This document shows, piece after piece, positions 1 to 64,000 of a DNA stretch of 64,000 bases. Positions within the stretch are counted from its first letter, which is position 1. Every line of letters starts with the position of its first letter. The notes under the pieces are model-generated. The model was not told the DNA's origin and ran no database searches. It saw only the letters and a program-made list of their open reading frames with translations. The stretch covers positions 1 to 64,000 of the forward strand of contig NZ_JBFHGL010000008.1 in assembly GCF_041583195.1 (NCBI RefSeq). Reading direction: 5' to 3'. This DNA is from Sulfurimonas sp. Its GTDB lineage: Bacteria; Campylobacterota; Campylobacteria; Campylobacterales; Sulfurimonadaceae. The position numbers and the translations under genes were made by a program.

Positions 1-1
1 A

Positions 2-106
2 AAAGTATCACAAGAAACACTACCTAAAAATACAAAAAAAGTAGAGCCTGAAATAGAAGAAGAAAAAAAAGAATCTGTCGATAAAAAAGATTTTAAGACA
101 TTCTAA
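2..106 (+). CDS. C-terminal tail of a probable methyl-accepting chemotaxis protein (partial)
   Basis: The window opens inside a reading frame that gives 34 residues and then TAA at 104-106. The visible part is a flexible, highly charged segment rich in Lys and Glu, ending in Asp-Phe-Lys-Thr-Phe. That ending fits the x-aromatic-x-x-aromatic pentapeptide (NWETF in E. coli receptors) that tethers CheR and CheB to the C-terminus of some receptors, and cheR and cheB follow directly. This is inference from the tail and the context: the receptor signalling hairpin lies outside the window, so another chemotaxis protein with a charged tail remains possible. Confidence 0.5.
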   Translation, partial: KVSQETLPKNTKKVEPEIEEEKKESVDKKDFKTF

Positions 107-118
107 AATGAGAAACTT

Positions 119-268
119 ATGAATGAAACTACACAAAAAAACAGTGAAGGAACTCAAGTGAATCACTCAATTGTTAAACAAGCTAAGAGACAAGGTGCAG
201 ATCACGTCATACATAAACTTGACGTAGAAGATCTCCAAAGACAGATTAAAAAGTTTGCAAGAATATAA
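119..268 (+). CDS. Small hypothetical protein, 49 aa, in chemotaxis operon
   Basis: An ATG at 119 opens a 49-codon frame ending TAA at 266-268, filling the gap between the receptor-like tail and cheR (14 bases to the next start). The product is hydrophilic and charged, with a probable amphipathic helix in its last 20 residues (Leu-Asp-Val-Glu-Asp-Leu-Gln-Arg-Gln-Ile-Lys-Lys-Phe) and no signal peptide or membrane segment. I do not recognise it. Its tight placement on the same strand supports it being translated, but a leader or spacer without coding function is possible. Confidence 0.5.
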   Translation: MNETTQKNSEGTQVNHSIVKQAKRQGADHVIHKLDVEDLQRQIKKFARI

Positions 269-282
269 CAGTAGACAAAAAA

Positions 283-1077
283 ATGATAAGCAACGAAGCA
301 TTTGAAAAGATCTCAAGTTTAGTAAAAACACATTCGGGAATAAACTTAAGCCCTACAAAAAAACAATTAGTTGTTGGAAGGCTCTCTAAAAGATTACGAA
401 TTTTAAATTTACCTGACTATGAGACATACCATAATGAGTGTTTAAACTCTCCAACCGAGCTTCAATGTATGATAAATACAATAACGACTAATGAGACCAG
501 CTTTTTTAGAGAGGCTCACCATTTTGATTTCATGCGAAAAAGTATCATTCCAAAAATAACGAAAAGTTTTCGTGTATGGAGTGCGGCGGCAAGTATTGGT
601 GCGGAAGCGTATAGTATAGCTATGGATCTGGATGATGTTTTAACACCTCTATTGTGTGATTGGGAAGTTGTAGCTACTGATATCAACACAGAAGTGTTAG
701 AACAAGCAAAAACAGGACTTTATCCTATACGTTTTACAGATCAGCTTAATGAAAAATATTTAAAAAAATACTGCTTAAAAGGTATAGGTTCACAAGATGG
801 ACAATTTTTGATAGACGATTATTTAAGGGAAAAGGTTAAATTTAAACATGCTAATTTAATGTCTCCAATGACACCGGAACACGGTCAATTTGATCTGATT
901 TTTTTACGTAATATGCTCATATATTTTAGTACTGAAGAAAAAATAAAGATTGTTCAAAATGTATTAAAGCATTTAAAACCTAACGGATATATTTTTATTG
1001 GTCATGCAGAATCTATTGAGCAATCTATTTTTAATGTCAAGCAGATAAAACCTACTATATATAAAAAAGGTTTATAA
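283..1077 (+). CDS. cheR: CheR, chemotaxis receptor methyltransferase
   Basis: Transfers methyl groups from S-adenosylmethionine to receptor glutamates during adaptation. The 264-aa product has the N-terminal helical CheR domain (about 1-70), the SAM-binding stretch WSAAASIGAEAYSIAM at 99-114 (the usual GEE is GAE here), an acidic VVATDIN strand and the conserved RNMLIYF motif at 209-215. The KGIGSQDGQF segment (about 166-175) aligns without a gap to the E. coli beta-subdomain that binds the receptor pentapeptide, which suits the pentapeptide-like tail encoded just upstream. Its TAA abuts the cheB ATG, so the two are co-translated. Confidence 0.95.
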   Translation: MISNEAFEKISSLVKTHSGINLSPTKKQLVVGRLSKRLRILNLPDYETYHNECLNSPTELQCMINTITTNETSFFREAHHFDFMRKSIIPKITKSFRVWSAAASIGAEAYSIAMDLDDVLTPLLCDWEVVATDINTEVLEQAKTGLYPIRFTDQLNEKYLKKYCLKGIGSQDGQFLIDDYLREKVKFKHANLMSPMTPEHGQFDLIFLRNMLIYFSTEEKIKIVQNVLKHLKPNGYIFIGHAESIEQSIFNVKQIKPTIYKKGL

Positions 1078-2154
1078 ATGGGAAAAGATATAAATGTATT
1101 TGTAGTAGATGATTCTGCAATAGTACGCACTACAATCAAAGCACTTCTTGAATCTGAAAACGATATTAATATTTTAGGCACTGCTTCTGATCCTATCATA
1201 GCCCAAGAAAAGTTCAAGCGTAATGGAAAACCAGATGTTATTATCTTGGATATTGAGATGCCGAGAATGGACGGTCTAACATTTTTGAAAAAAATTATGG
1301 CAGAAGATCCAATACCTGTAATTATATGTTCTTCCGTAGCCCAAGAAGGTAGTTCCAATGCTATTGAAGCACTGTTTTTAGGTGCTGTTGAAGTTATTGC
1401 TAAACCAGATGTGGGAGTAAAAGGATTTTTAGAAGAATCTCGTGCTTGGCTTATTCACGCAATACATGCAGCATTCAAAACAAAACCTGTACTCAAATCA
1501 AGACCCATTCTTCAACATAATAAAAAAACTAATAATACAAAACTTGACACAGATGTCATTCTAAAACTTAAAAATAAGCAGCCTAAAAACAATACACATT
1601 CCATAATAGCTATAGGAGCTTCAACCGGAGGAGTTCAAACTTTAGAAAAAATCTTATCATCTATACCGGAAAAAGCACCTCCTATACTAATAACACAGCA
1701 TATGCCGCCAGGATTTACAAAATCACTGGCATATCGTTTAGACAAAATGAGTGCACTTAGTATAAAAGAAGCTGTAGATGGGGATAAGCTACTTCACGGA
1801 CGTGCTTTAATAGCTCCCGGTGATAAACATATGATACTAAAACGCTCTGGAAACTCTTATATAGTAGAAATTAAAGATGGTCCTAGAGTAAGCAGACATA
1901 AACCTAGTGTGGACGTTCTTTTTCGCTCTTGTGCGAACGAAGCAGGCGCGAATGCAATAGGATTTATACTTACAGGTATGGGAGATGATGGAGCAAAAGG
2001 GCTTAAAGAGATGCGTGACTGCGGTGCAAGGACATATTCTCAAAATGAAAATAGTTGTATAGTTTACGGTATGCCGAAAATAGCGATGGAAATAGGAGCT
2101 TCAATGGATGCTCTTTCTATAAATCAAATTGTAGATATTATTAAAAAAGGATAA
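1078..2154 (+). CDS. cheB: CheB, receptor methylesterase/glutamine deamidase
   Basis: Removes methyl groups from receptors and deamidates glutamines; activated by phosphorylation from CheA. The 358-aa product has an intact receiver (acidic pair Asp11/Asp12, phosphoacceptor Asp58 in ILDIEMPRMDG, Lys109), a variable Lys/Asn-rich linker (about 135-172) and the esterase domain with catalytic Ser182 (GASTGG), His208 (TQHMPPGFT) and an Asp in LTGMGDDGA (303/304). Length is normal for the family. It starts directly after the cheR stop and ends two bases before the next gene. Confidence 0.96.
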   Translation: MGKDINVFVVDDSAIVRTTIKALLESENDINILGTASDPIIAQEKFKRNGKPDVIILDIEMPRMDGLTFLKKIMAEDPIPVIICSSVAQEGSSNAIEALFLGAVEVIAKPDVGVKGFLEESRAWLIHAIHAAFKTKPVLKSRPILQHNKKTNNTKLDTDVILKLKNKQPKNNTHSIIAIGASTGGVQTLEKILSSIPEKAPPILITQHMPPGFTKSLAYRLDKMSALSIKEAVDGDKLLHGRALIAPGDKHMILKRSGNSYIVEIKDGPRVSRHKPSVDVLFRSCANEAGANAIGFILTGMGDDGAKGLKEMRDCGARTYSQNENSCIVYGMPKIAMEIGASMDALSINQIVDIIKKG

Positions 2155-2156
2155 TT

Positions 2157-3209
2157 ATGTATAAAAAGATCATTAAAGAATCCGTTTCTGAGCTTAACCT
2201 ATTAGTAATAGATACTAGTGAGAATTCTAAGATATTTTTAACCGAATCTATCTCTAATTTTTTTAATTCAATTACTTATATCTCAAGTATGGACAAAACA
2301 ATAGAGACATATAAGAATGATAAATACGATATTGTTTGGTTTAATATTGATGACTTAAAAAAATACGGACTTGATGTTGTAAACGAAATACGAAAAGATA
2401 ATGAGATGCAACCTCTCATAATATTTACTCCATATACTCTAGAACACAACAACTTACTTGTAGACTTAATAAATTTAAATATTCAAGGCTTTATTAATGC
2501 TTCGATAACATCAAAGAATGAGTTATGTAAAATAATGTCATCGGTATGGACTAAAATATATAATCGCCAACTTTTTATGAATTATGTTGAGGAACTGGAA
2601 AACTTCCAACATGACATCTCTTCAATCCAGTCCTCACTTGTCGAAAATATAAATAATGACATCTCACAAGATGAGGAAGAAGACTTTTTTTTCTTTCCAG
2701 ATACAACTGAAATAACTACGGAGTCACATAAAGAAGACGACTCTATATATAAAGACTATTTTAACTTTTTACAAATAGACGATAAAGAAGAATTAGTAGA
2801 CTTAATGAATGATATGGATGCAGTAATGTTAGATGCATTTAACGGTTCTGATGAGAGTCTCTCTTCAATCAACAAACTCGGTACTATATTTATGCGCTTT
2901 GGTAATATACTTATGCGATACCAATTTTTCAGTGATATTGGTACAGCTATAATAGAACTCGGCAATTTAGTTGAAAGTAAAATTCATGATATTCAAGCAA
3001 AAGCCGACACACTTGATATGCTAATAGGCGGATTTTGTTCAGGACTTCATACATTTGTAGATGAAGTTTGGGAAGCGGAATCGAATAATCCAAAATTTTT
3101 TAACGACTCTATCATAAATGACTCAAGTTTAATTATGGAAATGATAGCACCTAGTGTAACTACAGAGAATCAAAATGATAATAATAGTGATGATTTGATG
3201 TTTTTTTAA
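2157..3209 (+). CDS. Degenerate receiver-domain protein of the chemotaxis operon, C-terminal half unrecognised
   Basis: A 350-aa protein. Residues about 13-130 have the strand and helix pattern of a response-regulator receiver (LLVIDTSENSKIF ... YDIVWFNIDDL ... IIFTPYT ... GFINASI). The phosphoacceptor position is Asn63 and the usual Lys near the end is lost, so ordinary phosphorylation is unlikely. A hydrophilic linker (about 150-200) carries Asp-Glu-Glu-Glu-Asp followed by four Phe and Pro (172-181). The C-terminal half (about 200-330) looks all-helical and I do not recognise it. The protein ends DDLMFF. It lies two bases after cheB and upstream of the CheZ-like gene, so a role in CheY signalling, adaptation or receptor-array organisation is plausible but inferred. 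Confidence 0.8.
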   Translation: MYKKIIKESVSELNLLVIDTSENSKIFLTESISNFFNSITYISSMDKTIETYKNDKYDIVWFNIDDLKKYGLDVVNEIRKDNEMQPLIIFTPYTLEHNNLLVDLINLNIQGFINASITSKNELCKIMSSVWTKIYNRQLFMNYVEELENFQHDISSIQSSLVENINNDISQDEEEDFFFFPDTTEITTESHKEDDSIYKDYFNFLQIDDKEELVDLMNDMDAVMLDAFNGSDESLSSINKLGTIFMRFGNILMRYQFFSDIGTAIIELGNLVESKIHDIQAKADTLDMLIGGFCSGLHTFVDEVWEAESNNPKFFNDSIINDSSLIMEMIAPSVTTENQNDNNSDDLMFF

Positions 3210-3248
3210 ATAAGTACTACAAAAATATAAACAATTAAAGGGATTAAC

Positions 3249-3659
3249 ATGGAATTTAGTAAAACAGAAAATATTTTATCATCTATAGTTGATATACTAA
3301 AACATATAGATGATGTTCAAAACGATGTAGTGGAACTATCTGAACGCTCCGTTTTAGGCTTCAATAACTTCCTTGAGGAGAATTCTATACAACCAAATGA
3401 AAAAATACTAGAAGTATTTCAGTATAACGATATAATAACTCAACAGTTAAGTGCAGTAAGTGATGCCATTGCTATGATAGAAAAAAATATAGACATTTAT
3501 CTTCATGCAGTTAAACACGACCAAAATGCACTAGGTGACAGTATAGATAAATTATCTGGAAAATTAATGCAGTCACTTAAAAAAGCAAAAGAGAAACAAC
3601 AAGCATTTAGTGGAAATGCTCTAAGAACAGAACATACTGAATCTATAGAGTTTTTTTGA
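3249..3659 (+). CDS. CheZ-like CheY-P phosphatase (putative)
   Basis: A 136-aa, all-helical protein at the end of the chemotaxis run, with AAAGGG upstream of the ATG. Residues 58-66 (QYNDIITQQ) match the CheZ active-site pattern aromatic-x-Asp-hydrophobic-x-x-Gln: E. coli CheZ uses Asp143 and Gln147, here Asp61 and Gln65 with the same +4 spacing. The protein ends ESIEFF after a flexible stretch, reminiscent of the CheZ C-terminal CheY-binding peptide. It is shorter than E. coli CheZ (214 aa). Campylobacterota are known to carry remote CheZ homologues, so this call is reasonable but rests on a short motif. A structural adaptor without phosphatase activity is the alternative. Confidence 0.6.
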   Translation: MEFSKTENILSSIVDILKHIDDVQNDVVELSERSVLGFNNFLEENSIQPNEKILEVFQYNDIITQQLSAVSDAIAMIEKNIDIYLHAVKHDQNALGDSIDKLSGKLMQSLKKAKEKQQAFSGNALRTEHTESIEFF

Positions 3660-3672
3660 AGATATTAATTTT

Positions 3673-3705
3673 CTATACAAAAGCCTAAAACAGACTATTG
3701 TATAG
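3673..3705. terminator. Inverted repeat between convergent genes, possible weak terminator
   Basis: Perfect 8-base arms CTATACAA (3673-3680) and TTGTATAG (3698-3705) enclose a 17-base loop between the convergent cheZ-like gene and efp. No T-tract follows on either strand, so termination is only a guess from position. Confidence 0.35.
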
Positions 3706-3723
3706 TTACTAAATTATGAAAGA

Positions 3724-4290
3724 TTATTTTACTTTTTCTAAGTATTCACCATCAACAGTGTTAACTTTGATAGTATCACCTTCTAATACGTGATATGGTA
3801 CTTGAACAACAGCACCACTCTCTAAAGTAGCAGGTTTTTTACTTCCGCTTGAAGTATCGCCTTTAAAGTTTGGCGGAGTCTCAGTAATAACAAATTCCAT
3901 AACTTCAGGAGCAGCAACACTGATTGCATCACCTTTATAGAATATAATATCTACATTAACACCGTCTTTAAACCATTTAGATGCATCATCGCACTGATCA
4001 TATGAAAGACCTAGTTGATCGTAAGTCTCAGTATCCATAAACTGATACATATCACCATCATCATAAAGAAATTGCATAGTTTTGTACGTTATTTCAGGTA
4101 CTTCAAACTTATCACCTGCGTGAACAGTTTTTTCAACTACTTTGCCATTTAAAAAACTTTTCATTTTCATACGAACAAAAGCCGCACCTTTACCAGGTTT
4201 AACGTGTTGAAATTCAACCACTTTATATGGAACTTCACCAACAATTAAACGAACATTCTTTTTGATATCACCCATACCAATTGTTGCCAT
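3724..4290 (-). CDS. efp: Elongation factor P
   Basis: Binds between the P and E sites of the ribosome and relieves stalling at consecutive prolines. The 188-aa length is typical. The N-terminal KOW-like domain carries the loop PGKGAAF with Lys34 at the position that is beta-lysylated in EpmA-type systems (an Arg would indicate rhamnosylation); whether it is modified here cannot be told. Two OB-fold domains follow, with the conserved C-terminal GDTIKVNTVDGEYLEKV. The start is fixed by AAAAGG upstream of the ATG. Confidence 0.97.
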   Translation of the reverse strand: MATIGMGDIKKNVRLIVGEVPYKVVEFQHVKPGKGAAFVRMKMKSFLNGKVVEKTVHAGDKFEVPEITYKTMQFLYDDGDMYQFMDTETYDQLGLSYDQCDDASKWFKDGVNVDIIFYKGDAISVAAPEVMEFVITETPPNFKGDTSSGSKKPATLESGAVVQVPYHVLEGDTIKVNTVDGEYLEKVK

Positions 4291-4354
4291 TAAATATGCC
4301 TTTTAAAAAAAATTTTGTTATTTTACAAAAAAAGGACTTAAAAGATAGAAAAAG

Positions 4355-6784
4355 TTAATTTTCTCTATATACTCTTACTTGATTTCTACCTTTATCTTTT
4401 GCCTCATAAAGGGCTATGTCTGATTTTTTTATAAGATCTTCTACCAGTTCTTCATCTGTTAATGAAGATATACCGATGCTGACAGTTATACTTAAAAGAT
4501 GCTCTTCACAATCCATTTGCAAGTCTTCTACAGACTCACATATCCTTTTAGCAAACATTTTAGCACCCTCTAAAGATGTATTTTGTAATACTATACAAAA
4601 CTCCTCACCACCTACACGACCAAAAAGATCACTTTTTCTAAGAAGACTTGACACCTTGTCTGTGAACTTTATAAGTACACAATCCCCTGCTTGATGTCCG
4701 TAAGTATCATTAATATTTTTAAAATAGTCCAAATCCAAAGATAGCATTTGCAACTCACCGTTATTTCTTCTTGCTATCTCAAAATATTTTGTTGCAAACT
4801 TCATAAAATGTGCACGATTACTTATACCTGTTAAGAAGTCTTGATTAGCTAAAACTTTTAGCTTTTTATTTACTTCTATAAGTTCTTTTGTTTTCTCTTT
4901 AACGGTGGAATCTAGTTGCCTACTGTATTTATAATCATAAAATAATCTTGCTATTAATAATAAGGAAATAACACCAAATAGATATAAATATGTAGCATAC
5001 TCTTTTACAATATCTTCAAAATGTACATGAATATTTTCATATGGTTCAAGACGAAGGTCCTTTAAAACTGTGTGAACAGATGAATAGTCAAGTGGAACAG
5101 TCCACCCTTTGATATTGTTACTGTTTATATCATCTTCGGTAGCCTCATAAGACACTAGTTTAGCCAAAAGTTTATTGGATAAATAATCAGATGTATGTTT
5201 TAGTTTTGCTATCGGCCATTCCGGGTATAGTTTTGTACTAACTAAGTATGGAAAATCATCATACTCTACTGGAGATATTACTTTTATATCCGAAAGTTTA
5301 ATTTTTCCCTCATTTTGCATTCTCTCCAAAGTATCAGTTCTGACCGTTCCTACATCAATACTTCCCTCCAGTACTGCATTTACAACGGCATCATGTGTAC
5401 CTAAAAATTTTAATTCTAAATCATCCACATCTATGTCATTTTTAAGCATTTCCTCATAAGCCATGATCCATCCACCAAAACTTAATCTGCTTACAGCACC
5501 AAAAGTTTTATTTTGTATGTCTAAAATATTATTAATTTTTTTATTAGTGCTTTTAGTAAAAATAACCCCTCCAAATTGTTTGAGTTCATACCTGTTAAAC
5601 TTATCCGAATTTACTAAAGTAGCTATCCTAGATACTCCAAACTTAGCTTCCAAAATAACGTAATACATTGTATTTGTAATTACAAAATCTATTTTTTTAT
5701 CTCTTACACTATTTTGCATCTCACTGAAACTTAGCGGAACTATTTTAAAATTGTAATATTCCAGTTCATTATTTAAGTATTTAGCCAATGAACTCCATCT
5801 TCTAAGCGTCTCTTTGGCTCCGCGCTTTGCTAAAACTCCTATTTTAATATCTCTTTTAAATTCATACACAAACTTATCTACATCACAACCACCATTCATC
5901 ATCCCTCTAAGTTGAAAAACTTTGGCGATAGATTTTATTTTTTCCTTATTTACAGAAAAAAACGGTATCTCTTTTATCATTGAGAATTTTTTTAGTGAAT
6001 ACCCCTCATGAATTAAACTATCCAAACTTTTATTCTGTGTATTATATTTATCAAAAATTATTTTAGAGCTCTCTTCTATATTTTTATATGCCCATATCCA
6101 GCCTTTTACTGTCGCTTCCCTAAAAGCTTTTAGCCTTTGAGGATTTTCTTTCATCTCTTTCTCAGAAGTAAACAACAGATCTTCATAAAAATCAAATCCA
6201 TATTCAGCCGGATCAAAAATATTATATTTCACATTCTTTTTATCCAGTAAATAGGCTTCATTTGAAATATATGATGCCATTGAATCTGTTTTTTTATTGA
6301 TCAGGTCATTATAATTAAAAGAGTGTGATTGAATTGTATAATCATCTTTATCTATACCGTTAGATAACAGCATAGCTAAAATAGATGCAGATTTCTTAGC
6401 ATCGTTCGTAATCATTATTTTTTTATTTTTTAAATCTGTTATATCTTTAATTTTAGGATCTGTTGTTATAAGAACTAATGGAGATCTTTGAAATGCCGCA
6501 CCAAATACGACTATTGGTTTTGCAGAGTTTCTTTCTATAATAAGCGATGATCTACCGATACCGTAAGTGCTATTTCCAGATAAAACTTCACTTACTACAT
6601 CCATATTTTTTTTGTACTCTTTTATATCTACTTCTAAACCTGCATCTTTATAAAAACCCTTCTCTTTGGCAATATAATAACCTGCAAACTGAAACTGATT
6701 TTTCCATTGAAGTTGAAGAGATATTTTTGAAGTGGAGGCATAGAGTGAAATTGAAAATAAAATAAAAAACAAAAAGAATTTCAT
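4355..6784 (-). CDS. Diguanylate cyclase with two periplasmic substrate-binding modules (NMT1/THI5-like and PhnD-like)
   Basis: An 809-aa membrane sensor predicted to make c-di-GMP. It has a signal peptide (1-17), an NMT1/THI5-type binding module (about 20-290, with FQFAGYYIAKEKGFYKDAG), a second binding module of the phosphonate-binding type (about 310-570, with DIKIGVLAKRGAKETLRRW), one membrane segment (about 598-618), a short coiled linker, and a GGDEF domain. The active motif is GGEEF (725-729), and RKSD five residues before it is a feedback-inhibition I-site. Ligands are unknown; NMT1/THI5 modules bind pyrimidine precursors, sulfonates or similar. The gene is monocistronic between efp and the divergent tgt. 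Confidence 0.9.
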   Translation of the reverse strand: MKFFLFFILFSISLYASTSKISLQLQWKNQFQFAGYYIAKEKGFYKDAGLEVDIKEYKKNMDVVSEVLSGNSTYGIGRSSLIIERNSAKPIVVFGAAFQRSPLVLITTDPKIKDITDLKNKKIMITNDAKKSASILAMLLSNGIDKDDYTIQSHSFNYNDLINKKTDSMASYISNEAYLLDKKNVKYNIFDPAEYGFDFYEDLLFTSEKEMKENPQRLKAFREATVKGWIWAYKNIEESSKIIFDKYNTQNKSLDSLIHEGYSLKKFSMIKEIPFFSVNKEKIKSIAKVFQLRGMMNGGCDVDKFVYEFKRDIKIGVLAKRGAKETLRRWSSLAKYLNNELEYYNFKIVPLSFSEMQNSVRDKKIDFVITNTMYYVILEAKFGVSRIATLVNSDKFNRYELKQFGGVIFTKSTNKKINNILDIQNKTFGAVSRLSFGGWIMAYEEMLKNDIDVDDLELKFLGTHDAVVNAVLEGSIDVGTVRTDTLERMQNEGKIKLSDIKVISPVEYDDFPYLVSTKLYPEWPIAKLKHTSDYLSNKLLAKLVSYEATEDDINSNNIKGWTVPLDYSSVHTVLKDLRLEPYENIHVHFEDIVKEYATYLYLFGVISLLLIARLFYDYKYSRQLDSTVKEKTKELIEVNKKLKVLANQDFLTGISNRAHFMKFATKYFEIARRNNGELQMLSLDLDYFKNINDTYGHQAGDCVLIKFTDKVSSLLRKSDLFGRVGGEEFCIVLQNTSLEGAKMFAKRICESVEDLQMDCEEHLLSITVSIGISSLTDEELVEDLIKKSDIALYEAKDKGRNQVRVYREN

Positions 6785-6857
6785 CTCTCAATCCCCCTTA
6801 ATTTAGTTCTTGTTAAGAAATATTATACATAAGTTTTTTTTAAAACACAAATTCAAA

Positions 6858-6866
6858 TGCTATAAT
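6858..6866 (+). promoter_or_regulatory. Extended -10 promoter of tgt
   Basis: TGCTATAAT lies 34 bases before the tgt ATG, preceded by a T-rich run and no -35 box. This is the TGnTATAAT form expected for the vegetative sigma factor of Campylobacterota. Confidence 0.7.
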
Positions 6867-6897
6867 TGCACCAAAATAATAGCTTTTAGGATAATAA

Positions 6898-8022
<1,125 letters not shown>

Positions 8023-8847
8023 ATGAGTAAAGTATTTATAACTGATCTTGATCATACATTTTTAAGAAGTGATCTAAGTATAAGTGATTTTACTAAAGAG
8101 ACATGGAACTCTTTTGCTGACACTCATACGCTTGGAGTTGCGACTGCCCGTACATACAAAAAAGCAGAGCAGTTTTTAAAAGGTCTACATATAAATGCTC
8201 CTATGATACTTCTTGATGGTTCATTAATAGTTAGTGAAGATAAAAAAATAATTGATACTAAAATTATTGAGCAGGATATGGCTGATCAGATCATAGATAT
8301 TGGTGCACAACACTCTCTTTATCCTTTTGTACTAGCTTTAAAAGATATAAACCTTAACGAAGCTTTTTTATACCCTAAGCAGAGAAACGACTATCAACAC
8401 CGTCTGCTTGAAAGATACATAGGTGATGATAACTTAGAAGAAAAAGCAAACATCCGTGCAATGAAAGATAATTTCAAACTTGTTTATATGGGTGATGAAT
8501 CTGAACTAATCAACTTAAAAAATGAACTTTATAAAGTCTTTGGAGATGAGTTAAAATATATACTTGCCCCAGAAGCTTATATGGATTGTTATTTCTTAAC
8601 CCTGTTACATAAAGATGCAGACAAGGCTCACGGGCTTAAAAAAGTAAATGAATACCTAAACATAGATTTTAAATATTATACAGTTTTTGGAGATAATCTA
8701 AACGATATAGGTATGTTTGAATTAGCTGGTTCATCAGTTGCAGTTGCAAATGCTCATAAAGATGTTAAAAAAATGGCTACATTTGTATCTAAACATACAA
8801 ATGATGAAGATGCGGTAGCCAAATACTTAAGAGAGCTGATCTTGTAA
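8023..8847 (+). CDS. HAD-superfamily (Cof/sucrose-phosphatase-like) hydrolase
   Basis: A 274-aa cytosolic phosphatase-like protein. Motif I is ITDLDHTFLRS (nucleophile Asp7, acid Asp9), and motifs III/IV sit at the C-terminus in KAHGLKKVNEYL and FGDNLNDIGMFE. The middle third (about 85-190) is the type-II cap expected for the Cof-like branch, whose members dephosphorylate sugar phosphates or cofactors. The substrate cannot be read from sequence. It begins at the tgt stop and its 3' end overlaps the convergent GGDEF-EAL gene by 21 bases. Confidence 0.85.
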   Translation: MSKVFITDLDHTFLRSDLSISDFTKETWNSFADTHTLGVATARTYKKAEQFLKGLHINAPMILLDGSLIVSEDKKIIDTKIIEQDMADQIIDIGAQHSLYPFVLALKDINLNEAFLYPKQRNDYQHRLLERYIGDDNLEEKANIRAMKDNFKLVYMGDESELINLKNELYKVFGDELKYILAPEAYMDCYFLTLLHKDADKAHGLKKVNEYLNIDFKYYTVFGDNLNDIGMFELAGSSVAVANAHKDVKKMATFVSKHTNDEDAVAKYLRELIL

Positions 8848-11331
8848 AAACTCCAAAAGATCCTCTTTTTCTTTTGGCTTACAAAACAAGTAACCCTGTC
8901 CTACATCACAACCGTGGCTAAGTAAAAATTCCTCTTGCTCTATAGTCTCGATACCTTCTGCTACATTTTTATAACCCATATTTCTAGATAATGATATGAT
9001 AGCCTTTGCAATAGCTATATCGTTCGAATCAAGTGGCAGATCATCAACAAACGATTTGTCTATTTTTAACTCATCAATTGGAAATCTTTTTAGATAGTTT
9101 AGAGAGGAGTGTCCTGTTCCAAAATCATCAATAGATACTCTAAAACCAAACTCTTTAAGTGTATTTAATACACCCATACTATAGGTTATATTTTTCATCA
9201 CATGCGTCTCTGTAATTTCAATCATAACCGAACTTGTATAAACTTTTGTCTCTTTTGTAATATTTAAGATCTCTTCTACAAATTTTTTATTATAAAGCTG
9301 GATTGTAGATACATTTATTGATATAGATTCTAATTCAGGATAGATTGTTTTAAATGTTCTGAAATCTTCACAAGCTTTTTTGAAAATAAAGTGACCTATT
9401 TCTAAAATATCTCCTGTTTCTTCCGCTATAGATATAAACTTATCCGGTCTTATATTACCAAGCTCTTTTGAATTCCATCTTGCAAGTGCCTCTAAACCTA
9501 CAATTTGTTTAGTAGCAATATCATATTTTGGTTGATAAACTACATAGATCTCATCCTCTTTGAGAGCCTGTTTAAGTGCTTGTTCAATCTCCAGCCTGTC
9601 ATGCATTTGAGAAGAGAGTTTCTTTTTATAAAACTGAAAATTATTTTTACCCTTGTCTTTTGCTTCATACATAGCTATATCTGCATGCTTGAAAAGTTTC
9701 TTATGATCATTCGAATCTTCAGGGAACAATGAAACACCTATACTTAAAGTTATACTTAGTTTATAGCCGTTTGCTTCTATAGGTTTTGCAAATGATTTTA
9801 GTATTTCTGAACATAAGTTTGTCGAGGTGTGCTTTGTATTTTCTCCTGAGATGATAATTACAAATTCATCACCGCCTATTCTTGCAACAATTTCAGACTC
9901 TTTAACAGTATTTTTCAGAATTTTTGAACACTCTATAATAACACTGTCACCTACATCGTGACCTAATGAATCATTTATCGTTTTAAAGTTATCTATATCT
10001 ATGAAAAGAACGGCAATGCCTAAGTTGTTTTCCTCAGCTATAGGTAATTGATACTCCAAATACTCTTCAATGTTAGTTCTGTTTGGCAAACCTGTAAGAG
10101 AATCATGATACGCCATATACTCAACTTTTCTCTGTTGCATAATATAGTCTGTAATATTTAACTTAATCGCAAGGTAATTCGTAATCCTTCCTCGCTCAAC
10201 AATAGGCATAATGGAAGCTTTTTCATAATACTGTGAACCATCTTTACGTCTATTTACAAACTCACCTTCCCATTTTCTTCCTGCATCCAAATGCTCATGC
10301 ATTTTTCTGTAAAAAGACTCACTTTTATCACCGGACTTTAAGATTCTCGGATTTTGGCCGATAAGTTCATCTCTTGAATAACCGGTTTCTTTAACAGCCA
10401 TGTCATTAACATATATGATATTGCTGTGTGAATCAGTTATAACTATTGAGTTATAACTATTCTCTACTGCAGTTTTAAAGCTTATTAGATCATCTTTTAT
10501 TCTTAATGATCGTTTATATAAAAACACCACTATACTTAAAATTAAAAAAGCTATTATGAAAAGTATAGTTACAACTATACGGCTGTTATAAAGGGCATTT
10601 TCAAACTTGGTTGTTAAAAACTCTTTTAAGTCATATATTGACTTGTTAAGTTGAAAGTTTGTTTTTTTAATTGTGAAGAGTTCCTGTATTCTTTGTGTAT
10701 TAACAAGAGCATGTTGTATAAAAAGTTTTAACTCTCTTAGTTTATTTTTCTCGTATAGTTTAGAAAAATATTGAATATTTTTTTCTATATGTTCATAATC
10801 TATAGATGGGTTTATATAATAGGCTAGAAGATCTGTCATTGTCTTATTTAAAAGCTGTATATCTTTATTGCCTTTGAGAAGCTTTTTATCCGTTATAGCC
10901 TTATTTAAACTTATCTGATAATGTATAGAACTTATAAGTAAAGCATTTTGAGATTTAAAACGCTCTATTGCATCCCTTTTTTCATTGAAATTTGTTTCAA
11001 GTTTTTCTAAAAGTTCTAAATATCTATTTCCATATTTTTCTTTTATATCATTTGAATTTAAAAGTTTAATGATCTCTTCAAAATTAAAAATATTTCTGTT
11101 TACAACATCATAATTGTTAAAACTGGTAGATTTTAAAAAGAAGTTATTAAAGCTTTCATCATATACTGGAAGCTTAGCTATTGCACTATCATACTGGTTA
11201 CGCTCATATATTATGTCATTTACTTTTAGAAGATATGAAAATAGCGCAATTATGAAAAATAAAAAGAATATAACAAGCAAGAAGATAGTATCAATCTTTT
11301 TATCTTTTTTTACTTCTCCTAATTTATACAT
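8827..11331 (-). CDS. Membrane PAS-GGDEF-EAL c-di-GMP protein with helical periplasmic sensor
   Basis: An 834-aa bifunctional candidate for c-di-GMP synthesis and breakdown. It has TM1 (about 15-36), a long helical periplasmic region (about 40-250, resembling double all-helical ligand-binding sensors), TM2 (252-272), PAS with a PAC-type end (about 285-395), GGDEF (about 400-565) and EAL (about 575-830). GGDEF (486-490) is intact, but no RxxD I-site precedes it. The EAL catalytic set looks complete: EAL (614-616), the INVS and EITE segments, DDFGTGHSSL, KIDKSFV and EGIE. Both activities could be present; the balance is unknown. Confidence 0.92.
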   Translation of the reverse strand: MYKLGEVKKDKKIDTIFLLVIFFLFFIIALFSYLLKVNDIIYERNQYDSAIAKLPVYDESFNNFFLKSTSFNNYDVVNRNIFNFEEIIKLLNSNDIKEKYGNRYLELLEKLETNFNEKRDAIERFKSQNALLISSIHYQISLNKAITDKKLLKGNKDIQLLNKTMTDLLAYYINPSIDYEHIEKNIQYFSKLYEKNKLRELKLFIQHALVNTQRIQELFTIKKTNFQLNKSIYDLKEFLTTKFENALYNSRIVVTILFIIAFLILSIVVFLYKRSLRIKDDLISFKTAVENSYNSIVITDSHSNIIYVNDMAVKETGYSRDELIGQNPRILKSGDKSESFYRKMHEHLDAGRKWEGEFVNRRKDGSQYYEKASIMPIVERGRITNYLAIKLNITDYIMQQRKVEYMAYHDSLTGLPNRTNIEEYLEYQLPIAEENNLGIAVLFIDIDNFKTINDSLGHDVGDSVIIECSKILKNTVKESEIVARIGGDEFVIIISGENTKHTSTNLCSEILKSFAKPIEANGYKLSITLSIGVSLFPEDSNDHKKLFKHADIAMYEAKDKGKNNFQFYKKKLSSQMHDRLEIEQALKQALKEDEIYVVYQPKYDIATKQIVGLEALARWNSKELGNIRPDKFISIAEETGDILEIGHFIFKKACEDFRTFKTIYPELESISINVSTIQLYNKKFVEEILNITKETKVYTSSVMIEITETHVMKNITYSMGVLNTLKEFGFRVSIDDFGTGHSSLNYLKRFPIDELKIDKSFVDDLPLDSNDIAIAKAIISLSRNMGYKNVAEGIETIEQEEFLLSHGCDVGQGYLFCKPKEKEDLLEFLQDQLS

Positions 11332-11334
11332 ATA

Positions 11335-12243
11335 TTACCTAATATCCTTTGGAAGTTCACCGCTTAGAGAGTTTAAAAACTGAACTACTTTGTGAACTTC
11401 ATCTTCTGATATAGTTCTTCCAAGCTGGTATCTGGCCATGAACTTTACGACATCGTTTAGATTGTCATATCTACCATCATGAAGATAAGGTGCAGTTTTG
11501 TCTACATTTCTTAATGATGGTACTTTAAAGTAATATCTGTCTTGCTCCTCTTTAGTAACTTCATAAAGTCCTTCTCTTTTAGACTTGGCATCTTCCATTA
11601 CGCCAAATTTATTATAAAGATTTCCACCAACGTTAATTCCGTGATGACATGCAATACAACCTTTCTCTTTAAAGATCTCGTAACCCTCTTTTTGATCTTT
11701 TGTAATCGCTTTTTTGTCACCGTTTAAATACCTGTCAAATGCAGAATTTGGTGTGATAAGTGTTTTTTCATACTCAGCTATAGCATCTGCTATATTATCT
11801 TCAGTAATTCCGTCTTCGAAAACCTCATCGAACTTCTCTTTATAAGTACTATTTTTTAAAACAGATATTAAGTTTTCAAAAGTGTTCCCCATCTCTATAG
11901 GGTTTTCAATTGGACCTTTTGCCTGTTCTTTTAGGTCTTTTGATCTTCCATTCCAGAACTGTCTAAAGTTATAAACTGCATTAAGCACGGTAGGCGCATT
12001 TATATCACCGACTTGGCCTTTATGTCCGACAGATGCAACAAGTCCGTCATCTCCACCATTTTGTAGATCATGACACATAGCGCATGACACAGAATTATCA
12101 ACAGATAAAATTGGGTCAAAAAATAGTTCTTTACCGAGTTTTGCTTTATTATTATCAACATTCACATTTTGAGGAAGCGGCTGAATTGGTTCGGAAAATA
12201 TTAGTGATGGTAAAAGTGCAATAAAAAATAGTTTAACTTTCAC
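11335..12243 (-). CDS. Dihaem cytochrome c peroxidase (CcpA/MauG family)
   Basis: A periplasmic enzyme that reduces hydrogen peroxide with electrons from small c-type cytochromes. The 302-aa precursor has a signal peptide (1-18), a first haem site CAMCH (54-58) and a second CIACH (196-200), with the peroxidase-type segments LGKELFFDP, DINAPTVLNAVYNFRQFWNGR, KVPSLRNVDKTAPYLHDGRYDNL and the C-terminal MARYQLGR. Length is slightly short but typical for bacterial peroxidases. MauG-like oxidases share the fold; the peroxidase assignment is the more common one here. Confidence 0.9.
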   Translation of the reverse strand: MKVKLFFIALLPSLIFSEPIQPLPQNVNVDNNKAKLGKELFFDPILSVDNSVSCAMCHDLQNGGDDGLVASVGHKGQVGDINAPTVLNAVYNFRQFWNGRSKDLKEQAKGPIENPIEMGNTFENLISVLKNSTYKEKFDEVFEDGITEDNIADAIAEYEKTLITPNSAFDRYLNGDKKAITKDQKEGYEIFKEKGCIACHHGINVGGNLYNKFGVMEDAKSKREGLYEVTKEEQDRYYFKVPSLRNVDKTAPYLHDGRYDNLNDVVKFMARYQLGRTISEDEVHKVVQFLNSLSGELPKDIR

Positions 12244-12307
12244 TTATCTCCATTTGTTAATTATAGTTAGATACATTGTATTGTTTTTATGGTTAAGAAC
12301 AACTAAA

Positions 12308-13279
12308 TTACTTATAAAAATGCGCATCATGAGCGAGTCTAATAACACCTACTGCGTAATTTGATGAATTATTATATTTAAGAACTTTTTTAATATATGA
12401 GTCAAGATATTTTAGATTTTCTTTACCGCAAACATAACAATTATATATTCTTCCATTTCTACCTTTTTTATATGAAAATGATGAATATTTTACTTTATGT
12501 TCATACTCGTACCAGTCGTTCTCAACACTAGCCATATCCGGCATTTTTGACCAATCTATAAGTTTGTTGTATTTTGCCCTTCTATGTAGGTAGTAACTTG
12601 CACTAACAATGGCATCTTCCATTTTTGTCAGATCGCCTACTTCATCTTGACGAAAACTTTTTGCATACATAAAACTGCTAGGCATAAACTGTGCAATACC
12701 TACAGCTCCAGCATACGAACTTGGAAGGTTACACTCTTGTGGTTCTATTTTTCCTTTGTAACAATGCTTAATGATCGAAGCCATATTAGTCTTACCCATT
12801 TTTAACAGCCATTTTTGACGAGGTGATTTAGGATCAACCCTTGTAACAATTGTATTAAATACTATAAATGCATCATGTTGAGGCTCTATCTTTCCCAAGT
12901 TAGTTTCTTTAAGTAAAATAGCAGCTATGACTTCACGATCAACACCGTACTTCTCTTCTGTATAGTCATAAACTTTTTTATACTTATAAAGATGTTCCAT
13001 CATTTGAGGAATTCTTCCAACTAAAGTATTGTTTGCTTTTTTCTCATTCTTTTTATGCAGCTTTATATGTTTTGGCTGAAGATACTTCCAACTGATCTCA
13101 TCAAACTTCTTAGTTTTAAAATATGACAATAAAAACTTATTTGCATAATCAACACTTACACCGCTTTTTACAACATCCCTACATATATCACTATAATGCT
13201 TATTTTGAAAAGTACAATTTGTATACTTCGCCGATAACGTTACACTCAAAAATATTAATATTAAAAATTTACCTATCAT
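12308..13279 (-). CDS. mltB: Lytic murein transglycosylase, MltB family
   Basis: Cleaves the MurNAc-GlcNAc bond of peptidoglycan, leaving 1,6-anhydro-MurNAc ends. The 323-aa precursor has a signal peptide (about 1-17) without an obvious lipobox and a GH103-like catalytic domain, with Glu125 in ILLKETNLGKIEPQ as general acid and the SSYAGAVGIAQFMPSSF motif. It is the last gene of the salvage operon and overlaps murU by 11 bases. Its position couples production of anhydro-muropeptides with their recycling. Confidence 0.9.
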   Translation of the reverse strand: MIGKFLILIFLSVTLSAKYTNCTFQNKHYSDICRDVVKSGVSVDYANKFLLSYFKTKKFDEISWKYLQPKHIKLHKKNEKKANNTLVGRIPQMMEHLYKYKKVYDYTEEKYGVDREVIAAILLKETNLGKIEPQHDAFIVFNTIVTRVDPKSPRQKWLLKMGKTNMASIIKHCYKGKIEPQECNLPSSYAGAVGIAQFMPSSFMYAKSFRQDEVGDLTKMEDAIVSASYYLHRRAKYNKLIDWSKMPDMASVENDWYEYEHKVKYSSFSYKKGRNGRIYNCYVCGKENLKYLDSYIKKVLKYNNSSNYAVGVIRLAHDAHFYK

Positions 13280-13898
13280 TTATCTCTTCTAATCTCTGTG
13301 GAGTACCTATATCTCTCCACTCCCCTTTATATAATTCAAAACTCACCTCATTATTTTCAATACTCTTTCTAAGAATAGGAGCTAGAGCAAGTTTTTGTTT
13401 TGACAAGTTTTTAAACATTTTTTTGCTGTAATAACCTATGCCTGAAAATGTATACTTGTCGTTTTTGTATTCAAAATCCCCATCTTTATTATGTTCCGGA
13501 TTTTCTACAAGTATAAGATGTGCAAGTTTATCATTCAAAGAAAAACTGTTGTTAAACTCATAGTCACACCATACATCTGCATTTACTACTAAGAACTCTT
13601 CACTTAGGTGTTCAAGTGCATTTATTATTCCGCCTGCACTCTCTAATGCTCCAATACCCTGTTCATCAGAATATACTATCTCCACTCCCCACTTTGAACC
13701 GTCACCCAAAACCTCAGGTATCATAAATCCAAGATGGGCGATGTTTATAACTACATTTTTAAAACCGTTTCTTGCTAATTTCTCCAAGTGCCATACAATT
13801 AAAGGCTTCCCTCTTACTTCTATAAGCGGTTTTGGTTTCACATCCGTTAATGGACGCATACGTTCACCGCGTCCTGCGGCTAATATCATTGCTGTCAT
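13269..13898 (-). CDS. murU: MurU, MurNAc-1-phosphate uridylyltransferase
   Basis: Forms UDP-MurNAc from UTP and MurNAc alpha-1-phosphate, feeding recycled sugar back to MurC. The 209-aa nucleotidyltransferase begins MTAMILAAGRGERMRPLTDVKPKPLIEV (the GXGXRXXPLT...PKP signature at about 8-24) and contains VNADVWCDYEF for metal binding. It is shorter than sugar-nucleotide synthases with hexapeptide tails, matching Pseudomonas MurU. The neighbouring amgK is its known partner, which makes MurU much likelier than a generic glucose-1-phosphate transferase. Confidence 0.9.
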   Translation of the reverse strand: MTAMILAAGRGERMRPLTDVKPKPLIEVRGKPLIVWHLEKLARNGFKNVVINIAHLGFMIPEVLGDGSKWGVEIVYSDEQGIGALESAGGIINALEHLSEEFLVVNADVWCDYEFNNSFSLNDKLAHLILVENPEHNKDGDFEYKNDKYTFSGIGYYSKKMFKNLSKQKLALAPILRKSIENNEVSFELYKGEWRDIGTPQRLEEINDR

Positions 13899-13903
13899 AT
13901 TAT

Positions 13904-14842
13904 TTATTTTAACTCGATTGTTTTTAAATAGTTATATAAACTTTTAGTTTGCTCATATTTTGCAGATACTTGTAACACATATTCTAAAGTCAAAGGCAAG
14001 TCTTTTAAATAACCGTCTTTATTGTCACGAAGATATAGTCTTGAGAATATACCAAGAACTTTTATATGGCGTTGAAGTCCCATAAAATCAAACCATCTTA
14101 TAAACTCTTGATCACTAACCTCCGATGCCACCTTATCTCTAAAGTATAAAACCAACTCTTCTACATCTTTTTGGTCAAACTTTATATACAGATCACGAAG
14201 CAGTGACACAAGATCGTATGTAATACTTCCATTCATCGCATCTTGATAGTCAATTACACCTAAAGTGTCATCTTCTTTTACCATTATATTTCTGGAATGA
14301 AAATCACGATGAACAAAATAACCCTGAGTTTGCATCAAAACCTCATCTGCTATAGCATCTAAACTCTGTTCTATCATATTTTTATCGTAACTTATATCTT
14401 CTATATATCCATCTAAAAACCACTCCTTCATCAAAGACATCTCGAAAGTTAAAAACTCTTTGTCATATAAAGGCAGTCCTTTTGTATCTGCCTTTTGCAT
14501 CTTTATTATCTCTTCTATCGCTAACTTATAAAACTTTTTAAAATTGTCTTTGTTTAGAGTACTAAGAAGATCTGTACTTCCAAAATCTTCTAAAATTAAA
14601 TAACCGTTACCCTGATCTTCTAGATATATTTTCGGTGCATCCACATCAACATTCAAAAGACGTTTTGTAATATCCACAAACGGTTTTAAAGACTCTTTTT
14701 CAAGTGAAGAATCCATAACTATATAAGTTTCATTATCTTTAGATATGCGAAAATATCTCCTAAAGCTAGCATCTTCAGAGGCTACTTTCATGTTAAAGTC
14801 TTTAAACTTAGTAGTATCTAAAAAACTTTTAATCGTGTGCAT
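13904..14842 (-). CDS. amgK: AmgK, MurNAc/GlcNAc anomeric kinase
   Basis: Phosphorylates MurNAc at C1 in the cell-wall salvage shunt. The protein kinase-like (aminoglycoside phosphotransferase) fold shows YFVHRDFHSRNIMV (catalytic loop) and GVIDYQDAMNGSITYDLVSLLRD (metal-binding Asp). I prefer the ATG at 14842 because GGGAG sits six bases before it; a GTG at 14860 would add six residues. The start overlaps anmK by 14 bases, and murU follows after five bases. Confidence 0.9.
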   Translation of the reverse strand: MHTIKSFLDTTKFKDFNMKVASEDASFRRYFRISKDNETYIVMDSSLEKESLKPFVDITKRLLNVDVDAPKIYLEDQGNGYLILEDFGSTDLLSTLNKDNFKKFYKLAIEEIIKMQKADTKGLPLYDKEFLTFEMSLMKEWFLDGYIEDISYDKNMIEQSLDAIADEVLMQTQGYFVHRDFHSRNIMVKEDDTLGVIDYQDAMNGSITYDLVSLLRDLYIKFDQKDVEELVLYFRDKVASEVSDQEFIRWFDFMGLQRHIKVLGIFSRLYLRDNKDGYLKDLPLTLEYVLQVSAKYEQTKSLYNYLKTIELK

Positions 14843-15920
14843 ATAAAGCTCCCAAGACACCGTTATGTTTCGCCCCTGTTATTCTGCTTAACTCCAAGGG
14901 TTTCTTTTGAACTCTCTTGTAAGCGAAATATGCAAACGCCATAGCTTCAACAAAATTTGAATCAACACCTAGTTTATCTGAAGTTTTCACATCAATTCCA
15001 TCAAGCTTTTGAGAGATTAATTCTACTAAATATTCATTTTTAGCACCGCCACCACATATATATAGTTGTTTTATTTTATATTTTTTAACCTCTTTTGCAA
15101 TTATACTTACGCTAAATTCTAAAAGTGTTCTTTGTACATCTTCAGCTCTTGTACTGAAACCTTCTAGTTTCTTCTTTAACCACTCTTTTCCAAACAACTC
15201 TCTACCTGTACTCTTTGGCGCACATTGAGATAAAAAAGGCTCATCCAATAGCTTACTAAGTAGTGCAAAATCAACTTTTCCTTCTCTTGCCCACTCTGAG
15301 TTATGATCATATTTTTTATTTTTATTTTTTTGTACCCACAGATCAAGTAAAATATTTGCCGGACCTATATCGTATCCTAGAGTTCCACCATTTAAAATAG
15401 TTATATTCGCAATGCCTCCAAGATTAAGTGCTGCAGTTTTTTTATTTGTATCTTTAAATATCTCTCTATGAAACAAAGGTGCAAAAGGAGCACCCTCTCC
15501 GCCTAGTGCTATATCGCCTGAACGAAAATCACTGACAACGTCTATACCGACCTGTTTAGCTACCAGACTTGCATCACCGGCTTGCAAAGAAAAAGGGTAT
15601 TTAGAATCTGGTTCATGCCATAGTGTTTGACCATGTAAACCTATCGCTTTTATATTACTGGTATTAAGTGAAAAATCTTTTAAAAACTTTCTTATTGCAT
15701 CTGCGTACATTAAACCAAGACGGTGATTGAGCTCTCCATATTTTTTTAATGTAATCTCACCCTCTATAGCTTTAAGAATATCAGTTTTTAATTCATCATC
15801 ATACGGGTATTCTTTTGAGCTTACAACTTTAAATCTTGACTTTGATATTGAACATAGTGATATATCTATACCATCTAAACTCGTACCGCTCATTACACCT
15901 ATATATAAACTTCTAAACAT
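14829..15920 (-). CDS. anmK: AnmK, anhydro-N-acetylmuramic acid kinase
   Basis: Hydrolyses the 1,6-anhydro ring of anhMurNAc and phosphorylates it to MurNAc-6-phosphate using ATP. The 363-aa ASKHA-fold protein opens with GVMSGTSLDGID (phosphate loop), has IGLHGQTLWHEP, and TAALNLGGIANIT with GYDIGPANILLD for catalysis, plus the ICGGGAKNEYLVE nucleotide motif. The product normally needs a MurNAc-6-phosphate phosphatase (MupP) before AmgK can act; none is recognisable in this operon. Confidence 0.96.
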   Translation of the reverse strand: MFRSLYIGVMSGTSLDGIDISLCSISKSRFKVVSSKEYPYDDELKTDILKAIEGEITLKKYGELNHRLGLMYADAIRKFLKDFSLNTSNIKAIGLHGQTLWHEPDSKYPFSLQAGDASLVAKQVGIDVVSDFRSGDIALGGEGAPFAPLFHREIFKDTNKKTAALNLGGIANITILNGGTLGYDIGPANILLDLWVQKNKNKKYDHNSEWAREGKVDFALLSKLLDEPFLSQCAPKSTGRELFGKEWLKKKLEGFSTRAEDVQRTLLEFSVSIIAKEVKKYKIKQLYICGGGAKNEYLVELISQKLDGIDVKTSDKLGVDSNFVEAMAFAYFAYKRVQKKPLELSRITGAKHNGVLGALYAHD

Positions 15921-15925
15921 CTAAT

Positions 15926-17410
15926 TTAATCCTTCTTAAGCTGCATAATAGAAAATGAAACAAAAGTTCCTATAAGTAATTGCCATGCAAAACCTACATC
16001 CAAGCCAAAAGTATACCCTTGCATACTCAGCACTGTTAAAAAACCGCCAATAAGTGCAAATGGAACCAACTGAGAATTACCTCTTTTTGTAAAAATGGCT
16101 GAAGCAAATACACCAAGTAAACCGCTGTATGCATAAGCCATTACTCCAAGAGCAAAACTTATAAGCGGTACCTCACTCATAGAATGGACTATATAACTCA
16201 AAATTGCCATGACAGAGAGTGCAACTGCAAACACTAAGACCATAATCTTTGCCATCTTTACAAAATGGATCTCTTCCGTTATAGGAGTTTTCTTTAGTCT
16301 GTAAGGTTTGTATATATCTTCAATTGCAACTGAACTCATAGCCCCAAGAACAGAGTTTGTACTTGAGAGTGCAGCAGCTATTGCACCGACCGTTACAAAA
16401 CCTTTAAGACCTTCTGGCATCTCATTTAAAATATAATACATAAATATAGTAACACTCTCACCTTCAAACTTTTGAGAGATATTATGTTCTTGATAATAAA
16501 GATATAAAAGCAAACCTATTGATAAAAACAACATAGATACCGGTATACTTAAAAGTGTAGCACCGTATAAAGAGAAATTTGCCTGTTTTTCATTCTTACA
16601 TGAAAGAACTCTCTGTGTCAGATCTTGATCAAGTCCAAACGCAGCTATATTTAAAAGCATATATCCGCCAAGCAGTGCAAATATGTTGAACTTTCCTTCG
16701 TTTGAGAAACTAAGTTCGAAATCTATAAATTTTAATTTCTCTGCCTCTCCAAGTTTAATCATTATAGATGAAAAATCCATCCCTAGAGAGCTATACAGAT
16801 AAACCAAAACAGCCAATCCCGCACCAAGATATACAACTATTTGGAGGATATCACTGTAAATGACCGATTTTACACCTCCAAAATATGTAAAAATCAAAGC
16901 ACCTATGATCAGAATAATAACACTTAAAACTACACTGCTAAAACTTACATCATAAAACACTATCATACTAAGGGCTATTGCTGCTATATAAAGTCTTGCA
17001 CCACTTGCAAAAACACGACCTACCAAGAACATGATTCCTGCACTCTTAGAGGCATTTTCATCGTATCTTTTTTGAAGCAGTTCATATACACTAAGTGCAT
17101 TTATTTCATAAAAGCGTGGAATTAAAACTTTAGAGACTATATATATTGATAAAAGCGACGTTATCGAAAATCCAATCAGTGTCAGATCATAACGGTATGA
17201 AAATTCAGGTGCTCCCAAAAATGTCGCTGCAGATTGGGCAGTTGCCAAAAGTGAGAGTGCTACTGCATAGATAGGCATTGTGTTGGATGCTACGAAAAAC
17301 TCACGCGACGTTTTCATATTCTTATTTGCCAAAAATACAGATGCAGATATTAAAAGGGCAAAATAACATCCGAAGATCAGCCAGTCATAAAATGAAAAAC
17401 CAGCCTGCAT
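15926..17410 (-). CDS. Sodium:solute symporter (SSS family) in the cell-wall salvage operon
   Basis: A 494-aa inner-membrane protein with about 13 hydrophobic segments. SSS features are the N-terminal FYDWLIFGCYFALLISASVFLANK, the SAATFLGAPEFSYRYD segment, YFGGVKSVIYSDILQIVVYLGAG and the AALSSTNSVLGAMSSVAIEDIYKPY sodium-site region. Five bases separate it from anmK and its ATG abuts the nagZ stop, so it belongs to the same transcript. The family includes sialic-acid and sugar importers. Import of anhMurNAc, GlcNAc-anhMurNAc or a related sugar is the natural hypothesis, because no AmpG is seen here. Confidence 0.9.
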   Translation of the reverse strand: MQAGFSFYDWLIFGCYFALLISASVFLANKNMKTSREFFVASNTMPIYAVALSLLATAQSAATFLGAPEFSYRYDLTLIGFSITSLLSIYIVSKVLIPRFYEINALSVYELLQKRYDENASKSAGIMFLVGRVFASGARLYIAAIALSMIVFYDVSFSSVVLSVIILIIGALIFTYFGGVKSVIYSDILQIVVYLGAGLAVLVYLYSSLGMDFSSIMIKLGEAEKLKFIDFELSFSNEGKFNIFALLGGYMLLNIAAFGLDQDLTQRVLSCKNEKQANFSLYGATLLSIPVSMLFLSIGLLLYLYYQEHNISQKFEGESVTIFMYYILNEMPEGLKGFVTVGAIAAALSSTNSVLGAMSSVAIEDIYKPYRLKKTPITEEIHFVKMAKIMVLVFAVALSVMAILSYIVHSMSEVPLISFALGVMAYAYSGLLGVFASAIFTKRGNSQLVPFALIGGFLTVLSMQGYTFGLDVGFAWQLLIGTFVSFSIMQLKKD

Positions 17411-18439
17411 CTACATATCACCTAAGAGCTTATCTATACGTTTATTCGATTCTTCAATACGCTTTAATGGTATTTCACCGCTTTGTACAAGTTTATAGAT
17501 TATCTCTATTATATCTTCAGCCTTATCATCTCCAAGCTGATTACAGTACATGATTAAATCAACTCCTGCATTTATAGCAAGTTTTAATGCCTCTTCTTTT
17601 GTATAATGCTCTTTTATAGCACCCATTTGAAGATCATCACCTATGATCACTCCGTTATAACCGATAGTTTCTCTTAGAAGTTTTGTATTTGTATTGTAAG
17701 AGAGTGTAGCAGGATACTTATCGTCTATATTTTTATTAAATACATGAGCCGTCATAATTATTTTTGTTTTATGAAGAAGTTGTTTATACGGTTCTAATTC
17801 AACTTCACTCCAAGTATTAGTTACATCTACAAATCCCTCATGTGAGTCACCTCTTGCAGAACCGTGCCCTGGAAAATGTTTTAAACAAGATATTACATTA
17901 TGTTTATGAAGCTCATCCATAAAAACTTCAGCATATTTTGTCACGATATCTGGGTCATCTGAGTATGAACGATCCAATTTATATATAACGTCACTATCTT
18001 TATTTACTCCTAAATCAACAAGCGGTGCAAAATCTACGTTTATTCCTAAATCTTCCAGCTCTTTTGAGAGTATTGAGTATTGTTTTTTAGCCTCGTTTTT
18101 ATCCATTGATGCTATTTTTTTTGCTGATAAACTCTTATTAAACCCGTAATCTTCTTTTAGTCTGGCTACATTACCGCCTTCTTGGTCTATAGATATTAGG
18201 AGTTTTCTTGAAGATATTGACTGAAGTTGAGCAGTTAATTCTTTTAACTGTTTTGGATCTTGAATATTTTTGGTTTTTGTTCTGTCTTCATAGAACTTAT
18301 CAAAAAGAATAACACCGCCTATACCGAGTTCTAAGACACACTTATATACATCATCGTCTTTAGATGCACTTTGTGTGTCAAAACCCATTATAAGCATCTT
18401 AGCTATCTTGTTTTTAATATTTTGCATATCTATATTCAA
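17411..18439 (-). CDS. nagZ: NagZ, beta-N-acetylglucosaminidase (GH3)
   Basis: Removes GlcNAc from GlcNAc-anhMurNAc (peptides). The 342-aa protein has no signal peptide, so it acts in the cytosol. It shows the NagZ signature KHFPGHG (187-193) with Asp198-Ser-His200 (the His/Asp acid-base pair) and nucleophile Asp268 in IIGDDLQM. The frame opens with TTG at 18439, close behind AGGGAC; an ATG four codons later (18427) is the alternative start. It is the first gene of the salvage operon, with a TATAAT box at 18464-18469 upstream. Confidence 0.94.
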   Translation of the reverse strand: MNIDMQNIKNKIAKMLIMGFDTQSASKDDDVYKCVLELGIGGVILFDKFYEDRTKTKNIQDPKQLKELTAQLQSISSRKLLISIDQEGGNVARLKEDYGFNKSLSAKKIASMDKNEAKKQYSILSKELEDLGINVDFAPLVDLGVNKDSDVIYKLDRSYSDDPDIVTKYAEVFMDELHKHNVISCLKHFPGHGSARGDSHEGFVDVTNTWSEVELEPYKQLLHKTKIIMTAHVFNKNIDDKYPATLSYNTNTKLLRETIGYNGVIIGDDLQMGAIKEHYTKEEALKLAINAGVDLIMYCNQLGDDKAEDIIEIIYKLVQSGEIPLKRIEESNKRIDKLLGDM

Positions 18440-18463
18440 AAAGTCCCTAAATAATATTGTTAA

Positions 18464-18469
18464 ATTATA
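18464..18469 (-). promoter_or_regulatory. -10 box of the nagZ-mltB salvage operon
   Basis: TATAAT on the minus strand, 25 bases before the TTG start of nagZ and the only good -10 in the spacer. There is no -35. Confidence 0.5.
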
Positions 18470-18506
18470 CAGCTTTTATCTTAAAAGGAATTTTGAATAA
18501 TCTTAA

Positions 18507-18536
18507 TTGTTAATTTTTAATATTTTATGGTATCAT
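18507..18536 (+). promoter_or_regulatory. Promoter of the 34-aa membrane peptide gene
   Basis: TTGTTA (18507-18512) and TATCAT (18531-18536) are separated by 18 bases and lie 34 bases before the ATG at 18570. Confidence 0.5.
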
Positions 18537-18569
18537 ATAGTTCAAAATAAATTTTAGATAAGGATTAAT

Positions 18570-18674
18570 ATGAACAATAAAATATTAGTCGGTATACTTG
18601 TATTGATTGTTGTTTCTATGGTTTTATCAGGCTTTATGGGCGATGATCCACATATTACTACAATTATAAAATAA
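18570..18674 (+). CDS. Small single-pass membrane peptide, 34 aa
   Basis: An ATG at 18570 follows AAGGATT at a good distance and opens 34 codons ending TAA at 18672-18674. The product has a short basic N-terminus, one hydrophobic helix (about 5-22, Ile/Leu/Val-rich) and a short polar tail (GDDPHITTIIK). A promoter-like pair lies upstream, and the gene sits alone between divergent nagZ and a convergent gene. I do not recognise it. It could be a small regulatory membrane peptide or a toxin-like peptide; no function is assigned. Confidence 0.6.
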   Translation: MNNKILVGILVLIVVSMVLSGFMGDDPHITTIIK

Positions 18675-18687
18675 CTAAAACCTTAGG

Positions 18688-19821
18688 CTATAAGCTTATA
18701 ACCTCTCCATACACATCTTGAGTATTGTATAAAGATTGTGCATTATCTATTACTCTTTTTTTCTCTGGATTAAAAAGTATATATGAAACTTTTTTCCCTA
18801 TCACTTCTGCTGGATTTATCGATGTCAACTCTATAAGTTTTCTCATATCAATTATTCCTGTTTTTACAAGTTTTGTATAGTAAAGCGGCAGAGCATCAGA
18901 AATTGACTCACATCCATAAGCTGCATCATAAAAAGCGACCTCTTTATTAACAGGAGATGATGGTTGATGAAGAGTTGTAAGTATATCTATTTGAGAGTTT
19001 TTCAACGCTTCTTGTAAAAGCAGCATATCACTATTTGAAGCAAGCGGTGGATCAAGTTTTGCAACTGTATTAAACCCTTCACACGATTCATCTGAATTTA
19101 CCAGATGGTGAAGTGAAACTTCACACGATACTTCAACACCCTCTTTTTTTGCCTGAGTTATTAAAGAGATCGAACGAGGAGATGCGATTGATTTGAAAAG
19201 AATTTTAATCTTAAAATGTCTTGCAATCTCGATCATACGGCTAACATGCAGTACTTCACTAAGATCAGGTATACCAGGTAGACCGAGATGACTACTTACA
19301 TCACCATCTAACATTACACCGTTACTGATAAGTGAGTTATCTTCAGCTTTTACAAAAAGAGTATTGCCGTACATCTTCATATATTCAGCTATTTTTATAG
19401 CTATATCATTTTTAGCAATTGTGCTCATATATGGATTTATTGCACCCTTTTTCAAAAGTATTGCAATATTACTTAAACTTCCATCACTCTGAAGCGCATT
19501 TAACATTACATCTACATTTGCACCTTCTGCATCTCTTAGACCATTTTGGGCAAATTCTAAAATTCCTTCACTGTCTATAGATGGGTTAGAGTCTGCATTT
19601 AGAACTAGATGTCCTATACCGCCTTTTTTTGCTTCAAGAGATACTTCTTGGATATTTTTAGAGTTTAATATACCATCATTTAATCTAACGTTTAGATCAA
19701 CCAATGCAGGTATAAGGTAAGCGCCCTTTGCGTCTATGACAGTATCTGTTCTGTCTTCAATAGTAAAGTTGTCTTCACGTAAACCATCTTGATCACAAAT
19801 CTTTGCATTTTTAATTACCAT
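18688..19821 (-). CDS. Dihydroorotase-like protein lacking the metal site (PyrC', ATCase-associated type)
   Basis: A 377-aa amidohydrolase-fold protein. In active dihydroorotase the first strand carries the metal ligands as D-x-H-x-H; here the segment is PALVDLNVRLNDG, with both histidines replaced (Asn, Arg). Other framework motifs persist (DPPLAS, TSINPAEVIGKK). Inactive homologues of this kind are known to scaffold aspartate carbamoyltransferase in pyrimidine synthesis, and that is the likely role; no pyrB lies in this window. An active pyrC must be elsewhere. Confidence 0.85.
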   Translation of the reverse strand: MVIKNAKICDQDGLREDNFTIEDRTDTVIDAKGAYLIPALVDLNVRLNDGILNSKNIQEVSLEAKKGGIGHLVLNADSNPSIDSEGILEFAQNGLRDAEGANVDVMLNALQSDGSLSNIAILLKKGAINPYMSTIAKNDIAIKIAEYMKMYGNTLFVKAEDNSLISNGVMLDGDVSSHLGLPGIPDLSEVLHVSRMIEIARHFKIKILFKSIASPRSISLITQAKKEGVEVSCEVSLHHLVNSDESCEGFNTVAKLDPPLASNSDMLLLQEALKNSQIDILTTLHQPSSPVNKEVAFYDAAYGCESISDALPLYYTKLVKTGIIDMRKLIELTSINPAEVIGKKVSYILFNPEKKRVIDNAQSLYNTQDVYGEVISL

Positions 19822-19884
19822 ATTTACCTACCCTCTTTGCTGGTTTTGATATAATTTTATTATTATAATTTATCAAGGCTTAGA

Positions 19885-20247
19885 TTGCGTTTTTTTTTAC
19901 TTATATTTTTAACTTTTTTAACATTAAATGCAGATTCGGTTTATGAAAAAGGCAAAAACCTTTATAAAGAGAAAGGTTGTGGAAGTTGTCATGGTCTAAA
20001 ACTCGAGGGTATGCACCGCTATCCTTACCTCGCAAACCGTGCAAAAGGTTTTTTGACATATAAACTAAAGCGTTTCCGCTCACAAAATGCAGACAACCAG
20101 CAACAAGAGATGATGATACCTTTTGCCATGAACCTTAGTGATGAACAAATAGAAGCACTTACAACATATATGAACAAGTATGTGGATGAGAGCTCAAATG
20201 GAAGATATGATGATAGTTTTTACCAAGAAGGAGATGGCGGTTCATGA
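19885..20247 (+). CDS. Small periplasmic c-type cytochrome
   Basis: A 120-aa precursor with a signal peptide (1-16) and one haem site CGSCH (32-36), followed by GLKLEGMHRYPYLANRAKGFLTYKLKRFRS, which resembles the class I haem fold. A Met in MMIPFAMNL may be the distal ligand. The start is TTG at 19885, preceded by AAGG at a normal distance; no ATG fits. Its end overlaps lpxB by four bases (ATGA), an unusual pairing with lipid A synthesis. Role: electron carrier for a respiratory chain or the peroxidase. Confidence 0.85.
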   Translation: MRFFLLIFLTFLTLNADSVYEKGKNLYKEKGCGSCHGLKLEGMHRYPYLANRAKGFLTYKLKRFRSQNADNQQQEMMIPFAMNLSDEQIEALTTYMNKYVDESSNGRYDDSFYQEGDGGS

Positions 20248-21287
20248 AAATACTTGTAAGCGCACTTGAACACTCAGCTAATGTTCATCTTAAATCACTC
20301 AAAAAAGAGTTGGGTGAGAATGTAGAGTTTGTTGGAATATTTAGTAAAGAGATGGGAGAGCCAATCGTAGACCTCTCAGCTTTAGCTATTATGGGTATTG
20401 TAGATGCACTAAAAAAACTGCGTTTCTTTTTTAAACTAAAGGATCAGATGGTAGAACTTGCAAGCGAAGTTGACAAGGTACTACTTATAGATTCATCAGG
20501 GTTTAACCTGCCGCTTGCAAAAGCTTTGAAAAAAAAGTACCCCCAAAAAGAGATCATCTACTATATTCTACCTCAAGCCTGGGCATGGAAGAAAAAACGC
20601 ATACCTGTTTTGGCTAGTACTATCGATACTCTAGCATCTATACTTCCATTTGAGCCGTCTTACTATCCAGAAAATGCAAATATTACTTATGTAGGACACC
20701 CTCTGCTTGATCAGATAACAAAGTTTAAAACATCTCTTAATGAAGATGTTAAGAAGATAGTATTTATGCCTGGAAGCCGTAAAGGTGAGATCACAAGACT
20801 TATGCCAATATTTCGTGAAGTAAGACAAAAACTAGATGTTAAAGGTATACTTATTATCCCTACAAACTTTTCTAAAGAGAAAATTGATGAACTCTATGGA
20901 GATATAAGTGGGTTTGAAGTTGTACATGAGACATATAACACTTTATACGAAGCAGACTTTGCCTTTATATGTTCTGGTACTGCTACACTTGAAGCATCAA
21001 TAATAGGTACACCACTTATTCTTAGCTATATAGCTAATAAAGTAGACTGGTTTATTGGAAGTCGTTTAGTTAAGCTTGAGCATGTAGGGCTTGCAAACAT
21101 AATGTTTAAAAAGCATAAAAACAAAATTATGCATCCTGAATTTTTACAAGAAGATGTTAGCGTTGATAATCTTATCAATGCATACTATAACTATAATAGA
21201 GAATCATTCCTCGAGGACTCTAAAGAGCTAAGGTCTTACCTTAAAAATGGCAGTTCAAAAAACGTGGCCGGTCTAATTAAGAGATAG
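20244..21287 (+). CDS. lpxB: LpxB, lipid-A-disaccharide synthase
   Basis: Joins UDP-2,3-diacylglucosamine and lipid X at the inner membrane in lipid A synthesis. The 347-aa GT-B protein shows the family opening (ILVSALEHSANVHLKSLKKEL), VLLIDSSGFNLPLAKALK, YYILPQAWAWKKKR, the FMPGSRKGEI phosphate-binding segment and the SGTATLEASIIGTPLIL sugar-nucleotide motif. The 347-aa length is typical of the shorter Campylobacterota enzymes. It is translationally coupled to the upstream cytochrome, and its last 11 bases overlap the convergent metallophosphoesterase gene. Confidence 0.95.
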   Translation: MKILVSALEHSANVHLKSLKKELGENVEFVGIFSKEMGEPIVDLSALAIMGIVDALKKLRFFFKLKDQMVELASEVDKVLLIDSSGFNLPLAKALKKKYPQKEIIYYILPQAWAWKKKRIPVLASTIDTLASILPFEPSYYPENANITYVGHPLLDQITKFKTSLNEDVKKIVFMPGSRKGEITRLMPIFREVRQKLDVKGILIIPTNFSKEKIDELYGDISGFEVVHETYNTLYEADFAFICSGTATLEASIIGTPLILSYIANKVDWFIGSRLVKLEHVGLANIMFKKHKNKIMHPEFLQEDVSVDNLINAYYNYNRESFLEDSKELRSYLKNGSSKNVAGLIKR

Positions 21288-22398
21288 TAATCTCTGTGAT
21301 CTCTGATGATGCGCCAAGCCTCATAGGAGGTCCCCAAAACCCTGTACCTTTGTTTATGTAAATTTGTAAATTTTCATTATGCTGATGTAATCCGCTTACA
21401 TAAGACTGTTGAAGTTTTACAAGTGCTTTAAAAGGGTAAAGCTGCCCGCCATGAGTATGACCGCTTAAAATAAGGTCAACACCACTTCCAACATGTTCTA
21501 TAAAACGCGGTTGATGAGCTAAAAGTACAGTTGGAGATTTTTTATCTCTATGTTCCAATGCCTTATAAAGGTCCGGTTCATGATGTTCAACACGATAACC
21601 AAACACATCATATACACCGCATAAATTAAAACCTCTTCCCTCTTCACCTATATATACACTTTCATTCTCTAGCACTCTAATACCAAGCTTTTTTGCAGCA
21701 TCTATTATCTCATCTACATTATGAAAATATTCATGGTTTCCAACTATAAAATAGGTACCGTATCTGCTTTTTAATCTTTTTAATTCATCTAGTGCAGCCT
21801 GTGCACGTGAAATTTTTACATCTACCAGATCACCTGTTATAACTACTATATCTGCATCTAATTTATTTACACGATCTACTATGTCTGCTACAAACTTTTT
21901 ATCTACTATCCCACCTATATGTATATCACTTATTTGAGCAATTTTATATTTATGGGCTAAGTTTTTGATCTTGATATCAACACTCTCTAGTTTAATAAAC
22001 TTAGCTTCATATATAGCACGTGCACTAAGTGCAAATGCTACACCTAAAGATGATAGATCAAGAGATTTTTTAAAAAACTCTCTTCTGTTTTCTTTGATGG
22101 GAAGTGTGTCTATTGTTACTCTTGAGAGATCGTAAAAAACTGCAGTACATAATAATAAAAACAAAATACCTATAGGAAGCGAAACTAAAAAATAAAGCCA
22201 GTTTGGAAAATCAAATAAATATCTTCCAAGTACGTAAAAAATTATTCCTAATATATTTATGTATAAAAATATATTTAGGTACTTTTTTACTCTATCACTT
22301 AGATGAAGTTTTTTAAAAAATCTTCTATTAATGTACATATTTATTAAAATAAATACACCTATAAAAGCTATAAAAAACAACGGCATAAGTTTTATCAT
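21277..22398 (-). CDS. Membrane-anchored metallophosphoesterase (YkuE/YaeI-like)
   Basis: A 373-aa protein with three to four N-terminal membrane segments (about 1-105) and a calcineurin-like phosphoesterase domain (about 145-370). The metal-binding motifs are all present: DIHIGG, GDLVD, GNHEY and GHTHGGQLYP. Homologues act on phospholipids or lipid-linked phosphates; the substrate here is unknown. It lies six bases from dsbD on the same strand and tail-to-tail with lpxB. Confidence 0.88.
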   Translation of the reverse strand: MIKLMPLFFIAFIGVFILINMYINRRFFKKLHLSDRVKKYLNIFLYINILGIIFYVLGRYLFDFPNWLYFLVSLPIGILFLLLCTAVFYDLSRVTIDTLPIKENRREFFKKSLDLSSLGVAFALSARAIYEAKFIKLESVDIKIKNLAHKYKIAQISDIHIGGIVDKKFVADIVDRVNKLDADIVVITGDLVDVKISRAQAALDELKRLKSRYGTYFIVGNHEYFHNVDEIIDAAKKLGIRVLENESVYIGEEGRGFNLCGVYDVFGYRVEHHEPDLYKALEHRDKKSPTVLLAHQPRFIEHVGSGVDLILSGHTHGGQLYPFKALVKLQQSYVSGLHQHNENLQIYINKGTGFWGPPMRLGASSEITEITIS

Positions 22399-22404
22399 CT
22401 TATT

Positions 22405-24183
22405 TTATATACTGTTTAAATGTTTTAAAAATTTATCAGGTTCTATAAAACCAACTATCGTTTTTGAACTTAACACTTCACTGTTTTTTGAAAAGAATAT
22501 AATTGCCGGTGGACCGAAAACTCCATACTTAGCACTTAAGTTTTTCTCATCTTCACCGTTTGCAGTAATATCTGCTTTAATTAAAACAAACTCGTCCATC
22601 TTTGTCTTAACCGCTTCATTCGAAAACGTTACTTTCTCTAATTCTTTACAAGCAGTACACCAATCTGCACTAAAGTCAAGCAGAATCTTTTTACCGCTGT
22701 TTTGTTCAAGAAGCAAATCTAACTCAGCTATACTTGTTACTTTTGTAAAGTTATTATGGCTTACACTGCTAACTGCTGTTGATGTTACTGGCGATGTTAA
22801 AGAACCAAGTGGTTTAGTCATTGAGTTTGATCCACTAAGTACACCTATAAACAATGCTACAGAATATACAAATATGATCATGGCAATCGTTTTCTTAACA
22901 TGATGATGTGCTTTTTCATGATCAAAAAGACCTAGGTAATACGCAAAACCGATACCAGTAAATGAATAAGCAAGCATAGTTATATAGCTGTCTAATATAC
23001 GTTCAAGCATCCATATAGCTATAATAACCATAGTAACACCGAAGAATGCATTTACAAGCGTCATCCACTCACCAGGTTTTGGCATAAGTTTACCTGCACT
23101 TGTACCAACAAGTATAAGAGGAATCCCCATCCCTAAACTCATAGCAAACAGTGCGGCACCGCCAAGAGCAGCATCACCTGTTTGACCTATATATACAAGT
23201 GCTCCCGCAAGGGGTGCTGCTACACACGGACCAACGATCAATGCCGATAAAAATCCCATAATAGCTACACCAATCATGCCGCCTTTTTCTTCACCTGTTT
23301 TACTAACTTTACTAACTATACTGTCTGGAATTTTAATCTCGTAAAATCCAAACATTGAAAAAGCTAGAGCTATAAAAACACCTGAAAATGCTACGATCAC
23401 ATAAGGGTTTTGAAGAGCTGCTTGAAGATTTGCTCCAAACACACCTGCTAATACTCCAGCAATTGTATAAGCAACACTCATTGCTAGTACATACACCATA
23501 GACATAGTAAATGCTTTACATTTTTCTTCATTTTTACATTGAGAAACAATAACACCTGAGATGATCGGAACCATTGGAAATACACATGGTGTTAAAGATA
23601 AAAACAATCCAAAAACAAAGAAAGTAAATAATACCATCCATAAACTGCTGTTTTTGATAGTATCAGCTATAAAATCTGTTTCTGAAAGTTCCTGAGAAGT
23701 TACATTTTTCTTTTCTTCTTTTTCAAGTTTAATTGGTTCTAGTTTATTTATAGATTCTACATTTTGCAGCTTATCTGTATCTATTTTGAGTTTAAATTTA
23801 TCTGTATATGGTTCATAACATAATCCGCGTTCAGAACATCCTTGATAAGATATATTAAACTCAACATCTTTAACACCAGTCGCTCCACTACTGTTTTCAA
23901 GATAGACTATAAAAGTTGGAGTTGTAATGTAAGCCATATCACCATGATGATCTATCGCTTCAGGTGAATCTATATTTGAAATATTTAATCCACTGCCATC
24001 AGTTAGTTCAAGTTTAATAGACTCTTCATAAAGGTATATATCTTTTGCTATCTCAATTTTTGCAACTATTTGAGATTCATCATTCACTTGAGCACTGCTT
24101 TTAAAAGCCTCTTCAGGCATTAAAAACTTTGGAGCAGCCATAAGTGTAACAACTGCAAAAAATAATAACAATAACTTCTTCAT
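22405..24183 (-). CDS. dsbD: DsbD, thiol:disulfide interchange protein
   Basis: Carries reducing power across the inner membrane to periplasmic thiol proteins, including cytochrome c maturation. The 592-aa product has a signal peptide, an N-terminal immunoglobulin-like domain with the Cys pair in CSERGLCYEPYTD, eight membrane segments (about 175-460) with the reactive cysteines in LTPCVFPMVP and VGPCVAAPLAG, and a C-terminal thioredoxin domain with WCTAC. All three Cys pairs of E. coli DsbD are conserved. The several c-type cytochromes here would need this supply of electrons. Confidence 0.96.
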   Translation of the reverse strand: MKKLLLLFFAVVTLMAAPKFLMPEEAFKSSAQVNDESQIVAKIEIAKDIYLYEESIKLELTDGSGLNISNIDSPEAIDHHGDMAYITTPTFIVYLENSSGATGVKDVEFNISYQGCSERGLCYEPYTDKFKLKIDTDKLQNVESINKLEPIKLEKEEKKNVTSQELSETDFIADTIKNSSLWMVLFTFFVFGLFLSLTPCVFPMVPIISGVIVSQCKNEEKCKAFTMSMVYVLAMSVAYTIAGVLAGVFGANLQAALQNPYVIVAFSGVFIALAFSMFGFYEIKIPDSIVSKVSKTGEEKGGMIGVAIMGFLSALIVGPCVAAPLAGALVYIGQTGDAALGGAALFAMSLGMGIPLILVGTSAGKLMPKPGEWMTLVNAFFGVTMVIIAIWMLERILDSYITMLAYSFTGIGFAYYLGLFDHEKAHHHVKKTIAMIIFVYSVALFIGVLSGSNSMTKPLGSLTSPVTSTAVSSVSHNNFTKVTSIAELDLLLEQNSGKKILLDFSADWCTACKELEKVTFSNEAVKTKMDEFVLIKADITANGEDEKNLSAKYGVFGPPAIIFFSKNSEVLSSKTIVGFIEPDKFLKHLNSI

Positions 24184-24201
24184 TCGAACTTCCTTTTAAA
24201 C

Positions 24202-25494
24202 TTAACTTTTAAACTTGACTAGAATCATCCCTGCAAATTTTTCTTTTTTATAATATTCAACTCTGTATATATCACCGCTTTGATCAACAGAAAATCTCTG
24301 CGCTATTTGATTTTTAGCAATATGTACATCTGTCTCTTTTTTTCTTGAGCTAGTATAACCTATTACATTAACTCTATAGTTCTGATCATCTTTAACTAAA
24401 AAGTTTTTTTTCACCTCAACTATATCACCAAAACTTACATCAATTACTTCACCGTCTATTAAAAATTCAAAAGTAGGTTTATGCTCATCATGTTCTATAT
24501 AATCAGCCTTAAGGCGAGATAGTCTTCTATTTCCATATTGGATCGTATATTCATTACCTTGTTTTACAATAGTAAGTAAAGGATTGCTTGCACGGAAATC
24601 AACCTCTTCGTCTTTCTTTATTGGAAAATATCTTAAATAGTTTCTTATTTTACTAAGAGGGAGTTTTATTTTATTATCATACATAGAGATATAGATGTCA
24701 TTATTTATAGCTGCATATACACCGTTTGGATGCATTGTGAACTTTCTTTTATATTCTATACCCATAATTTGCATATATCTCTCTAGTGCTAAAAGGTGGT
24801 AATATACTCTTTCGTGAGTAGATAAACTCTTACTGGCTTCATTTCCAAAAGCGGCTTTATTGTTGTTTATAGCAAAATACGTAAGGCTTTTTTCCATCTC
24901 TTTATCACCCTCACGCGTTCTTGTATTATGAAGGTGGTACTTATGTTCTTGCTTCATAAGATGTTTATTTACATACTTATTAACTTTATGGGCTATTTCA
25001 GCCAGATTTCCATACTGAGCATCTATGTTTTCCTGATCAACAATAGAACACTGTCCCCATCTAGATGGCGAATGCATATTATCCTCATATGTAGGTCTAT
25101 AAAATCCGCTTCCATCATGAAGATTTACTATAAGCTTAACTTTTTCATCTTTTATGTAGCTTTTGATTCTCTGAATTGTGTCATACTCAGGATCTTCACA
25201 TGATAGTTCTGCAAATTTTCTGTTCATGTCACCAAACGGTCCACGACTTCTCTTTATAATGCTGTAAAAATTAAGATTTGGAACAATCCAAACTGAACCT
25301 TTAGTAATTTCATAGTGTGTAGCAAGAAGAGATGCAGATAAGAATCCTCCAGGCTCATCACCCTGTATACCACCAACAACTAATAGTGTATTGTCATCAT
25401 CTACACCTTTTTTTATAAGGTTAAAGTCATAGTGTTTAGCAGATGCAAACAGTAGAGTTGAAAATAAAAATAATAAACTAAATAATCTCAACAT
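24202..25494 (-). CDS. csd4: M99-family carboxypeptidase, Csd4/Pgp1-like (cell shape)
   Basis: A periplasmic D,L-carboxypeptidase that trims peptidoglycan tripeptides to dipeptides and generates helical cell shape in Helicobacter (Csd4) and Campylobacter (Pgp1). The precursor has a signal peptide (about 1-19), the M99 metal motif GGIQGDEPGGF (Gln44, Glu47) and NLHDGSGFY (His126); these match the Gln46, Glu49, His128 ligands of H. pylori Csd4 with a two-residue shift. Two beta-domains follow. I start at the ATG at 25494; a TTG at 25506 would add four residues. It overlaps the upstream M15 gene. Confidence 0.9.
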   Translation of the reverse strand: MLRLFSLLFLFSTLLFASAKHYDFNLIKKGVDDDNTLLVVGGIQGDEPGGFLSASLLATHYEITKGSVWIVPNLNFYSIIKRSRGPFGDMNRKFAELSCEDPEYDTIQRIKSYIKDEKVKLIVNLHDGSGFYRPTYEDNMHSPSRWGQCSIVDQENIDAQYGNLAEIAHKVNKYVNKHLMKQEHKYHLHNTRTREGDKEMEKSLTYFAINNNKAAFGNEASKSLSTHERVYYHLLALERYMQIMGIEYKRKFTMHPNGVYAAINNDIYISMYDNKIKLPLSKIRNYLRYFPIKKDEEVDFRASNPLLTIVKQGNEYTIQYGNRRLSRLKADYIEHDEHKPTFEFLIDGEVIDVSFGDIVEVKKNFLVKDDQNYRVNVIGYTSSRKKETDVHIAKNQIAQRFSVDQSGDIYRVEYYKKEKFAGMILVKFKS

Positions 25495-26218
25495 GCCAAG
25501 GTTCAAACCTTACTCCATCACTGTTATTTTCATCATATCTCATACCAATATAATCCAATGTTCTCATTTTTGAAAATTCATCTGTCGTAGCAAAATCAGC
25601 AGTAAAATTTTTATATCCCCAACCTTTTCTTCCAACATCAAAATCACTAATTGTATGATATGAGTATGCTGGCGGTGCTATGCTGACACTTGCCTTTGTA
25701 ATATTTCCATGTGAATAATATATTTTATTCACGTAAAGACTAAGCTGCTTTATGATGTTTCTTACACCGGATGTTAAAACGAGTGTGGGACCGACATCGC
25801 TTAATAAATTTTTGTAATCTTGTTCAGGCTGACCTTTAAATAGATAATGCCCGGTATACGGAATTTTTATAACATCTTTGGCAGATACTGAATTTTCAAG
25901 ACTTACTACCGTTTTAGTACCGTAAAAACCATACTGATTAGGATCTTCAAAAAACAATTTCTCGATCAGTTTTATCTCATCTTTAGTGAAATCACCTATT
26001 GCCGAATAGTTTCTTGCGTAATAGAGCGCTTGGTTGTATGAGATGATGTTAAAGTTTGCAAAACCTACATAACGTCTAAGTCTTTTTAGTCTATTGTTTA
26101 AACTGATAAGAGTATACCATTCATCTCTACTCAAATATATATCAGTTTCATTTGCAATTAGCTCTTTTGCGAACACTGGTGCCAATAATGTGCTAAATAA
26201 AAAATCCCTTCTTTTCAT
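25478..26218 (-). CDS. M15-family peptidoglycan carboxypeptidase with Tat-type signal
   Basis: A putative zinc D,D- or L,D-carboxypeptidase of the VanY/M15 fold. The metal ligands are visible: SYHTISDFDVG (His, Asp) and the C-terminal EPWHVE (Glu, His). The N-terminus MKRRDFLFSTLLAPVFA matches a twin-arginine signal, so I start at the ATG at 26218; an upstream ATG at 26236 would overlap the -10 box and precede the signal. The 3' end overlaps csd4, giving a two-gene peptidoglycan-trimming unit. Which peptide bond is cut cannot be read from sequence. Confidence 0.8.
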   Translation of the reverse strand: MKRRDFLFSTLLAPVFAKELIANETDIYLSRDEWYTLISLNNRLKRLRRYVGFANFNIISYNQALYYARNYSAIGDFTKDEIKLIEKLFFEDPNQYGFYGTKTVVSLENSVSAKDVIKIPYTGHYLFKGQPEQDYKNLLSDVGPTLVLTSGVRNIIKQLSLYVNKIYYSHGNITKASVSIAPPAYSYHTISDFDVGRKGWGYKNFTADFATTDEFSKMRTLDYIGMRYDENNSDGVRFEPWHVEII

Positions 26219-26225
26219 AAATGTG

Positions 26226-26231
26226 ATTATA
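26226..26231 (-). promoter_or_regulatory. -10 box placed seven bases before the M15 start codon
   Basis: TATAAT preceded by TTTTTTTGGA on the minus strand, followed by CACATTT and the ATG at 26218. No Shine-Dalgarno fits between them, so the transcript may start at or one base from the ATG. Confidence 0.5.
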
Positions 26232-26247
26232 TCCAAAAAAACATTAT

Positions 26248-26706
26248 CTAATATGGTTTTCTATCATCTTTTTCAAGCCATATATCAAAAAGAGAGGCAC
26301 TTTTTTCATGCTCAATCTGTTCAATATCCAGCTGTTTATTTTCACCCCTGAGCATTCCGTGAAAATGTTTATCGTCAAACCCTCCGCGAGCTGCATCATC
26401 TTCAGTAGCCCCGTAATAAATCTTGCTTATTCTAGCCCAGTATATTGCACCAAGACACATAGGACATGGGTAACATGTAGTATATATTACACAACCAGAT
26501 AGATCAAAGCTGCCAAGTTTTTTAGATGCTTCTCTTATGGCATTTACTTCAGCATGAGCGGTAGGATCATTAGTTTTTATAACCTCATTATGAGCACTTG
26601 CTATTATCTCGTCGTCTTTTACTATTACAGCGCCAAAAGGACCACCCTCGTTTGAGAGCATCCCGTTTGTTGCTTCATTGTAAGCAATCTCCATCCATCT
26701 GTTCAT
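26248..26706 (-). CDS. guaD: Guanine deaminase (cytidine-deaminase fold)
   Basis: Converts guanine to xanthine in purine salvage or nitrogen supply. The 152-aa protein has the zinc motifs HAE (51-53, catalytic Glu53) and PCPMC (Cys81, Cys84), with the guanine-deaminase-specific stretches GGPFGAVIVKDDEII, NDPTAHAEVNAIREA, MCLGAIYWARI and the C-terminal DAARGGFDD closely resembling Bacillus GuaD. The tRNA deaminase TadA shares the fold but differs in these segments. AAGGG precedes its ATG; the gene is divergent from the next. Confidence 0.9.
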   Translation of the reverse strand: MNRWMEIAYNEATNGMLSNEGGPFGAVIVKDDEIIASAHNEVIKTNDPTAHAEVNAIREASKKLGSFDLSGCVIYTTCYPCPMCLGAIYWARISKIYYGATEDDAARGGFDDKHFHGMLRGENKQLDIEQIEHEKSASLFDIWLEKDDRKPY

Positions 26707-26730
26707 AAATTTCCCTTGAGATTTTGCAAC

Positions 26731-26736
26731 ATTATA
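26731..26736 (-). promoter_or_regulatory. -10 box of guaD
   Basis: TATAAT on the minus strand after a run of A, 25 bases before the guaD ATG, in the divergent spacer. Confidence 0.5.
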
Positions 26737-26792
26737 TACTTTTTTTTTATTTACTTTATGATAAACTGAGAATCATACAAAAGAGGTTTATT

Positions 26793-27899
26793 ATGGATAA
26801 AAAATATGCTATATTTGCTTTTATCAGTATATTACTTGCGGCGCTATTAATACTTCAATGGAATAACATCCATAATAATTACACTCCAAACATAAACCAG
26901 CTTGATTCTAGTATAAAAGTAGCGTCATTCCTTAAAGAACGTATACCAAACAAAAACAATGTACCTATTTTGAAATCATCAATAGGATTGTATGTAGAAT
27001 CAATAAAGTTCTTAACAGCAAACGATATAGAGGTATCAGGTATTATATGGCAAAAAATACATAAAAAAGATACTCAACAAATTCGTCAAGGTCTTGTCTT
27101 TTCAGATGCTATCGGTGATGTAACTCTAAAACAAAGGTATCAAAAACAGTACAAAGACTACAACTTATACGGATGGTATTTTGAAGCAAATCTAAGGCAG
27201 GCTTTTGAATACAATAATTACCCTATTGATCATAAAAGAGTTTGGATTAAAGTTGTACCAAAAGAGTTTGATACAAACCATATATTAATCCCTGATCTTG
27301 AGAGTTATAAAACAACCGGACTAGGAGATACATTCGGAATTTCAAAAGATATAGTACTGCTTGGATGGGAACTTAATGATTCATATTTTGACTATATACA
27401 AACAAATTTTGATACTAATTTCGGTATTAAAAACGATCAGAAAAATTTAGATATACCTGTACTTTCCTTTAATATAGTTATTAACAGAAATCTAATAAAC
27501 TCATTTGTTATAAATGTAACACTTCTGATAACAACTATGCTGCTTCTTTATATACTCGTTCTTATGCTAACATCAAACGAAGCATTAAGAGATAAATTTG
27601 ATATGAAAGTTAGTTCTGCTGTCGGTACTTGTGGAGGGCTATTTTTTGCTGTCTTGCTTGCTCATATACATCTACGTGAACAATTCTCATCAAGTGGTTT
27701 TGTATATATAGAGTTCTTATATATATTAAACTACATATTTATTACCACTATAGCTTTTATTGTATTTAAATTTTTTAGTAATAAAAATATAGATAACTCG
27801 AAAATTTTACAAAAGGATGCAAAAAATATTAAACTTCTTTTTTGGCCTTTATATTTTTTAATTGCCAATATATATACTTTTTTACATTTTAGTTTTTAA
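26793..27899 (+). CDS. Unrecognised inner-membrane protein with large extracytoplasmic domain
   Basis: A 368-aa protein. The ATG at 26793 follows AGAGG; a frame extension to 26724 has no ribosome site. It has one N-terminal membrane segment (about 6-22), a soluble extracytoplasmic domain (about 25-225), then four more hydrophobic segments (about 228-258, 275-292, 300-325, 340-362). The soluble part contains WYFEANLRQAFEYNNYPIDHKRVWIKVVPKEFD, suggesting a beta-rich fold. I do not recognise the family; a membrane-bound sensor or transporter accessory protein would fit the layout, but nothing in the sequence decides it. Confidence 0.8.
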   Translation: MDKKYAIFAFISILLAALLILQWNNIHNNYTPNINQLDSSIKVASFLKERIPNKNNVPILKSSIGLYVESIKFLTANDIEVSGIIWQKIHKKDTQQIRQGLVFSDAIGDVTLKQRYQKQYKDYNLYGWYFEANLRQAFEYNNYPIDHKRVWIKVVPKEFDTNHILIPDLESYKTTGLGDTFGISKDIVLLGWELNDSYFDYIQTNFDTNFGIKNDQKNLDIPVLSFNIVINRNLINSFVINVTLLITTMLLLYILVLMLTSNEALRDKFDMKVSSAVGTCGGLFFAVLLAHIHLREQFSSSGFVYIEFLYILNYIFITTIAFIVFKFFSNKNIDNSKILQKDAKNIKLLFWPLYFLIANIYTFLHFSF

Positions 27900-27978
27900 T
27901 TAAGAGTTGATTCTTAAGCAAAATAAAATCTACATATCACTATTCTACGAAGAATATTTAAAGTAAAAGAGAGTCAAT

Positions 27979-29910
27979 ATGGCTAACAGACTTGAACTTG
28001 AAGATTCCCCTTATCTTCAACAACATAAAAACAACCCTGTTAATTGGTACCCTTGGTGTGATGAAGCATTTGAGAGAGCAAAAAAAGAGAATAAAGCTAT
28101 ATTTATCAGTATAGGTTATTCTTCATGTCACTGGTGTCATGTAATGGAAGAAAATGTTTTTGAAAACAAAGAGTGTGCAGACATTTTAAATGAACATTTC
28201 ATATCTATAAAAGTTGATCGTGAAGAGAGACCTGATCTAGATAAACATTACCAGGAGGTTTATCAACTTCTAAACAGACGTGGAGGCGGTTGGCCGACAT
28301 CTATATTTGCCACTCCTCAAAATAAGCCTTTCTTTGCAGGTACTTACATTCCTGCAGAATCCAGAGGTGATTCAATTCAGGGTATGGGCTTTATTGATCT
28401 AACAAGTCTGATAGCTCAAAAAATAGAAGAAAATGATTCGAAGTTATTTGAGAATGCAGATGAAATAGAAGGCTTTATAAATAACTATGAACATCCAAAA
28501 GAAGCTACAGTTTTAAAAGAGGATTTTTATAAAAACTATATACATCAGGTAAAAAACAATTACGAACCAAAGTTCGGAGGATTTTCACAATCGCCGAAAT
28601 TCCCGCAAATAAATACTTTAAATACACTGCTTAGTATTGACAAACTTTACGATGATAAAGCTGCACGTGCAATGCTTCTTGACACACTTGCAAATATGTC
28701 AAAAGGCGGAATGTATGACTTGGTTGATGGTGGATATTGTCGCTACAGCGTAGATGAGAAATGGCTTGTTCCGCACTTTGAAAAGATGCTTTACGATAAT
28801 GCCCTTTTATGTGAGTTATATGCAAAAACATATCTGCATTATAAAGATGACAAACATCTCCGTATTGCTAAAGAGATTGCAGATTTTTGGCTTAACTTTA
28901 TGAGTGATGACTCTCTTTTTTACTCTGCAAGCGATGCAGACAGCGAAGGGAATGAGGGAAGCTATTTTGTGTATGAATATGATGAAGTAAAAAATGCTTT
29001 AGTAGAGAATGGATTTGAAAATGTAGAAGTGATTCTAGATAAGCTAAGTATCACTAAAAACGGCAATTTTGAGGGTAAAAATATTATACGTATAGAAAAA
29101 GATGCACCTGAAAACTTTGATGATATCAAGCTTGTACTTAAAAACTTAAGAAAAACCAGAGAATACCCTTTTTGCGATAAAAAAGTTCAAACATCATGGT
29201 CTGCAATGATGATAAAAGCACTCTTTATTTTGGGCTCAATCGATAGTAAATATAACAAAATAGCAGTCGATTCTCTAAACACACTTTTAAAAACAATCTA
29301 CATAGATGATAAGCTTTATCATACCACTCTAATAGGTAAAGAACCAAAAGTAGAAGCCTTTTTAGAAGATTATGCATTTTTATCTGATGCTATATTAACA
29401 GCTTATAAGTATACCGGTAAAGATATCTATATCATTCAAGCACAAAGGTTTATAAATATAGCGTTAGAGAAGTTTTATAAAACAGGCGTGTGGAATTTTT
29501 CAGACAAAGATTTTGAGGTAAAAGCTGAGATATACGATAATACTTATACATCAAGCGTAGCAGTTATTTTAGATGCTATGTTTAGTTTAAGTATGCTTAT
29601 TGATGATGAAAAATATGCTCACTTTGCATTTAAAACACTTGAATACAACTCTTACGAACTGGCAAGACGTCCTGTCCTTTATCCAAAAATGCTAGAACAG
29701 GTTCTAAGATATGTAAAAGGTGACAGAGTTATAAAATCAAACCAAGATAATTTAAACTCTAATATATTTGAGCTTAGTAGCATACAGTATCCATTTACAC
29801 TTTTAAAATCAGACCTATCAGAAGAGTTCTTAGTTTGCGGAGATAAAAGCTGTTATGCATCAACTAAAAACATAAAAGATCTAAATAAGTTGATAATTAA
29901 CTCTATTTAG
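27979..29910 (+). CDS. DUF255/YyaL-type thioredoxin-domain protein (SPATA20-like)
   Basis: A 643-aa cytosolic protein of a family widespread from bacteria to mammals and of uncertain function. The N-terminal thioredoxin-like domain (about 1-160) holds the signature [25 protein letters not shown] and [11 protein letters not shown]. The rest is an (alpha/alpha)-barrel like that of N-acylglucosamine epimerases and cellulases, with [35 protein letters not shown]. Full length for the family. No neighbour suggests a substrate. Confidence 0.93.
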
Positions 29911-29953
29911 ATAAAATGTCTTTTTAATTTAATTAAATAAAGGATATCGTATT

Positions 29954-30055
29954 ATGAAAAAGATTACTGCTGCAATAATTATAGCCTTAGCTGTAGCATC
30001 TGTGTTTAGTGCATGTGAAAGAAACGATTACCAACACCCTTTACATAGAAAATAA
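29954..30055 (+). CDS. Small exported peptide or lipoprotein, 33 aa
   Basis: An ATG at 29954, after AAAGGATA, opens 33 codons ending TAA at 30053-30055. The N-terminus MKKITAAIIIALAVASVFSAC is a complete signal sequence with a near-lipobox ending (Phe-Ser-Ala-Cys21), leaving only 12 residues after the Cys (ERNDYQHPLHRK). It resembles the very short lipoproteins of Gram-negative bacteria. It is in line with plsC (13 bases downstream). Function unknown; conservation has not been tested. Confidence 0.55.
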   Translation: MKKITAAIIIALAVASVFSACERNDYQHPLHRK

Positions 30056-30068
30056 ACAATAAATCTTG

Positions 30069-30767
30069 ATGGTAAGAAAGATTTTAAAATATCCCTATAT
30101 GATTAGATTAGGGTATAAATATATAAAAATATTCAAGAAAACTTACCATCACCCTTTTATAACCCATAAACAAGCACATAAACAACTCTCCCTTGATAGA
30201 CAAAATTATGCAATAAGCGTTTTAAACTATTTAAATATTGAGGTAAAGATATATGGTGATATTCCAAAGCAAAACCATAAACTATATGCTATAAACCATC
30301 GTTCACTTTTAGATATTATCGTTATGGAATCAATATTTTCACAACATAATAAATCAGGTCTATGGATAGCAAAAGAGGAGTTGTTTAAAGCTTTTTACGG
30401 AAAGTTTTTTAAATATAGTGCAAACATAAGTGTTGACGTACATAATAAAACAGGGCTTATATCTTTTTTTAAAAAAATAAAAAGTGCCCTGCTTAAAGAT
30501 AACGACTTAAACATATATATCTTTCCAGAAGGTGAAAGAAACCGTACAAATAGACTTTTAAAATTTCAATCAGGGGCTAGTAAAATATCTAAAGCAAATA
30601 GACTAGATATTATCCCAGTTTATATAAACGATACTTTAGAAATAGTTTTAAAACAAGCACCTTTTAAAAAGAAAAAAACAATTGAGGTCTATTTTGGCGA
30701 TATAGTTCAACATAATGAACTAGAAGAAAAATATAAAAATTTTACAGATAGGATTATTAATGGCTAA
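30069..30767 (+). CDS. plsC: PlsC, 1-acylglycerol-3-phosphate acyltransferase
   Basis: Adds the second acyl chain to lysophosphatidic acid at the inner membrane. The 232-aa protein carries the acyltransferase HX4D motif in NHRSLLD and the substrate motif FPEGERNR, followed by KFQSGASKISKANRLDIIPVYI. The ATG at 30069 directly follows a TTG that could also serve; no strong ribosome site is visible, suggesting coupling to the small ORF upstream. It overlaps pdxJ by eight bases. Confidence 0.9.
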   Translation: MVRKILKYPYMIRLGYKYIKIFKKTYHHPFITHKQAHKQLSLDRQNYAISVLNYLNIEVKIYGDIPKQNHKLYAINHRSLLDIIVMESIFSQHNKSGLWIAKEELFKAFYGKFFKYSANISVDVHNKTGLISFFKKIKSALLKDNDLNIYIFPEGERNRTNRLLKFQSGASKISKANRLDIIPVYINDTLEIVLKQAPFKKKKTIEVYFGDIVQHNELEEKYKNFTDRIING

Positions 30768-31554
30768 AATGAATTTAGGCGTAAATATTGACCATGTTGC
30801 TGTTTTAAGAGAAGCTAGACGCGTAAACGATCCCGACATACTTCAAGCCTTATTTGTGGCTTGTGAGAGTGGTGCTGATCAGATAACTATACATTTAAGA
30901 GAAGATAGACGTCATATCCAAGATATTGATGTTAAAAATATTATGACACATTCAAAACTTCCAGTAAATCTTGAGTGCGCAATAGATAGAAATATTTTAG
31001 ATATAGTATGTGATATGAAACCACACCGTGCTACTTTAGTTCCTGAAAAACGTGAAGAGGTAACAACTGAAGGCGGACTTGATGTTTTTACATACTCTAG
31101 TGAGGTCTCTTTCGCTATAGAGCAGCTGCACGATTCACTGATCCCTGTTTCACTCTTTGTAGATCCTACTAAAGAAGCGATGGCAAAATCAAAAGAGTTG
31201 GGTGCTGAAATGGTTGAGCTTCATACCGGCGCATTTGCAAACATATTTGCTATGCTTTATGGAAATCTGTCACACTCAAACCACTCTATAAAAGAACTTG
31301 AACTTCCAAGATTCAAACTAGAGACTATGCTTGAAGATGAGCTAGAGAAGATCAAAGAAGCTTCAAAATATGCAAAAGAGTTAGGTCTTGAAGTTGCGTG
31401 CGGGCATGGGCTTAACTATGCAAATGTTCATTATATGATAGATATAGATGAGATTACTGAGCTAAACATAGGTCAAAGCATAATAGCTAGAAGTGTATTT
31501 AGCGGGCTTAGTGAAGCTGTAAAAGAGATGAAAAGGCTTACTACAAGAGTATGA
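30760..31554 (+). CDS. pdxJ: PdxJ, pyridoxine 5'-phosphate synthase
   Basis: Condenses 3-amino-1-hydroxyacetone phosphate and deoxyxylulose 5-phosphate to pyridoxine 5'-phosphate. The 264-aa TIM barrel shows the signature LGVNIDHVAVLREARR, ITIHLREDRRHIQD, VNLECAIDR, TLVPEKREEVTTEGGLDV, and ACGHGLNY. A second ATG three codons later could be the true start. pdxA follows with a four-base overlap, giving the two committed enzymes of DXP-dependent vitamin B6 synthesis in one unit. Confidence 0.97.
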   Translation: MAKMNLGVNIDHVAVLREARRVNDPDILQALFVACESGADQITIHLREDRRHIQDIDVKNIMTHSKLPVNLECAIDRNILDIVCDMKPHRATLVPEKREEVTTEGGLDVFTYSSEVSFAIEQLHDSLIPVSLFVDPTKEAMAKSKELGAEMVELHTGAFANIFAMLYGNLSHSNHSIKELELPRFKLETMLEDELEKIKEASKYAKELGLEVACGHGLNYANVHYMIDIDEITELNIGQSIIARSVFSGLSEAVKEMKRLTTRV

Positions 31555-32459
31555 AAAAGATAGCTGTAAGTATTGGTGATATAAACGGTGTTGGTTTAGA
31601 GATAGCTCTTAAAGCTCATAAAGAGGTCTCAAAAATATGTACACCTATATACTGCATAAACGAGTTTCTTCTAAAAAATGCTGCAAAACTTTTAAATATC
31701 GAGATTCCAAATGATTTTAAGATCGCACATGTAGACGGTAACTTTGAAATAAAACCGTCTGTGGTAGATCAATATAGCGGAAGATACTCATATGATAGTT
31801 TTATAAAGGCTATAGAGCTTTGTGAAACTAAAGAGACAGATGCAGTTGTTACAATGCCTATACACAAAGAAGCCTGGTCAAAAGCAGGAATTACATACAA
31901 AGGTCATACAGATCTGCTTCGTGCTCACTTTGGAGAAGATGCGATTATGATGCTTGGGTGTGAAGAGATGTTTGTTGCGCTTTATACTGAGCATATACCT
32001 CTTAAACACGTAGCTTCAAAAATAAAACCTAATCTGCTTGAGAGTTTTTTTATTGACCTGGACAAATCTTTGCCAAAAACTAAAATAGCAGTTCTTGGTT
32101 TAAATCCTCACGCTGGTGACAATGGTGTTCTTGGAGATGAAGAACGTATTATAGAAGATGCTATAAAGTCAGTTAATGAGAAAATAGGTTATGAACGTTA
32201 TGAGGGTTGTCTAGTTCCTGATGTTGCTTTTACACCTCACGCTAGAGAGAACTACACTTATTATGTAGCAATGTATCATGATCAAGGTCTAATACCTCTT
32301 AAAGCTCTTTATTTTGATGAGAGTATAAACGTATCTTTGAATCTGCCAATTATCAGAACATCTGTTGACCATGGGACTGCATTTGACATAGCTTACAAAG
32401 GTAAGGCTAATACAAAAAGTTATATAAATGCCGTTAAATATGCAATTAACATATCTTAA
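31551..32459 (+). CDS. pdxA: PdxA, 4-hydroxythreonine-4-phosphate dehydrogenase
   Basis: Oxidises 4-phosphohydroxythreonine; the product decarboxylates to the PdxJ substrate. The 302-aa protein has the opening SIGDINGVGLEIALK, the metal-binding GHTDLLRAHFG, GLNPHAGDNGVLGDEE and the MYHDQGLIPLKAL segment, with TSVDHGTAFDIAYKGKAN at the C-terminus. It is slightly shorter than the E. coli enzyme (329 aa), as is usual in Campylobacterota. Confidence 0.96.
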   Translation: MKKIAVSIGDINGVGLEIALKAHKEVSKICTPIYCINEFLLKNAAKLLNIEIPNDFKIAHVDGNFEIKPSVVDQYSGRYSYDSFIKAIELCETKETDAVVTMPIHKEAWSKAGITYKGHTDLLRAHFGEDAIMMLGCEEMFVALYTEHIPLKHVASKIKPNLLESFFIDLDKSLPKTKIAVLGLNPHAGDNGVLGDEERIIEDAIKSVNEKIGYERYEGCLVPDVAFTPHARENYTYYVAMYHDQGLIPLKALYFDESINVSLNLPIIRTSVDHGTAFDIAYKGKANTKSYINAVKYAINIS

Positions 32460-32530
32460 TTTAACCTTAATTATAACATTCAATGATAAAACAATACTTA
32501 ACAGAAAACAAATACTGATAAAATAACAGT

Positions 32531-32926
32531 ATGAAAAATTTTGATATGATGCTTAGAGAGCATGACTTAAAAGCTACAAAGCAAAGAATTGGTATTTTAT
32601 CTATTATGCAAGATAAGGGTCACATAAATATAGAGGATCTTTATGGAAAAATAAAAACGCTTTTTCCAAGTATATCACTTGCTACACTTTACAAAAATAT
32701 GCACTTGATGCTAAAAAACAATCTTTTAACGGAAGTAAGTGTAAAAAACTCCAAAACTTTATATGAGATCACTAAAGATAGTCATGCTCATATGCACTGT
32801 GAAAACTGCGGTGAAGTGTATGATGTTGATTTTAATTTTGAGAACTTAATATATCCGAAAGATGATAGTTTTGAATTAAAAGATACACAGGTTATTTTTA
32901 GCGGTATTTGCAAAAATTGTAAATAA
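32531..32926 (+). CDS. Fur-family metalloregulator (PerR/Fur-like)
   Basis: A 131-aa DNA-binding repressor. The N-terminal winged helix contains LKATKQRIGILSIM and SLATLYKNMHLMLKNNLLTEV. The dimerisation domain carries HAHMHCENCGEVYDV (metal-sensing His and the first CxxC) and the C-terminal CKNC (second structural pair). The protein is short and ends just after CKNC, more like PerR than Fur of this phylum. The signal (iron, peroxide or another metal) is not decidable. Convergent with the methyltransferase, six bases apart. Confidence 0.88.
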   Translation: MKNFDMMLREHDLKATKQRIGILSIMQDKGHINIEDLYGKIKTLFPSISLATLYKNMHLMLKNNLLTEVSVKNSKTLYEITKDSHAHMHCENCGEVYDVDFNFENLIYPKDDSFELKDTQVIFSGICKNCK

Positions 32927-32932
32927 TAACTA

Positions 32933-33616
32933 CTATTTTTTCTTAAAAATAAGTAGTGTTTTATCTTTCTCTGCATAAAGTGAAAAAGTTTGTTTGTCTA
33001 CAAGTTTTAATCCACTTAGTTTTTTAAAAAACTCTAACTTATGAAAGTACTGAACTATAGTATCTTGGTATTTTTTGTACAAGTCGTTTTGCTGTTTTTC
33101 GAACAGTGTTATTTTAGTATGAAGTTCATTGTTTTCAAATACGGCATCTACACTTAAAAACTCTTTATCCGTATCATTACTCATACTACCCTCTGCAACA
33201 TCTGCAAATCCTGAGAGCGTATTTATATCTGCTATAAAAACACCATCTTCATTTAGTCTTGCAGCTACAGAATCTAAAAAACTAGTCAGACCATCTTTGT
33301 CCATAAAATTAAGCACATCAAAGATACTAACTATTGCATCATAGCTGCCAGTTTCATCTTTTACGTCACAGCACTCTGCATTAAGACCTTTTTCTTTACA
33401 CGCATCGATCATATATTGACTTAGATCAATCCCCTTACACTCAATGCCATCGCTGATCAGGCGCTCCATAAAACCGCCGCGCCCGCATCCGATATCAAGC
33501 AGTGTTTTTACTTCATAATCATCAAGCTCACCGCGGTATACATCATAAAGTGCTTCAGTAGCCTCTTCTATCCCTAAAAGATGTTCAGCTTTTGAGTAAA
33601 GATCTAAATTTGTCAT
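32933..33616 (-). CDS. SAM-dependent methyltransferase (class I)
   Basis: A 227-aa cytosolic protein with the SAM-binding motif LLDIGCGRGGFMERL, an acidic second strand (CKGIDLSQYMIDACKE), and a YDAIVSIFDVLNFM motif IV. The middle (about 130-190) gives a variable substrate region. Substrate unknown. It begins one base after the hisG stop on the same strand. Confidence 0.85.
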   Translation of the reverse strand: MTNLDLYSKAEHLLGIEEATEALYDVYRGELDDYEVKTLLDIGCGRGGFMERLISDGIECKGIDLSQYMIDACKEKGLNAECCDVKDETGSYDAIVSIFDVLNFMDKDGLTSFLDSVAARLNEDGVFIADINTLSGFADVAEGSMSNDTDKEFLSVDAVFENNELHTKITLFEKQQNDLYKKYQDTIVQYFHKLEFFKKLSGLKLVDKQTFSLYAEKDKTLLIFKKK

Positions 33617-34231
33617 TTATGACTTTACTACTTTTTCAATCTTCTCATATATATCTAAAACTTCATCTTTTTTAGACACATAAGAGTTTTTATTTGCAAT
33701 CAGGTAAGTAGAACTTGTCATAATATCTTCAACAACTTCTAAACCGTTTTGCTTCATTGTAGTGCCAGTCTCTACAATATCAACGATCATATCTGCAAGT
33801 CCTATAAGCGGAGCAAGCTCTATTGAGCCGTAAAGTTTAATAATCTCTACACTAACTGCACGCTCTTCAAAATAACGCTTAGTGATATTTACCATTTTAG
33901 ATGCTACTTTTAGATCAGGTTTATTAAGATCTAGCTTCTCGCCCTTTTTCATCCCTATACTTACTTTACATACACCCTTTTGCAAATCAAGTAAGCGTAT
34001 TACATCAAGGCCCTGCTCTTCTAGTGTGTCAAGTCCAACTACACCTATATCTGCTGCTTGATGGTATACATATGTCGCTACATCTTGGTTTCTTACTAAT
34101 AAAAAACGAAATTTTGGAGTATCTAAAATTAGTTTTCTGTCATCAAAAACAAACTCATCTCCAAAAATCTTTCCAAAAATCTCCAAAGTCTCTTTAGCAA
34201 TACGACCTTTTGGAAGTGCAACTGTTAACAT
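33617..34231 (-). CDS. hisG: HisG, ATP phosphoribosyltransferase (short form)
   Basis: First step of histidine biosynthesis: joins ATP and PRPP. The 204-aa length and lack of the C-terminal regulatory domain mark the short form, which needs HisZ for activity; no hisZ is seen in the window. Motifs include LPKGRIAKETLEIFG, VRNQDVATYVYHQAADIGVVGLD, the PRPP loop DIVETGTTMKQNGL, and SIELAPLIGLADMIV. It is followed at once by the methyltransferase gene. Confidence 0.96.
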   Translation of the reverse strand: MLTVALPKGRIAKETLEIFGKIFGDEFVFDDRKLILDTPKFRFLLVRNQDVATYVYHQAADIGVVGLDTLEEQGLDVIRLLDLQKGVCKVSIGMKKGEKLDLNKPDLKVASKMVNITKRYFEERAVSVEIIKLYGSIELAPLIGLADMIVDIVETGTTMKQNGLEVVEDIMTSSTYLIANKNSYVSKKDEVLDIYEKIEKVVKS

Positions 34232-34272
34232 ATATATAACCTTATGTGAATATTTTTCGAATAATACCTAAA

Positions 34273-34884
34273 TTAAGCTGTAGTTTCTATAAGCTTCTTC
34301 ATACCATCAAAGATTAGGTCCTCATTTACCTCTGCATCTGTAAATAATTTTTTTAATAGATCTGCATCTCCACCCGTTAAAATTACAGGTATATTATATG
34401 AATTAACTTCAGAGTATAATAGTTTTAAATATCCGTAACTAATGGCATCAGTCGAGTTCTTTGGAAGTTTTGAAGTATCAAGATCGTAGTTAAATTCATA
34501 ATCAAGTGCTGAAGATATATTTTTATAAGTATCTCTCATAGCACGTGTGCCAGGGTATATAAATCCGCCTTTAAAAACACCATCTTTTACAAGATCAACT
34601 GTTATAGCGCTTCCTGCATCTATAATTACACCTTCTTCTATGGCTTCACACGCAACTATTCTGTCTATTCCCATTGTAGAATAATACTTGTTAATATCTA
34701 TATATTGTGAGATATCTATCCAGTTATCAAGTTGTTTTAAAGTCTCTTTTAGCGTAGGTTCTACACAAATATAATAAACTTTATCATCTATTGAATTAGG
34801 ATCAAAACTATCTAATGCATACTTATATTTTTTATCTTTATCTAAAAAATGATATGTAGTATTGCCTATATCGCATAAAAGCAT
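34273..34884 (-). CDS. coaX: CoaX, type III pantothenate kinase
   Basis: Phosphorylates pantothenate in the first step of coenzyme A synthesis. The 203-aa ASKHA protein has the short phosphate loop LLCDIGNTTYHF, GIDRIVACEA, the catalytic VIIDAGSAITVDLV and KGGFIYPGTRAMRDTYKNISSAL. This is the short version found in Helicobacter. Its ATG overlaps the stop codon of the 106-aa gene upstream by one base (TGATG). Confidence 0.95.
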   Translation of the reverse strand: MLLCDIGNTTYHFLDKDKKYKYALDSFDPNSIDDKVYYICVEPTLKETLKQLDNWIDISQYIDINKYYSTMGIDRIVACEAIEEGVIIDAGSAITVDLVKDGVFKGGFIYPGTRAMRDTYKNISSALDYEFNYDLDTSKLPKNSTDAISYGYLKLLYSEVNSYNIPVILTGGDADLLKKLFTDAEVNEDLIFDGMKKLIETTA

Positions 34885-35204
34885 CAGTTGAGCTTCCAGC
34901 CTTTTTGTTTAAAAGCATCTTTAGCTTTTGAACAAAGCGGTGCATCGATAAATATAAACTTGTGTTTGAAGTTGTGGTCACAAAGAATAGTCAGTTTTGC
35001 ATATATCTCTTCAAATTTATGTACGTCTTTCATCAATAGTCTTGACTTTTGACTAACGGCGAATATCGCCCAGAAATATCCATTTGTATCTGTAGCTTTA
35101 TACATTTTTATTTTATTTCTTATACCGAGCTCTTTAGGATTTATCTCCTGCATTTTTTTAAATAACTTTCCTTTTGCACGAAAAGAATCTACTACCATCT
35201 GCAT
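34884..35204 (-). CDS. Hypothetical protein, 106 aa
   Basis: A small, basic, mixed alpha/beta cytosolic protein without signal peptide. Conserved-looking elements are a C-terminal FKHKFIFIDAPLCSKAKDAFKQKGWKLN and a central NGYFWAIFAVSQKSRLL. I do not recognise it. It is translationally coupled to coaX (TGATG) and 15 bases from the DUF4395 gene, so it probably shares their transcript. Confidence 0.75.
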   Translation of the reverse strand: MQMVVDSFRAKGKLFKKMQEINPKELGIRNKIKMYKATDTNGYFWAIFAVSQKSRLLMKDVHKFEEIYAKLTILCDHNFKHKFIFIDAPLCSKAKDAFKQKGWKLN

Positions 35205-35219
35205 ATCTATGTTATTTCC

Positions 35220-35666
35220 TTATGGGTTCATAAAATTAGGATATATTTTTTTGATTATATAATATATTTTACATCCTACGCAATAATTTACAAAAGCATC
35301 TAAAAGTGAACATAGGATAAATATTCCACCTACTAAAAATTCAAAAATTATATACTCCATATAATTTGCTGCAGCAATTAAGAATATAAATATTAAAGCA
35401 AATATTCCTGCTAATTTTTTGGCTCCGCTATCAACATATTTAGGTGACATTCTTGCACTTTTTTTGATTGTTCTTGATAATAGATATATAAGTGAGAACT
35501 CTTTTTTAAGAAATATTCGTGTAAAAAAATCTATAAATAGAAAACACAATACATATATATTAGGAGTAAAAAAATAGTAAAGCACACACGCACTTACTAT
35601 TAAAGAAGACAATCTGGATGTATTAGATTCTATTCTTTCAAATGAAACCGGACAAGAATATGACAT
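35220..35666 (-). CDS. DUF4395-type integral membrane protein
   Basis: A 148-aa inner-membrane protein with about four hydrophobic segments. The N-terminal CPVSFERIESNTSRL resembles the conserved CPxS...N..R motif of DUF4395 proteins, and a second CVGC pair lies at the end of the last membrane segment, so redox chemistry or metal binding by cysteines is possible. Members often lie beside thiol or thioredoxin genes, but none lies adjacent here. Function unknown. Confidence 0.75.
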   Translation of the reverse strand: MSYSCPVSFERIESNTSRLSSLIVSACVLYYFFTPNIYVLCFLFIDFFTRIFLKKEFSLIYLLSRTIKKSARMSPKYVDSGAKKLAGIFALIFIFLIAAANYMEYIIFEFLVGGIFILCSLLDAFVNYCVGCKIYYIIKKIYPNFMNP

Positions 35667-35798
35667 ATTAAACTCTTATTTATTATTTTTGCAAAATTTT
35701 AGTCATATTTTCTTAATATAGCATTATTTATTTGTCTTATATGTAAATAAAAAATCATAGCTATAATTATTATTATTTAGATAAATAAATATACTATG

Positions 35799-35807
35799 TG
35801 GTATAAT
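35799..35807 (+). promoter_or_regulatory. Extended -10 promoter of the efflux operon
   Basis: TGGTATAAT, 50 bases before the start of the TolC-like gene, after an AT-rich run. TTGGAGA precedes the ATG at 35858. Confidence 0.65.
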
Positions 35808-35857
35808 CTCTTCTTAACTTAAATATAAATATAAACAAATTAACTTGGAGATAGTGT

Positions 35858-37228
35858 ATGAAAAAAATTATTTTAACATTTTTTACAACATTTGCGCTTA
35901 TAAATGCGAATGAACCGATTTCACTTAATGATGCACTAAAAATATTAAATAACCAAAATTTAGAAATTAAAGCTGCAGACTTGGATGTTAAAGCAGCTGA
36001 AGAAAAAGTAGATTCAGTTAGTGGTAACAACTGGGGAAAAATCGATCTGATTCAAGATGTTGCCAATTCGGACAGTGCAGGAAATGTATTTGGATTTAAA
36101 CTGGAAAGCCGTGAGGCGAACTTTGGAGATTTCGGTTTTTCTGAATTTTTACCATGTATGAGTGCTACACCACCTGCTTCTTGTAATAATCCATTGACAA
36201 TATCGCCAAAAGATCTAAATTATCCAGATTCAAGAACTTACTATCAGACAAAATTAAAGTACGAACTGCCGATTTTTACGGGATTTCAAATCAGTTCATA
36301 TACGGATATAATGGAGTCTATGGCTAAAATAAAAAAGCTGGACAAAGATAAAGTTATAAACGAAAAAGTTTATCAACTTAAAAAAAGTTACTACGATATG
36401 GCATTACTTGAGAACTCGATAAAAAATCTTCAAGTAGTACTTAACAATATAAACAAACTCGAAAATATGATTGTAAATATGATAGATGTTGGTTATGCTA
36501 AAAAAACAGATCTTTTAGAGATTCAAGCAAAAAAAGGTGATGTTGAACGTTTAATATCTCAAATGAACTACAATAAAGATCTGCTATACCATTTTCTAGG
36601 TTTCCTACTTAATCAAAAAGTCGAATCAATAGTAGTCCCTGAACAAAATATACAAATGCCTGCTTTAGATGACAGTACGATATTAAAAAACAATCTTGAC
36701 ATACAAAAAGCTGCTACAGGATTAAAAATCAGAGAATCAATGGTAGATGTGGAACAATCAAGCTTTTACCCTATGGTTGGTGCTTTTGCAGAGATCTCAA
36801 CTGCTGATGATAAGTTTATGGGAGATGCCAGTGAACATAAGGCATATACAGTGGGGGCAAGACTTACTTGGAACATATTTAACGGTGGAGTTGACTATTC
36901 AAAAGTACAAGAGGCAAAAATAGAAAAGTTAAAAACAAAATCTCAAGTTGAACTTGCCCGTCACGGTATAAAATTAAAGATTGCAAAACTTAGAACTGAA
37001 ATAGAAACGCAAGATGCAGAGATAGCTTTTTTAGAAAAAGAGTTAAAACTTGCTAATGAGATATATAAAAACTATGAGGAAAGATATAAAGAAAAACTTT
37101 CATCAATGAGTGATGTTATAATAAAGCAATCAAGTCAAATACAAAAGATATTAGAATTGCAAGTAGCTCAAAATAAAAGAAATGAGCGTATTTTTGCACT
37201 TATAAAATTAGCAAACGGAGATAAATAG
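35858..37228 (+). CDS. TolC-family outer-membrane efflux protein
   Basis: A 456-aa outer-membrane channel subunit with a signal peptide (1-17). The mature region shows the duplicated, helix-rich TolC repeat with long coiled coils (about 20-90, 160-240, 260-450), typical LNDALKILNNQNLEI and KLTWNIFNGG-like segments (VGARLTWNIFNGGVDYSKVQEA). An insert at about 95-130 (ESREANFGDFGF...CMSATPPASCNNP) with two Cys is unusual. It is the first gene of an efflux operon and abuts the adaptor gene. Confidence 0.92.
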   Translation: MKKIILTFFTTFALINANEPISLNDALKILNNQNLEIKAADLDVKAAEEKVDSVSGNNWGKIDLIQDVANSDSAGNVFGFKLESREANFGDFGFSEFLPCMSATPPASCNNPLTISPKDLNYPDSRTYYQTKLKYELPIFTGFQISSYTDIMESMAKIKKLDKDKVINEKVYQLKKSYYDMALLENSIKNLQVVLNNINKLENMIVNMIDVGYAKKTDLLEIQAKKGDVERLISQMNYNKDLLYHFLGFLLNQKVESIVVPEQNIQMPALDDSTILKNNLDIQKAATGLKIRESMVDVEQSSFYPMVGAFAEISTADDKFMGDASEHKAYTVGARLTWNIFNGGVDYSKVQEAKIEKLKTKSQVELARHGIKLKIAKLRTEIETQDAEIAFLEKELKLANEIYKNYEERYKEKLSSMSDVIIKQSSQIQKILELQVAQNKRNERIFALIKLANGDK

Positions 37229-38017
37229 ATGAAAAAACTGATTTTACTTTTAGCACTGGGGGCTACTTTAGTAGCTGAAACATTAACTCTATCAGGAAGT
37301 GTTATATCTGACAACCAAAAGATGATAACAAGCCGTTTTATGGGTTTTGTAACCAGTGTAAAAGTCAGTGAAGGCGAATATGTAAAAAAAGGTCAGCTTC
37401 TTTATGAAATTGACTCAAAAGAGATAGATTCTGCCATCACTCAAGTAAAGCTTGGAATAAGCCAAGCAAGACTTTCACTTCAAATGTATCAAAACCAATA
37501 TACAAATGTCCAACTAAACTTAGATCGTCATAAACGTTTATATGCAAAAGACATGGTTTCAAAACATGAAGTGGAAACACTTGAACTTGCAGAAAAAAAT
37601 TTAAGAGACATGATTATTATCGCAAAAAAGCAGGTTAAACAAGCAGAAGCTCAACTCAAAGAGGTAGAAAATCAATACAGATATTTACATATTAAATCTC
37701 CAAATGACGGTGTAGTAGTTGCAAAAAATATAAAAGTCGGTGAGATGGCAATGCCTGGAATGCCGGCGATCGTACTTTCAGATCTTAGTGATCTAAAAAT
37801 AGCTACAGAGATCTCAGAAGGAAATTTAAATAGGGTCAAACACGGTACAAAAGTAGTTGTACAGATACCTTCACAAGGGATTAAAACAATTGGTACTGTA
37901 ACAGCTATAATTCCTAATTCAAATCCTATGACACATACTTTTAAGATAAAAGTATCTTTCAAAAATAAAAACAGAGCTGTATATCCGGGGATGTATGCTA
38001 CTGTTGAAGTAAAATAA
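37229..38017 (+). CDS. RND efflux periplasmic adaptor (HlyD/MFP family)
   Basis: A 262-aa periplasmic bridge between the RND pump and the TolC channel. It has a signal peptide (1-16), a barrel-sandwich hybrid with lipoyl halves (GFVTSVKVSEGEYVKKGQLLYEID and IKSPNDGVVVAKNIKVGEMAMPGMP) flanking an alpha hairpin (about 65-135), and a beta-barrel domain. It is shorter than AcrA (397 aa), lacking most of the membrane-proximal domain. There is no lipobox. It starts directly at the stop of the TolC-like gene. Confidence 0.92.
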   Translation: MKKLILLLALGATLVAETLTLSGSVISDNQKMITSRFMGFVTSVKVSEGEYVKKGQLLYEIDSKEIDSAITQVKLGISQARLSLQMYQNQYTNVQLNLDRHKRLYAKDMVSKHEVETLELAEKNLRDMIIIAKKQVKQAEAQLKEVENQYRYLHIKSPNDGVVVAKNIKVGEMAMPGMPAIVLSDLSDLKIATEISEGNLNRVKHGTKVVVQIPSQGIKTIGTVTAIIPNSNPMTHTFKIKVSFKNKNRAVYPGMYATVEVK

Positions 38018-38025
38018 GGTAAAAA

Positions 38026-39618
38026 ATGGCGCATAATAACGTTTACAAGCCTAATGACTGGGCCGGTAAGTTAGCAAAAGGTTTTTTAAGAAATCCGTTA
38101 ACTGTTGTACTGGGTATATTTCTTCTAGCTATAGGATATCTATCTTTAGAGATAATGCCTCGTGAAGAAAACCCTCAGATGGTTGTAAGCGGCTCTACTG
38201 TAATCGTTGCACTTCCAGGTGCTAGTGCAGCCGAAGTTGAACAAGTTATAGTAAAACCTCTTGAGCGTAAACTAAAAGAAGTAAAGGGTGTTGAGCATAT
38301 AACTGGAATGTCTATGGATAATGTGGGTATTGTAAATGTAGCATTTTTTATAGGTGAGAATAAAGAAGATTCTAATCTAAAAGTATATGATAAAATCATG
38401 CAAAACTCAGATATCTTTCCGCATGGTGCTATGAATCCTATTATTAAACCATTAGATATAGATGTTGATATACCTATTGTATCGATTGCTTTTTATTCGC
38501 ATACAAAACAGCTATCTAAGACGGAGCTTTACAATCGTGTAAAAAAGATTCAACATCGTATAAACGGTCTTGAAAATGTAGCTGTTACGGAGCTTAAGGG
38601 TGGGAATAAAACTCAATTTAATATTGAAGTAGACTTGCATAAGTTATCAGGCTATAATCTATCTATGGGGCAAATACTACAGGCCGTGCAATCACTTGCT
38701 GTTTCAGTTCCAGCTGTTAAGAATCGTACACACTCAAACGATATCGTGATGGTTGGAGTTAAAAATGCCATTGAGAGTGAAAAAGATATAGCAAATATAA
38801 TTGTTGCTAACTATATGGGCTCACCTATATACCTTGAACAAGTTGCACGCGTAACAAAGTCTTATGATATTCAAAATTTTCAATCTGCATCTATTAGTGT
38901 TAAAGGTGAAGATAATACTTTTTCTTCCCTGCAAGATCAAGTGACACTTACTGTATCTAAACTACAAGGTACAAATGCAGTTGTAATTGCAAATGCGGTA
39001 AAAAAAGAGCTGGAAAATTATAAAGAGTGTTTAGCAACCAAAGGTATCAGTTATGTGATCACTAGAAATGATGGTGAACGTGCTAATGAAGCTGTAAATG
39101 AACTTGTATTTCACCTTGTTTTATCTATTGTAATTATTGCTGTTTTACTGATCTTTGTTTTAGGTTGGAGAGAATCACTCATAGTTACTTTTACTGTCCC
39201 TGCGATTTTAGCAATCACACTTTTTATAGCATATTTGACTGGACAGACAATAAACCGCATTACACTATTTGCTTTTTTACTTTCCCTTGGTCTATTGGTT
39301 GATGCAGCTATTATCGTAATTGAGAATATTCACAGACACTACCATTCAATTGAGAGTGATGATGAAAATATAGACGATCTAATGATTAAGGCAACTGATG
39401 AGATTGGGCCACCTACAAATATTGCGACACTTGCAATTATTTTAACTATGATACCTATGGCTTTTGTAGGGCAGATGATGGGTCAATTTATGAAACCAAT
39501 ACCTGCAAACGTACCTATAGCTCTTATAGCTTCACTTTTTGTTGCATATATATTTACACCATATCTGGCTCTTAGAATGTTAAAAAAACCAGATCATCAC
39601 TCTAAGGAGGAGCACTAA
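38026..39618 (+). CDS. RND efflux permease, N-terminal half (TM1-6)
   Basis: A 530-aa polypeptide equal to the first half of an AcrB-like pump: TM1 (about 24-42), the first porter/docking segment (44-350, with PGASAAEVEQVIVKPLERKL), and TM2-TM6 (about 360-518). The proton-relay position in TM4 is GLLVDAAIIVIEN: Asp426 is kept and the second Asp of AcrB is Ala. The frame ends cleanly after TM6 with a His/Lys/Glu-rich tail, and the second half begins at the overlapping TAATG. Substrate unknown. Confidence 0.92.
   Translation: MAHNNVYKPNDWAGKLAKGFLRNPLTVVLGIFLLAIGYLSLEIMPREENPQMVVSGSTVIVALPGASAAEVEQVIVKPLERKLKEVKGVEHITGMSMDNVGIVNVAFFIGENKEDSNLKVYDKIMQNSDIFPHGAMNPIIKPLDIDVDIPIVSIAFYSHTKQLSKTELYNRVKKIQHRINGLENVAVTELKGGNKTQFNIEVDLHKLSGYNLSMGQILQAVQSLAVSVPAVKNRTHSNDIVMVGVKNAIESEKDIANIIVANYMGSPIYLEQVARVTKSYDIQNFQSASISVKGEDNTFSSLQDQVTLTVSKLQGTNAVVIANAVKKELENYKECLATKGISYVITRNDGERANEAVNELVFHLVLSIVIIAVLLIFVLGWRESLIVTFTVPAILAITLFIAYLTGQTINRITLFAFLLSLGLLVDAAIIVIENIHRHYHSIESDDENIDDLMIKATDEIGPPTNIATLAIILTMIPMAFVGQMMGQFMKPIPANVPIALIASLFVAYIFTPYLALRMLKKPDHHSKEEH
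39604..39610 (+). promoter_or_regulatory. Perfect Shine-Dalgarno for the second RND half
   Basis: AAGGAGG lies seven bases before the ATG at 39618, inside the last codons of the first half. It is the strongest ribosome site I saw in the window and shows the second half is initiated independently rather than being a broken continuation. Confidence 0.8.
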
Positions 39619-41330
39619 TGTTTAAAAAATTTGAAGAATTAGTGTATAGATGGATTCAAGACTCAAATAAAAGAAAAAGAATCCTTTTAGGGACACTTTT
39701 TGCATTTATTTTATCTATACTTATGATTGCTCCTACAAAAATGGTAATGGCAAAGATGTTACCTGGAAAGAATAACGATACGTTTAATATATATGTAACT
39801 CTTTCAGAAGGAAGTGGTATTGGACAAACGAAAAAGGTAACAGACTGTGTCGTATCATATATACAAAAAGAGAAAGAAGTAACTGATCTAGAGGTATTTT
39901 TAGGAATGGGAGCTCCTTTGGATTTTGCCGGACTTATTAAAGGCAGTGGTTTTAAAAACAATGAAAATTTAGCAGAGATTGTAATTAGTCTTACAAAAAA
40001 ACATGACAGAGATGAGCCGTCGTACATGATGGTTCAACGTATGCGCCCTGGTATTCAGTCAAGTTGTGAGAAGTTGTATCCAAATACTGCAATCTCTTTT
40101 GTAGAACCACCGGCAGGACCTCCTGTACTTGCCGCTGTAGTTGCAGAAATATATGGAGATGACTCAGATGGCATAAGAAAACTTGCGAATAAAGTAGCTG
40201 ATGTATTTAAAAATACAGAAGGCCTTGTAGATGTAGATATTATGAATGATGATATATATGACACTTACGAGATTATAGTTGACAGTGATAAAGTAGCACG
40301 ATCAGGTGTTAGTGTAAAACAACTTAATGAGATTATATATCTGGCATTTGAAGGTATGCAGATAGCCGTGAAAAATTCTGAGATATATAATGATCAGATA
40401 CCTATTTTTCTGTCTCTTTCTCAAGACTCAAAAAGTTTTACTAAAAAAGATATAAAAGCTGTTGAAGCTAAACTATCTTCCCTGAAGCTTATAAATCAAA
40501 TGGGAATGATGATACCAATTACAGAGCTTGTTAAAATAAATCCAAAAAAATCCAATCCAATGATAATGAGTAAAAATCTACATAAGATGACTAATGTAAT
40601 AGCTGAAACAGATATGGTCTCTCAAGTATACCCTCTGATGGATGCAAGAAATGTAATTTTAGATAGTTTTTCGGATACATATGAGATTGAAAAAATAGGT
40701 CTATTTAACCTAGAGTTAAAAGATAAGAATACAGGTGATATATATAAGCTTATATGGGATGGGGAAATGGAAGTAACGCTAGATACATTTGTTGATCTTG
40801 GCGGTGCGTTTATAGCTGCTCTTATACTTATATTTTTACTAATGGTTGTTTATTACAAAAGCTATGTTCTTAGCGGTATTATTCTACTTGGATCATTTCT
40901 TTCGATCATAGGAGTTATAATCGGTCATTGGATTTGGGATCTGTTTACAACAGATACATTTTTCCTTACAGCTACATCTTTAATAGGGTTTATTGCGCTA
41001 ATAGGTATTAGTTCACGTAACTCTTTGCTTTTAATAGACTTTACTAAATCTCTTATGCATGAAAAAGGGATGCATAAAGCTGAAGCTATTGCTTATGCTT
41101 CGGCAACTCGTGCAAAACCAATCTTTCTAACTGCAGCAGCTATTATGCTTGCTTCGCTTCTTCTAGCAAACGATGCGGTATTTGGAGGGCTTGGAGTAGC
41201 GTTAATATTTGGAACAGTTGCAGCTGTAATCGCTTCACTTTTAGTAGTCCCTGTACTTTTATATATGACAGATCTTGAAAAAGCATTTAGTTTCAATATG
41301 AAAAAAGCGGTTGATATATATGAACCGTAA
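39618..41330 (+). CDS. RND efflux permease, C-terminal half (TM7-12)
   Basis: A 570-aa polypeptide corresponding to the second half of an RND pump: TM7 (about 20-40), the second porter/docking segment (42-390) and TM8-TM12 (about 395-560). In TM10 the AcrB lysine region (K-N) is SSRNSLLLIDF here, Arg replacing Lys. The reading frame differs from the first half, sharing TAATG. Together the halves give 1,100 residues, a normal pump size, so the assembled pump probably consists of paired half-subunits. Confidence 0.92.
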   Translation: MFKKFEELVYRWIQDSNKRKRILLGTLFAFILSILMIAPTKMVMAKMLPGKNNDTFNIYVTLSEGSGIGQTKKVTDCVVSYIQKEKEVTDLEVFLGMGAPLDFAGLIKGSGFKNNENLAEIVISLTKKHDRDEPSYMMVQRMRPGIQSSCEKLYPNTAISFVEPPAGPPVLAAVVAEIYGDDSDGIRKLANKVADVFKNTEGLVDVDIMNDDIYDTYEIIVDSDKVARSGVSVKQLNEIIYLAFEGMQIAVKNSEIYNDQIPIFLSLSQDSKSFTKKDIKAVEAKLSSLKLINQMGMMIPITELVKINPKKSNPMIMSKNLHKMTNVIAETDMVSQVYPLMDARNVILDSFSDTYEIEKIGLFNLELKDKNTGDIYKLIWDGEMEVTLDTFVDLGGAFIAALILIFLLMVVYYKSYVLSGIILLGSFLSIIGVIIGHWIWDLFTTDTFFLTATSLIGFIALIGISSRNSLLLIDFTKSLMHEKGMHKAEAIAYASATRAKPIFLTAAAIMLASLLLANDAVFGGLGVALIFGTVAAVIASLLVVPVLLYMTDLEKAFSFNMKKAVDIYEP

Positions 41331-41352
41331 TGAAAGATAAGATTTAAAGAGG

Positions 41353-41380
41353 TTCTATCCTATAAATATATAGGATAGAA
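41353..41380. terminator. Hairpin between convergent efflux operon and serA
   Basis: A perfect 12-base stem (TTCTATCCTATA / TATAGGATAGAA) with a four-base loop. No long T-tract follows on the plus strand; CTCTTT follows on the minus strand. Its position between two convergent stops supports a bidirectional role. Confidence 0.6.
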
Positions 41381-41400
41381 AGTAACAGAGGTTTTATTTA

Positions 41401-42990
41401 TTATATAGAAGCGTAACTAACACTTAGACAAGCTTCTAAGTCTGCAAGTTCTTTTAAAGTAGCTTCATTTACAGCATTATCAACAAGTATTACAGCTAAA
41501 GCATTGCCTTCTTTATTTCTAGCAAGTGAGAAATCTGCAATATTTACACTATTGTTTGCTAAAACTGTTCCAACACTTCCAATTACACCAGGAACATCTG
41601 TGTTTTTGAACATGATCATATTGCCACGAAGTGCAACTTCAATATCAAAACCGTCAATTGCAACAAGACGTTGAACGTTATCATCAAAGATAGTACCGCT
41701 TATAGTTGTAGTACCCTCAGCAGTAGTTAACTTGATAGTGATAAGGTTTTTATATACACTAGAATCTCCACAGTCTTCACTAGAGATCTCTATGCCTTTC
41801 TCTTTTGCGATAAAGTCAGCATTTACATAGTTGATAGTATCACTTGAGTTTTCACTCATTGCACCAACAGCAACAAAAGTTGAAAGTGAATCTACATACT
41901 TACCAATTTCGCCGTATCCGCTAACTTTTATGCTAACAATCTGGCTTTTGTTCATTTGAGATTCTAAGAAACCGATTTTTTGACCTAGTTCTAAGAATGG
42001 TTTTACAAATGAAGGTATAGTTGTCTCATCAATTGGTAAATTCATAGCATGAGGATAAGCTATCCCTTTTGCAGCTTCAATAGCATTTTGAGCAGCCTGA
42101 GTACCAATGTTATATTGAGACTCGTAAGTGTTTGCACCAAGGTGTGGTGATACAGTTACATTATCTAGGTCTAACAATGGGTGATCAGTTGCAGGCTCCT
42201 TAATAAATACATCAATACCAGCAAAACGAATTTTTCCGCTTTTTAGGTTGTTATAAAGAGCATCTTCATTGTAAAGACCACCACGAGCACAGTTTATTAA
42301 AACTACACCGTCTTTCATCTTAGCAATTTCAGCTTCGTTAATGATATCTATAGTCTCTTTATTTTTTGGAGTATGGATAGTAATGATGTCACAATCTAAA
42401 ATATCATCAAAGTTTTTAGTATATGTCATATCTAAGTCAGTTACTTTAGATGGATGGATATACGGATCATATGCAACAATATCCATCTCAAAAGCTTTTG
42501 CACGTTTTGAAACACGGCTACCGATATTACCAAAACCGATAACACCTAGTTTTTTGCCTTTAAGCTCATACCCGTACCATTTTTCACGCTTCCAAATACG
42601 ATCTTGTTTTAGGTGGTTATGAGAGTATGGAAACATTCTCATACAAGATAGCATGTGTGCCATTGTCAATTCAACTGCAGCAATAGTATTAGCAGTAGGT
42701 ACGTTCATAACAATGATACCCTCTTTCGAACATCCAGGAATGTCAACGTTATCAACACCTACACCTGCACGAACAACAGCTTTTAAATTTTTTGCGTGTG
42801 AGATAAAGAATTCATCTACATCTGTAGAACTTCTAGTAATTGCAACGTCTGCAGTTGGAATAACAGTCTCAATTAACTCTTTTTTATCCATATCTGCAGC
42901 GAAAACATAGTTAACATTTTCATCATTTTGTAACATCTCAAGACCAGCTTCATGAATGTGGTCACAAACAACTATAGTATGTTTTTGCAT
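41401..42990 (-). CDS. serA: SerA, D-3-phosphoglycerate dehydrogenase
   Basis: First step of serine synthesis, oxidising 3-phosphoglycerate with NAD+. The 529-aa long form has the substrate domain (VRAGVGVDNVDIPGCS), Rossmann NAD-binding domain (GVIGFGNIGSRVSKRA), catalytic Arg (NCARGG), Glu (DVFIKEPA) and His (SPHLGANTYES), an intervening ASB domain and a C-terminal ACT domain (about 455-529) for serine feedback. It is the last gene of the pheS-to-serA block. Confidence 0.97.
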   Translation of the reverse strand: MQKHTIVVCDHIHEAGLEMLQNDENVNYVFAADMDKKELIETVIPTADVAITRSSTDVDEFFISHAKNLKAVVRAGVGVDNVDIPGCSKEGIIVMNVPTANTIAAVELTMAHMLSCMRMFPYSHNHLKQDRIWKREKWYGYELKGKKLGVIGFGNIGSRVSKRAKAFEMDIVAYDPYIHPSKVTDLDMTYTKNFDDILDCDIITIHTPKNKETIDIINEAEIAKMKDGVVLINCARGGLYNEDALYNNLKSGKIRFAGIDVFIKEPATDHPLLDLDNVTVSPHLGANTYESQYNIGTQAAQNAIEAAKGIAYPHAMNLPIDETTIPSFVKPFLELGQKIGFLESQMNKSQIVSIKVSGYGEIGKYVDSLSTFVAVGAMSENSSDTINYVNADFIAKEKGIEISSEDCGDSSVYKNLITIKLTTAEGTTTISGTIFDDNVQRLVAIDGFDIEVALRGNMIMFKNTDVPGVIGSVGTVLANNSVNIADFSLARNKEGNALAVILVDNAVNEATLKELADLEACLSVSYASI

Positions 42991-43470
42991 TTATTTATCC
43001 TCTTTATACAGCGATACTTTCGCTTGTATTTGGTAATTTTTTAAAACTTCAACTAAAGAGTTTAGTTTAGCTTTGTTTTTTGAGTAAATATCTAATAATA
43101 CTCCGTTTTTATCTCTCTTGAGATAATACTTCAACTTATGTTGATTCAGCTCCTCTTTAAGACAAAACAACTGATACGGATCGATAAGTGATGCAGATAA
43201 TCTATATACAGTTTTAGTGAGTATTTTTTTATCTAAAGAAGTTTTTATATATACTTCATTAACAGGATAAAAATACCCTAATCTTTGAGTATCAGAAAAG
43301 TGTTCTAACCAAACTTTATCTTCTTTTTGCTTTACAGGGGTACTTTTTCGAGAAAGTGGTTCTAACTCTTTTATCTTTTCAGAAGAGTTGATATTTATTA
43401 AAAAAGTTATAATAAAAATGGCTACCCCTATTCCTATTAGAGGGGTAAACCATTTTAAAAATATATGCAT
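42991..43470 (-). CDS. Hypothetical single-pass protein with SPOR-like C-terminal region
   Basis: A 159-aa protein with one N-terminal membrane segment (about 9-27), a polar stretch and a C-terminal alpha/beta region (about 95-155, DPYQLFCLKEELNQHKLKYYL ... LNSLVEVLKNYQIQAKVSL) whose pattern resembles a SPOR (peptidoglycan-binding) domain. The SPOR assignment is weak. A hypothetical gene stands at the same place between rpsA and serA in Campylobacter jejuni as I recall it, so this is a conserved member of the block. It is one base from rpsA. Confidence 0.7.
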   Translation of the reverse strand: MHIFLKWFTPLIGIGVAIFIITFLININSSEKIKELEPLSRKSTPVKQKEDKVWLEHFSDTQRLGYFYPVNEVYIKTSLDKKILTKTVYRLSASLIDPYQLFCLKEELNQHKLKYYLKRDKNGVLLDIYSKNKAKLNSLVEVLKNYQIQAKVSLYKEDK

Positions 43471-43471
43471 C

Positions 43472-45133
43472 TTACTTTATTTGATCTTTAATTAAATCAC
43501 CTAGAGAGTGAGATTGGTTATCATTAATCTCATCTAAGATCTCTTGGCTTTTAATATAGTCTAATTTTTTAACAGATAAACGGATACGGTCACGTCTTGT
43601 GTCGATAACAGCTATAGCAGCTTCGATCTCTTGACCTGGTTCTAACTCCTCTTTGTTTAGTGGAGCTAAGTCCTCATCACGGATAAGTGCATCAACACCG
43701 TCACCAAGTGATACGAATACACCGAAGTCTTTGATATCACGGATAGTTCCAGTGATAGCAGTATTTACTTTATGGCTTTTTGCAAAAGTATCTATAGGTG
43801 ATTCTAAAAGTGTTTTACGGTTAAGTGAGATTTTTTGGTCATCAGCATTGATTTTAGCAATCTTAACTTCAACCTCGTCACCTGATTTTAAAACATCTTT
43901 ACATTTTGTCTCTTTATCCCAAGAGATATCTTGGTTATGTAAAAGACCTTCAACACCATCAATACGTACAAACGCACCAAAATCAGTAAGAGATGTAACA
44001 GTACCAGTAACAACATCACCCTCTTTGTGGTTTTTAACAAACTCATCAAAAGGTTTTGGAAGAAGTTTTTTAAGTGATACTCTTAGTTTGTGAGTATCAG
44101 GATTGATTTCAATTACTTCAACATCAATCTCTTGACCTACTTTTAGGTAGTCGTTAGGGTTTTTAACGTTTTTATCCCAAGAGATCTCAGAGATGTGTAA
44201 GAAACCTTCAATATCGTTCCCTAAATCTACAAATACACCGTATGCTTCAATATTTGAAACAGTTACAGTAATAGTATCACCTTCATCTAATTCAGACTCA
44301 ACTTCTGCCCAAGGATCTGGTTGAACTGCTTTTATTGAAAGTGAAAGGTGACGTTTGTCTTTATCGTAAGCGATAGCTTTAACATTAACTTTATCACCCT
44401 CCTTGTATAGTTTAGATGGGTTTACAGGACCTTTATATGAGATCTCGTTATAGTGAACAAGACCATCAGCTCCACCAACATCAACAAACATACCGTAAGA
44501 AGTGATTTTTTTGATCTCACCCTCTACTACAACATCATCTTGCATTAGTTTGTCAATGATCTCTTTTTTCTTTTTACGCTCTTCATTGAAAAGTTTACGA
44601 CGTGAAACAACAATTGAGTTTTCATCTTCATCAACTTTGATAACTTGAGCTTTAATTTTACGACCGATTACATCTTCGCTGTCTTTGAAAGCTGCTAAAG
44701 AACGTGGCATAAAGAATGAAACTGCATCAGCTTCTACAACATAACCACCACGGTTTTTCTTAGTAATTACACCATCAATGATTAGATCTTCAAAATCATC
44801 TTTATGTGCTTCAATAAAGTTAAGAGTTTTTTCTTGCTCTAAAACTTTTTTGTATGAGATTTTTGGACGCTCATTGTAGTATCCAGTGATCATTACTTTG
44901 ATTTTATCACCTAAACCAAATTTTAGTTCACCATTTTCATCTTTGATCTCATCAAGGTTTAAAACACCTTCTGATTTGTCACCTACACCAACTAATGCTC
45001 TATTGTCATCAGCTTGGATCTCTACAATTTCACCCTCAACAATACGGTTACTTGCACTTTGCTTTTTCTCGCTTGCAGCAAAAAGTTCTGCAAAACTCTC
45101 TTCTTCTTCAAATGATTCGTTATCGAACGCCAT
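43472..45133 (-). CDS. rpsA: 30S ribosomal protein S1
   Basis: Binds mRNA on the 30S subunit and helps initiation on structured or weakly Shine-Dalgarno messages. The 553-aa protein has six S1 (OB-fold) repeats; the clear ones read DDVVVEGEIKKITSYGMFVDVGG, EGDTITVTVSNIEAYGVFVDLGN, EGDVVTGTVTSLTDFGAFVRIDG and VNTAITGTIRDIKDFGVFVSLGD. A -10 box (TATAAT, 45166-45171) and AGAGGATAG before the ATG give it its own promoter inside the block. Confidence 0.97.
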   Translation of the reverse strand: MAFDNESFEEEESFAELFAASEKKQSASNRIVEGEIVEIQADDNRALVGVGDKSEGVLNLDEIKDENGELKFGLGDKIKVMITGYYNERPKISYKKVLEQEKTLNFIEAHKDDFEDLIIDGVITKKNRGGYVVEADAVSFFMPRSLAAFKDSEDVIGRKIKAQVIKVDEDENSIVVSRRKLFNEERKKKKEIIDKLMQDDVVVEGEIKKITSYGMFVDVGGADGLVHYNEISYKGPVNPSKLYKEGDKVNVKAIAYDKDKRHLSLSIKAVQPDPWAEVESELDEGDTITVTVSNIEAYGVFVDLGNDIEGFLHISEISWDKNVKNPNDYLKVGQEIDVEVIEINPDTHKLRVSLKKLLPKPFDEFVKNHKEGDVVTGTVTSLTDFGAFVRIDGVEGLLHNQDISWDKETKCKDVLKSGDEVEVKIAKINADDQKISLNRKTLLESPIDTFAKSHKVNTAITGTIRDIKDFGVFVSLGDGVDALIRDEDLAPLNKEELEPGQEIEAAIAVIDTRRDRIRLSVKKLDYIKSQEILDEINDNQSHSLGDLIKDQIK

Positions 45134-45165
45134 TACCTATCCTCTGTTACATATAAAATTTCGTG

Positions 45166-45171
45166 ATTATA
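45166..45171 (-). promoter_or_regulatory. -10 box of rpsA
   Basis: TATAAT on the minus strand, 32 bases before the rpsA ATG. Nineteen bases around it (45163-45181) are identical to those at 26223-26241 before the M15 gene, suggesting a common promoter core. Confidence 0.6.
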
Positions 45172-45209
45172 TCCAAAAAAAGGTTAGTTTTTTATAAAAA
45201 TTATAAATT

Positions 45210-46040
45210 TTAGTTGATTTTTTTCTCTATTGCATCGATAACGTTTTGGATAATCCAATCTGGTGTAGATGCACCTGCACTGATTCCACACAGTTTTTTA
45301 GCATCAAACCAAGAAAAATCCAGATCTTTTTCATCTTCTATATGGTATGAATCTGGACAATTATCTTTTGATATAGCATACAGTTGTTTTGTATTTGATG
45401 AGTTCTTACCGCCTATAATAAGCATCACATCTGCTTTTTTAGAAAGGCTTTTAACAGCATCTTGATTTTCAAAAGTCGCATTACAAATAGTATTAAATAC
45501 CCTAACTTCTTTATATCTTGGAATCAGGTAATTAGCTACTTCCATATAGTTTTCAACTTTTCTTGTTGTTTGAGCTATAAGTGCAACTTTCTCTTTTAAT
45601 TTCATTCCTTCAAGATCTTCTGGTTTCATAACGACAATTGCACCATTTGTTGCATACGATTTTACACCTTTAATCTCGGGGTGAGCCTCGTCTCCAAAAA
45701 TAACTACACTATATCCATCTTCGCTCATCTGCTGAGCTATCTCTTGAGGTTTTGTAACGTATGGGCATGTAGCATCTACAACATCAACACCCATTTCAAG
45801 CAGCTCTTTAAGTTCCTGCTTTTGGATACCGTGCGTCCGTACGATCGCTTTATCTCCGGCTTTGAAAAACTTATAATCATCAGTCAATCCAACCTGATAA
45901 TCATCTTCAAGTCTTGCTATCTCTTTTGAGTTGTGGATAAGCGGTCCGTATGTAGAAGAGTTTTTATTCTCTTCTGCTATCTTAATAGCTCTTTTAACAC
46001 CAAAACAAAAACCGTAGTTTTCAGCAAGCTGTATCTGCAT
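45210..46040 (-). CDS. ispH: IspH, 4-hydroxy-3-methylbut-2-enyl diphosphate reductase
   Basis: Last step of the MEP isoprenoid pathway, an iron-sulfur enzyme yielding IPP and DMAPP. The 276-aa protein has the three cluster cysteines in NYGFCFGVKRA, DATCPYVTKPQ and NTICNATFENQDA, plus the TTRKVENYMEVA and ICGISAGASTPDWII-like end. ispDF is also in this window. It lies two bases from aroA. Confidence 0.97.
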   Translation of the reverse strand: MQIQLAENYGFCFGVKRAIKIAEENKNSSTYGPLIHNSKEIARLEDDYQVGLTDDYKFFKAGDKAIVRTHGIQKQELKELLEMGVDVVDATCPYVTKPQEIAQQMSEDGYSVVIFGDEAHPEIKGVKSYATNGAIVVMKPEDLEGMKLKEKVALIAQTTRKVENYMEVANYLIPRYKEVRVFNTICNATFENQDAVKSLSKKADVMLIIGGKNSSNTKQLYAISKDNCPDSYHIEDEKDLDFSWFDAKKLCGISAGASTPDWIIQNVIDAIEKKIN

Positions 46041-46042
46041 AT

Positions 46043-47323
46043 CTAAACAAACTCTACTTTTGTGATTCTTTGTAGTATATCAAAGAAGTTTGGAAAAGAT
46101 GTGTTTATACAATCTAAGTCAGTCACTTCCATACCGCATTTAAGACCAGCTATTATAAAACTCATAGCTATACGGTGATCGCCGTCACTGTCAACTACGG
46201 AACTTTTTAGCTCACCGCCTGTCACAGTATAACCATCTTCATACTCATCAACCTCGACTCCACAAGCTTTTAGACCTTCTACTACAGTTGATATTCTATC
46301 TGACTCTTTTACACGAAGCTCTTCTGCATTTTTTACAACACTTTTTCCTTCAGCACAAGCAAATGCTATTGATAATGCAGGAAGTTCATCTATAAGCCAT
46401 GAGATATTATCTTCTACTGTTATGGCTTTAAGCGGTGCATTTTTAACTCTAATATTCCCTATAGGTTCATATTTGTTATCAGTATGCTCATAAGTAATAT
46501 CAGCACCCATACGCTCTAATGCCTTGTAAGCTTCAATACGTGTAGGGTTTAGAGTAATACCTTCTATAGTCACATCTGCTCCATCTGTTATAGCAGCTGC
46601 AACTGCAAAGAAAAATGCAGATGATGGATCAGCAGGTACGCGGATTGTTAATGGTTCTAAAAGATTTTTCATAGGATTTATAGTAGTTTTTAATCCATCA
46701 ACTACTAAATCTGCACCCATACCTTTTAACATACGTTCTGTATGATCACGTGATAACTCAGGTTCAGTATATGTACACTCTCCATCTGCTCTTAAAGCTG
46801 CCAATATCATACAAGACTTAACTTGTGCAGAAGCAATTTTTGAATCATAATTAAAAGCTTTAAGACTAGCTCCCCTAACACTCAAAGGTGCTAAGTTCGC
46901 GTTATCACGTCCGTCAAACTTTGCACCAATCTCCATTAAAGGTTTAGTTACACGCTTCATTGGGCGTGAACGAAGGTATTTATCACCCGTTAGTACAAAA
47001 TGCCCATCAGCTGAACTTAATAGTCCGCAAAACAGTCTCATACCGGTACCTGAATTACCGCAGTCAAGTATTTCAAACGGCTCTTTTATACCATCTGATG
47101 AAATTGTAATAGTTATTCCGTCATCTTTTACACTAGCACCTAGATTTTCTACAATCTTTAAAGAGTTCATAGTATCTTCAGCACGTAAAAAATTTGTAAT
47201 TTTACTCTCACCACGTGCCAACATACTAAACATTGCACTTCTATGTGATATAGATTTATCTGGTGCTATATCTGAAATATTTAGTGAAAAGCCACCGACA
47301 GGACTAACTACAACCTTGCTCAT
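46043..47323 (-). CDS. aroA: AroA, EPSP synthase (3-phosphoshikimate 1-carboxyvinyltransferase)
   Basis: Sixth step of the shikimate pathway. The 426-aa two-domain protein shows [55 protein letters not shown] and the [11 protein letters not shown] motif with DHRIAMSF, all active-site segments. The short overlap with pheT (four bases) indicates coupling. Confidence 0.97.
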
Positions 47324-49659
47324 CTAAGACCTATTCCAAGTTTTTTATTTAAGCCGTCTAATATCGTATCCATAGCGGATGTAATATCTTCTTCTTCTAA
47401 AGTTCTATCATCTCTTTGTAGAATAAAACGGATAGTTAAACTAACATTTTCACCAAGTTCTTCATCACTATATTTATCAACAGCATAGAACTTAACTATA
47501 TCATCAGGTTTTATCTCATCTATAGACTCTTTTACAGTTTTATAACTCATAGTATTTGGCATTATTAAACTCAAGTCTTTTTGAGATGCCTGATACTTTG
47601 ACTTACTTACAGCCGTTTTTAAAGAGTAATCAAGCATTTGGAAATCTAATTCACAAATATATGTTACATCAAGATCGTAATCTTTTTCAACATTAGGATG
47701 TACACGGAACAGCTCACCTATTTTTTGCCCATTTTGCATTATTGATGCACTTTGATACTTATGAGATAATGAGTGTGATGTTTCATTCTCCTCTAAATCA
47801 AATGCACCTATTATATTTGATACTTTTTGTACAAAGAATCCAAAATCAACTTTTGAAGGTTTTCCTGCATTTTGAATAGAGTCTTTAATTGTATCACCGC
47901 TAAATAATATAGCCATTTTAACACTCTCTTCTCTTGCAGTTGAGAAAACAGAACCAACTTCAAACAGCTTAATTGAAGAATATCCGTTTTTTGCATTAGA
48001 CGATGCAGCTTTTAGTAAACCAGTTAATAGAGTCGGTCTTAAAGTGTCTAGAGTTTTTGCTATTGGATTTAGCAGATCTTTTTTCTCTTCTAATGTTTCA
48101 AAACCGTAATTGTTTAAAACTTTTTTCTCATCAAAAACAAAATGAATAGACTCAAAGAAACCTTCAGATGCAGCTTTATGTCTATAGTCTTTTCTCTTTT
48201 TATACCAGAAATAGTCATCTTCTAAACGATTATCTTCTGTAAGAACAAAAGGTTTTGATTCAATATTGTCAATACCAACCATACGAACAATCTCTTCAAC
48301 AACATCTTGTTTATTTGTAATATCATGACGATATCTAGGTATTGAGATCACATATGAATCGCCTTGAGATTTTGACGTATTGAAACCTAGGTTTTTAAGA
48401 AGCTTTGTAATTCTCGTTTTATCAATCTCTGCACCGATTATTTCATCAATTTCAGATTTTGTTACGCTTACAATAGCCTCTTCATAATTATCATAAAGTT
48501 CAATATTCCCGCCATATATAGTTGAGTCAGAGTTAGTCTCAATCAAGCTAAGACAATAATCTAACCCTCTATTTAACTCAGGTTCACTACCACGTGAAGT
48601 TCTGTAGTATAAAGGTCCTGATTCAACTTTATTTTCAAGCATTTGTTTAGATATAACATCAGGTGGAATATAACTAGCTTCGATAAGTACTACACCTTCA
48701 CTGCAGTGTACTTTTGATTCTTCCTCTTGAATAATACCTATAGTAGACGCTTTTTTATTGTTATGAGTCATAATTGATGCAAAACCGTTCTCATCTTTTT
48801 TGAGCTCAATTTTTGCCATCTTGTCATCATTTTCTTTAAAGTATGAGTGCTCGTATGCTCTGAGTATTACACCACTGCTATGAGTAACATAAAGCATTAA
48901 AGACATAATATCCGATTCTCTATCTTCTTCAATTTGAGCAAGTCTTAGACTAACAATAAATGGAAGTTTTAAATCTTTAATGTCTATAGCTTTATATCTT
49001 AGGTTTACATTATGATCACTTTCATGAGATAAGCTAAGTATACGACCGATACCAAGGCGTTTATCATCGTTTTGTTTTATAGCAATTTTTCTTACAGGAC
49101 TTCCATAAGCTGCACTTAGATCACGTGACACACCACGTATACTTAAACAGTCTCCGCGGTTAGCAGTAAGTTCAATTTCTATAAGATCATCTGAAAATAT
49201 AGGATGTGTATTTACCTCTTGACCAAGTTTGTATTCACCGATACTATCATCGATCTCCATAATACCTTTATTTACTTCTGGTAAACCTATCTCACTAGCT
49301 GAACAGATCATACCTTCAGATTCAACACCACGAAGTTTTACAGGTTTTATAACCATTCCTCCAGGCATAGTACAACCAACAGTTGCAACCACTACATCTA
49401 TCCCTGCTCTTACATTAGCTGCACCACATACAATTTGACGGATACTTGTACCTATATCAACTTTACAAACACTAAGTTTATCTGCATCAGGATGTCTCTC
49501 ACACTCTAAAACTCTACCGAATATAATTTTATTTGGTACGCTATAACTCTCTACTCTATCAACTTCTAAACCGATAGCATTAAAAGTTTTACATAAATCA
49601 TCAGTTGAAACATCGCTGATATCAATCCATTCATTTAACCAAGATTTTGTAACTATCAT
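47320..49659 (-). CDS. pheT: PheT, phenylalanyl-tRNA synthetase beta subunit
   Basis: Large subunit of the heterotetrameric enzyme. The 779-aa protein has an N-terminal tRNA-binding EMAP-like domain (about 40-150), B1, the B3/B4 editing domain (about 200-400), B5 (about 395-470), the catalytic-like core (about 480-680) and the C-terminal anticodon-binding FDX-ACB domain (about 690-779, [24 protein letters not shown]). Four-base overlap with pheS. Confidence 0.97.
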
Positions 49660-50648
49660 TGAAACTGCTCCAACAACTTAATATCTCCTTCAAAAAGTGA
49701 ACGTAAATCACCTATTTGATGTATTAGCATTGCAAAACGCTCTACACCTAGACCAAAAGCATAACCGCTAACATCTTCATATTTAACTGCCTCAAATACG
49801 TTTGGATCAACAATACCGCATCCTAAAACTTCAAGCCAGCCTGTGTGTGAACATACACGACAACCATCACCACCACAAAACACACAAGAGATATCTACTT
49901 CAGCTGAAGGTTCAGTGAATGGGAAAAAAGACGGGCGAAATCTTACATCCACTTGACCAAACATATATTTTAAAAAGTCTTCTAAAATAAACTTTAAATT
50001 TGCAAAAGAAACTTTCCCTTTGTCATCAACAAGCAGACCCTCAATTTGATGAAACATCGGAGTGTGTGTTAAGTCATAATCACGTCTAAATACAGCACCA
50101 GGTGCTATCATTCTTATTGGTGGCTTATGGCTCATCATAGTACGAATTTGTACAGGTGATGTGTGTGTACGAAGCAGCATTTCGTCTTTAAAATAAAATG
50201 TATCTTGCATATCGCGTGCAGGATGGTATTTTGGCAGGTTTAATGCCTCAAAATTATTAAAATCATCTTCTACCATATTTCCTGTTTTCACAGCAAAGTT
50301 TAGAGCTACAAAATACTCTACGATTCTATCCATCGTCTCCATTACAGGGTGTAATGCACCGGCTTGGCTTGTTGTACTAAATAGAGATACATCCAAGCCT
50401 TCAGCTTTCATATTTTCTTCTAATTCTTTTGTTTGAAGCTCTATTTTTTTATTTGTTAATTCGTTCATCAAAGAACTTTTATGAGTATTTAACTCTTTTG
50501 CTATCTTTGATTTTTCTTCATTTGGTGCATCTTTCATTTTAGCAAACTCTGCTGCTAAAATCCCTTTTTTACCAAATATAGAGATTCTTATCTCTTCTAT
50601 ACGCTCCACTGTTGTGGCGTTATTTATCTCGTCATACCATTTTTTCAA
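49656..50648 (-). CDS. pheS: PheS, phenylalanyl-tRNA synthetase alpha subunit
   Basis: Catalytic class II subunit charging tRNA-Phe. It shows motif 2 ([29 protein letters not shown]), a Cys-rich loop [17 protein letters not shown] and motif 3 ([20 protein letters not shown]). I prefer the TTG at 50648, eight bases after AGGG; a GTG at 50657 would add three residues but sits on the ribosome site. It is the first gene of the block. Confidence 0.95.
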
Positions 50649-50679
50649 TAGTTTCACCCTATATTGAATTTAAAATTGG

Positions 50680-50685
50680 ATTATA
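50680..50685 (-). promoter_or_regulatory. -10 box of the pheS-to-serA block
   Basis: TATAAT on the minus strand, preceded by AAG and 31 bases before the TTG start of pheS, in the spacer with the divergent HIT gene. Confidence 0.5.
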
Positions 50686-50751
50686 CTTAAAAATTATTTA
50701 CAAACAGCTTGTACAACTAATTAGCCCATAAATATACCATCAATAAATATA

Positions 50752-50760
50752 TGATACAAT
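50752..50760 (+). promoter_or_regulatory. Extended -10 promoter of the HIT gene
   Basis: TGATACAAT followed 29 bases later by the ATG at 50790. It overlaps the upstream in-frame ATG (50751), which argues for the later start. Confidence 0.55.
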
Positions 50761-50789
50761 TTCACAACATTAAAAAAAAAGGTAAATAT

Positions 50790-51146
50790 ATGTGTTTATT
50801 TTGTAAAATTGTAAATAAAGAAATTCCATCAAATATAGTAGCTGAAAATGACGATTTTTTAGCTTTTCACGACATTAATCCAAAAGCTCCGGTACATATT
50901 TTAGCAATTCCAAAAAAACATGTAGATAGTTTTCACGAAGTTGATCCTACCATTATGGGTGGTATGACTGAATTCATAAAAGAAGTAGCTGAAAAAATGG
51001 CTATGGAGAATAGTGGTTATAGAGTGATAACAAATATTGGGGAAAATGGAGGACAAGAGGTAAAACACTTACACTTCCATGTTTTAGGCGGTGCAAAACT
51101 AAAATGGGAGCACTTTAGCGATTCACATCCTATGGAGAATTTCTAA
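50790..51146 (+). CDS. HIT-family nucleotide hydrolase/transferase (HinT-like)
   Basis: A 118-aa cytosolic protein with the histidine triad His93-x-His95-x-His97 in KHLHFHVLGG, and the N-terminal CLFCKIVNKEIPSNIVAEND of the HinT branch. HinT enzymes hydrolyse adenosine phosphoramidates and acyl-AMP. AAAAAGG precedes the ATG at 50790; a start at 50751 would overlap the promoter. The stop overlaps the next ATG (TAATG). Confidence 0.93.
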   Translation: MCLFCKIVNKEIPSNIVAENDDFLAFHDINPKAPVHILAIPKKHVDSFHEVDPTIMGGMTEFIKEVAEKMAMENSGYRVITNIGENGGQEVKHLHFHVLGGAKLKWEHFSDSHPMENF

Positions 51147-52309
51147 TGATCAAAAAAACTATATTAACCATAACGGTTTTATCATCACTTTTTAGTGCAG
51201 CTAATGCTGATTACATGCAGCAAATGAGGGATTTTCAAAACTATAAAGCCTCACAAGAAGATCAGTTTGATACTTACCAAAAAGCTCAAATGAAAGCTTT
51301 TGAAGAGTATAAAAAAGAGATAGGTGTTTTTTGGGAGAAACCAAAGCTTTCTACAAAAAAAAGCTGGCTCTCTTATTCTGAAGATAAAAAAACTCGTTCA
51401 GACGTAGACTTTGAAAAAAACACTATTGTCGTAGAAACTGTAGCTGCATCTGAAGAGGAAGCAAAAAGAAACTTACAGACTGCTCTAGCAAAAGCTGTAA
51501 CTATAGATACAAAGACACTTCAAGAGACTGATCCATTGGAAAAGAAACTTGCAAAAATCAAACTGCCTTCTGATATGATTCATTCTAAAGTTGACAGCAA
51601 ACCAATACTTTCTACAGTTGTATTTGATAAAAAACCAACTCTTAATGCAGTAAAAAAATATGTTAATAAGCACACTGCTGATTCAAAAATAAAAGTAAAA
51701 GAATCAAATAAAGTGCAACATGCAAGAGTCTACAGTGTATCTGTACAATTACCTGATGATACTATGCTTAAACGTTCTAAACTATATCTGAATGATGTTG
51801 AGGAACACGCAGCTAAACGTGATCTTCCAAAACCTCTTATATTTGCTATCATGCATTCTGAAAGTAGTTTTAATCCACGTGCACGAAGTCATATACCTGC
51901 TTATGGTTTAATGCAGATAGTTCCAAATACCGCAGGTCGTGATACATATAAATTTTTATATAAACAAGACAAGTTAGTATCTGGAAGTTATCTATATAAC
52001 TCAAAAAACAATATTAAAATGGGTAGTGCATACTTGCATATACTTTACTATAGATACTTAAAAAAGATTAAGAACCCTGATAGCAGACTTTATTGTACAA
52101 TTGCGGCATATAATACAGGAGCAGGTAATATAGCATATGCATTTACAAAAAAATACAATATGAATAATGCTGCACCGATTATAAATAAACTCACACCCGA
52201 AGAAGTTTATGCAAGACTGTTAAAAGATTTAAGATTTGATGAGCCAAAACACTATCTGAAAAAAGTTTCAAAACGTATGGCTGCATATAAAAAAGTATAT
52301 GGAATTTAA
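51146..52309 (+). CDS. mltC: Membrane-bound lytic transglycosylase, MltC-like
   Basis: Cleaves peptidoglycan glycan strands to 1,6-anhydro products. The 387-aa precursor has a signal peptide (1-21) with no lipobox Cys, so unlike E. coli MltC it may be soluble or periplasmic. It has an MltC-type N-terminal domain (about 60-210, KSWLSYSEDKKTRSDVDFEKNTIVVETV) and an SLT catalytic domain with Glu239 in AIMHSESSFNPRARS, YGLMQIVP and AAYNTGAGNIAYAF. Translation is coupled to the HIT gene. Confidence 0.9.
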   Translation: MIKKTILTITVLSSLFSAANADYMQQMRDFQNYKASQEDQFDTYQKAQMKAFEEYKKEIGVFWEKPKLSTKKSWLSYSEDKKTRSDVDFEKNTIVVETVAASEEEAKRNLQTALAKAVTIDTKTLQETDPLEKKLAKIKLPSDMIHSKVDSKPILSTVVFDKKPTLNAVKKYVNKHTADSKIKVKESNKVQHARVYSVSVQLPDDTMLKRSKLYLNDVEEHAAKRDLPKPLIFAIMHSESSFNPRARSHIPAYGLMQIVPNTAGRDTYKFLYKQDKLVSGSYLYNSKNNIKMGSAYLHILYYRYLKKIKNPDSRLYCTIAAYNTGAGNIAYAFTKKYNMNNAAPIINKLTPEEVYARLLKDLRFDEPKHYLKKVSKRMAAYKKVYGI

Positions 52310-52312
52310 AAT

Positions 52313-52337
52313 TAAAAGGGTAAATATAACCCTTTTA
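52313..52337. terminator. Bidirectional intrinsic terminator between mltC and the OsmC gene
   Basis: TAAAAGGGT, a seven-base loop, ACCCTTTTA: a perfect nine-base stem with GGG/CCC core, flanked by T-rich sequence on both strands (TTTTAGTTT forward; TTTTAATTTT reverse). It starts four bases after the mltC stop and ends three bases before the osmC stop. Confidence 0.8.
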
Positions 52338-52339
52338 GT

Positions 52340-52804
52340 TTAAGACGGGCAACCAGATATCTCACCTAAATCTATATTTGAACCACCACCTGAAATCATC
52401 TTTTCATTCTCTTTAATTGTATTTCCGTTGTGAATAATAGTATAAGAGATCTCTGTAGTATCACGTATGGTATTTATAGTTGAACAGTATGTCTCTAGTG
52501 ATGCCATAACCCATCTTGAAGCAGTCAGATCATCTGCATCTGAATTAAAACTGTATGTTAGGTGCAGTTTGTTGAATTTTGCAGGATGTGGCTCTGCACG
52601 CACTACATCACCCTCAACTACTAAGTCTGTTACTGTTTTTCCTTGGTTTTTAGGAATTAAAATTATATCTGTAGCACTACAAGTGATAATACCTGATAAA
52701 AAATACTCAATGGGTGATATTGTTGGACAATCGATTACAAAACTGCTTTTTGAAGTTTTAGCTTCAAACTTCATATCTTCTTTATGGCTAACTGTTACTT
52801 TCAT
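52340..52804 (-). CDS. OsmC/Ohr-family protein
   Basis: A 154-aa cytosolic protein of the thiol-peroxidase-like OsmC fold. The two catalytic cysteines are Cys42 (GIITCSATD) and Cys107 (ETYCSTI). Members reduce organic hydroperoxides with lipoyl or thiol donors; this one is of the YhfA/OsmC type rather than clear Ohr. It lies two bases after argH on the same strand. Confidence 0.88.
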   Translation of the reverse strand: MKVTVSHKEDMKFEAKTSKSSFVIDCPTISPIEYFLSGIITCSATDIILIPKNQGKTVTDLVVEGDVVRAEPHPAKFNKLHLTYSFNSDADDLTASRWVMASLETYCSTINTIRDTTEISYTIIHNGNTIKENEKMISGGGSNIDLGEISGCPS

Positions 52805-52806
52805 TG

Positions 52807-54186
52807 TTACTCCTCTAAAAAGCTTTTGAAAAATGACAACTGCTCTTTTGTTCTCTCAGTTGCAGTACCACCCTCACTAGTTCTTGCATTCATAGAGTTA
52901 CGAAGTACCAAATACTCCATAACATCTTCGTCAATACGAGAGTCTATCTCTTTAAGATATTTGAATTCTATCTGACTTAAATCAGTATTTAATTCTTCAC
53001 CTTTTGCAACTGCACGACCAGTTATAAAGTGAGCCTCACGGAAAGGTATATCGCATTTTTCAACTAAGTAGTCTGCCAAATCTGTAGCACTTAGATGTCC
53101 AATTGCACAAGCTTTTTCCATATTATGAGGTTTTACTTCCATAGTTTTTATAGCTTCTTTTAAAATTTCCAAAGAGATTTCAGCAGTTTTAACAGCATCA
53201 AATACACCCTCTTTATCTTCTTGCGTATCTTTATTATATGCTAAAGGAAGACCTTTCATAACAGTTAATAGTCCCATTAACGATCCGTATACACGTCCAG
53301 TTTTTCCACGTAATAGTTCTGGTACATCAGGATTTTTCTTTTGTGGCATAATAGAACTACCAGTAGAGTATTCATCACTAAGTTCTACAAATCCAAACTC
53401 GTAAGAACTCCACATAATCAACTCTTCACTCAAGCGAGATATATGCATCATCATAGTTGAGATGTTAAATAAAATCTCTAATGCAAAATCTCTATCACTA
53501 ACCGTGTCTAAACAGTTTGTACTTACACTATCAAATCCTAAAAGTTCAGCTGTCATTTTACGATCAACATTGTGCGGTGTTCCTGCTAGTGCTGCACAAC
53601 CAAGAGGTGAAATATTGTTTCTTTTGTATGAATCTTCAAATCTTGCAATATCACGTTTAAACATTGAAAGATACGCAGCTAAATGAAATGCAAAGTTTGT
53701 AGGTTGAGCATGTTGAAGGTGTGTCATACCTGGTATTAATGTTTCTGTATGTTGCTCTGCTACAACTAAAATCTCACGCATTAATTTTTTTATAGCTTCA
53801 ACGATTGAAAGGTTTTTCTTTAGAGTCCAACGGCGAAAATCAACAGCAACTTGATCATTTCTACTTCTTGCAGTATGAAGTTTTTTACCTGCATCCCCAA
53901 TAATAGCAGTTAAACGCTTTTCGATCCCCATATGTAGATCTTCGTCTGAAATATTCCATTTAAATTCACCACTCTCTATCTCTGAGCGAACTTGATTTAA
54001 ACCGTTTTTTATGTCTTCTACTTCTTTATCTGTTAAAATACCTTGTTTATTAAGCATAGTAGCATGAGCAATAGAACCTTCAATATCTTCTATATAAAGC
54101 TCACGGTCAAACATAATTGAGGCATTAAATTCATCTAGTAATGATGATGCAGATTGTGAAAAACGACCAGACCACATTTTTTCCAT
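52807..54186 (-). CDS. argH: ArgH, argininosuccinate lyase
   Basis: Final step of arginine biosynthesis. The 459-aa protein of the fumarase/aspartase superfamily carries [35 protein letters not shown], and the signature [12 protein letters not shown] with the catalytic Ser. The opening [11 protein letters not shown] is family-typical. Downstream OsmC may be read through. Confidence 0.97.
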
Positions 54187-54263
54187 ATTAAAATCCTGTT
54201 AAAAAATAAGTTTGGTATTTTAGCTAAATAAAGAGAGATTACAAAATTAAAAAAAAGGAGATT

Positions 54264-54289
54264 TCATAGTCTATGAGATTAGACTATGA
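54264..54289 (-). terminator. Terminator after the cytochrome gene (minus strand)
   Basis: A ten-base stem (TCATAGTCTA / TAGACTATGA) with a six-base loop, followed on the minus strand after eight bases by a run of nine T. It is seven bases beyond the cytochrome stop codon. Confidence 0.6.
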
Positions 54290-54295
54290 TTAAGT

Positions 54296-54649
54296 TTAAC
54301 TACAAGATGCTACGTTTCCGCTATCTTCAGCATATTCCATAAGAAACTCTTTTAAGTGTTTTGTTCTTTTTTTGAACTTGTTACTTTCAAAGTACTTTTT
54401 GTACTTTTTATAGTCTTCATCTTCTTTGAACTTATCTGACTCAAGATGCGTTTCTACCAGTTTTTTACCTTTGTTATCCATATAACTTTCCCATTCAAAC
54501 TGAGTTTTTCCACCAACAAACTCTACCCCACTTGTATGACATTTGATACAAACTTTTGAGTATACCTTCTGTCCTTTATAAAGGGCTGCCTGAGCCGAAA
54601 CAGCTGTTAATATAAGCGCTGAAGATAACATTACAATACTTTTTTTCAT
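54296..54649 (-). CDS. Periplasmic c-type cytochrome, 117 aa
   Basis: A small electron carrier with a signal peptide (1-21) and haem site CIKCH (34-38). The rest is unusually Lys/Glu-rich with repeated (F/Y)KK/KFK segments (about 70-105), so strongly charged. A terminal Cys (CS at the end) may link to lipid or another protein. No axial Met is obvious. It is monocistronic, with a terminator-like hairpin downstream. Partner unknown. Confidence 0.85.
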   Translation of the reverse strand: MKKSIVMLSSALILTAVSAQAALYKGQKVYSKVCIKCHTSGVEFVGGKTQFEWESYMDNKGKKLVETHLESDKFKEDEDYKKYKKYFESNKFKKRTKHLKEFLMEYAEDSGNVASCS

Positions 54650-54754
54650 AGATATACCCCTGATTAATAAGGATTATGGTACATTAGAAAATATTATATT
54701 CACCTTAAATATCACGTTTTTATCACATTTTATTTATTATATTTTTTTATAATA

Positions 54755-56569
54755 CTAGAGTTGATATTTAACTTGTAATTTTTCTGGAAAATCCCATACG
54801 CCTTTTTGTTTTAAAGATTCAATTACACTAGGTGTACAATCAACATCATCAGGCCACCTTCTAGTAAAACCATCAAACTTATTTTTATTTGTACCGTCTA
54901 TTCCTACCATTAAACCAGATATAAATATATCTCTCTGTGCATCTATATTATTCGTAACACGCCATAATGTCATATAAGCATTAAATACATCATTGGCTTT
55001 TTCATCTATAAATACCACTATACGTATATTTGTACTCAAAGGTACCAATGCTTCAAAATACTCTTTTACGTTTTTAGATTTATTTACACTAATAACAGTT
55101 ATTGGGTTTTTAGTTCTGCGCATAAACTGATGTAATTCAACGGCGTCTGGGATCAACTCTTTTACCTGCTTTAACAACTCTTCATCACTTAATAAGTTAG
55201 GGGCTTCTACTTTATGAGCGGCCGTTGCATCAATACCTAACTTACCACCTACAAGCTCTTCGGGTGATGAATGATCAAGTGCGTCTAAAATACCCTCTGT
55301 AATAAAAAGAGACTTAGGTGTAAAACGATTTAATATATATGTAGTGAGAGCTTCATAATTATCAAGCTTTGGGGCCTTTTCATCCAAGAATATTGCATGT
55401 TTTACAAAACTCATCTGCCCTGCTCCCCAAAAAGCATGCATAAACTGTTTAGCATGTCCTTTATACAACGGTTGCATTTTTGCCATTATAAGATTATGAA
55501 AACCTGCATTCTCTGGCATATGATAATCGAGCAGATCTGGTGCAGTTGTTTTTAAAAGAGGAAAGAATATTTTTCCTGTAGCCCAACCCATATACTTATC
55601 TTCCAAAGGCGGTTTCCCTACAACAGTAGCTAAATATGTAGGTTTTTTCTTAGTTGTTATAGCACTAACTTTCATACATGGATACATCTCTTCTAAAGTA
55701 TAGTAACCAGTATGATCACCAAACGGTCCTTCTAATTTTAAATGTTCCGTATCGACCCAACCCTCGATTACATAGTCTACATCTTTAGGTATATACAACG
55801 GCGTTGTAAGAGATTTTACAAGTTGTGCCGGTTTTTTAGTGATAAGCCCGTACATTAAAAGTTCATTTACTCCATACGGTAGTGGAGCCGTTGCACACCA
55901 CGTATATAAAGGATCTCCACCTATTGCAACTGAAACAGGCATTTTTTTACCTGCTTTTTGATACTGATCAAAAAAGTGTGAAGAGTCTTTATGGATCTGC
56001 CAGTGCATTCCTAACGTGTCTTTGTCATAAACTTGAAGTCTATACATACCAAGATTTACCATCTCTCCATCAAGGCTCTGTGTATAAACCTGTCCCATTG
56101 TTATAAATGGACCACCATCTTGTTCCCAAGTTGTTAAAACAGGGATACGTGAAAGGTCTATATTGTCATCTTTATATATAACTTCCTGACATTCACCTTT
56201 ACCTTTTAAACGTTTTGGAAAAATGTTTTTTAAACTAAAAAGCTCACTCGCCATAGAAAATTTCTCTTTAAAACCTGATGGCGGCTTCATATGTAATAGT
56301 TTACTTATCTCATCAGCAACTGATTCAATAGTACGACCAAAAAGTAATTCGCATCTTTTATATGAACCAAATACGTTCATTAAAATAGGTTCTTCAAACT
56401 TTTTTCCCGTTTTTTCTTCTACTGCATTTGTAAATAGAAGGGCTTTCCCCCCACCCTCTTTTTTAACTTCTGCATATGCTAAATGTGGTATTTCTAAATA
56501 GATATCAAGTGGCGTATCTATAACTGTTAATTCATCATGTTTTTTTAGTAAATTTATCGTATTTTTCAT
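54755..56569 (-). CDS. UbiD-family decarboxylase, probably menaquinone (futalosine pathway) decarboxylase
   Basis: A 604-aa prenylated-FMN-dependent decarboxylase. Active-site segments are LEGPFGDHTGYYT (Glu and metal/flavin region), DVDYVIEGWVD, and GHAKQFMHAFWGAGQMSF. The ~600-aa length and KHDELTVIDTPLDIYLEIPHLAYAE N-terminus match the menaquinone-biosynthesis decarboxylase of Campylobacterota rather than aromatic-acid UbiDs of about 490 aa. A flavin prenyltransferase partner must lie elsewhere. An extended -10 sits seven bases before its ATG. Confidence 0.88.
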   Translation of the reverse strand: MKNTINLLKKHDELTVIDTPLDIYLEIPHLAYAEVKKEGGGKALLFTNAVEEKTGKKFEEPILMNVFGSYKRCELLFGRTIESVADEISKLLHMKPPSGFKEKFSMASELFSLKNIFPKRLKGKGECQEVIYKDDNIDLSRIPVLTTWEQDGGPFITMGQVYTQSLDGEMVNLGMYRLQVYDKDTLGMHWQIHKDSSHFFDQYQKAGKKMPVSVAIGGDPLYTWCATAPLPYGVNELLMYGLITKKPAQLVKSLTTPLYIPKDVDYVIEGWVDTEHLKLEGPFGDHTGYYTLEEMYPCMKVSAITTKKKPTYLATVVGKPPLEDKYMGWATGKIFFPLLKTTAPDLLDYHMPENAGFHNLIMAKMQPLYKGHAKQFMHAFWGAGQMSFVKHAIFLDEKAPKLDNYEALTTYILNRFTPKSLFITEGILDALDHSSPEELVGGKLGIDATAAHKVEAPNLLSDEELLKQVKELIPDAVELHQFMRRTKNPITVISVNKSKNVKEYFEALVPLSTNIRIVVFIDEKANDVFNAYMTLWRVTNNIDAQRDIFISGLMVGIDGTNKNKFDGFTRRWPDDVDCTPSVIESLKQKGVWDFPEKLQVKYQL

Positions 56570-56576
56570 AAGAGGG

Positions 56577-56585
56577 ATTATAGCA
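56577..56585 (-). promoter_or_regulatory. Extended -10 of the UbiD-like gene, seven bases before the ATG
   Basis: TGCTATAAT on the minus strand, then CCCTCTT and the ATG at 56569. There is no Shine-Dalgarno, so a leaderless transcript is predicted. Confidence 0.6.
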
Positions 56586-56721
56586 TATTTTATTTTTCCT
56601 TTTATTACATAAAAGTCTGTTTGTTATAAAAAAAAATCTTATAATTACAGACTACTTTCAAGATAGCCAAAGTTTTCTAAATGTATAATTTGGTAACACT
56701 AAAATCAGATGGGGTTATCTA

Positions 56722-57846
56722 TTGAGAGACTTAACACTTATCTTGCTATCAGCTGGCAGTTCTAGCCGTTTTGAGATGGATGTAAAAAAACAATGGCTTA
56801 GAATTAAACATGACCCATTGTGGTTTTTTGTAGCAAAAAAATTAGAAAAAACTTCTGTTTTTGCTAAAATAATTATTACATCTTCAGCTGATGATTTAGA
56901 ATACATGAAAAGTTATGGACAATTTACATATGTTGAAGGTGGAGATACACGTCAACAATCACTGAAAAACTCTCTAAAATATGTTAATACTGATTATGTT
57001 CTAGTTAGTGACATAGCTCGTGCATGTATCGAAGCTACATTTTTAGAAAGAATAATCTCACATAAAACTGATGCAGATTGTATTGTACCTTTTCTACCTC
57101 TGAATGATACTATCGTATATGACGGTGTAACGATTGACAGAGATAAGGTAAAACGTGTTCAAACACCGCAACTCTCAAAAACTGCGATACTTTTAAAAGC
57201 TTTGGATACAGATATAGAATATACTGATGAAAGCTCAGCAATAGTTGCAAGTGGCGGGAATAGAGAGTTTATAGATGGTGATGAAAATGCTCACAAGATA
57301 ACTCATATTAGTGATCTAAACAAGATACCTTGTATAGATTCCCCATCTAATGATATTTTAAGTGGTAACGGGTTTGATGTCCATGCGTTTGACGACAAGG
57401 GTGATATGTATCTTTGCGGTGTTAAAATTGACTCAGATTATGGGTTTAAAGCTCATAGTGACGGAGATGTTGCTATTCATGCACTTATCGATGCAATTTT
57501 AGGTGCCGCCGGTATGGGAGATATTGGGATGATGTTTCCAGATAACGATGATACATATAAAGGTATAGATTCAAAAGAGCTATTAAAACATGTAGTAAAA
57601 AAGATCTATAACTACGGTTATATTATTATAAACGTTGATATCACTATTGCAGCACAGAAGCCTCGTATTGGACAGTATAAGCAGCAAATGAGAGAGACCA
57701 TATCAAGTATTATAAACTGTGATATGCATAGAGTTAACGTAAAAGCTACAACAACTGAAAAACTAGGCTTTGTCGGTAGAGCCGAAGGTGTAGCAGTTTT
57801 TGCAAATGCCAATTTAAAATATTTTAATTGGCAACAGAAGAGTTAA
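56722..57846 (+). CDS. ispDF: Bifunctional IspDF
   Basis: Performs steps 3 and 5 of the MEP pathway: CDP-ME formation by the N-terminal IspD domain (about 1-205, LLSAGSSSRFEMDVKKQW) and MEcPP formation by the C-terminal IspF domain (about 215-374, GFDVHAF, the HSDGDV loop and ATTTEKLGFVGRAEGVA). The fusion is typical of Campylobacterota. It starts with TTG at 56722 (GGGG upstream); a nearby ATG is out of frame. ispH is elsewhere in this window. Confidence 0.95.
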   Translation: MRDLTLILLSAGSSSRFEMDVKKQWLRIKHDPLWFFVAKKLEKTSVFAKIIITSSADDLEYMKSYGQFTYVEGGDTRQQSLKNSLKYVNTDYVLVSDIARACIEATFLERIISHKTDADCIVPFLPLNDTIVYDGVTIDRDKVKRVQTPQLSKTAILLKALDTDIEYTDESSAIVASGGNREFIDGDENAHKITHISDLNKIPCIDSPSNDILSGNGFDVHAFDDKGDMYLCGVKIDSDYGFKAHSDGDVAIHALIDAILGAAGMGDIGMMFPDNDDTYKGIDSKELLKHVVKKIYNYGYIIINVDITIAAQKPRIGQYKQQMRETISSIINCDMHRVNVKATTTEKLGFVGRAEGVAVFANANLKYFNWQQKS

Positions 57847-57856
57847 AGGGTAAAAT

Positions 57857-58744
57857 TTGAAAATATTAATTATAGAAAACGAAGTATATTTAGCACAAAG
57901 TATAGCAACAAAACTTGGTGATCTAGGTCATGTATGTGAGATGTGTACGTCAACTAGAGATGCTATTAAGAGTAACAGCTACGATGTAGTACTATTATCT
58001 ACAAACATAAACGGTCAAGACTTTAACCCTGTTATTGAAACTTTTAAAAACTCTATCATAATTTTAATGGTGTCATATATATCAAATGATACCGTATCAA
58101 AACCTTTAGCCGCAGGTGCAAAAGATTATATACTAAAACCTTTTATGATAGAAGAGCTTGTTAGAAAAATAAACCATTACCAAGATTATGAAAAAGTTAA
58201 AAAACGTAATATTGCTTATGAAAAATATCTAGCGCACTCTTTTGCAAACATATCAAACGATTACAACCATGAAGAGATTGAACTTCCTGTTTTTGTTTCA
58301 TCAGGTTTTATTAAAAACATAGATGCATTTGCGTTTGAACATGCTCGCATTAAAAACAAGGCAATAAACTTTATCTCTTTAAATGATCCTAAAGCTATGT
58401 CTGAGATAAATGCTACAGGACCAAATACAATACTCTATATAATAGACTACCAATCACTAAAAAAAGGTGAAAGAAAAGCCTTTTTAGAAGTTATAGCAGA
58501 CAAACAAGCCATTATAGCCAACAGTGATAAAGTTGACGATGTTGACTTTAACGTTATTGAGATCAAGAGTGACAACAACGTCTTTGATCAAGGTGAAATC
58601 CTTCCTATAGAGGATTATGTTAAATTTATTGTTTTAAATTATCAAAATAAATTTCCAGATACCGAGCTTTCTAAAAAACTAGGTATATCACGTAAAAGCT
58701 TATGGGAGAAACGTAAAAAATATGACATCGTCAAAAAGAAATAA
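57857..58744 (+). CDS. HP1021-like atypical response regulator
   Basis: A 295-aa transcription regulator with a receiver-like N-terminus (about 1-120) in which the phosphoacceptor is Ser48 (YDVVLLSTN) while Lys94 remains, an unrecognised middle (about 125-255) and a C-terminal Fis-type helix-turn-helix (about 266-290, DTELSKKLGISRKSLWEKRKKY). Starts TTG at 57857 (AAAGGG upstream). It directly follows ispDF, as HP1021 follows HP1020 (ispDF) in Helicobacter pylori. HP1021 is reported as a redox-responsive regulator; a similar role here is inference. Confidence 0.85.
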   Translation: MKILIIENEVYLAQSIATKLGDLGHVCEMCTSTRDAIKSNSYDVVLLSTNINGQDFNPVIETFKNSIIILMVSYISNDTVSKPLAAGAKDYILKPFMIEELVRKINHYQDYEKVKKRNIAYEKYLAHSFANISNDYNHEEIELPVFVSSGFIKNIDAFAFEHARIKNKAINFISLNDPKAMSEINATGPNTILYIIDYQSLKKGERKAFLEVIADKQAIIANSDKVDDVDFNVIEIKSDNNVFDQGEILPIEDYVKFIVLNYQNKFPDTELSKKLGISRKSLWEKRKKYDIVKKK

Positions 58745-59912
58745 AACACTCTTTATAGATGCAGAAGCAGTATCTGCTTTAGAGATGTTAAAAAACGGTC
58801 TTTTAAGACCTGCAACAAAACTAATGAACTCTAAAGAAAGTGCAGAAGTTTTACAAACTGGACTTATTAACGGACAAACTTTTCCATTTCCATTTATTCT
58901 TGCACCGTCTGGAAAAACAAATGCAGAAGTATTAAAATCTTTAAAACCCGGTGAAGAGATCTTACTGATCTGTGATAAGGTAGAATTTGCTACTTTGATA
59001 GTTGAGGAGGTATTTGAAATTGATCCACTTGAACGTATCAAACAAATTTACGGAACTTCAGATACAGGTCATCCAGGTGTTCAAGCTACTCTGAGCAGAC
59101 TTGGTTCTTTCGCCATAAGCGGTGAGTTTACTATAACAAACCCTAAGCAGTTTGAGCATAAAAACACTATTGAAGAAGCAAAAAGTCTTATAAATGCCAA
59201 ACATACTACAGCACTTATGATGGCGGCTAATCCGCTTCACCGTGGACATGAAAAACTGATCAGACAAACACTTGACAACACTGATCTGCTAGTAATTTTC
59301 TTATTAAAACCGTATACAGAAACAAATCTGAGTTTCGATATTAGAAAAGAGAGTTTAGAATATTTCATAAACAACTTTTTAACAAAAAATGAAGTCCTTG
59401 TAGTACCACTTGAAAATAGCTATATTTTTGCAGGTTATAATGAAATTATTTTAGATGCAATAGTATCTAAAAACTATGGATGTGACAGACTGACGGTAGG
59501 ACTAAACCATGCAGGTCTTGGTATGTTTTATGATTCAAATTCAAATAACTCTATCATAGATAAGGTTATAGGAATAGATATAGAGATCACGGTAGCAAGC
59601 CAGTATGTTTACTGTGATAAATGTACGACACTTGTAAGCAAAACAACTTGTCCACACGGTCAGCATCACCAGATCTCTTTTCATTCAGATTCTATCCTAG
59701 AACTTTTAGAACTCGGTATTTTGCCACCAACGATGCTCATTAGAAAAGAGCTCTCAGCTCAAATACTATCTAAACTACATCCAAACAGGTTTAAAAATTT
59801 AGAAAAGCTTTATTATGATCTGCTTCCGGTAGAGGGCCTTTTAGAAGAGCATACTGAAAAAGATTTTTATTTAGAGCTTATGAAGCTTTATCAAACAACA
59901 TCACTAACTTAA
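58722..59912 (+). CDS. ATP-sulfurylase-like nucleotidylyltransferase, divergent active site
   Basis: A 396-aa protein of the ATP sulfurylase (Sat) fold: N-terminal PUA-like domain (TSDTGHPGVQATLSRLGSFAISGEF) and a nucleotidyltransferase domain. The QxRNPxHxxH motif of true Sat is MMAANPLHRGH: the Gln and Arg used for sulfate are Met167 and Ala169. GRDHAG is GLNHAG (Leu261, Asn262). The CDKC...CPH zinc site (298-312) remains. A different substrate is likely. It overlaps the HP1021-like gene by 23 bases. Confidence 0.85.
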   Translation: MTSSKRNKTLFIDAEAVSALEMLKNGLLRPATKLMNSKESAEVLQTGLINGQTFPFPFILAPSGKTNAEVLKSLKPGEEILLICDKVEFATLIVEEVFEIDPLERIKQIYGTSDTGHPGVQATLSRLGSFAISGEFTITNPKQFEHKNTIEEAKSLINAKHTTALMMAANPLHRGHEKLIRQTLDNTDLLVIFLLKPYTETNLSFDIRKESLEYFINNFLTKNEVLVVPLENSYIFAGYNEIILDAIVSKNYGCDRLTVGLNHAGLGMFYDSNSNNSIIDKVIGIDIEITVASQYVYCDKCTTLVSKTTCPHGQHHQISFHSDSILELLELGILPPTMLIRKELSAQILSKLHPNRFKNLEKLYYDLLPVEGLLEEHTEKDFYLELMKLYQTTSLT

Positions 59913-59925
59913 TAGGCAAATAATT

Positions 59926-60423
59926 ATGAATTGGTTTTTTATTACACTTTTTTACTCTGGACTATCTCCTAAAGCTCCTGGAACTGTAGGTACGTTAGTA
60001 TCACTTCCACTTGGTATGCTAATACTAATATACTTTAGTGCCGAAACACTTTTTATGGCTACTGTTTTAATCACAGCCATAGCTATAAGAGAGATTAACA
60101 AATATGAGCAAAAGAGTGGTATTCACGATGACAAAAGAATTGTTATTGATGAGCTTGCAGGGATGTGGTTTGCCTTAAGTGTTGCTCCTGCAATAAGTAT
60201 TAATTTAAATGAAGTTTCAAACTTTGAAAACGGTTTTTTAATACAATCAATTCTTTCTTTTTTATTATTTAGATACTTTGATATCACAAAACCATCGATC
60301 ATAGGCAGACTTGATCGTGAGGCAAAAGGCGGTGTCGGTGTGATGGCAGACGACATCGTAGCAGGTTTTACAGCAGGTATTCTAAGTGCAGTTACTTGGC
60401 AGTTAATCTTAAAGTTTCTATAA
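59926..60423 (+). CDS. pgpA: PgpA, phosphatidylglycerophosphatase A
   Basis: Dephosphorylates phosphatidylglycerol phosphate in the inner membrane. The 165-aa protein has about three to four membrane segments, SPKAPGTVGTLVSLPLG, DDKRIVIDELAGMW and RYFDITKP...GGVGVMADDIVAG, all family-specific. It follows the Sat-like gene by 13 bases on the same strand. Confidence 0.94.
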   Translation: MNWFFITLFYSGLSPKAPGTVGTLVSLPLGMLILIYFSAETLFMATVLITAIAIREINKYEQKSGIHDDKRIVIDELAGMWFALSVAPAISINLNEVSNFENGFLIQSILSFLLFRYFDITKPSIIGRLDREAKGGVGVMADDIVAGFTAGILSAVTWQLILKFL

Positions 60424-60444
60424 CTTTTAAAATAATCTATTTTT

Positions 60445-60453
60445 TGTTATAAT
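60445..60453 (+). promoter_or_regulatory. Extended -10 promoter of the 710-aa signalling gene
   Basis: TGTTATAAT preceded by a T-run, 30 bases before the ATG at 60483, with AACAAGG as ribosome site. Confidence 0.7.
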
Positions 60454-60482
60454 CCTTTAATTTAAAATAACAAGGTTTATCA

Positions 60483-62615
60483 ATGAAAAACTTTTTTCTT
60501 ATTTTTGTCATTCTAAGTGCACCTCTTTTTGCAAGTACATTAGGTACTAATGAGGAACTAACTATGTTAGTTGCCCTTTTTGCATTAGCATTTATAGGTA
60601 TTATTTCTCTATTTTTATCCTCTAAACAACTCTCCAAAGTAAAATCTGAACATGCACAAATGATGAAACATCAAGAAGAGATAGAACACCGCCAGAGTGA
60701 ACTTCTTGTAGAAATGAGTAAAAACATACAAAATATTACTAAAGAAACACTTGGTGATACTACAAAACTTAAAACTACTAATGAGTCTGTACAAAAACAT
60801 ATTAGTAAAGTTATAAGCTCTGAAAACACTATTATAGATGCAACTAGTGATTTAATTGAGTTCTTACAAATTAAATCTAAAAAAGTCCATCCGTTAAATG
60901 AAAATTTTAAACTTGAAAACTTGCTAAACGACATACTTGGACAGATAAAAACAAACCACAGCGAAATAGACTTAGAGCTAATCTTTGATGTGGATGACAA
61001 TATTCCTGATATGTTAAATTCAGACACGCTTGGAATATCAAAAATTCTAGTCAATCTTATAGAGTTTTGTATAGTAAACTCTTCTAAACAGATAGCTGTT
61101 CAAGTTTCTAAAAGAAGTAAATTCAATGCACCTACTACACTACATTTTGTTGTTTACTCAAATACAATGGTTACAGTTAGTAAAGATATTTTTAAAACAA
61201 AATATAATGAACAAACAAAAAAATACGATGGTATGGCACTATTTGTATCGTATGAGCTTGCTGAACTTATGGGTGGTACTATTATTGCAAGAAACAATCA
61301 TCAAAACTCAAATGTTGAGTTTGTATTAAACTTACCATACTATGAAGTAAACGCAAACACACTTAAAGAAAATAGACTTAATACAAAACTAACTCAAAAT
61401 CAAAAAATATTTCTTGTTGACTCTTCATATGAAACAACACTTGCAATAAAAAGAATTCTTCAAACAATAAAATGTGATGTCGACACGCAAACAAAAGAAG
61501 AATTTTTAAGTAAAACACCTGATCTTTCAAAATATACAACGATTTTAATAGATGAAAAACTTATCAATTCGACATTTACAAAAACTATCTCAAATATTCA
61601 AAAAGATAAAAGACCAAATCTATTAACCCTAAGCAATATATTTGCCAAAACTTCAAAAAAGAATATTGATGCTATTAGTCTTCATAAACCACTTACAAAA
61701 GAGAGTATCTTTTATACTTTATCTGAATTTAACAAGTCTGATAAAACTATTGAAAATAATACTAGCAATAAAAAACTGCTAGTTCATAGAGATCGTTTCG
61801 CAGATGCTCCAAATATTAAGCTGGAAAGTTTCGCACATTTCTCAGATACCAACTTATTAATTGTAGAAGATAATTTGATAAACCAAAAAGTTTTGACCAG
61901 TGTGCTTAAAAAATCAAATATGAATATCACTATTGCAAATGACGGTCAGGAAGCGGTTGATATTTTAAATGATAATAATCAATTTGATATGGTATTGATG
62001 GATATCAACATGCCGATCATGGATGGGTATGAAGCTACTAGGAAAATTAGACAAAATAAAGATCTAGATATGGTTCCGATTGTAGCTCTTAGTGCATTAA
62101 CAGCTGCAGATGAAATTAATAAAGTTTTTATTGTAGGAATGAACGGATATCTATCAAAACCATTAGAAAAAGAGAAACTATATACAGCATTTGATAAGTT
62201 TATAAATAAAAAGAACTTTGTTGAAAGTGCTTCTAGTGAAGATCTATCTCAAGAGGTTGAAATTAAAAACTTAGATGGTTTAAATGTAGAGAACGGTTTA
62301 AAACAGGCAGGTGGAAATCCTATTTTTTATATAGAAGTTTTAAAAGAGTTTGTTGATGCTTATGGAGACAGTGACGTTGTATTTGAAAAACTTGTTTATG
62401 AACACAGATTTGAGCAGGCAAGAATGTTATGTTTAGATATGCGTGGACTTGCAGGTGCCGTTGGTGCTGATGATATGCAAGAGTTTTCAAGTGAAATACT
62501 TCAAAAAATCATATTTAAAAAATATGACATGCTTGGAGATTATGTAAAAGCATATAAAGAGAAGTTGGCTATATTAAACAACTCTATTGAAAAGTATATA
62601 TCTGTTAATTCATAA
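60483..62615 (+). CDS. Hybrid histidine-kinase-like protein lacking phosphoacceptor histidines
   Basis: A 710-aa membrane protein. It has a signal-like segment (1-18), TM (about 26-46), a coiled segment, a HisKA-like region (about 75-150) where the H-box His is Lys80 (EMSKNIQNI), and an HATPase-like region (about 170-290) without the N, G1 and G2 boxes (NLIEFCI, SNTM, GMAL). A degenerate receiver (about 307-415) follows, then a complete receiver (about 455-575, Asp507, Ser537, Lys559) and an HPT-like end (about 600-705) with Leu651 in place of the His. Kinase and relay activity are unlikely; the second receiver may still sense phosphate from another kinase. Confidence 0.88.
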   Translation: MKNFFLIFVILSAPLFASTLGTNEELTMLVALFALAFIGIISLFLSSKQLSKVKSEHAQMMKHQEEIEHRQSELLVEMSKNIQNITKETLGDTTKLKTTNESVQKHISKVISSENTIIDATSDLIEFLQIKSKKVHPLNENFKLENLLNDILGQIKTNHSEIDLELIFDVDDNIPDMLNSDTLGISKILVNLIEFCIVNSSKQIAVQVSKRSKFNAPTTLHFVVYSNTMVTVSKDIFKTKYNEQTKKYDGMALFVSYELAELMGGTIIARNNHQNSNVEFVLNLPYYEVNANTLKENRLNTKLTQNQKIFLVDSSYETTLAIKRILQTIKCDVDTQTKEEFLSKTPDLSKYTTILIDEKLINSTFTKTISNIQKDKRPNLLTLSNIFAKTSKKNIDAISLHKPLTKESIFYTLSEFNKSDKTIENNTSNKKLLVHRDRFADAPNIKLESFAHFSDTNLLIVEDNLINQKVLTSVLKKSNMNITIANDGQEAVDILNDNNQFDMVLMDINMPIMDGYEATRKIRQNKDLDMVPIVALSALTAADEINKVFIVGMNGYLSKPLEKEKLYTAFDKFINKKNFVESASSEDLSQEVEIKNLDGLNVENGLKQAGGNPIFYIEVLKEFVDAYGDSDVVFEKLVYEHRFEQARMLCLDMRGLAGAVGADDMQEFSSEILQKIIFKKYDMLGDYVKAYKEKLAILNNSIEKYISVNS

Positions 62616-62780
62616 TCATTTATTAAGTTAAATGTAATACTTTTCTTTAAATTAAACTATAATTTATATATTATTATATATTATTATTTATTATAAAAAA
62701 ATCTAATTATAAATAAATATATAGGAATAGTTTCTGTATATACAAATTAAATTAGATAATAAATAAATTAAGGTATTAGT

Positions 62781-63344
62781 ATGTACAGACCAATTCCTAC
62801 AGATAATGAAATCATTCTCGATTCAAAAAAATATATCGTATCGCAAACCAACCCTCAAGGTTTTATAGAATACGGAAATGATTACTTTATAGAGATCTCA
62901 AAATATACTGAGCAAGAGCTTTTAGGTAAACCACATAGTATTATTAGACACCCTGATATGCCTAAGATTGTGTTTAAGATGATGTGGGATAGAATATCTA
63001 AAGGGCAAAATATTATGGCTTTAGTAAAAAACTTAGCTAAAGATGGCAGTTTTTACTGGGTTGTAACGGAATTTGAACCCAAACGTGATGCACTTAGCAG
63101 TCAAATTGTATCTTATACTGCTTTTAGAAGAGCTGCGCCAAGAGATGCCATTGAAGAGATAACTCCAATTTATAAAGAACTTGTAAAACTTGAAAATACT
63201 GGTGGGATGGAAGCCAGTGAAAAATATCTAAGAGATTTTTTAGAGTCAAAAAACATGACTTATGACGAGTTTATCGATGAAACTGTACAGAATAAGGGAA
63301 TGTTCAAAGTCTTTTTCAAAGCTATGAAAAAGATGTTTCATTAA
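62781..63344 (+). CDS. PAS-domain energy-taxis protein, CetB-like
   Basis: A 187-aa cytosolic protein with one PAS domain (about 15-120) of the Aer/CetB type: QTNPQGFIEYGNDYFIEISKYTEQELLGKPHSIIRHPDMP, then a helical tail (about 125-187). In Campylobacter the FAD-binding CetB works with the receptor CetA; no cetA is beside it here. RHPDMP and the WVVTEFEPKRD segment are typical. TAAGGT precedes the ATG. The 166 bases upstream are almost entirely A/T. Confidence 0.85.
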   Translation: MYRPIPTDNEIILDSKKYIVSQTNPQGFIEYGNDYFIEISKYTEQELLGKPHSIIRHPDMPKIVFKMMWDRISKGQNIMALVKNLAKDGSFYWVVTEFEPKRDALSSQIVSYTAFRRAAPRDAIEEITPIYKELVKLENTGGMEASEKYLRDFLESKNMTYDEFIDETVQNKGMFKVFFKAMKKMFH

Positions 63345-63349
63345 ATTAC

Positions 63350-63378
63350 TTGAACAACAAAAAAATTAAGTTGTTCAA
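63350..63378. terminator. Hairpin between convergent PAS and unknown genes
   Basis: Nine-base arms TTGAACAAC and GTTGTTCAA with an 11-base A-rich loop, exactly between the two convergent stop codons. There is no T-tract, so function is inferred from position. Confidence 0.5.
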
Positions 63379-63384
63379 ATAGTT

Positions 63385-63897
63385 CTATACAAACATTGGA
63401 TCGTCTGTCGGTTCGATCTCTTCATAATCATTAACAATCTGCTCAAATATCTTCATTGTTTTGTTAGCTTTTTCTATATTATCATCAAAAATCTTTTTTG
63501 ATGCAGGGAAAGTTTCACTAAGTTCTTTATATATTAATATACGCCCGTTTATATGTTTGTTTATCTCTGCAAAAGCTGTTTCTAGATACTCTCTTTTTGT
63601 AGTATGGCGAAAAAGTGCTCTAACCATTTTAATACGCTCTTTGATAGGTATTGATTCATCTATACCTTCAGCAATTCTTTTTATATCTAAACGAGATAAA
63701 TACACACCGCTTATTGCAGGTGCTAACAATTTTGAAGTTAACGCATCAACAAACTGTGGAACAGGTTCTTCATCTTCTTTATCACCTGCATCCGGATTTT
63801 GTCCGTTAGCCATGTTGTCTTCCGGATTTAGAGAACATTTATCCTTTACAAACTTGTCAAACTCATTTTTTAAATCATCTAAATCGTGGTGGTTCAT
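63385..63897 (-). CDS. Hypothetical helical protein, 170 aa
   Basis: A cytosolic, acidic protein: a charged N-terminus with Asp/Glu-Asn-rich low complexity (about 25-45), then a helical region (about 47-155, VPQFVDALTSKLLAPAISGVYLSRLDIKRIAEGIDESIPIKERIKMVRALF) and an acidic tail ending DDPMFV. I do not recognise it. It is 16 bases downstream of another minus-strand gene, so both likely share a transcript. Confidence 0.75.
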   Translation of the reverse strand: MNHHDLDDLKNEFDKFVKDKCSLNPEDNMANGQNPDAGDKEDEEPVPQFVDALTSKLLAPAISGVYLSRLDIKRIAEGIDESIPIKERIKMVRALFRHTTKREYLETAFAEINKHINGRILIYKELSETFPASKKIFDDNIEKANKTMKIFEQIVNDYEEIEPTDDPMFV

Positions 63898-63913
63898 ATT
63901 ATACTTCCTTTAT

Positions 63914-64000
63914 TTAACTTTTAATTTTGTTATATACTGCTTGAGTCAATTCTTCAAGCATATCATCATAAGATATATATTTTTTGTCTAACTCTATAGC
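63914..64000 (-). CDS. Partial gene running off the window (C-terminal 28 aa)
   Basis: The minus strand holds an open frame from the window edge to TAA at 63914-63916, giving 28 residues (AIELDKKYISYDDMLEELTQ followed by AVYNKIKS). It is helical and charged. Too little is present to identify it. It lies 16 bases upstream of the 170-aa gene. Confidence 0.6.
   Translation of the reverse strand, partial: AIELDKKYISYDDMLEELTQAVYNKIKS

Follow-up and report, generated by a model that had tools for sequence, protein, structure and literature searches.

The stretch of Sulfurimonas sp. DNA that we analysed (64,000 nucleotides, hereafter the window) carries an open reading frame on the plus strand that starts with ATG and encodes a protein laid out like a hybrid histidine kinase. 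The features of the locus, all on the plus strand, are as follows, with the evidence for each in parentheses.

60426..60453, +, promoter-like site TTTAAA-16-TATAAT with an extended -10, TGTTATAAT (consensus scan and sequence)
60483..62615, +, whole gene, TM-pseudoDHp-pseudoCA-REC1-REC2-pseudoHPT, 710 aa (open reading frame, orthologues, AlphaFold model with mean pLDDT 82)
60483..60623, +, N-terminal hydrophobic helices, residues 1-47 (sequence; model helices 2-20 and 24-95)
60681..60875, +, pseudo-DHp, residues 67-131, with the Lys80 codon (60720-60722) at the phospho-His position (alignments)
60900..61352, +, pseudo-CA, residues 140-290, an ATPase fold lacking the N, G1 and G2 boxes (Pfam, alignments, AlphaFold, Foldseek)
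61398..61718, +, receiver 1, residues 306-412, partly degenerate, with Asp357 at 61551-61553 (alignments)
61851..62207, +, receiver 2, residues 457-575, complete, with the Asp507 codon at 62001-62003 (Pfam E 2.7e-26; conservation)
62274..62609, +, pseudo-HPT, residues 598-709, with Leu651 (62433-62435) at the His position (alignments, AlphaFold, Foldseek)

Residues 1 to 47 form a signal or transmembrane helix followed by a transmembrane helix, and the protein has no sensor domain. The initial annotation had given the gene a strong promoter; a consensus-like site does precede it, but promoter-type sites in the scanned region were no commoner than chance (22 found versus 20.1 expected), and we treat the site as a candidate.

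Catalytic residues and folds of the window protein

Alignment with intact kinases placed Lys80 where the phospho-His of the H-box belongs (VEMSKNIQNIT in the window protein versus ANMSHEIRTPM). The ATP site is lost as well, with NLIEFCIV at the N-box (NLLxNAIKF in intact kinases), YSNTMVT at G1 (DTGIGI) and DGMALF at G2 (TGLGLS). A Pfam scan of the protein detected no HisKA domain and gave HATPase_c only below the cut-off (E 0.018). As judged from sequence and model, the window protein cannot autophosphorylate by the known route or chemistry. We looked for a substitute His in the DHp and HPT regions and dropped the idea, as none was well conserved there; the most frequent one, H641, is present in 8 of 28 orthologue rows. 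Residue N81 of the pseudo-DHp is conserved (22 Asn and 3 Ser among 25 readable rows) and position 84 is variable; because position 84 varies despite N81, a phosphatase-like motif in this domain is speculation.

Among the features of a functional hybrid kinase, the window protein keeps a complete receiver, in receiver 2 alone. Its active site (E462, D463, D507, S537 and K559) supports the earlier claim that only the second receiver is complete, and it is the sole Pfam match above the cut-off. E462, D463 and D507 are invariant across the 28 core rows, and receiver 2 is intact throughout the full-length relatives. Receiver 1, which had been called degenerate, is so in part: D313, D357, S384 and K402 are present, but the second acid of the DD pair (now S314) and the MPxxDG loop are lost. 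Its Asp357 is not conserved, being kept in 16 of the 28 core orthologue rows.

Leu651 occupies the position of the HPT His, with Asp652 (H+1) and Gly655 (H+4) retained; Lys80, Asp507, Ser537, Lys559 and Leu651 are exactly the residues that the initial annotation gave. Pfam detected no Hpt domain in the protein, which means that standard annotation overlooks this domain. When modelled alone with AlphaFold, the C-terminal domain had a core pLDDT of about 97, and its top Foldseek matches were HPT domains (3myf, BarA 3iqt and ArcB 2a0b); the 3myf match has a TM-score of 0.89 normalized to the target, with Foldseek E-values that are modest (0.017 at best). The domain thus combines an HPT fold with the absence of a phospho-His, as expected of a pseudo-HPT. 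In the full-length model, built from 34 sequences, CA, REC1, REC2 and the C-terminal helical domain are well folded, and DHp is the least confident globular part. Full-length Foldseek matches were ShkA (6qrj, the best) and histidine kinase cores that include RetS and DivL (4q20); the best NCBIfam match was BarA, at 168 bits against a cut-off of 890. By alignment and predicted structure, then, the window protein has one complete receiver, with Asp507, and a well-folded HPT-like domain that lacks its His.

Orthologues, selection and the history of the losses

Full-length relatives with entire open frames are present in many Sulfurimonas and Sulfurovum genomes. In a search across the class, 35 of 298 genomes gave a strong match. 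These comprise 20 genomes out of the 27 listed for the window's family (f1, apparently Sulfurimonadaceae; one of the 20 is a receiver-only match), 12 of f6 (apparently Sulfurovaceae) and 3 borderline cases elsewhere, among which L186 and L188 retain the HPT His. The substitutions recur in the orthologues, which the initial annotation had wanted checked: no close orthologue has a His at either position. The H-box mostly reads MSENI where intact kinases have MSHEI (19 Glu, 3 Asn, 2 Asp, 1 Lys and no His among 25 readable core orthologues), and the HPT His is missing in 83 of the 84 rows of the clade in our first tree. Orthologues with intact His residues, which that annotation had named as evidence against its reading, were sought; there are none in the window's 42-row clade, and one or both His occur only in deeper relatives. 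Canonical hybrid kinases retain the HPT His, including three in the window's genome (L004, L005 and L007). The published background rate of a missing His is 0.9% for HisKA and 0.9% for Hpt domains (PMC12632262).

From all fetched loci, which come from sulfur-oxidizing bacteria with genomes of the Sulfurimonas/Sulfurovum type, we collected 112 distinct receiver-pseudo-HPT cassettes (profile score above 185 bits), a number that is not a frequency since the cassettes were chosen for their missing HPT His. The His position holds Leu in 81, Val and Ile in 7 each, Arg and Met in 6 each, Lys in 3, and Thr and Phe in 1 each. The flanking residues are far more uniform: H+1 is acidic in all 112 (107 Asp, 5 Glu), H+4 is Gly in 102, and the receiver Asp is retained in 111, with Asn in the other. 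In yeast Ypd1, a small residue at H+4 matters for the arrangement of the partner receiver's active site (PMC6341664), and the retention of Gly there without the His suggests that a receiver still docks on the pseudo-HPT. We also considered Asp652 as a newly gained catalytic residue, an idea that is weakened because the His-keeping relatives L057, L195, L196 and L186 also have Asp or Glu at H+1.

We estimated selection by pairwise Nei-Gojobori counts in several orthologue pairs that do not include the window protein, because at 54% identity even the closest relatives of that protein are too far removed. Ratios of dN/dS, for which some synonymous rates were near saturation, were low in all domains apart from the N-terminal TM/coil: 0.03-0.14 for DHp, 0.09-0.21 for CA, 0.08-0.18 for REC1, 0.05-0.09 for REC2 and 0.03-0.10 for the pseudo-HPT. 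With substitutions common to the whole orthologue clade, these values support the proposal that selection keeps a pseudo-kinase scaffold.

The relatives form a graded series. L186 has both the H-box His and the HPT His. L195, L196 and L057 (a 901-aa gene at 3423-6125) have lost the H-box and keep the ATP boxes and the HPT His, and the HPT domain of L195 is still recognized as Hpt by Pfam. The converse state, an intact kinase with the HPT His lost, is found in L020 and L119-L122. Genes of this L020 type (L118-L124) are found near guaA-hemD and lptD in some of the genomes and combine an intact H-box and ATP site with a dead HPT domain and a SPOR-like N terminus. Loss of the ATP site is likewise graded: some Sulfurovum members have G1/G2-like motifs (DTGLGL, GLGLF), and N, G1 and G2 boxes are retained in L056, L057, L058 and L074. 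In the window's clade both His are lost. Finally, in Sulfurovum L062-L064 the kinase part is deleted and REC2-pseudo-HPT kept; L053/L055 are full length at the same locus, which holds lptD, a phosphoribosyltransferase gene, PNPase and an ATP-synthase-c-like gene. Living intermediates therefore span the range from an apparently active phosphorelay kinase to a kinase-free receiver-pseudo-HPT protein. On a tree built with the motif columns masked, the base of which is poorly resolved, the HPT-His state changed at least four times; three of these changes are forced by well-supported branches, and a regain of the His is formally possible. At least three changes of the HPT His suggest that it became dispensable repeatedly in a fold that was retained.

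A shorter TM-receiver-pseudo-HPT family, of about 340-640 aa, is widespread. It includes the second pseudo-HPT gene of the window's genome (L002/L138), beside proA and near rsmH; at 538-2286 of L002 (C2 of that genome, about 215.4-217.2 kb) it encodes a periplasmic domain followed by TM, REC and pseudo-HPT. A periplasmic domain resembling SPOR is present in some relatives: of seven N-terminal domains scanned, three matched PF05036 (best E 3e-5), with weak profile-profile similarity to true SPOR. Pfam detected no SPOR domain in the periplasmic domain of L002 or in the window protein. The literature that we searched, mostly without subscription journals, contained nothing on this pseudokinase/pseudo-HPT family.

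Genomic neighbourhoods

The nearest orthologue loci (L038 and L039) share with the window the upstream genes ispDF-RR-sat-pgpA. Downstream they have a different, convergent gene in place of the window's PAS gene. The gene had been placed next to energy-taxis genes, a description that found no support: its surroundings offer a single candidate, a PAS protein of 187 aa, and we rejected an energy-taxis link since that gene is missing at the nearest orthologue loci. Other orthologues lie among housekeeping genes (lysS-[gene]-glyA, near lptD and PNPase) or elsewhere.

Within the shared upstream order, window positions 57857-58744 encode a regulator with a REC domain and a Fis-like HTH and a TTG start. 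This regulator and its gene order presumably correspond to HP1021/Cj1608 (CemR) of Helicobacter and Campylobacter. A functional link between the pseudokinase gene and this HP1021/CemR-like regulator, three genes upstream, was not retained, as the arrangement occurs only in the window and L038/L039 and is absent from the other orthologue loci that we read. Elsewhere in the window, positions 54755-56569 encode a decarboxylase of the UbiD family whose C-terminal part gives a weak HAD-like match (E 0.0092).

Across the orthologue loci there was no consistently adjacent signalling partner except in L056, L057, L058 and L074. There, a short receiver-pseudo-HPT gene lies directly 5' of the full-length gene, the two being closely spaced or overlapping, and this tandem arrangement suggests that the short and full-length proteins act together. 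A neighbour of L048 that clustered with receivers turned out to be a GGDEF protein.

Proposed function and comparison with known systems

We propose, with a probability of roughly 45%, that the window protein is a membrane-anchored pseudo-hybrid kinase that serves as a phosphorylation-input scaffold. Asp507 would be phosphorylated from outside, by another kinase, another HPT domain or acetyl phosphate. The pseudo-HPT would dock a receiver, either the protein's own REC2 or that of another protein, and would not pass the phosphate on, so that at the membrane a phosphate signal would be converted into one of conformation or assembly. The pseudo-DHp and pseudo-CA may act as a dimerization or partner-binding platform that evolution can dispense with. 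Several observations favour this scaffold: the conservation pattern of the 112 cassettes (receiver Asp kept, HPT His lost, acid at H+1, Gly at H+4), the intact HPT fold, the purifying selection on every domain, the retention of REC2-pseudo-HPT after deletion of the kinase part, and the breadth of the separate TM-REC-pseudo-HPT family, with a member in the window's genome. A precedent is DivL of Caulobacter crescentus, a pseudokinase with neither kinase nor phosphatase activity that binds DivK~P (PMC4211667). The suggestion of the initial annotation that the protein may bind a phosphorylated receiver partner is plausible. Since the dead parts are under selection and the losses recurrent, these parts appear to be re-used as docking surfaces and not to be decaying. 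Against the scaffold, the analysis turned up no partner kinase or receiver, the neighbourhoods are of housekeeping type and not conserved, and the acid at H+1 is also found in His-keeping relatives and hence is no novelty of the dead form.

We tentatively extend this proposal to a clade-specific class in which receiver and pseudo-HPT may form a terminal, non-transferring module. The relay would be stopped by design, with the HPT fold turned into a phospho-reader or an output for docking, and the kinase part would have been lost step by step to leave TM-REC-pseudo-HPT proteins, some with a SPOR-like envelope domain.

Other explanations account for part of this evidence. The pseudo-HPT could be a decoy that binds receivers belonging to other hybrid kinases and keeps them from relaying phosphate to active HPT domains, as proposed for plant AHP6, which has Asn for His and would compete with functional AHPs (PMC7402358). 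The kept fold and docking Gly, the lost His and the presence in the window's genome of other hybrid kinases with an intact HPT His all suit such a competitor. Yet AHP6 stands alone, whereas the pseudo-HPT here invariably has a complete receiver fused beside it, and a decoy has no need of a phosphorylatable Asp of its own, although the receiver Asp is among the most conserved features; we consider this role unlikely. Rather less probable is a RetS-like partner whose pseudo-DHp would heterodimerize with an active kinase and switch off or tune it, as RetS does by replacing the DHp-DHp interface of GacS (PMC12148439). The structural matches include the cores of RetS and DivL, and some genomes (G001, G008, G017 and G028) also encode a related, active L020-type kinase. 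However, the window's genome has no such kinase (the best match, 31% identical, belongs to another hybrid-kinase family), many relatives lack DHp/CA yet retain REC-pseudo-HPT, and DHp is the part in which the model is least confident. The phosphate sink of the initial annotation, in which Asp507 merely drains phosphate from other relays, suits a complete receiver with no onward route; in its pure form it fits poorly, because a sink needs the receiver alone, yet conservation of the pseudo-HPT extends to proteins whose kinase part has been deleted, and the selection on pseudo-HPT, CA and REC1 is left unexplained, so that we regard it as improbable. Decay of a functionless gene, for which the many lost catalytic residues might speak, has a negligible probability and is ruled out for the family by dN/dS of about 0.03-0.21 in all inactive domains, by full-length open frames in many genomes and by a strictly conserved receiver 2.

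Domains with a missing His are rare and tend to be regarded as single curiosities. In this case an entire lineage lacks it, after more than one loss, and retains the fold and the receiver Asp next to it. The role of a phosphotransfer domain that can no longer transfer phosphate thus becomes a directly testable question in bacteria.

The window protein shows the traits of a pseudo-histidine kinase, namely a retained kinase fold, absent catalytic residues and purifying selection. Its domain order is that of BarA/GacS-type unorthodox hybrid kinases, but BarA has the H-box His, the HPT His and the ATP site, all missing here. The best full-length structural match, the Caulobacter hybrid kinase ShkA, consists of a kinase core, a pseudo-receiver and a receiver; it is catalytically active, lacks an HPT domain and is under c-di-GMP control. 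RcsD of enterobacteria is a membrane protein in which a kinase-like core that does not autophosphorylate is followed by an HPT domain. Relatives L195, L196 and L057 resemble that state, a dead core with the HPT His kept, whereas the window protein has lost this His, which is functional in RcsD, and has a complete receiver of a kind that RcsD lacks. DivL has Tyr in place of His, PAS sensor domains, and neither receiver nor HPT domain; the window protein, in contrast, has a complete receiver and a dead HPT domain. The two are alike in having a histidine kinase fold with the phospho-His replaced, and ATP binding by DivL is impaired (PMC4211667); the DivL structure is among the Foldseek matches noted above. 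AHP6/APHP1 of Arabidopsis shares with the window pseudo-HPT the HPT fold and a replaced His (PMC7402358), but it is a stand-alone plant protein with Asn for His, whereas the window domain has Leu and forms part of a membrane protein, joined to a receiver. By the features that we compared, the window protein falls outside the DivL, RetS and AHP6 families, which we regard as functional precedents for it.
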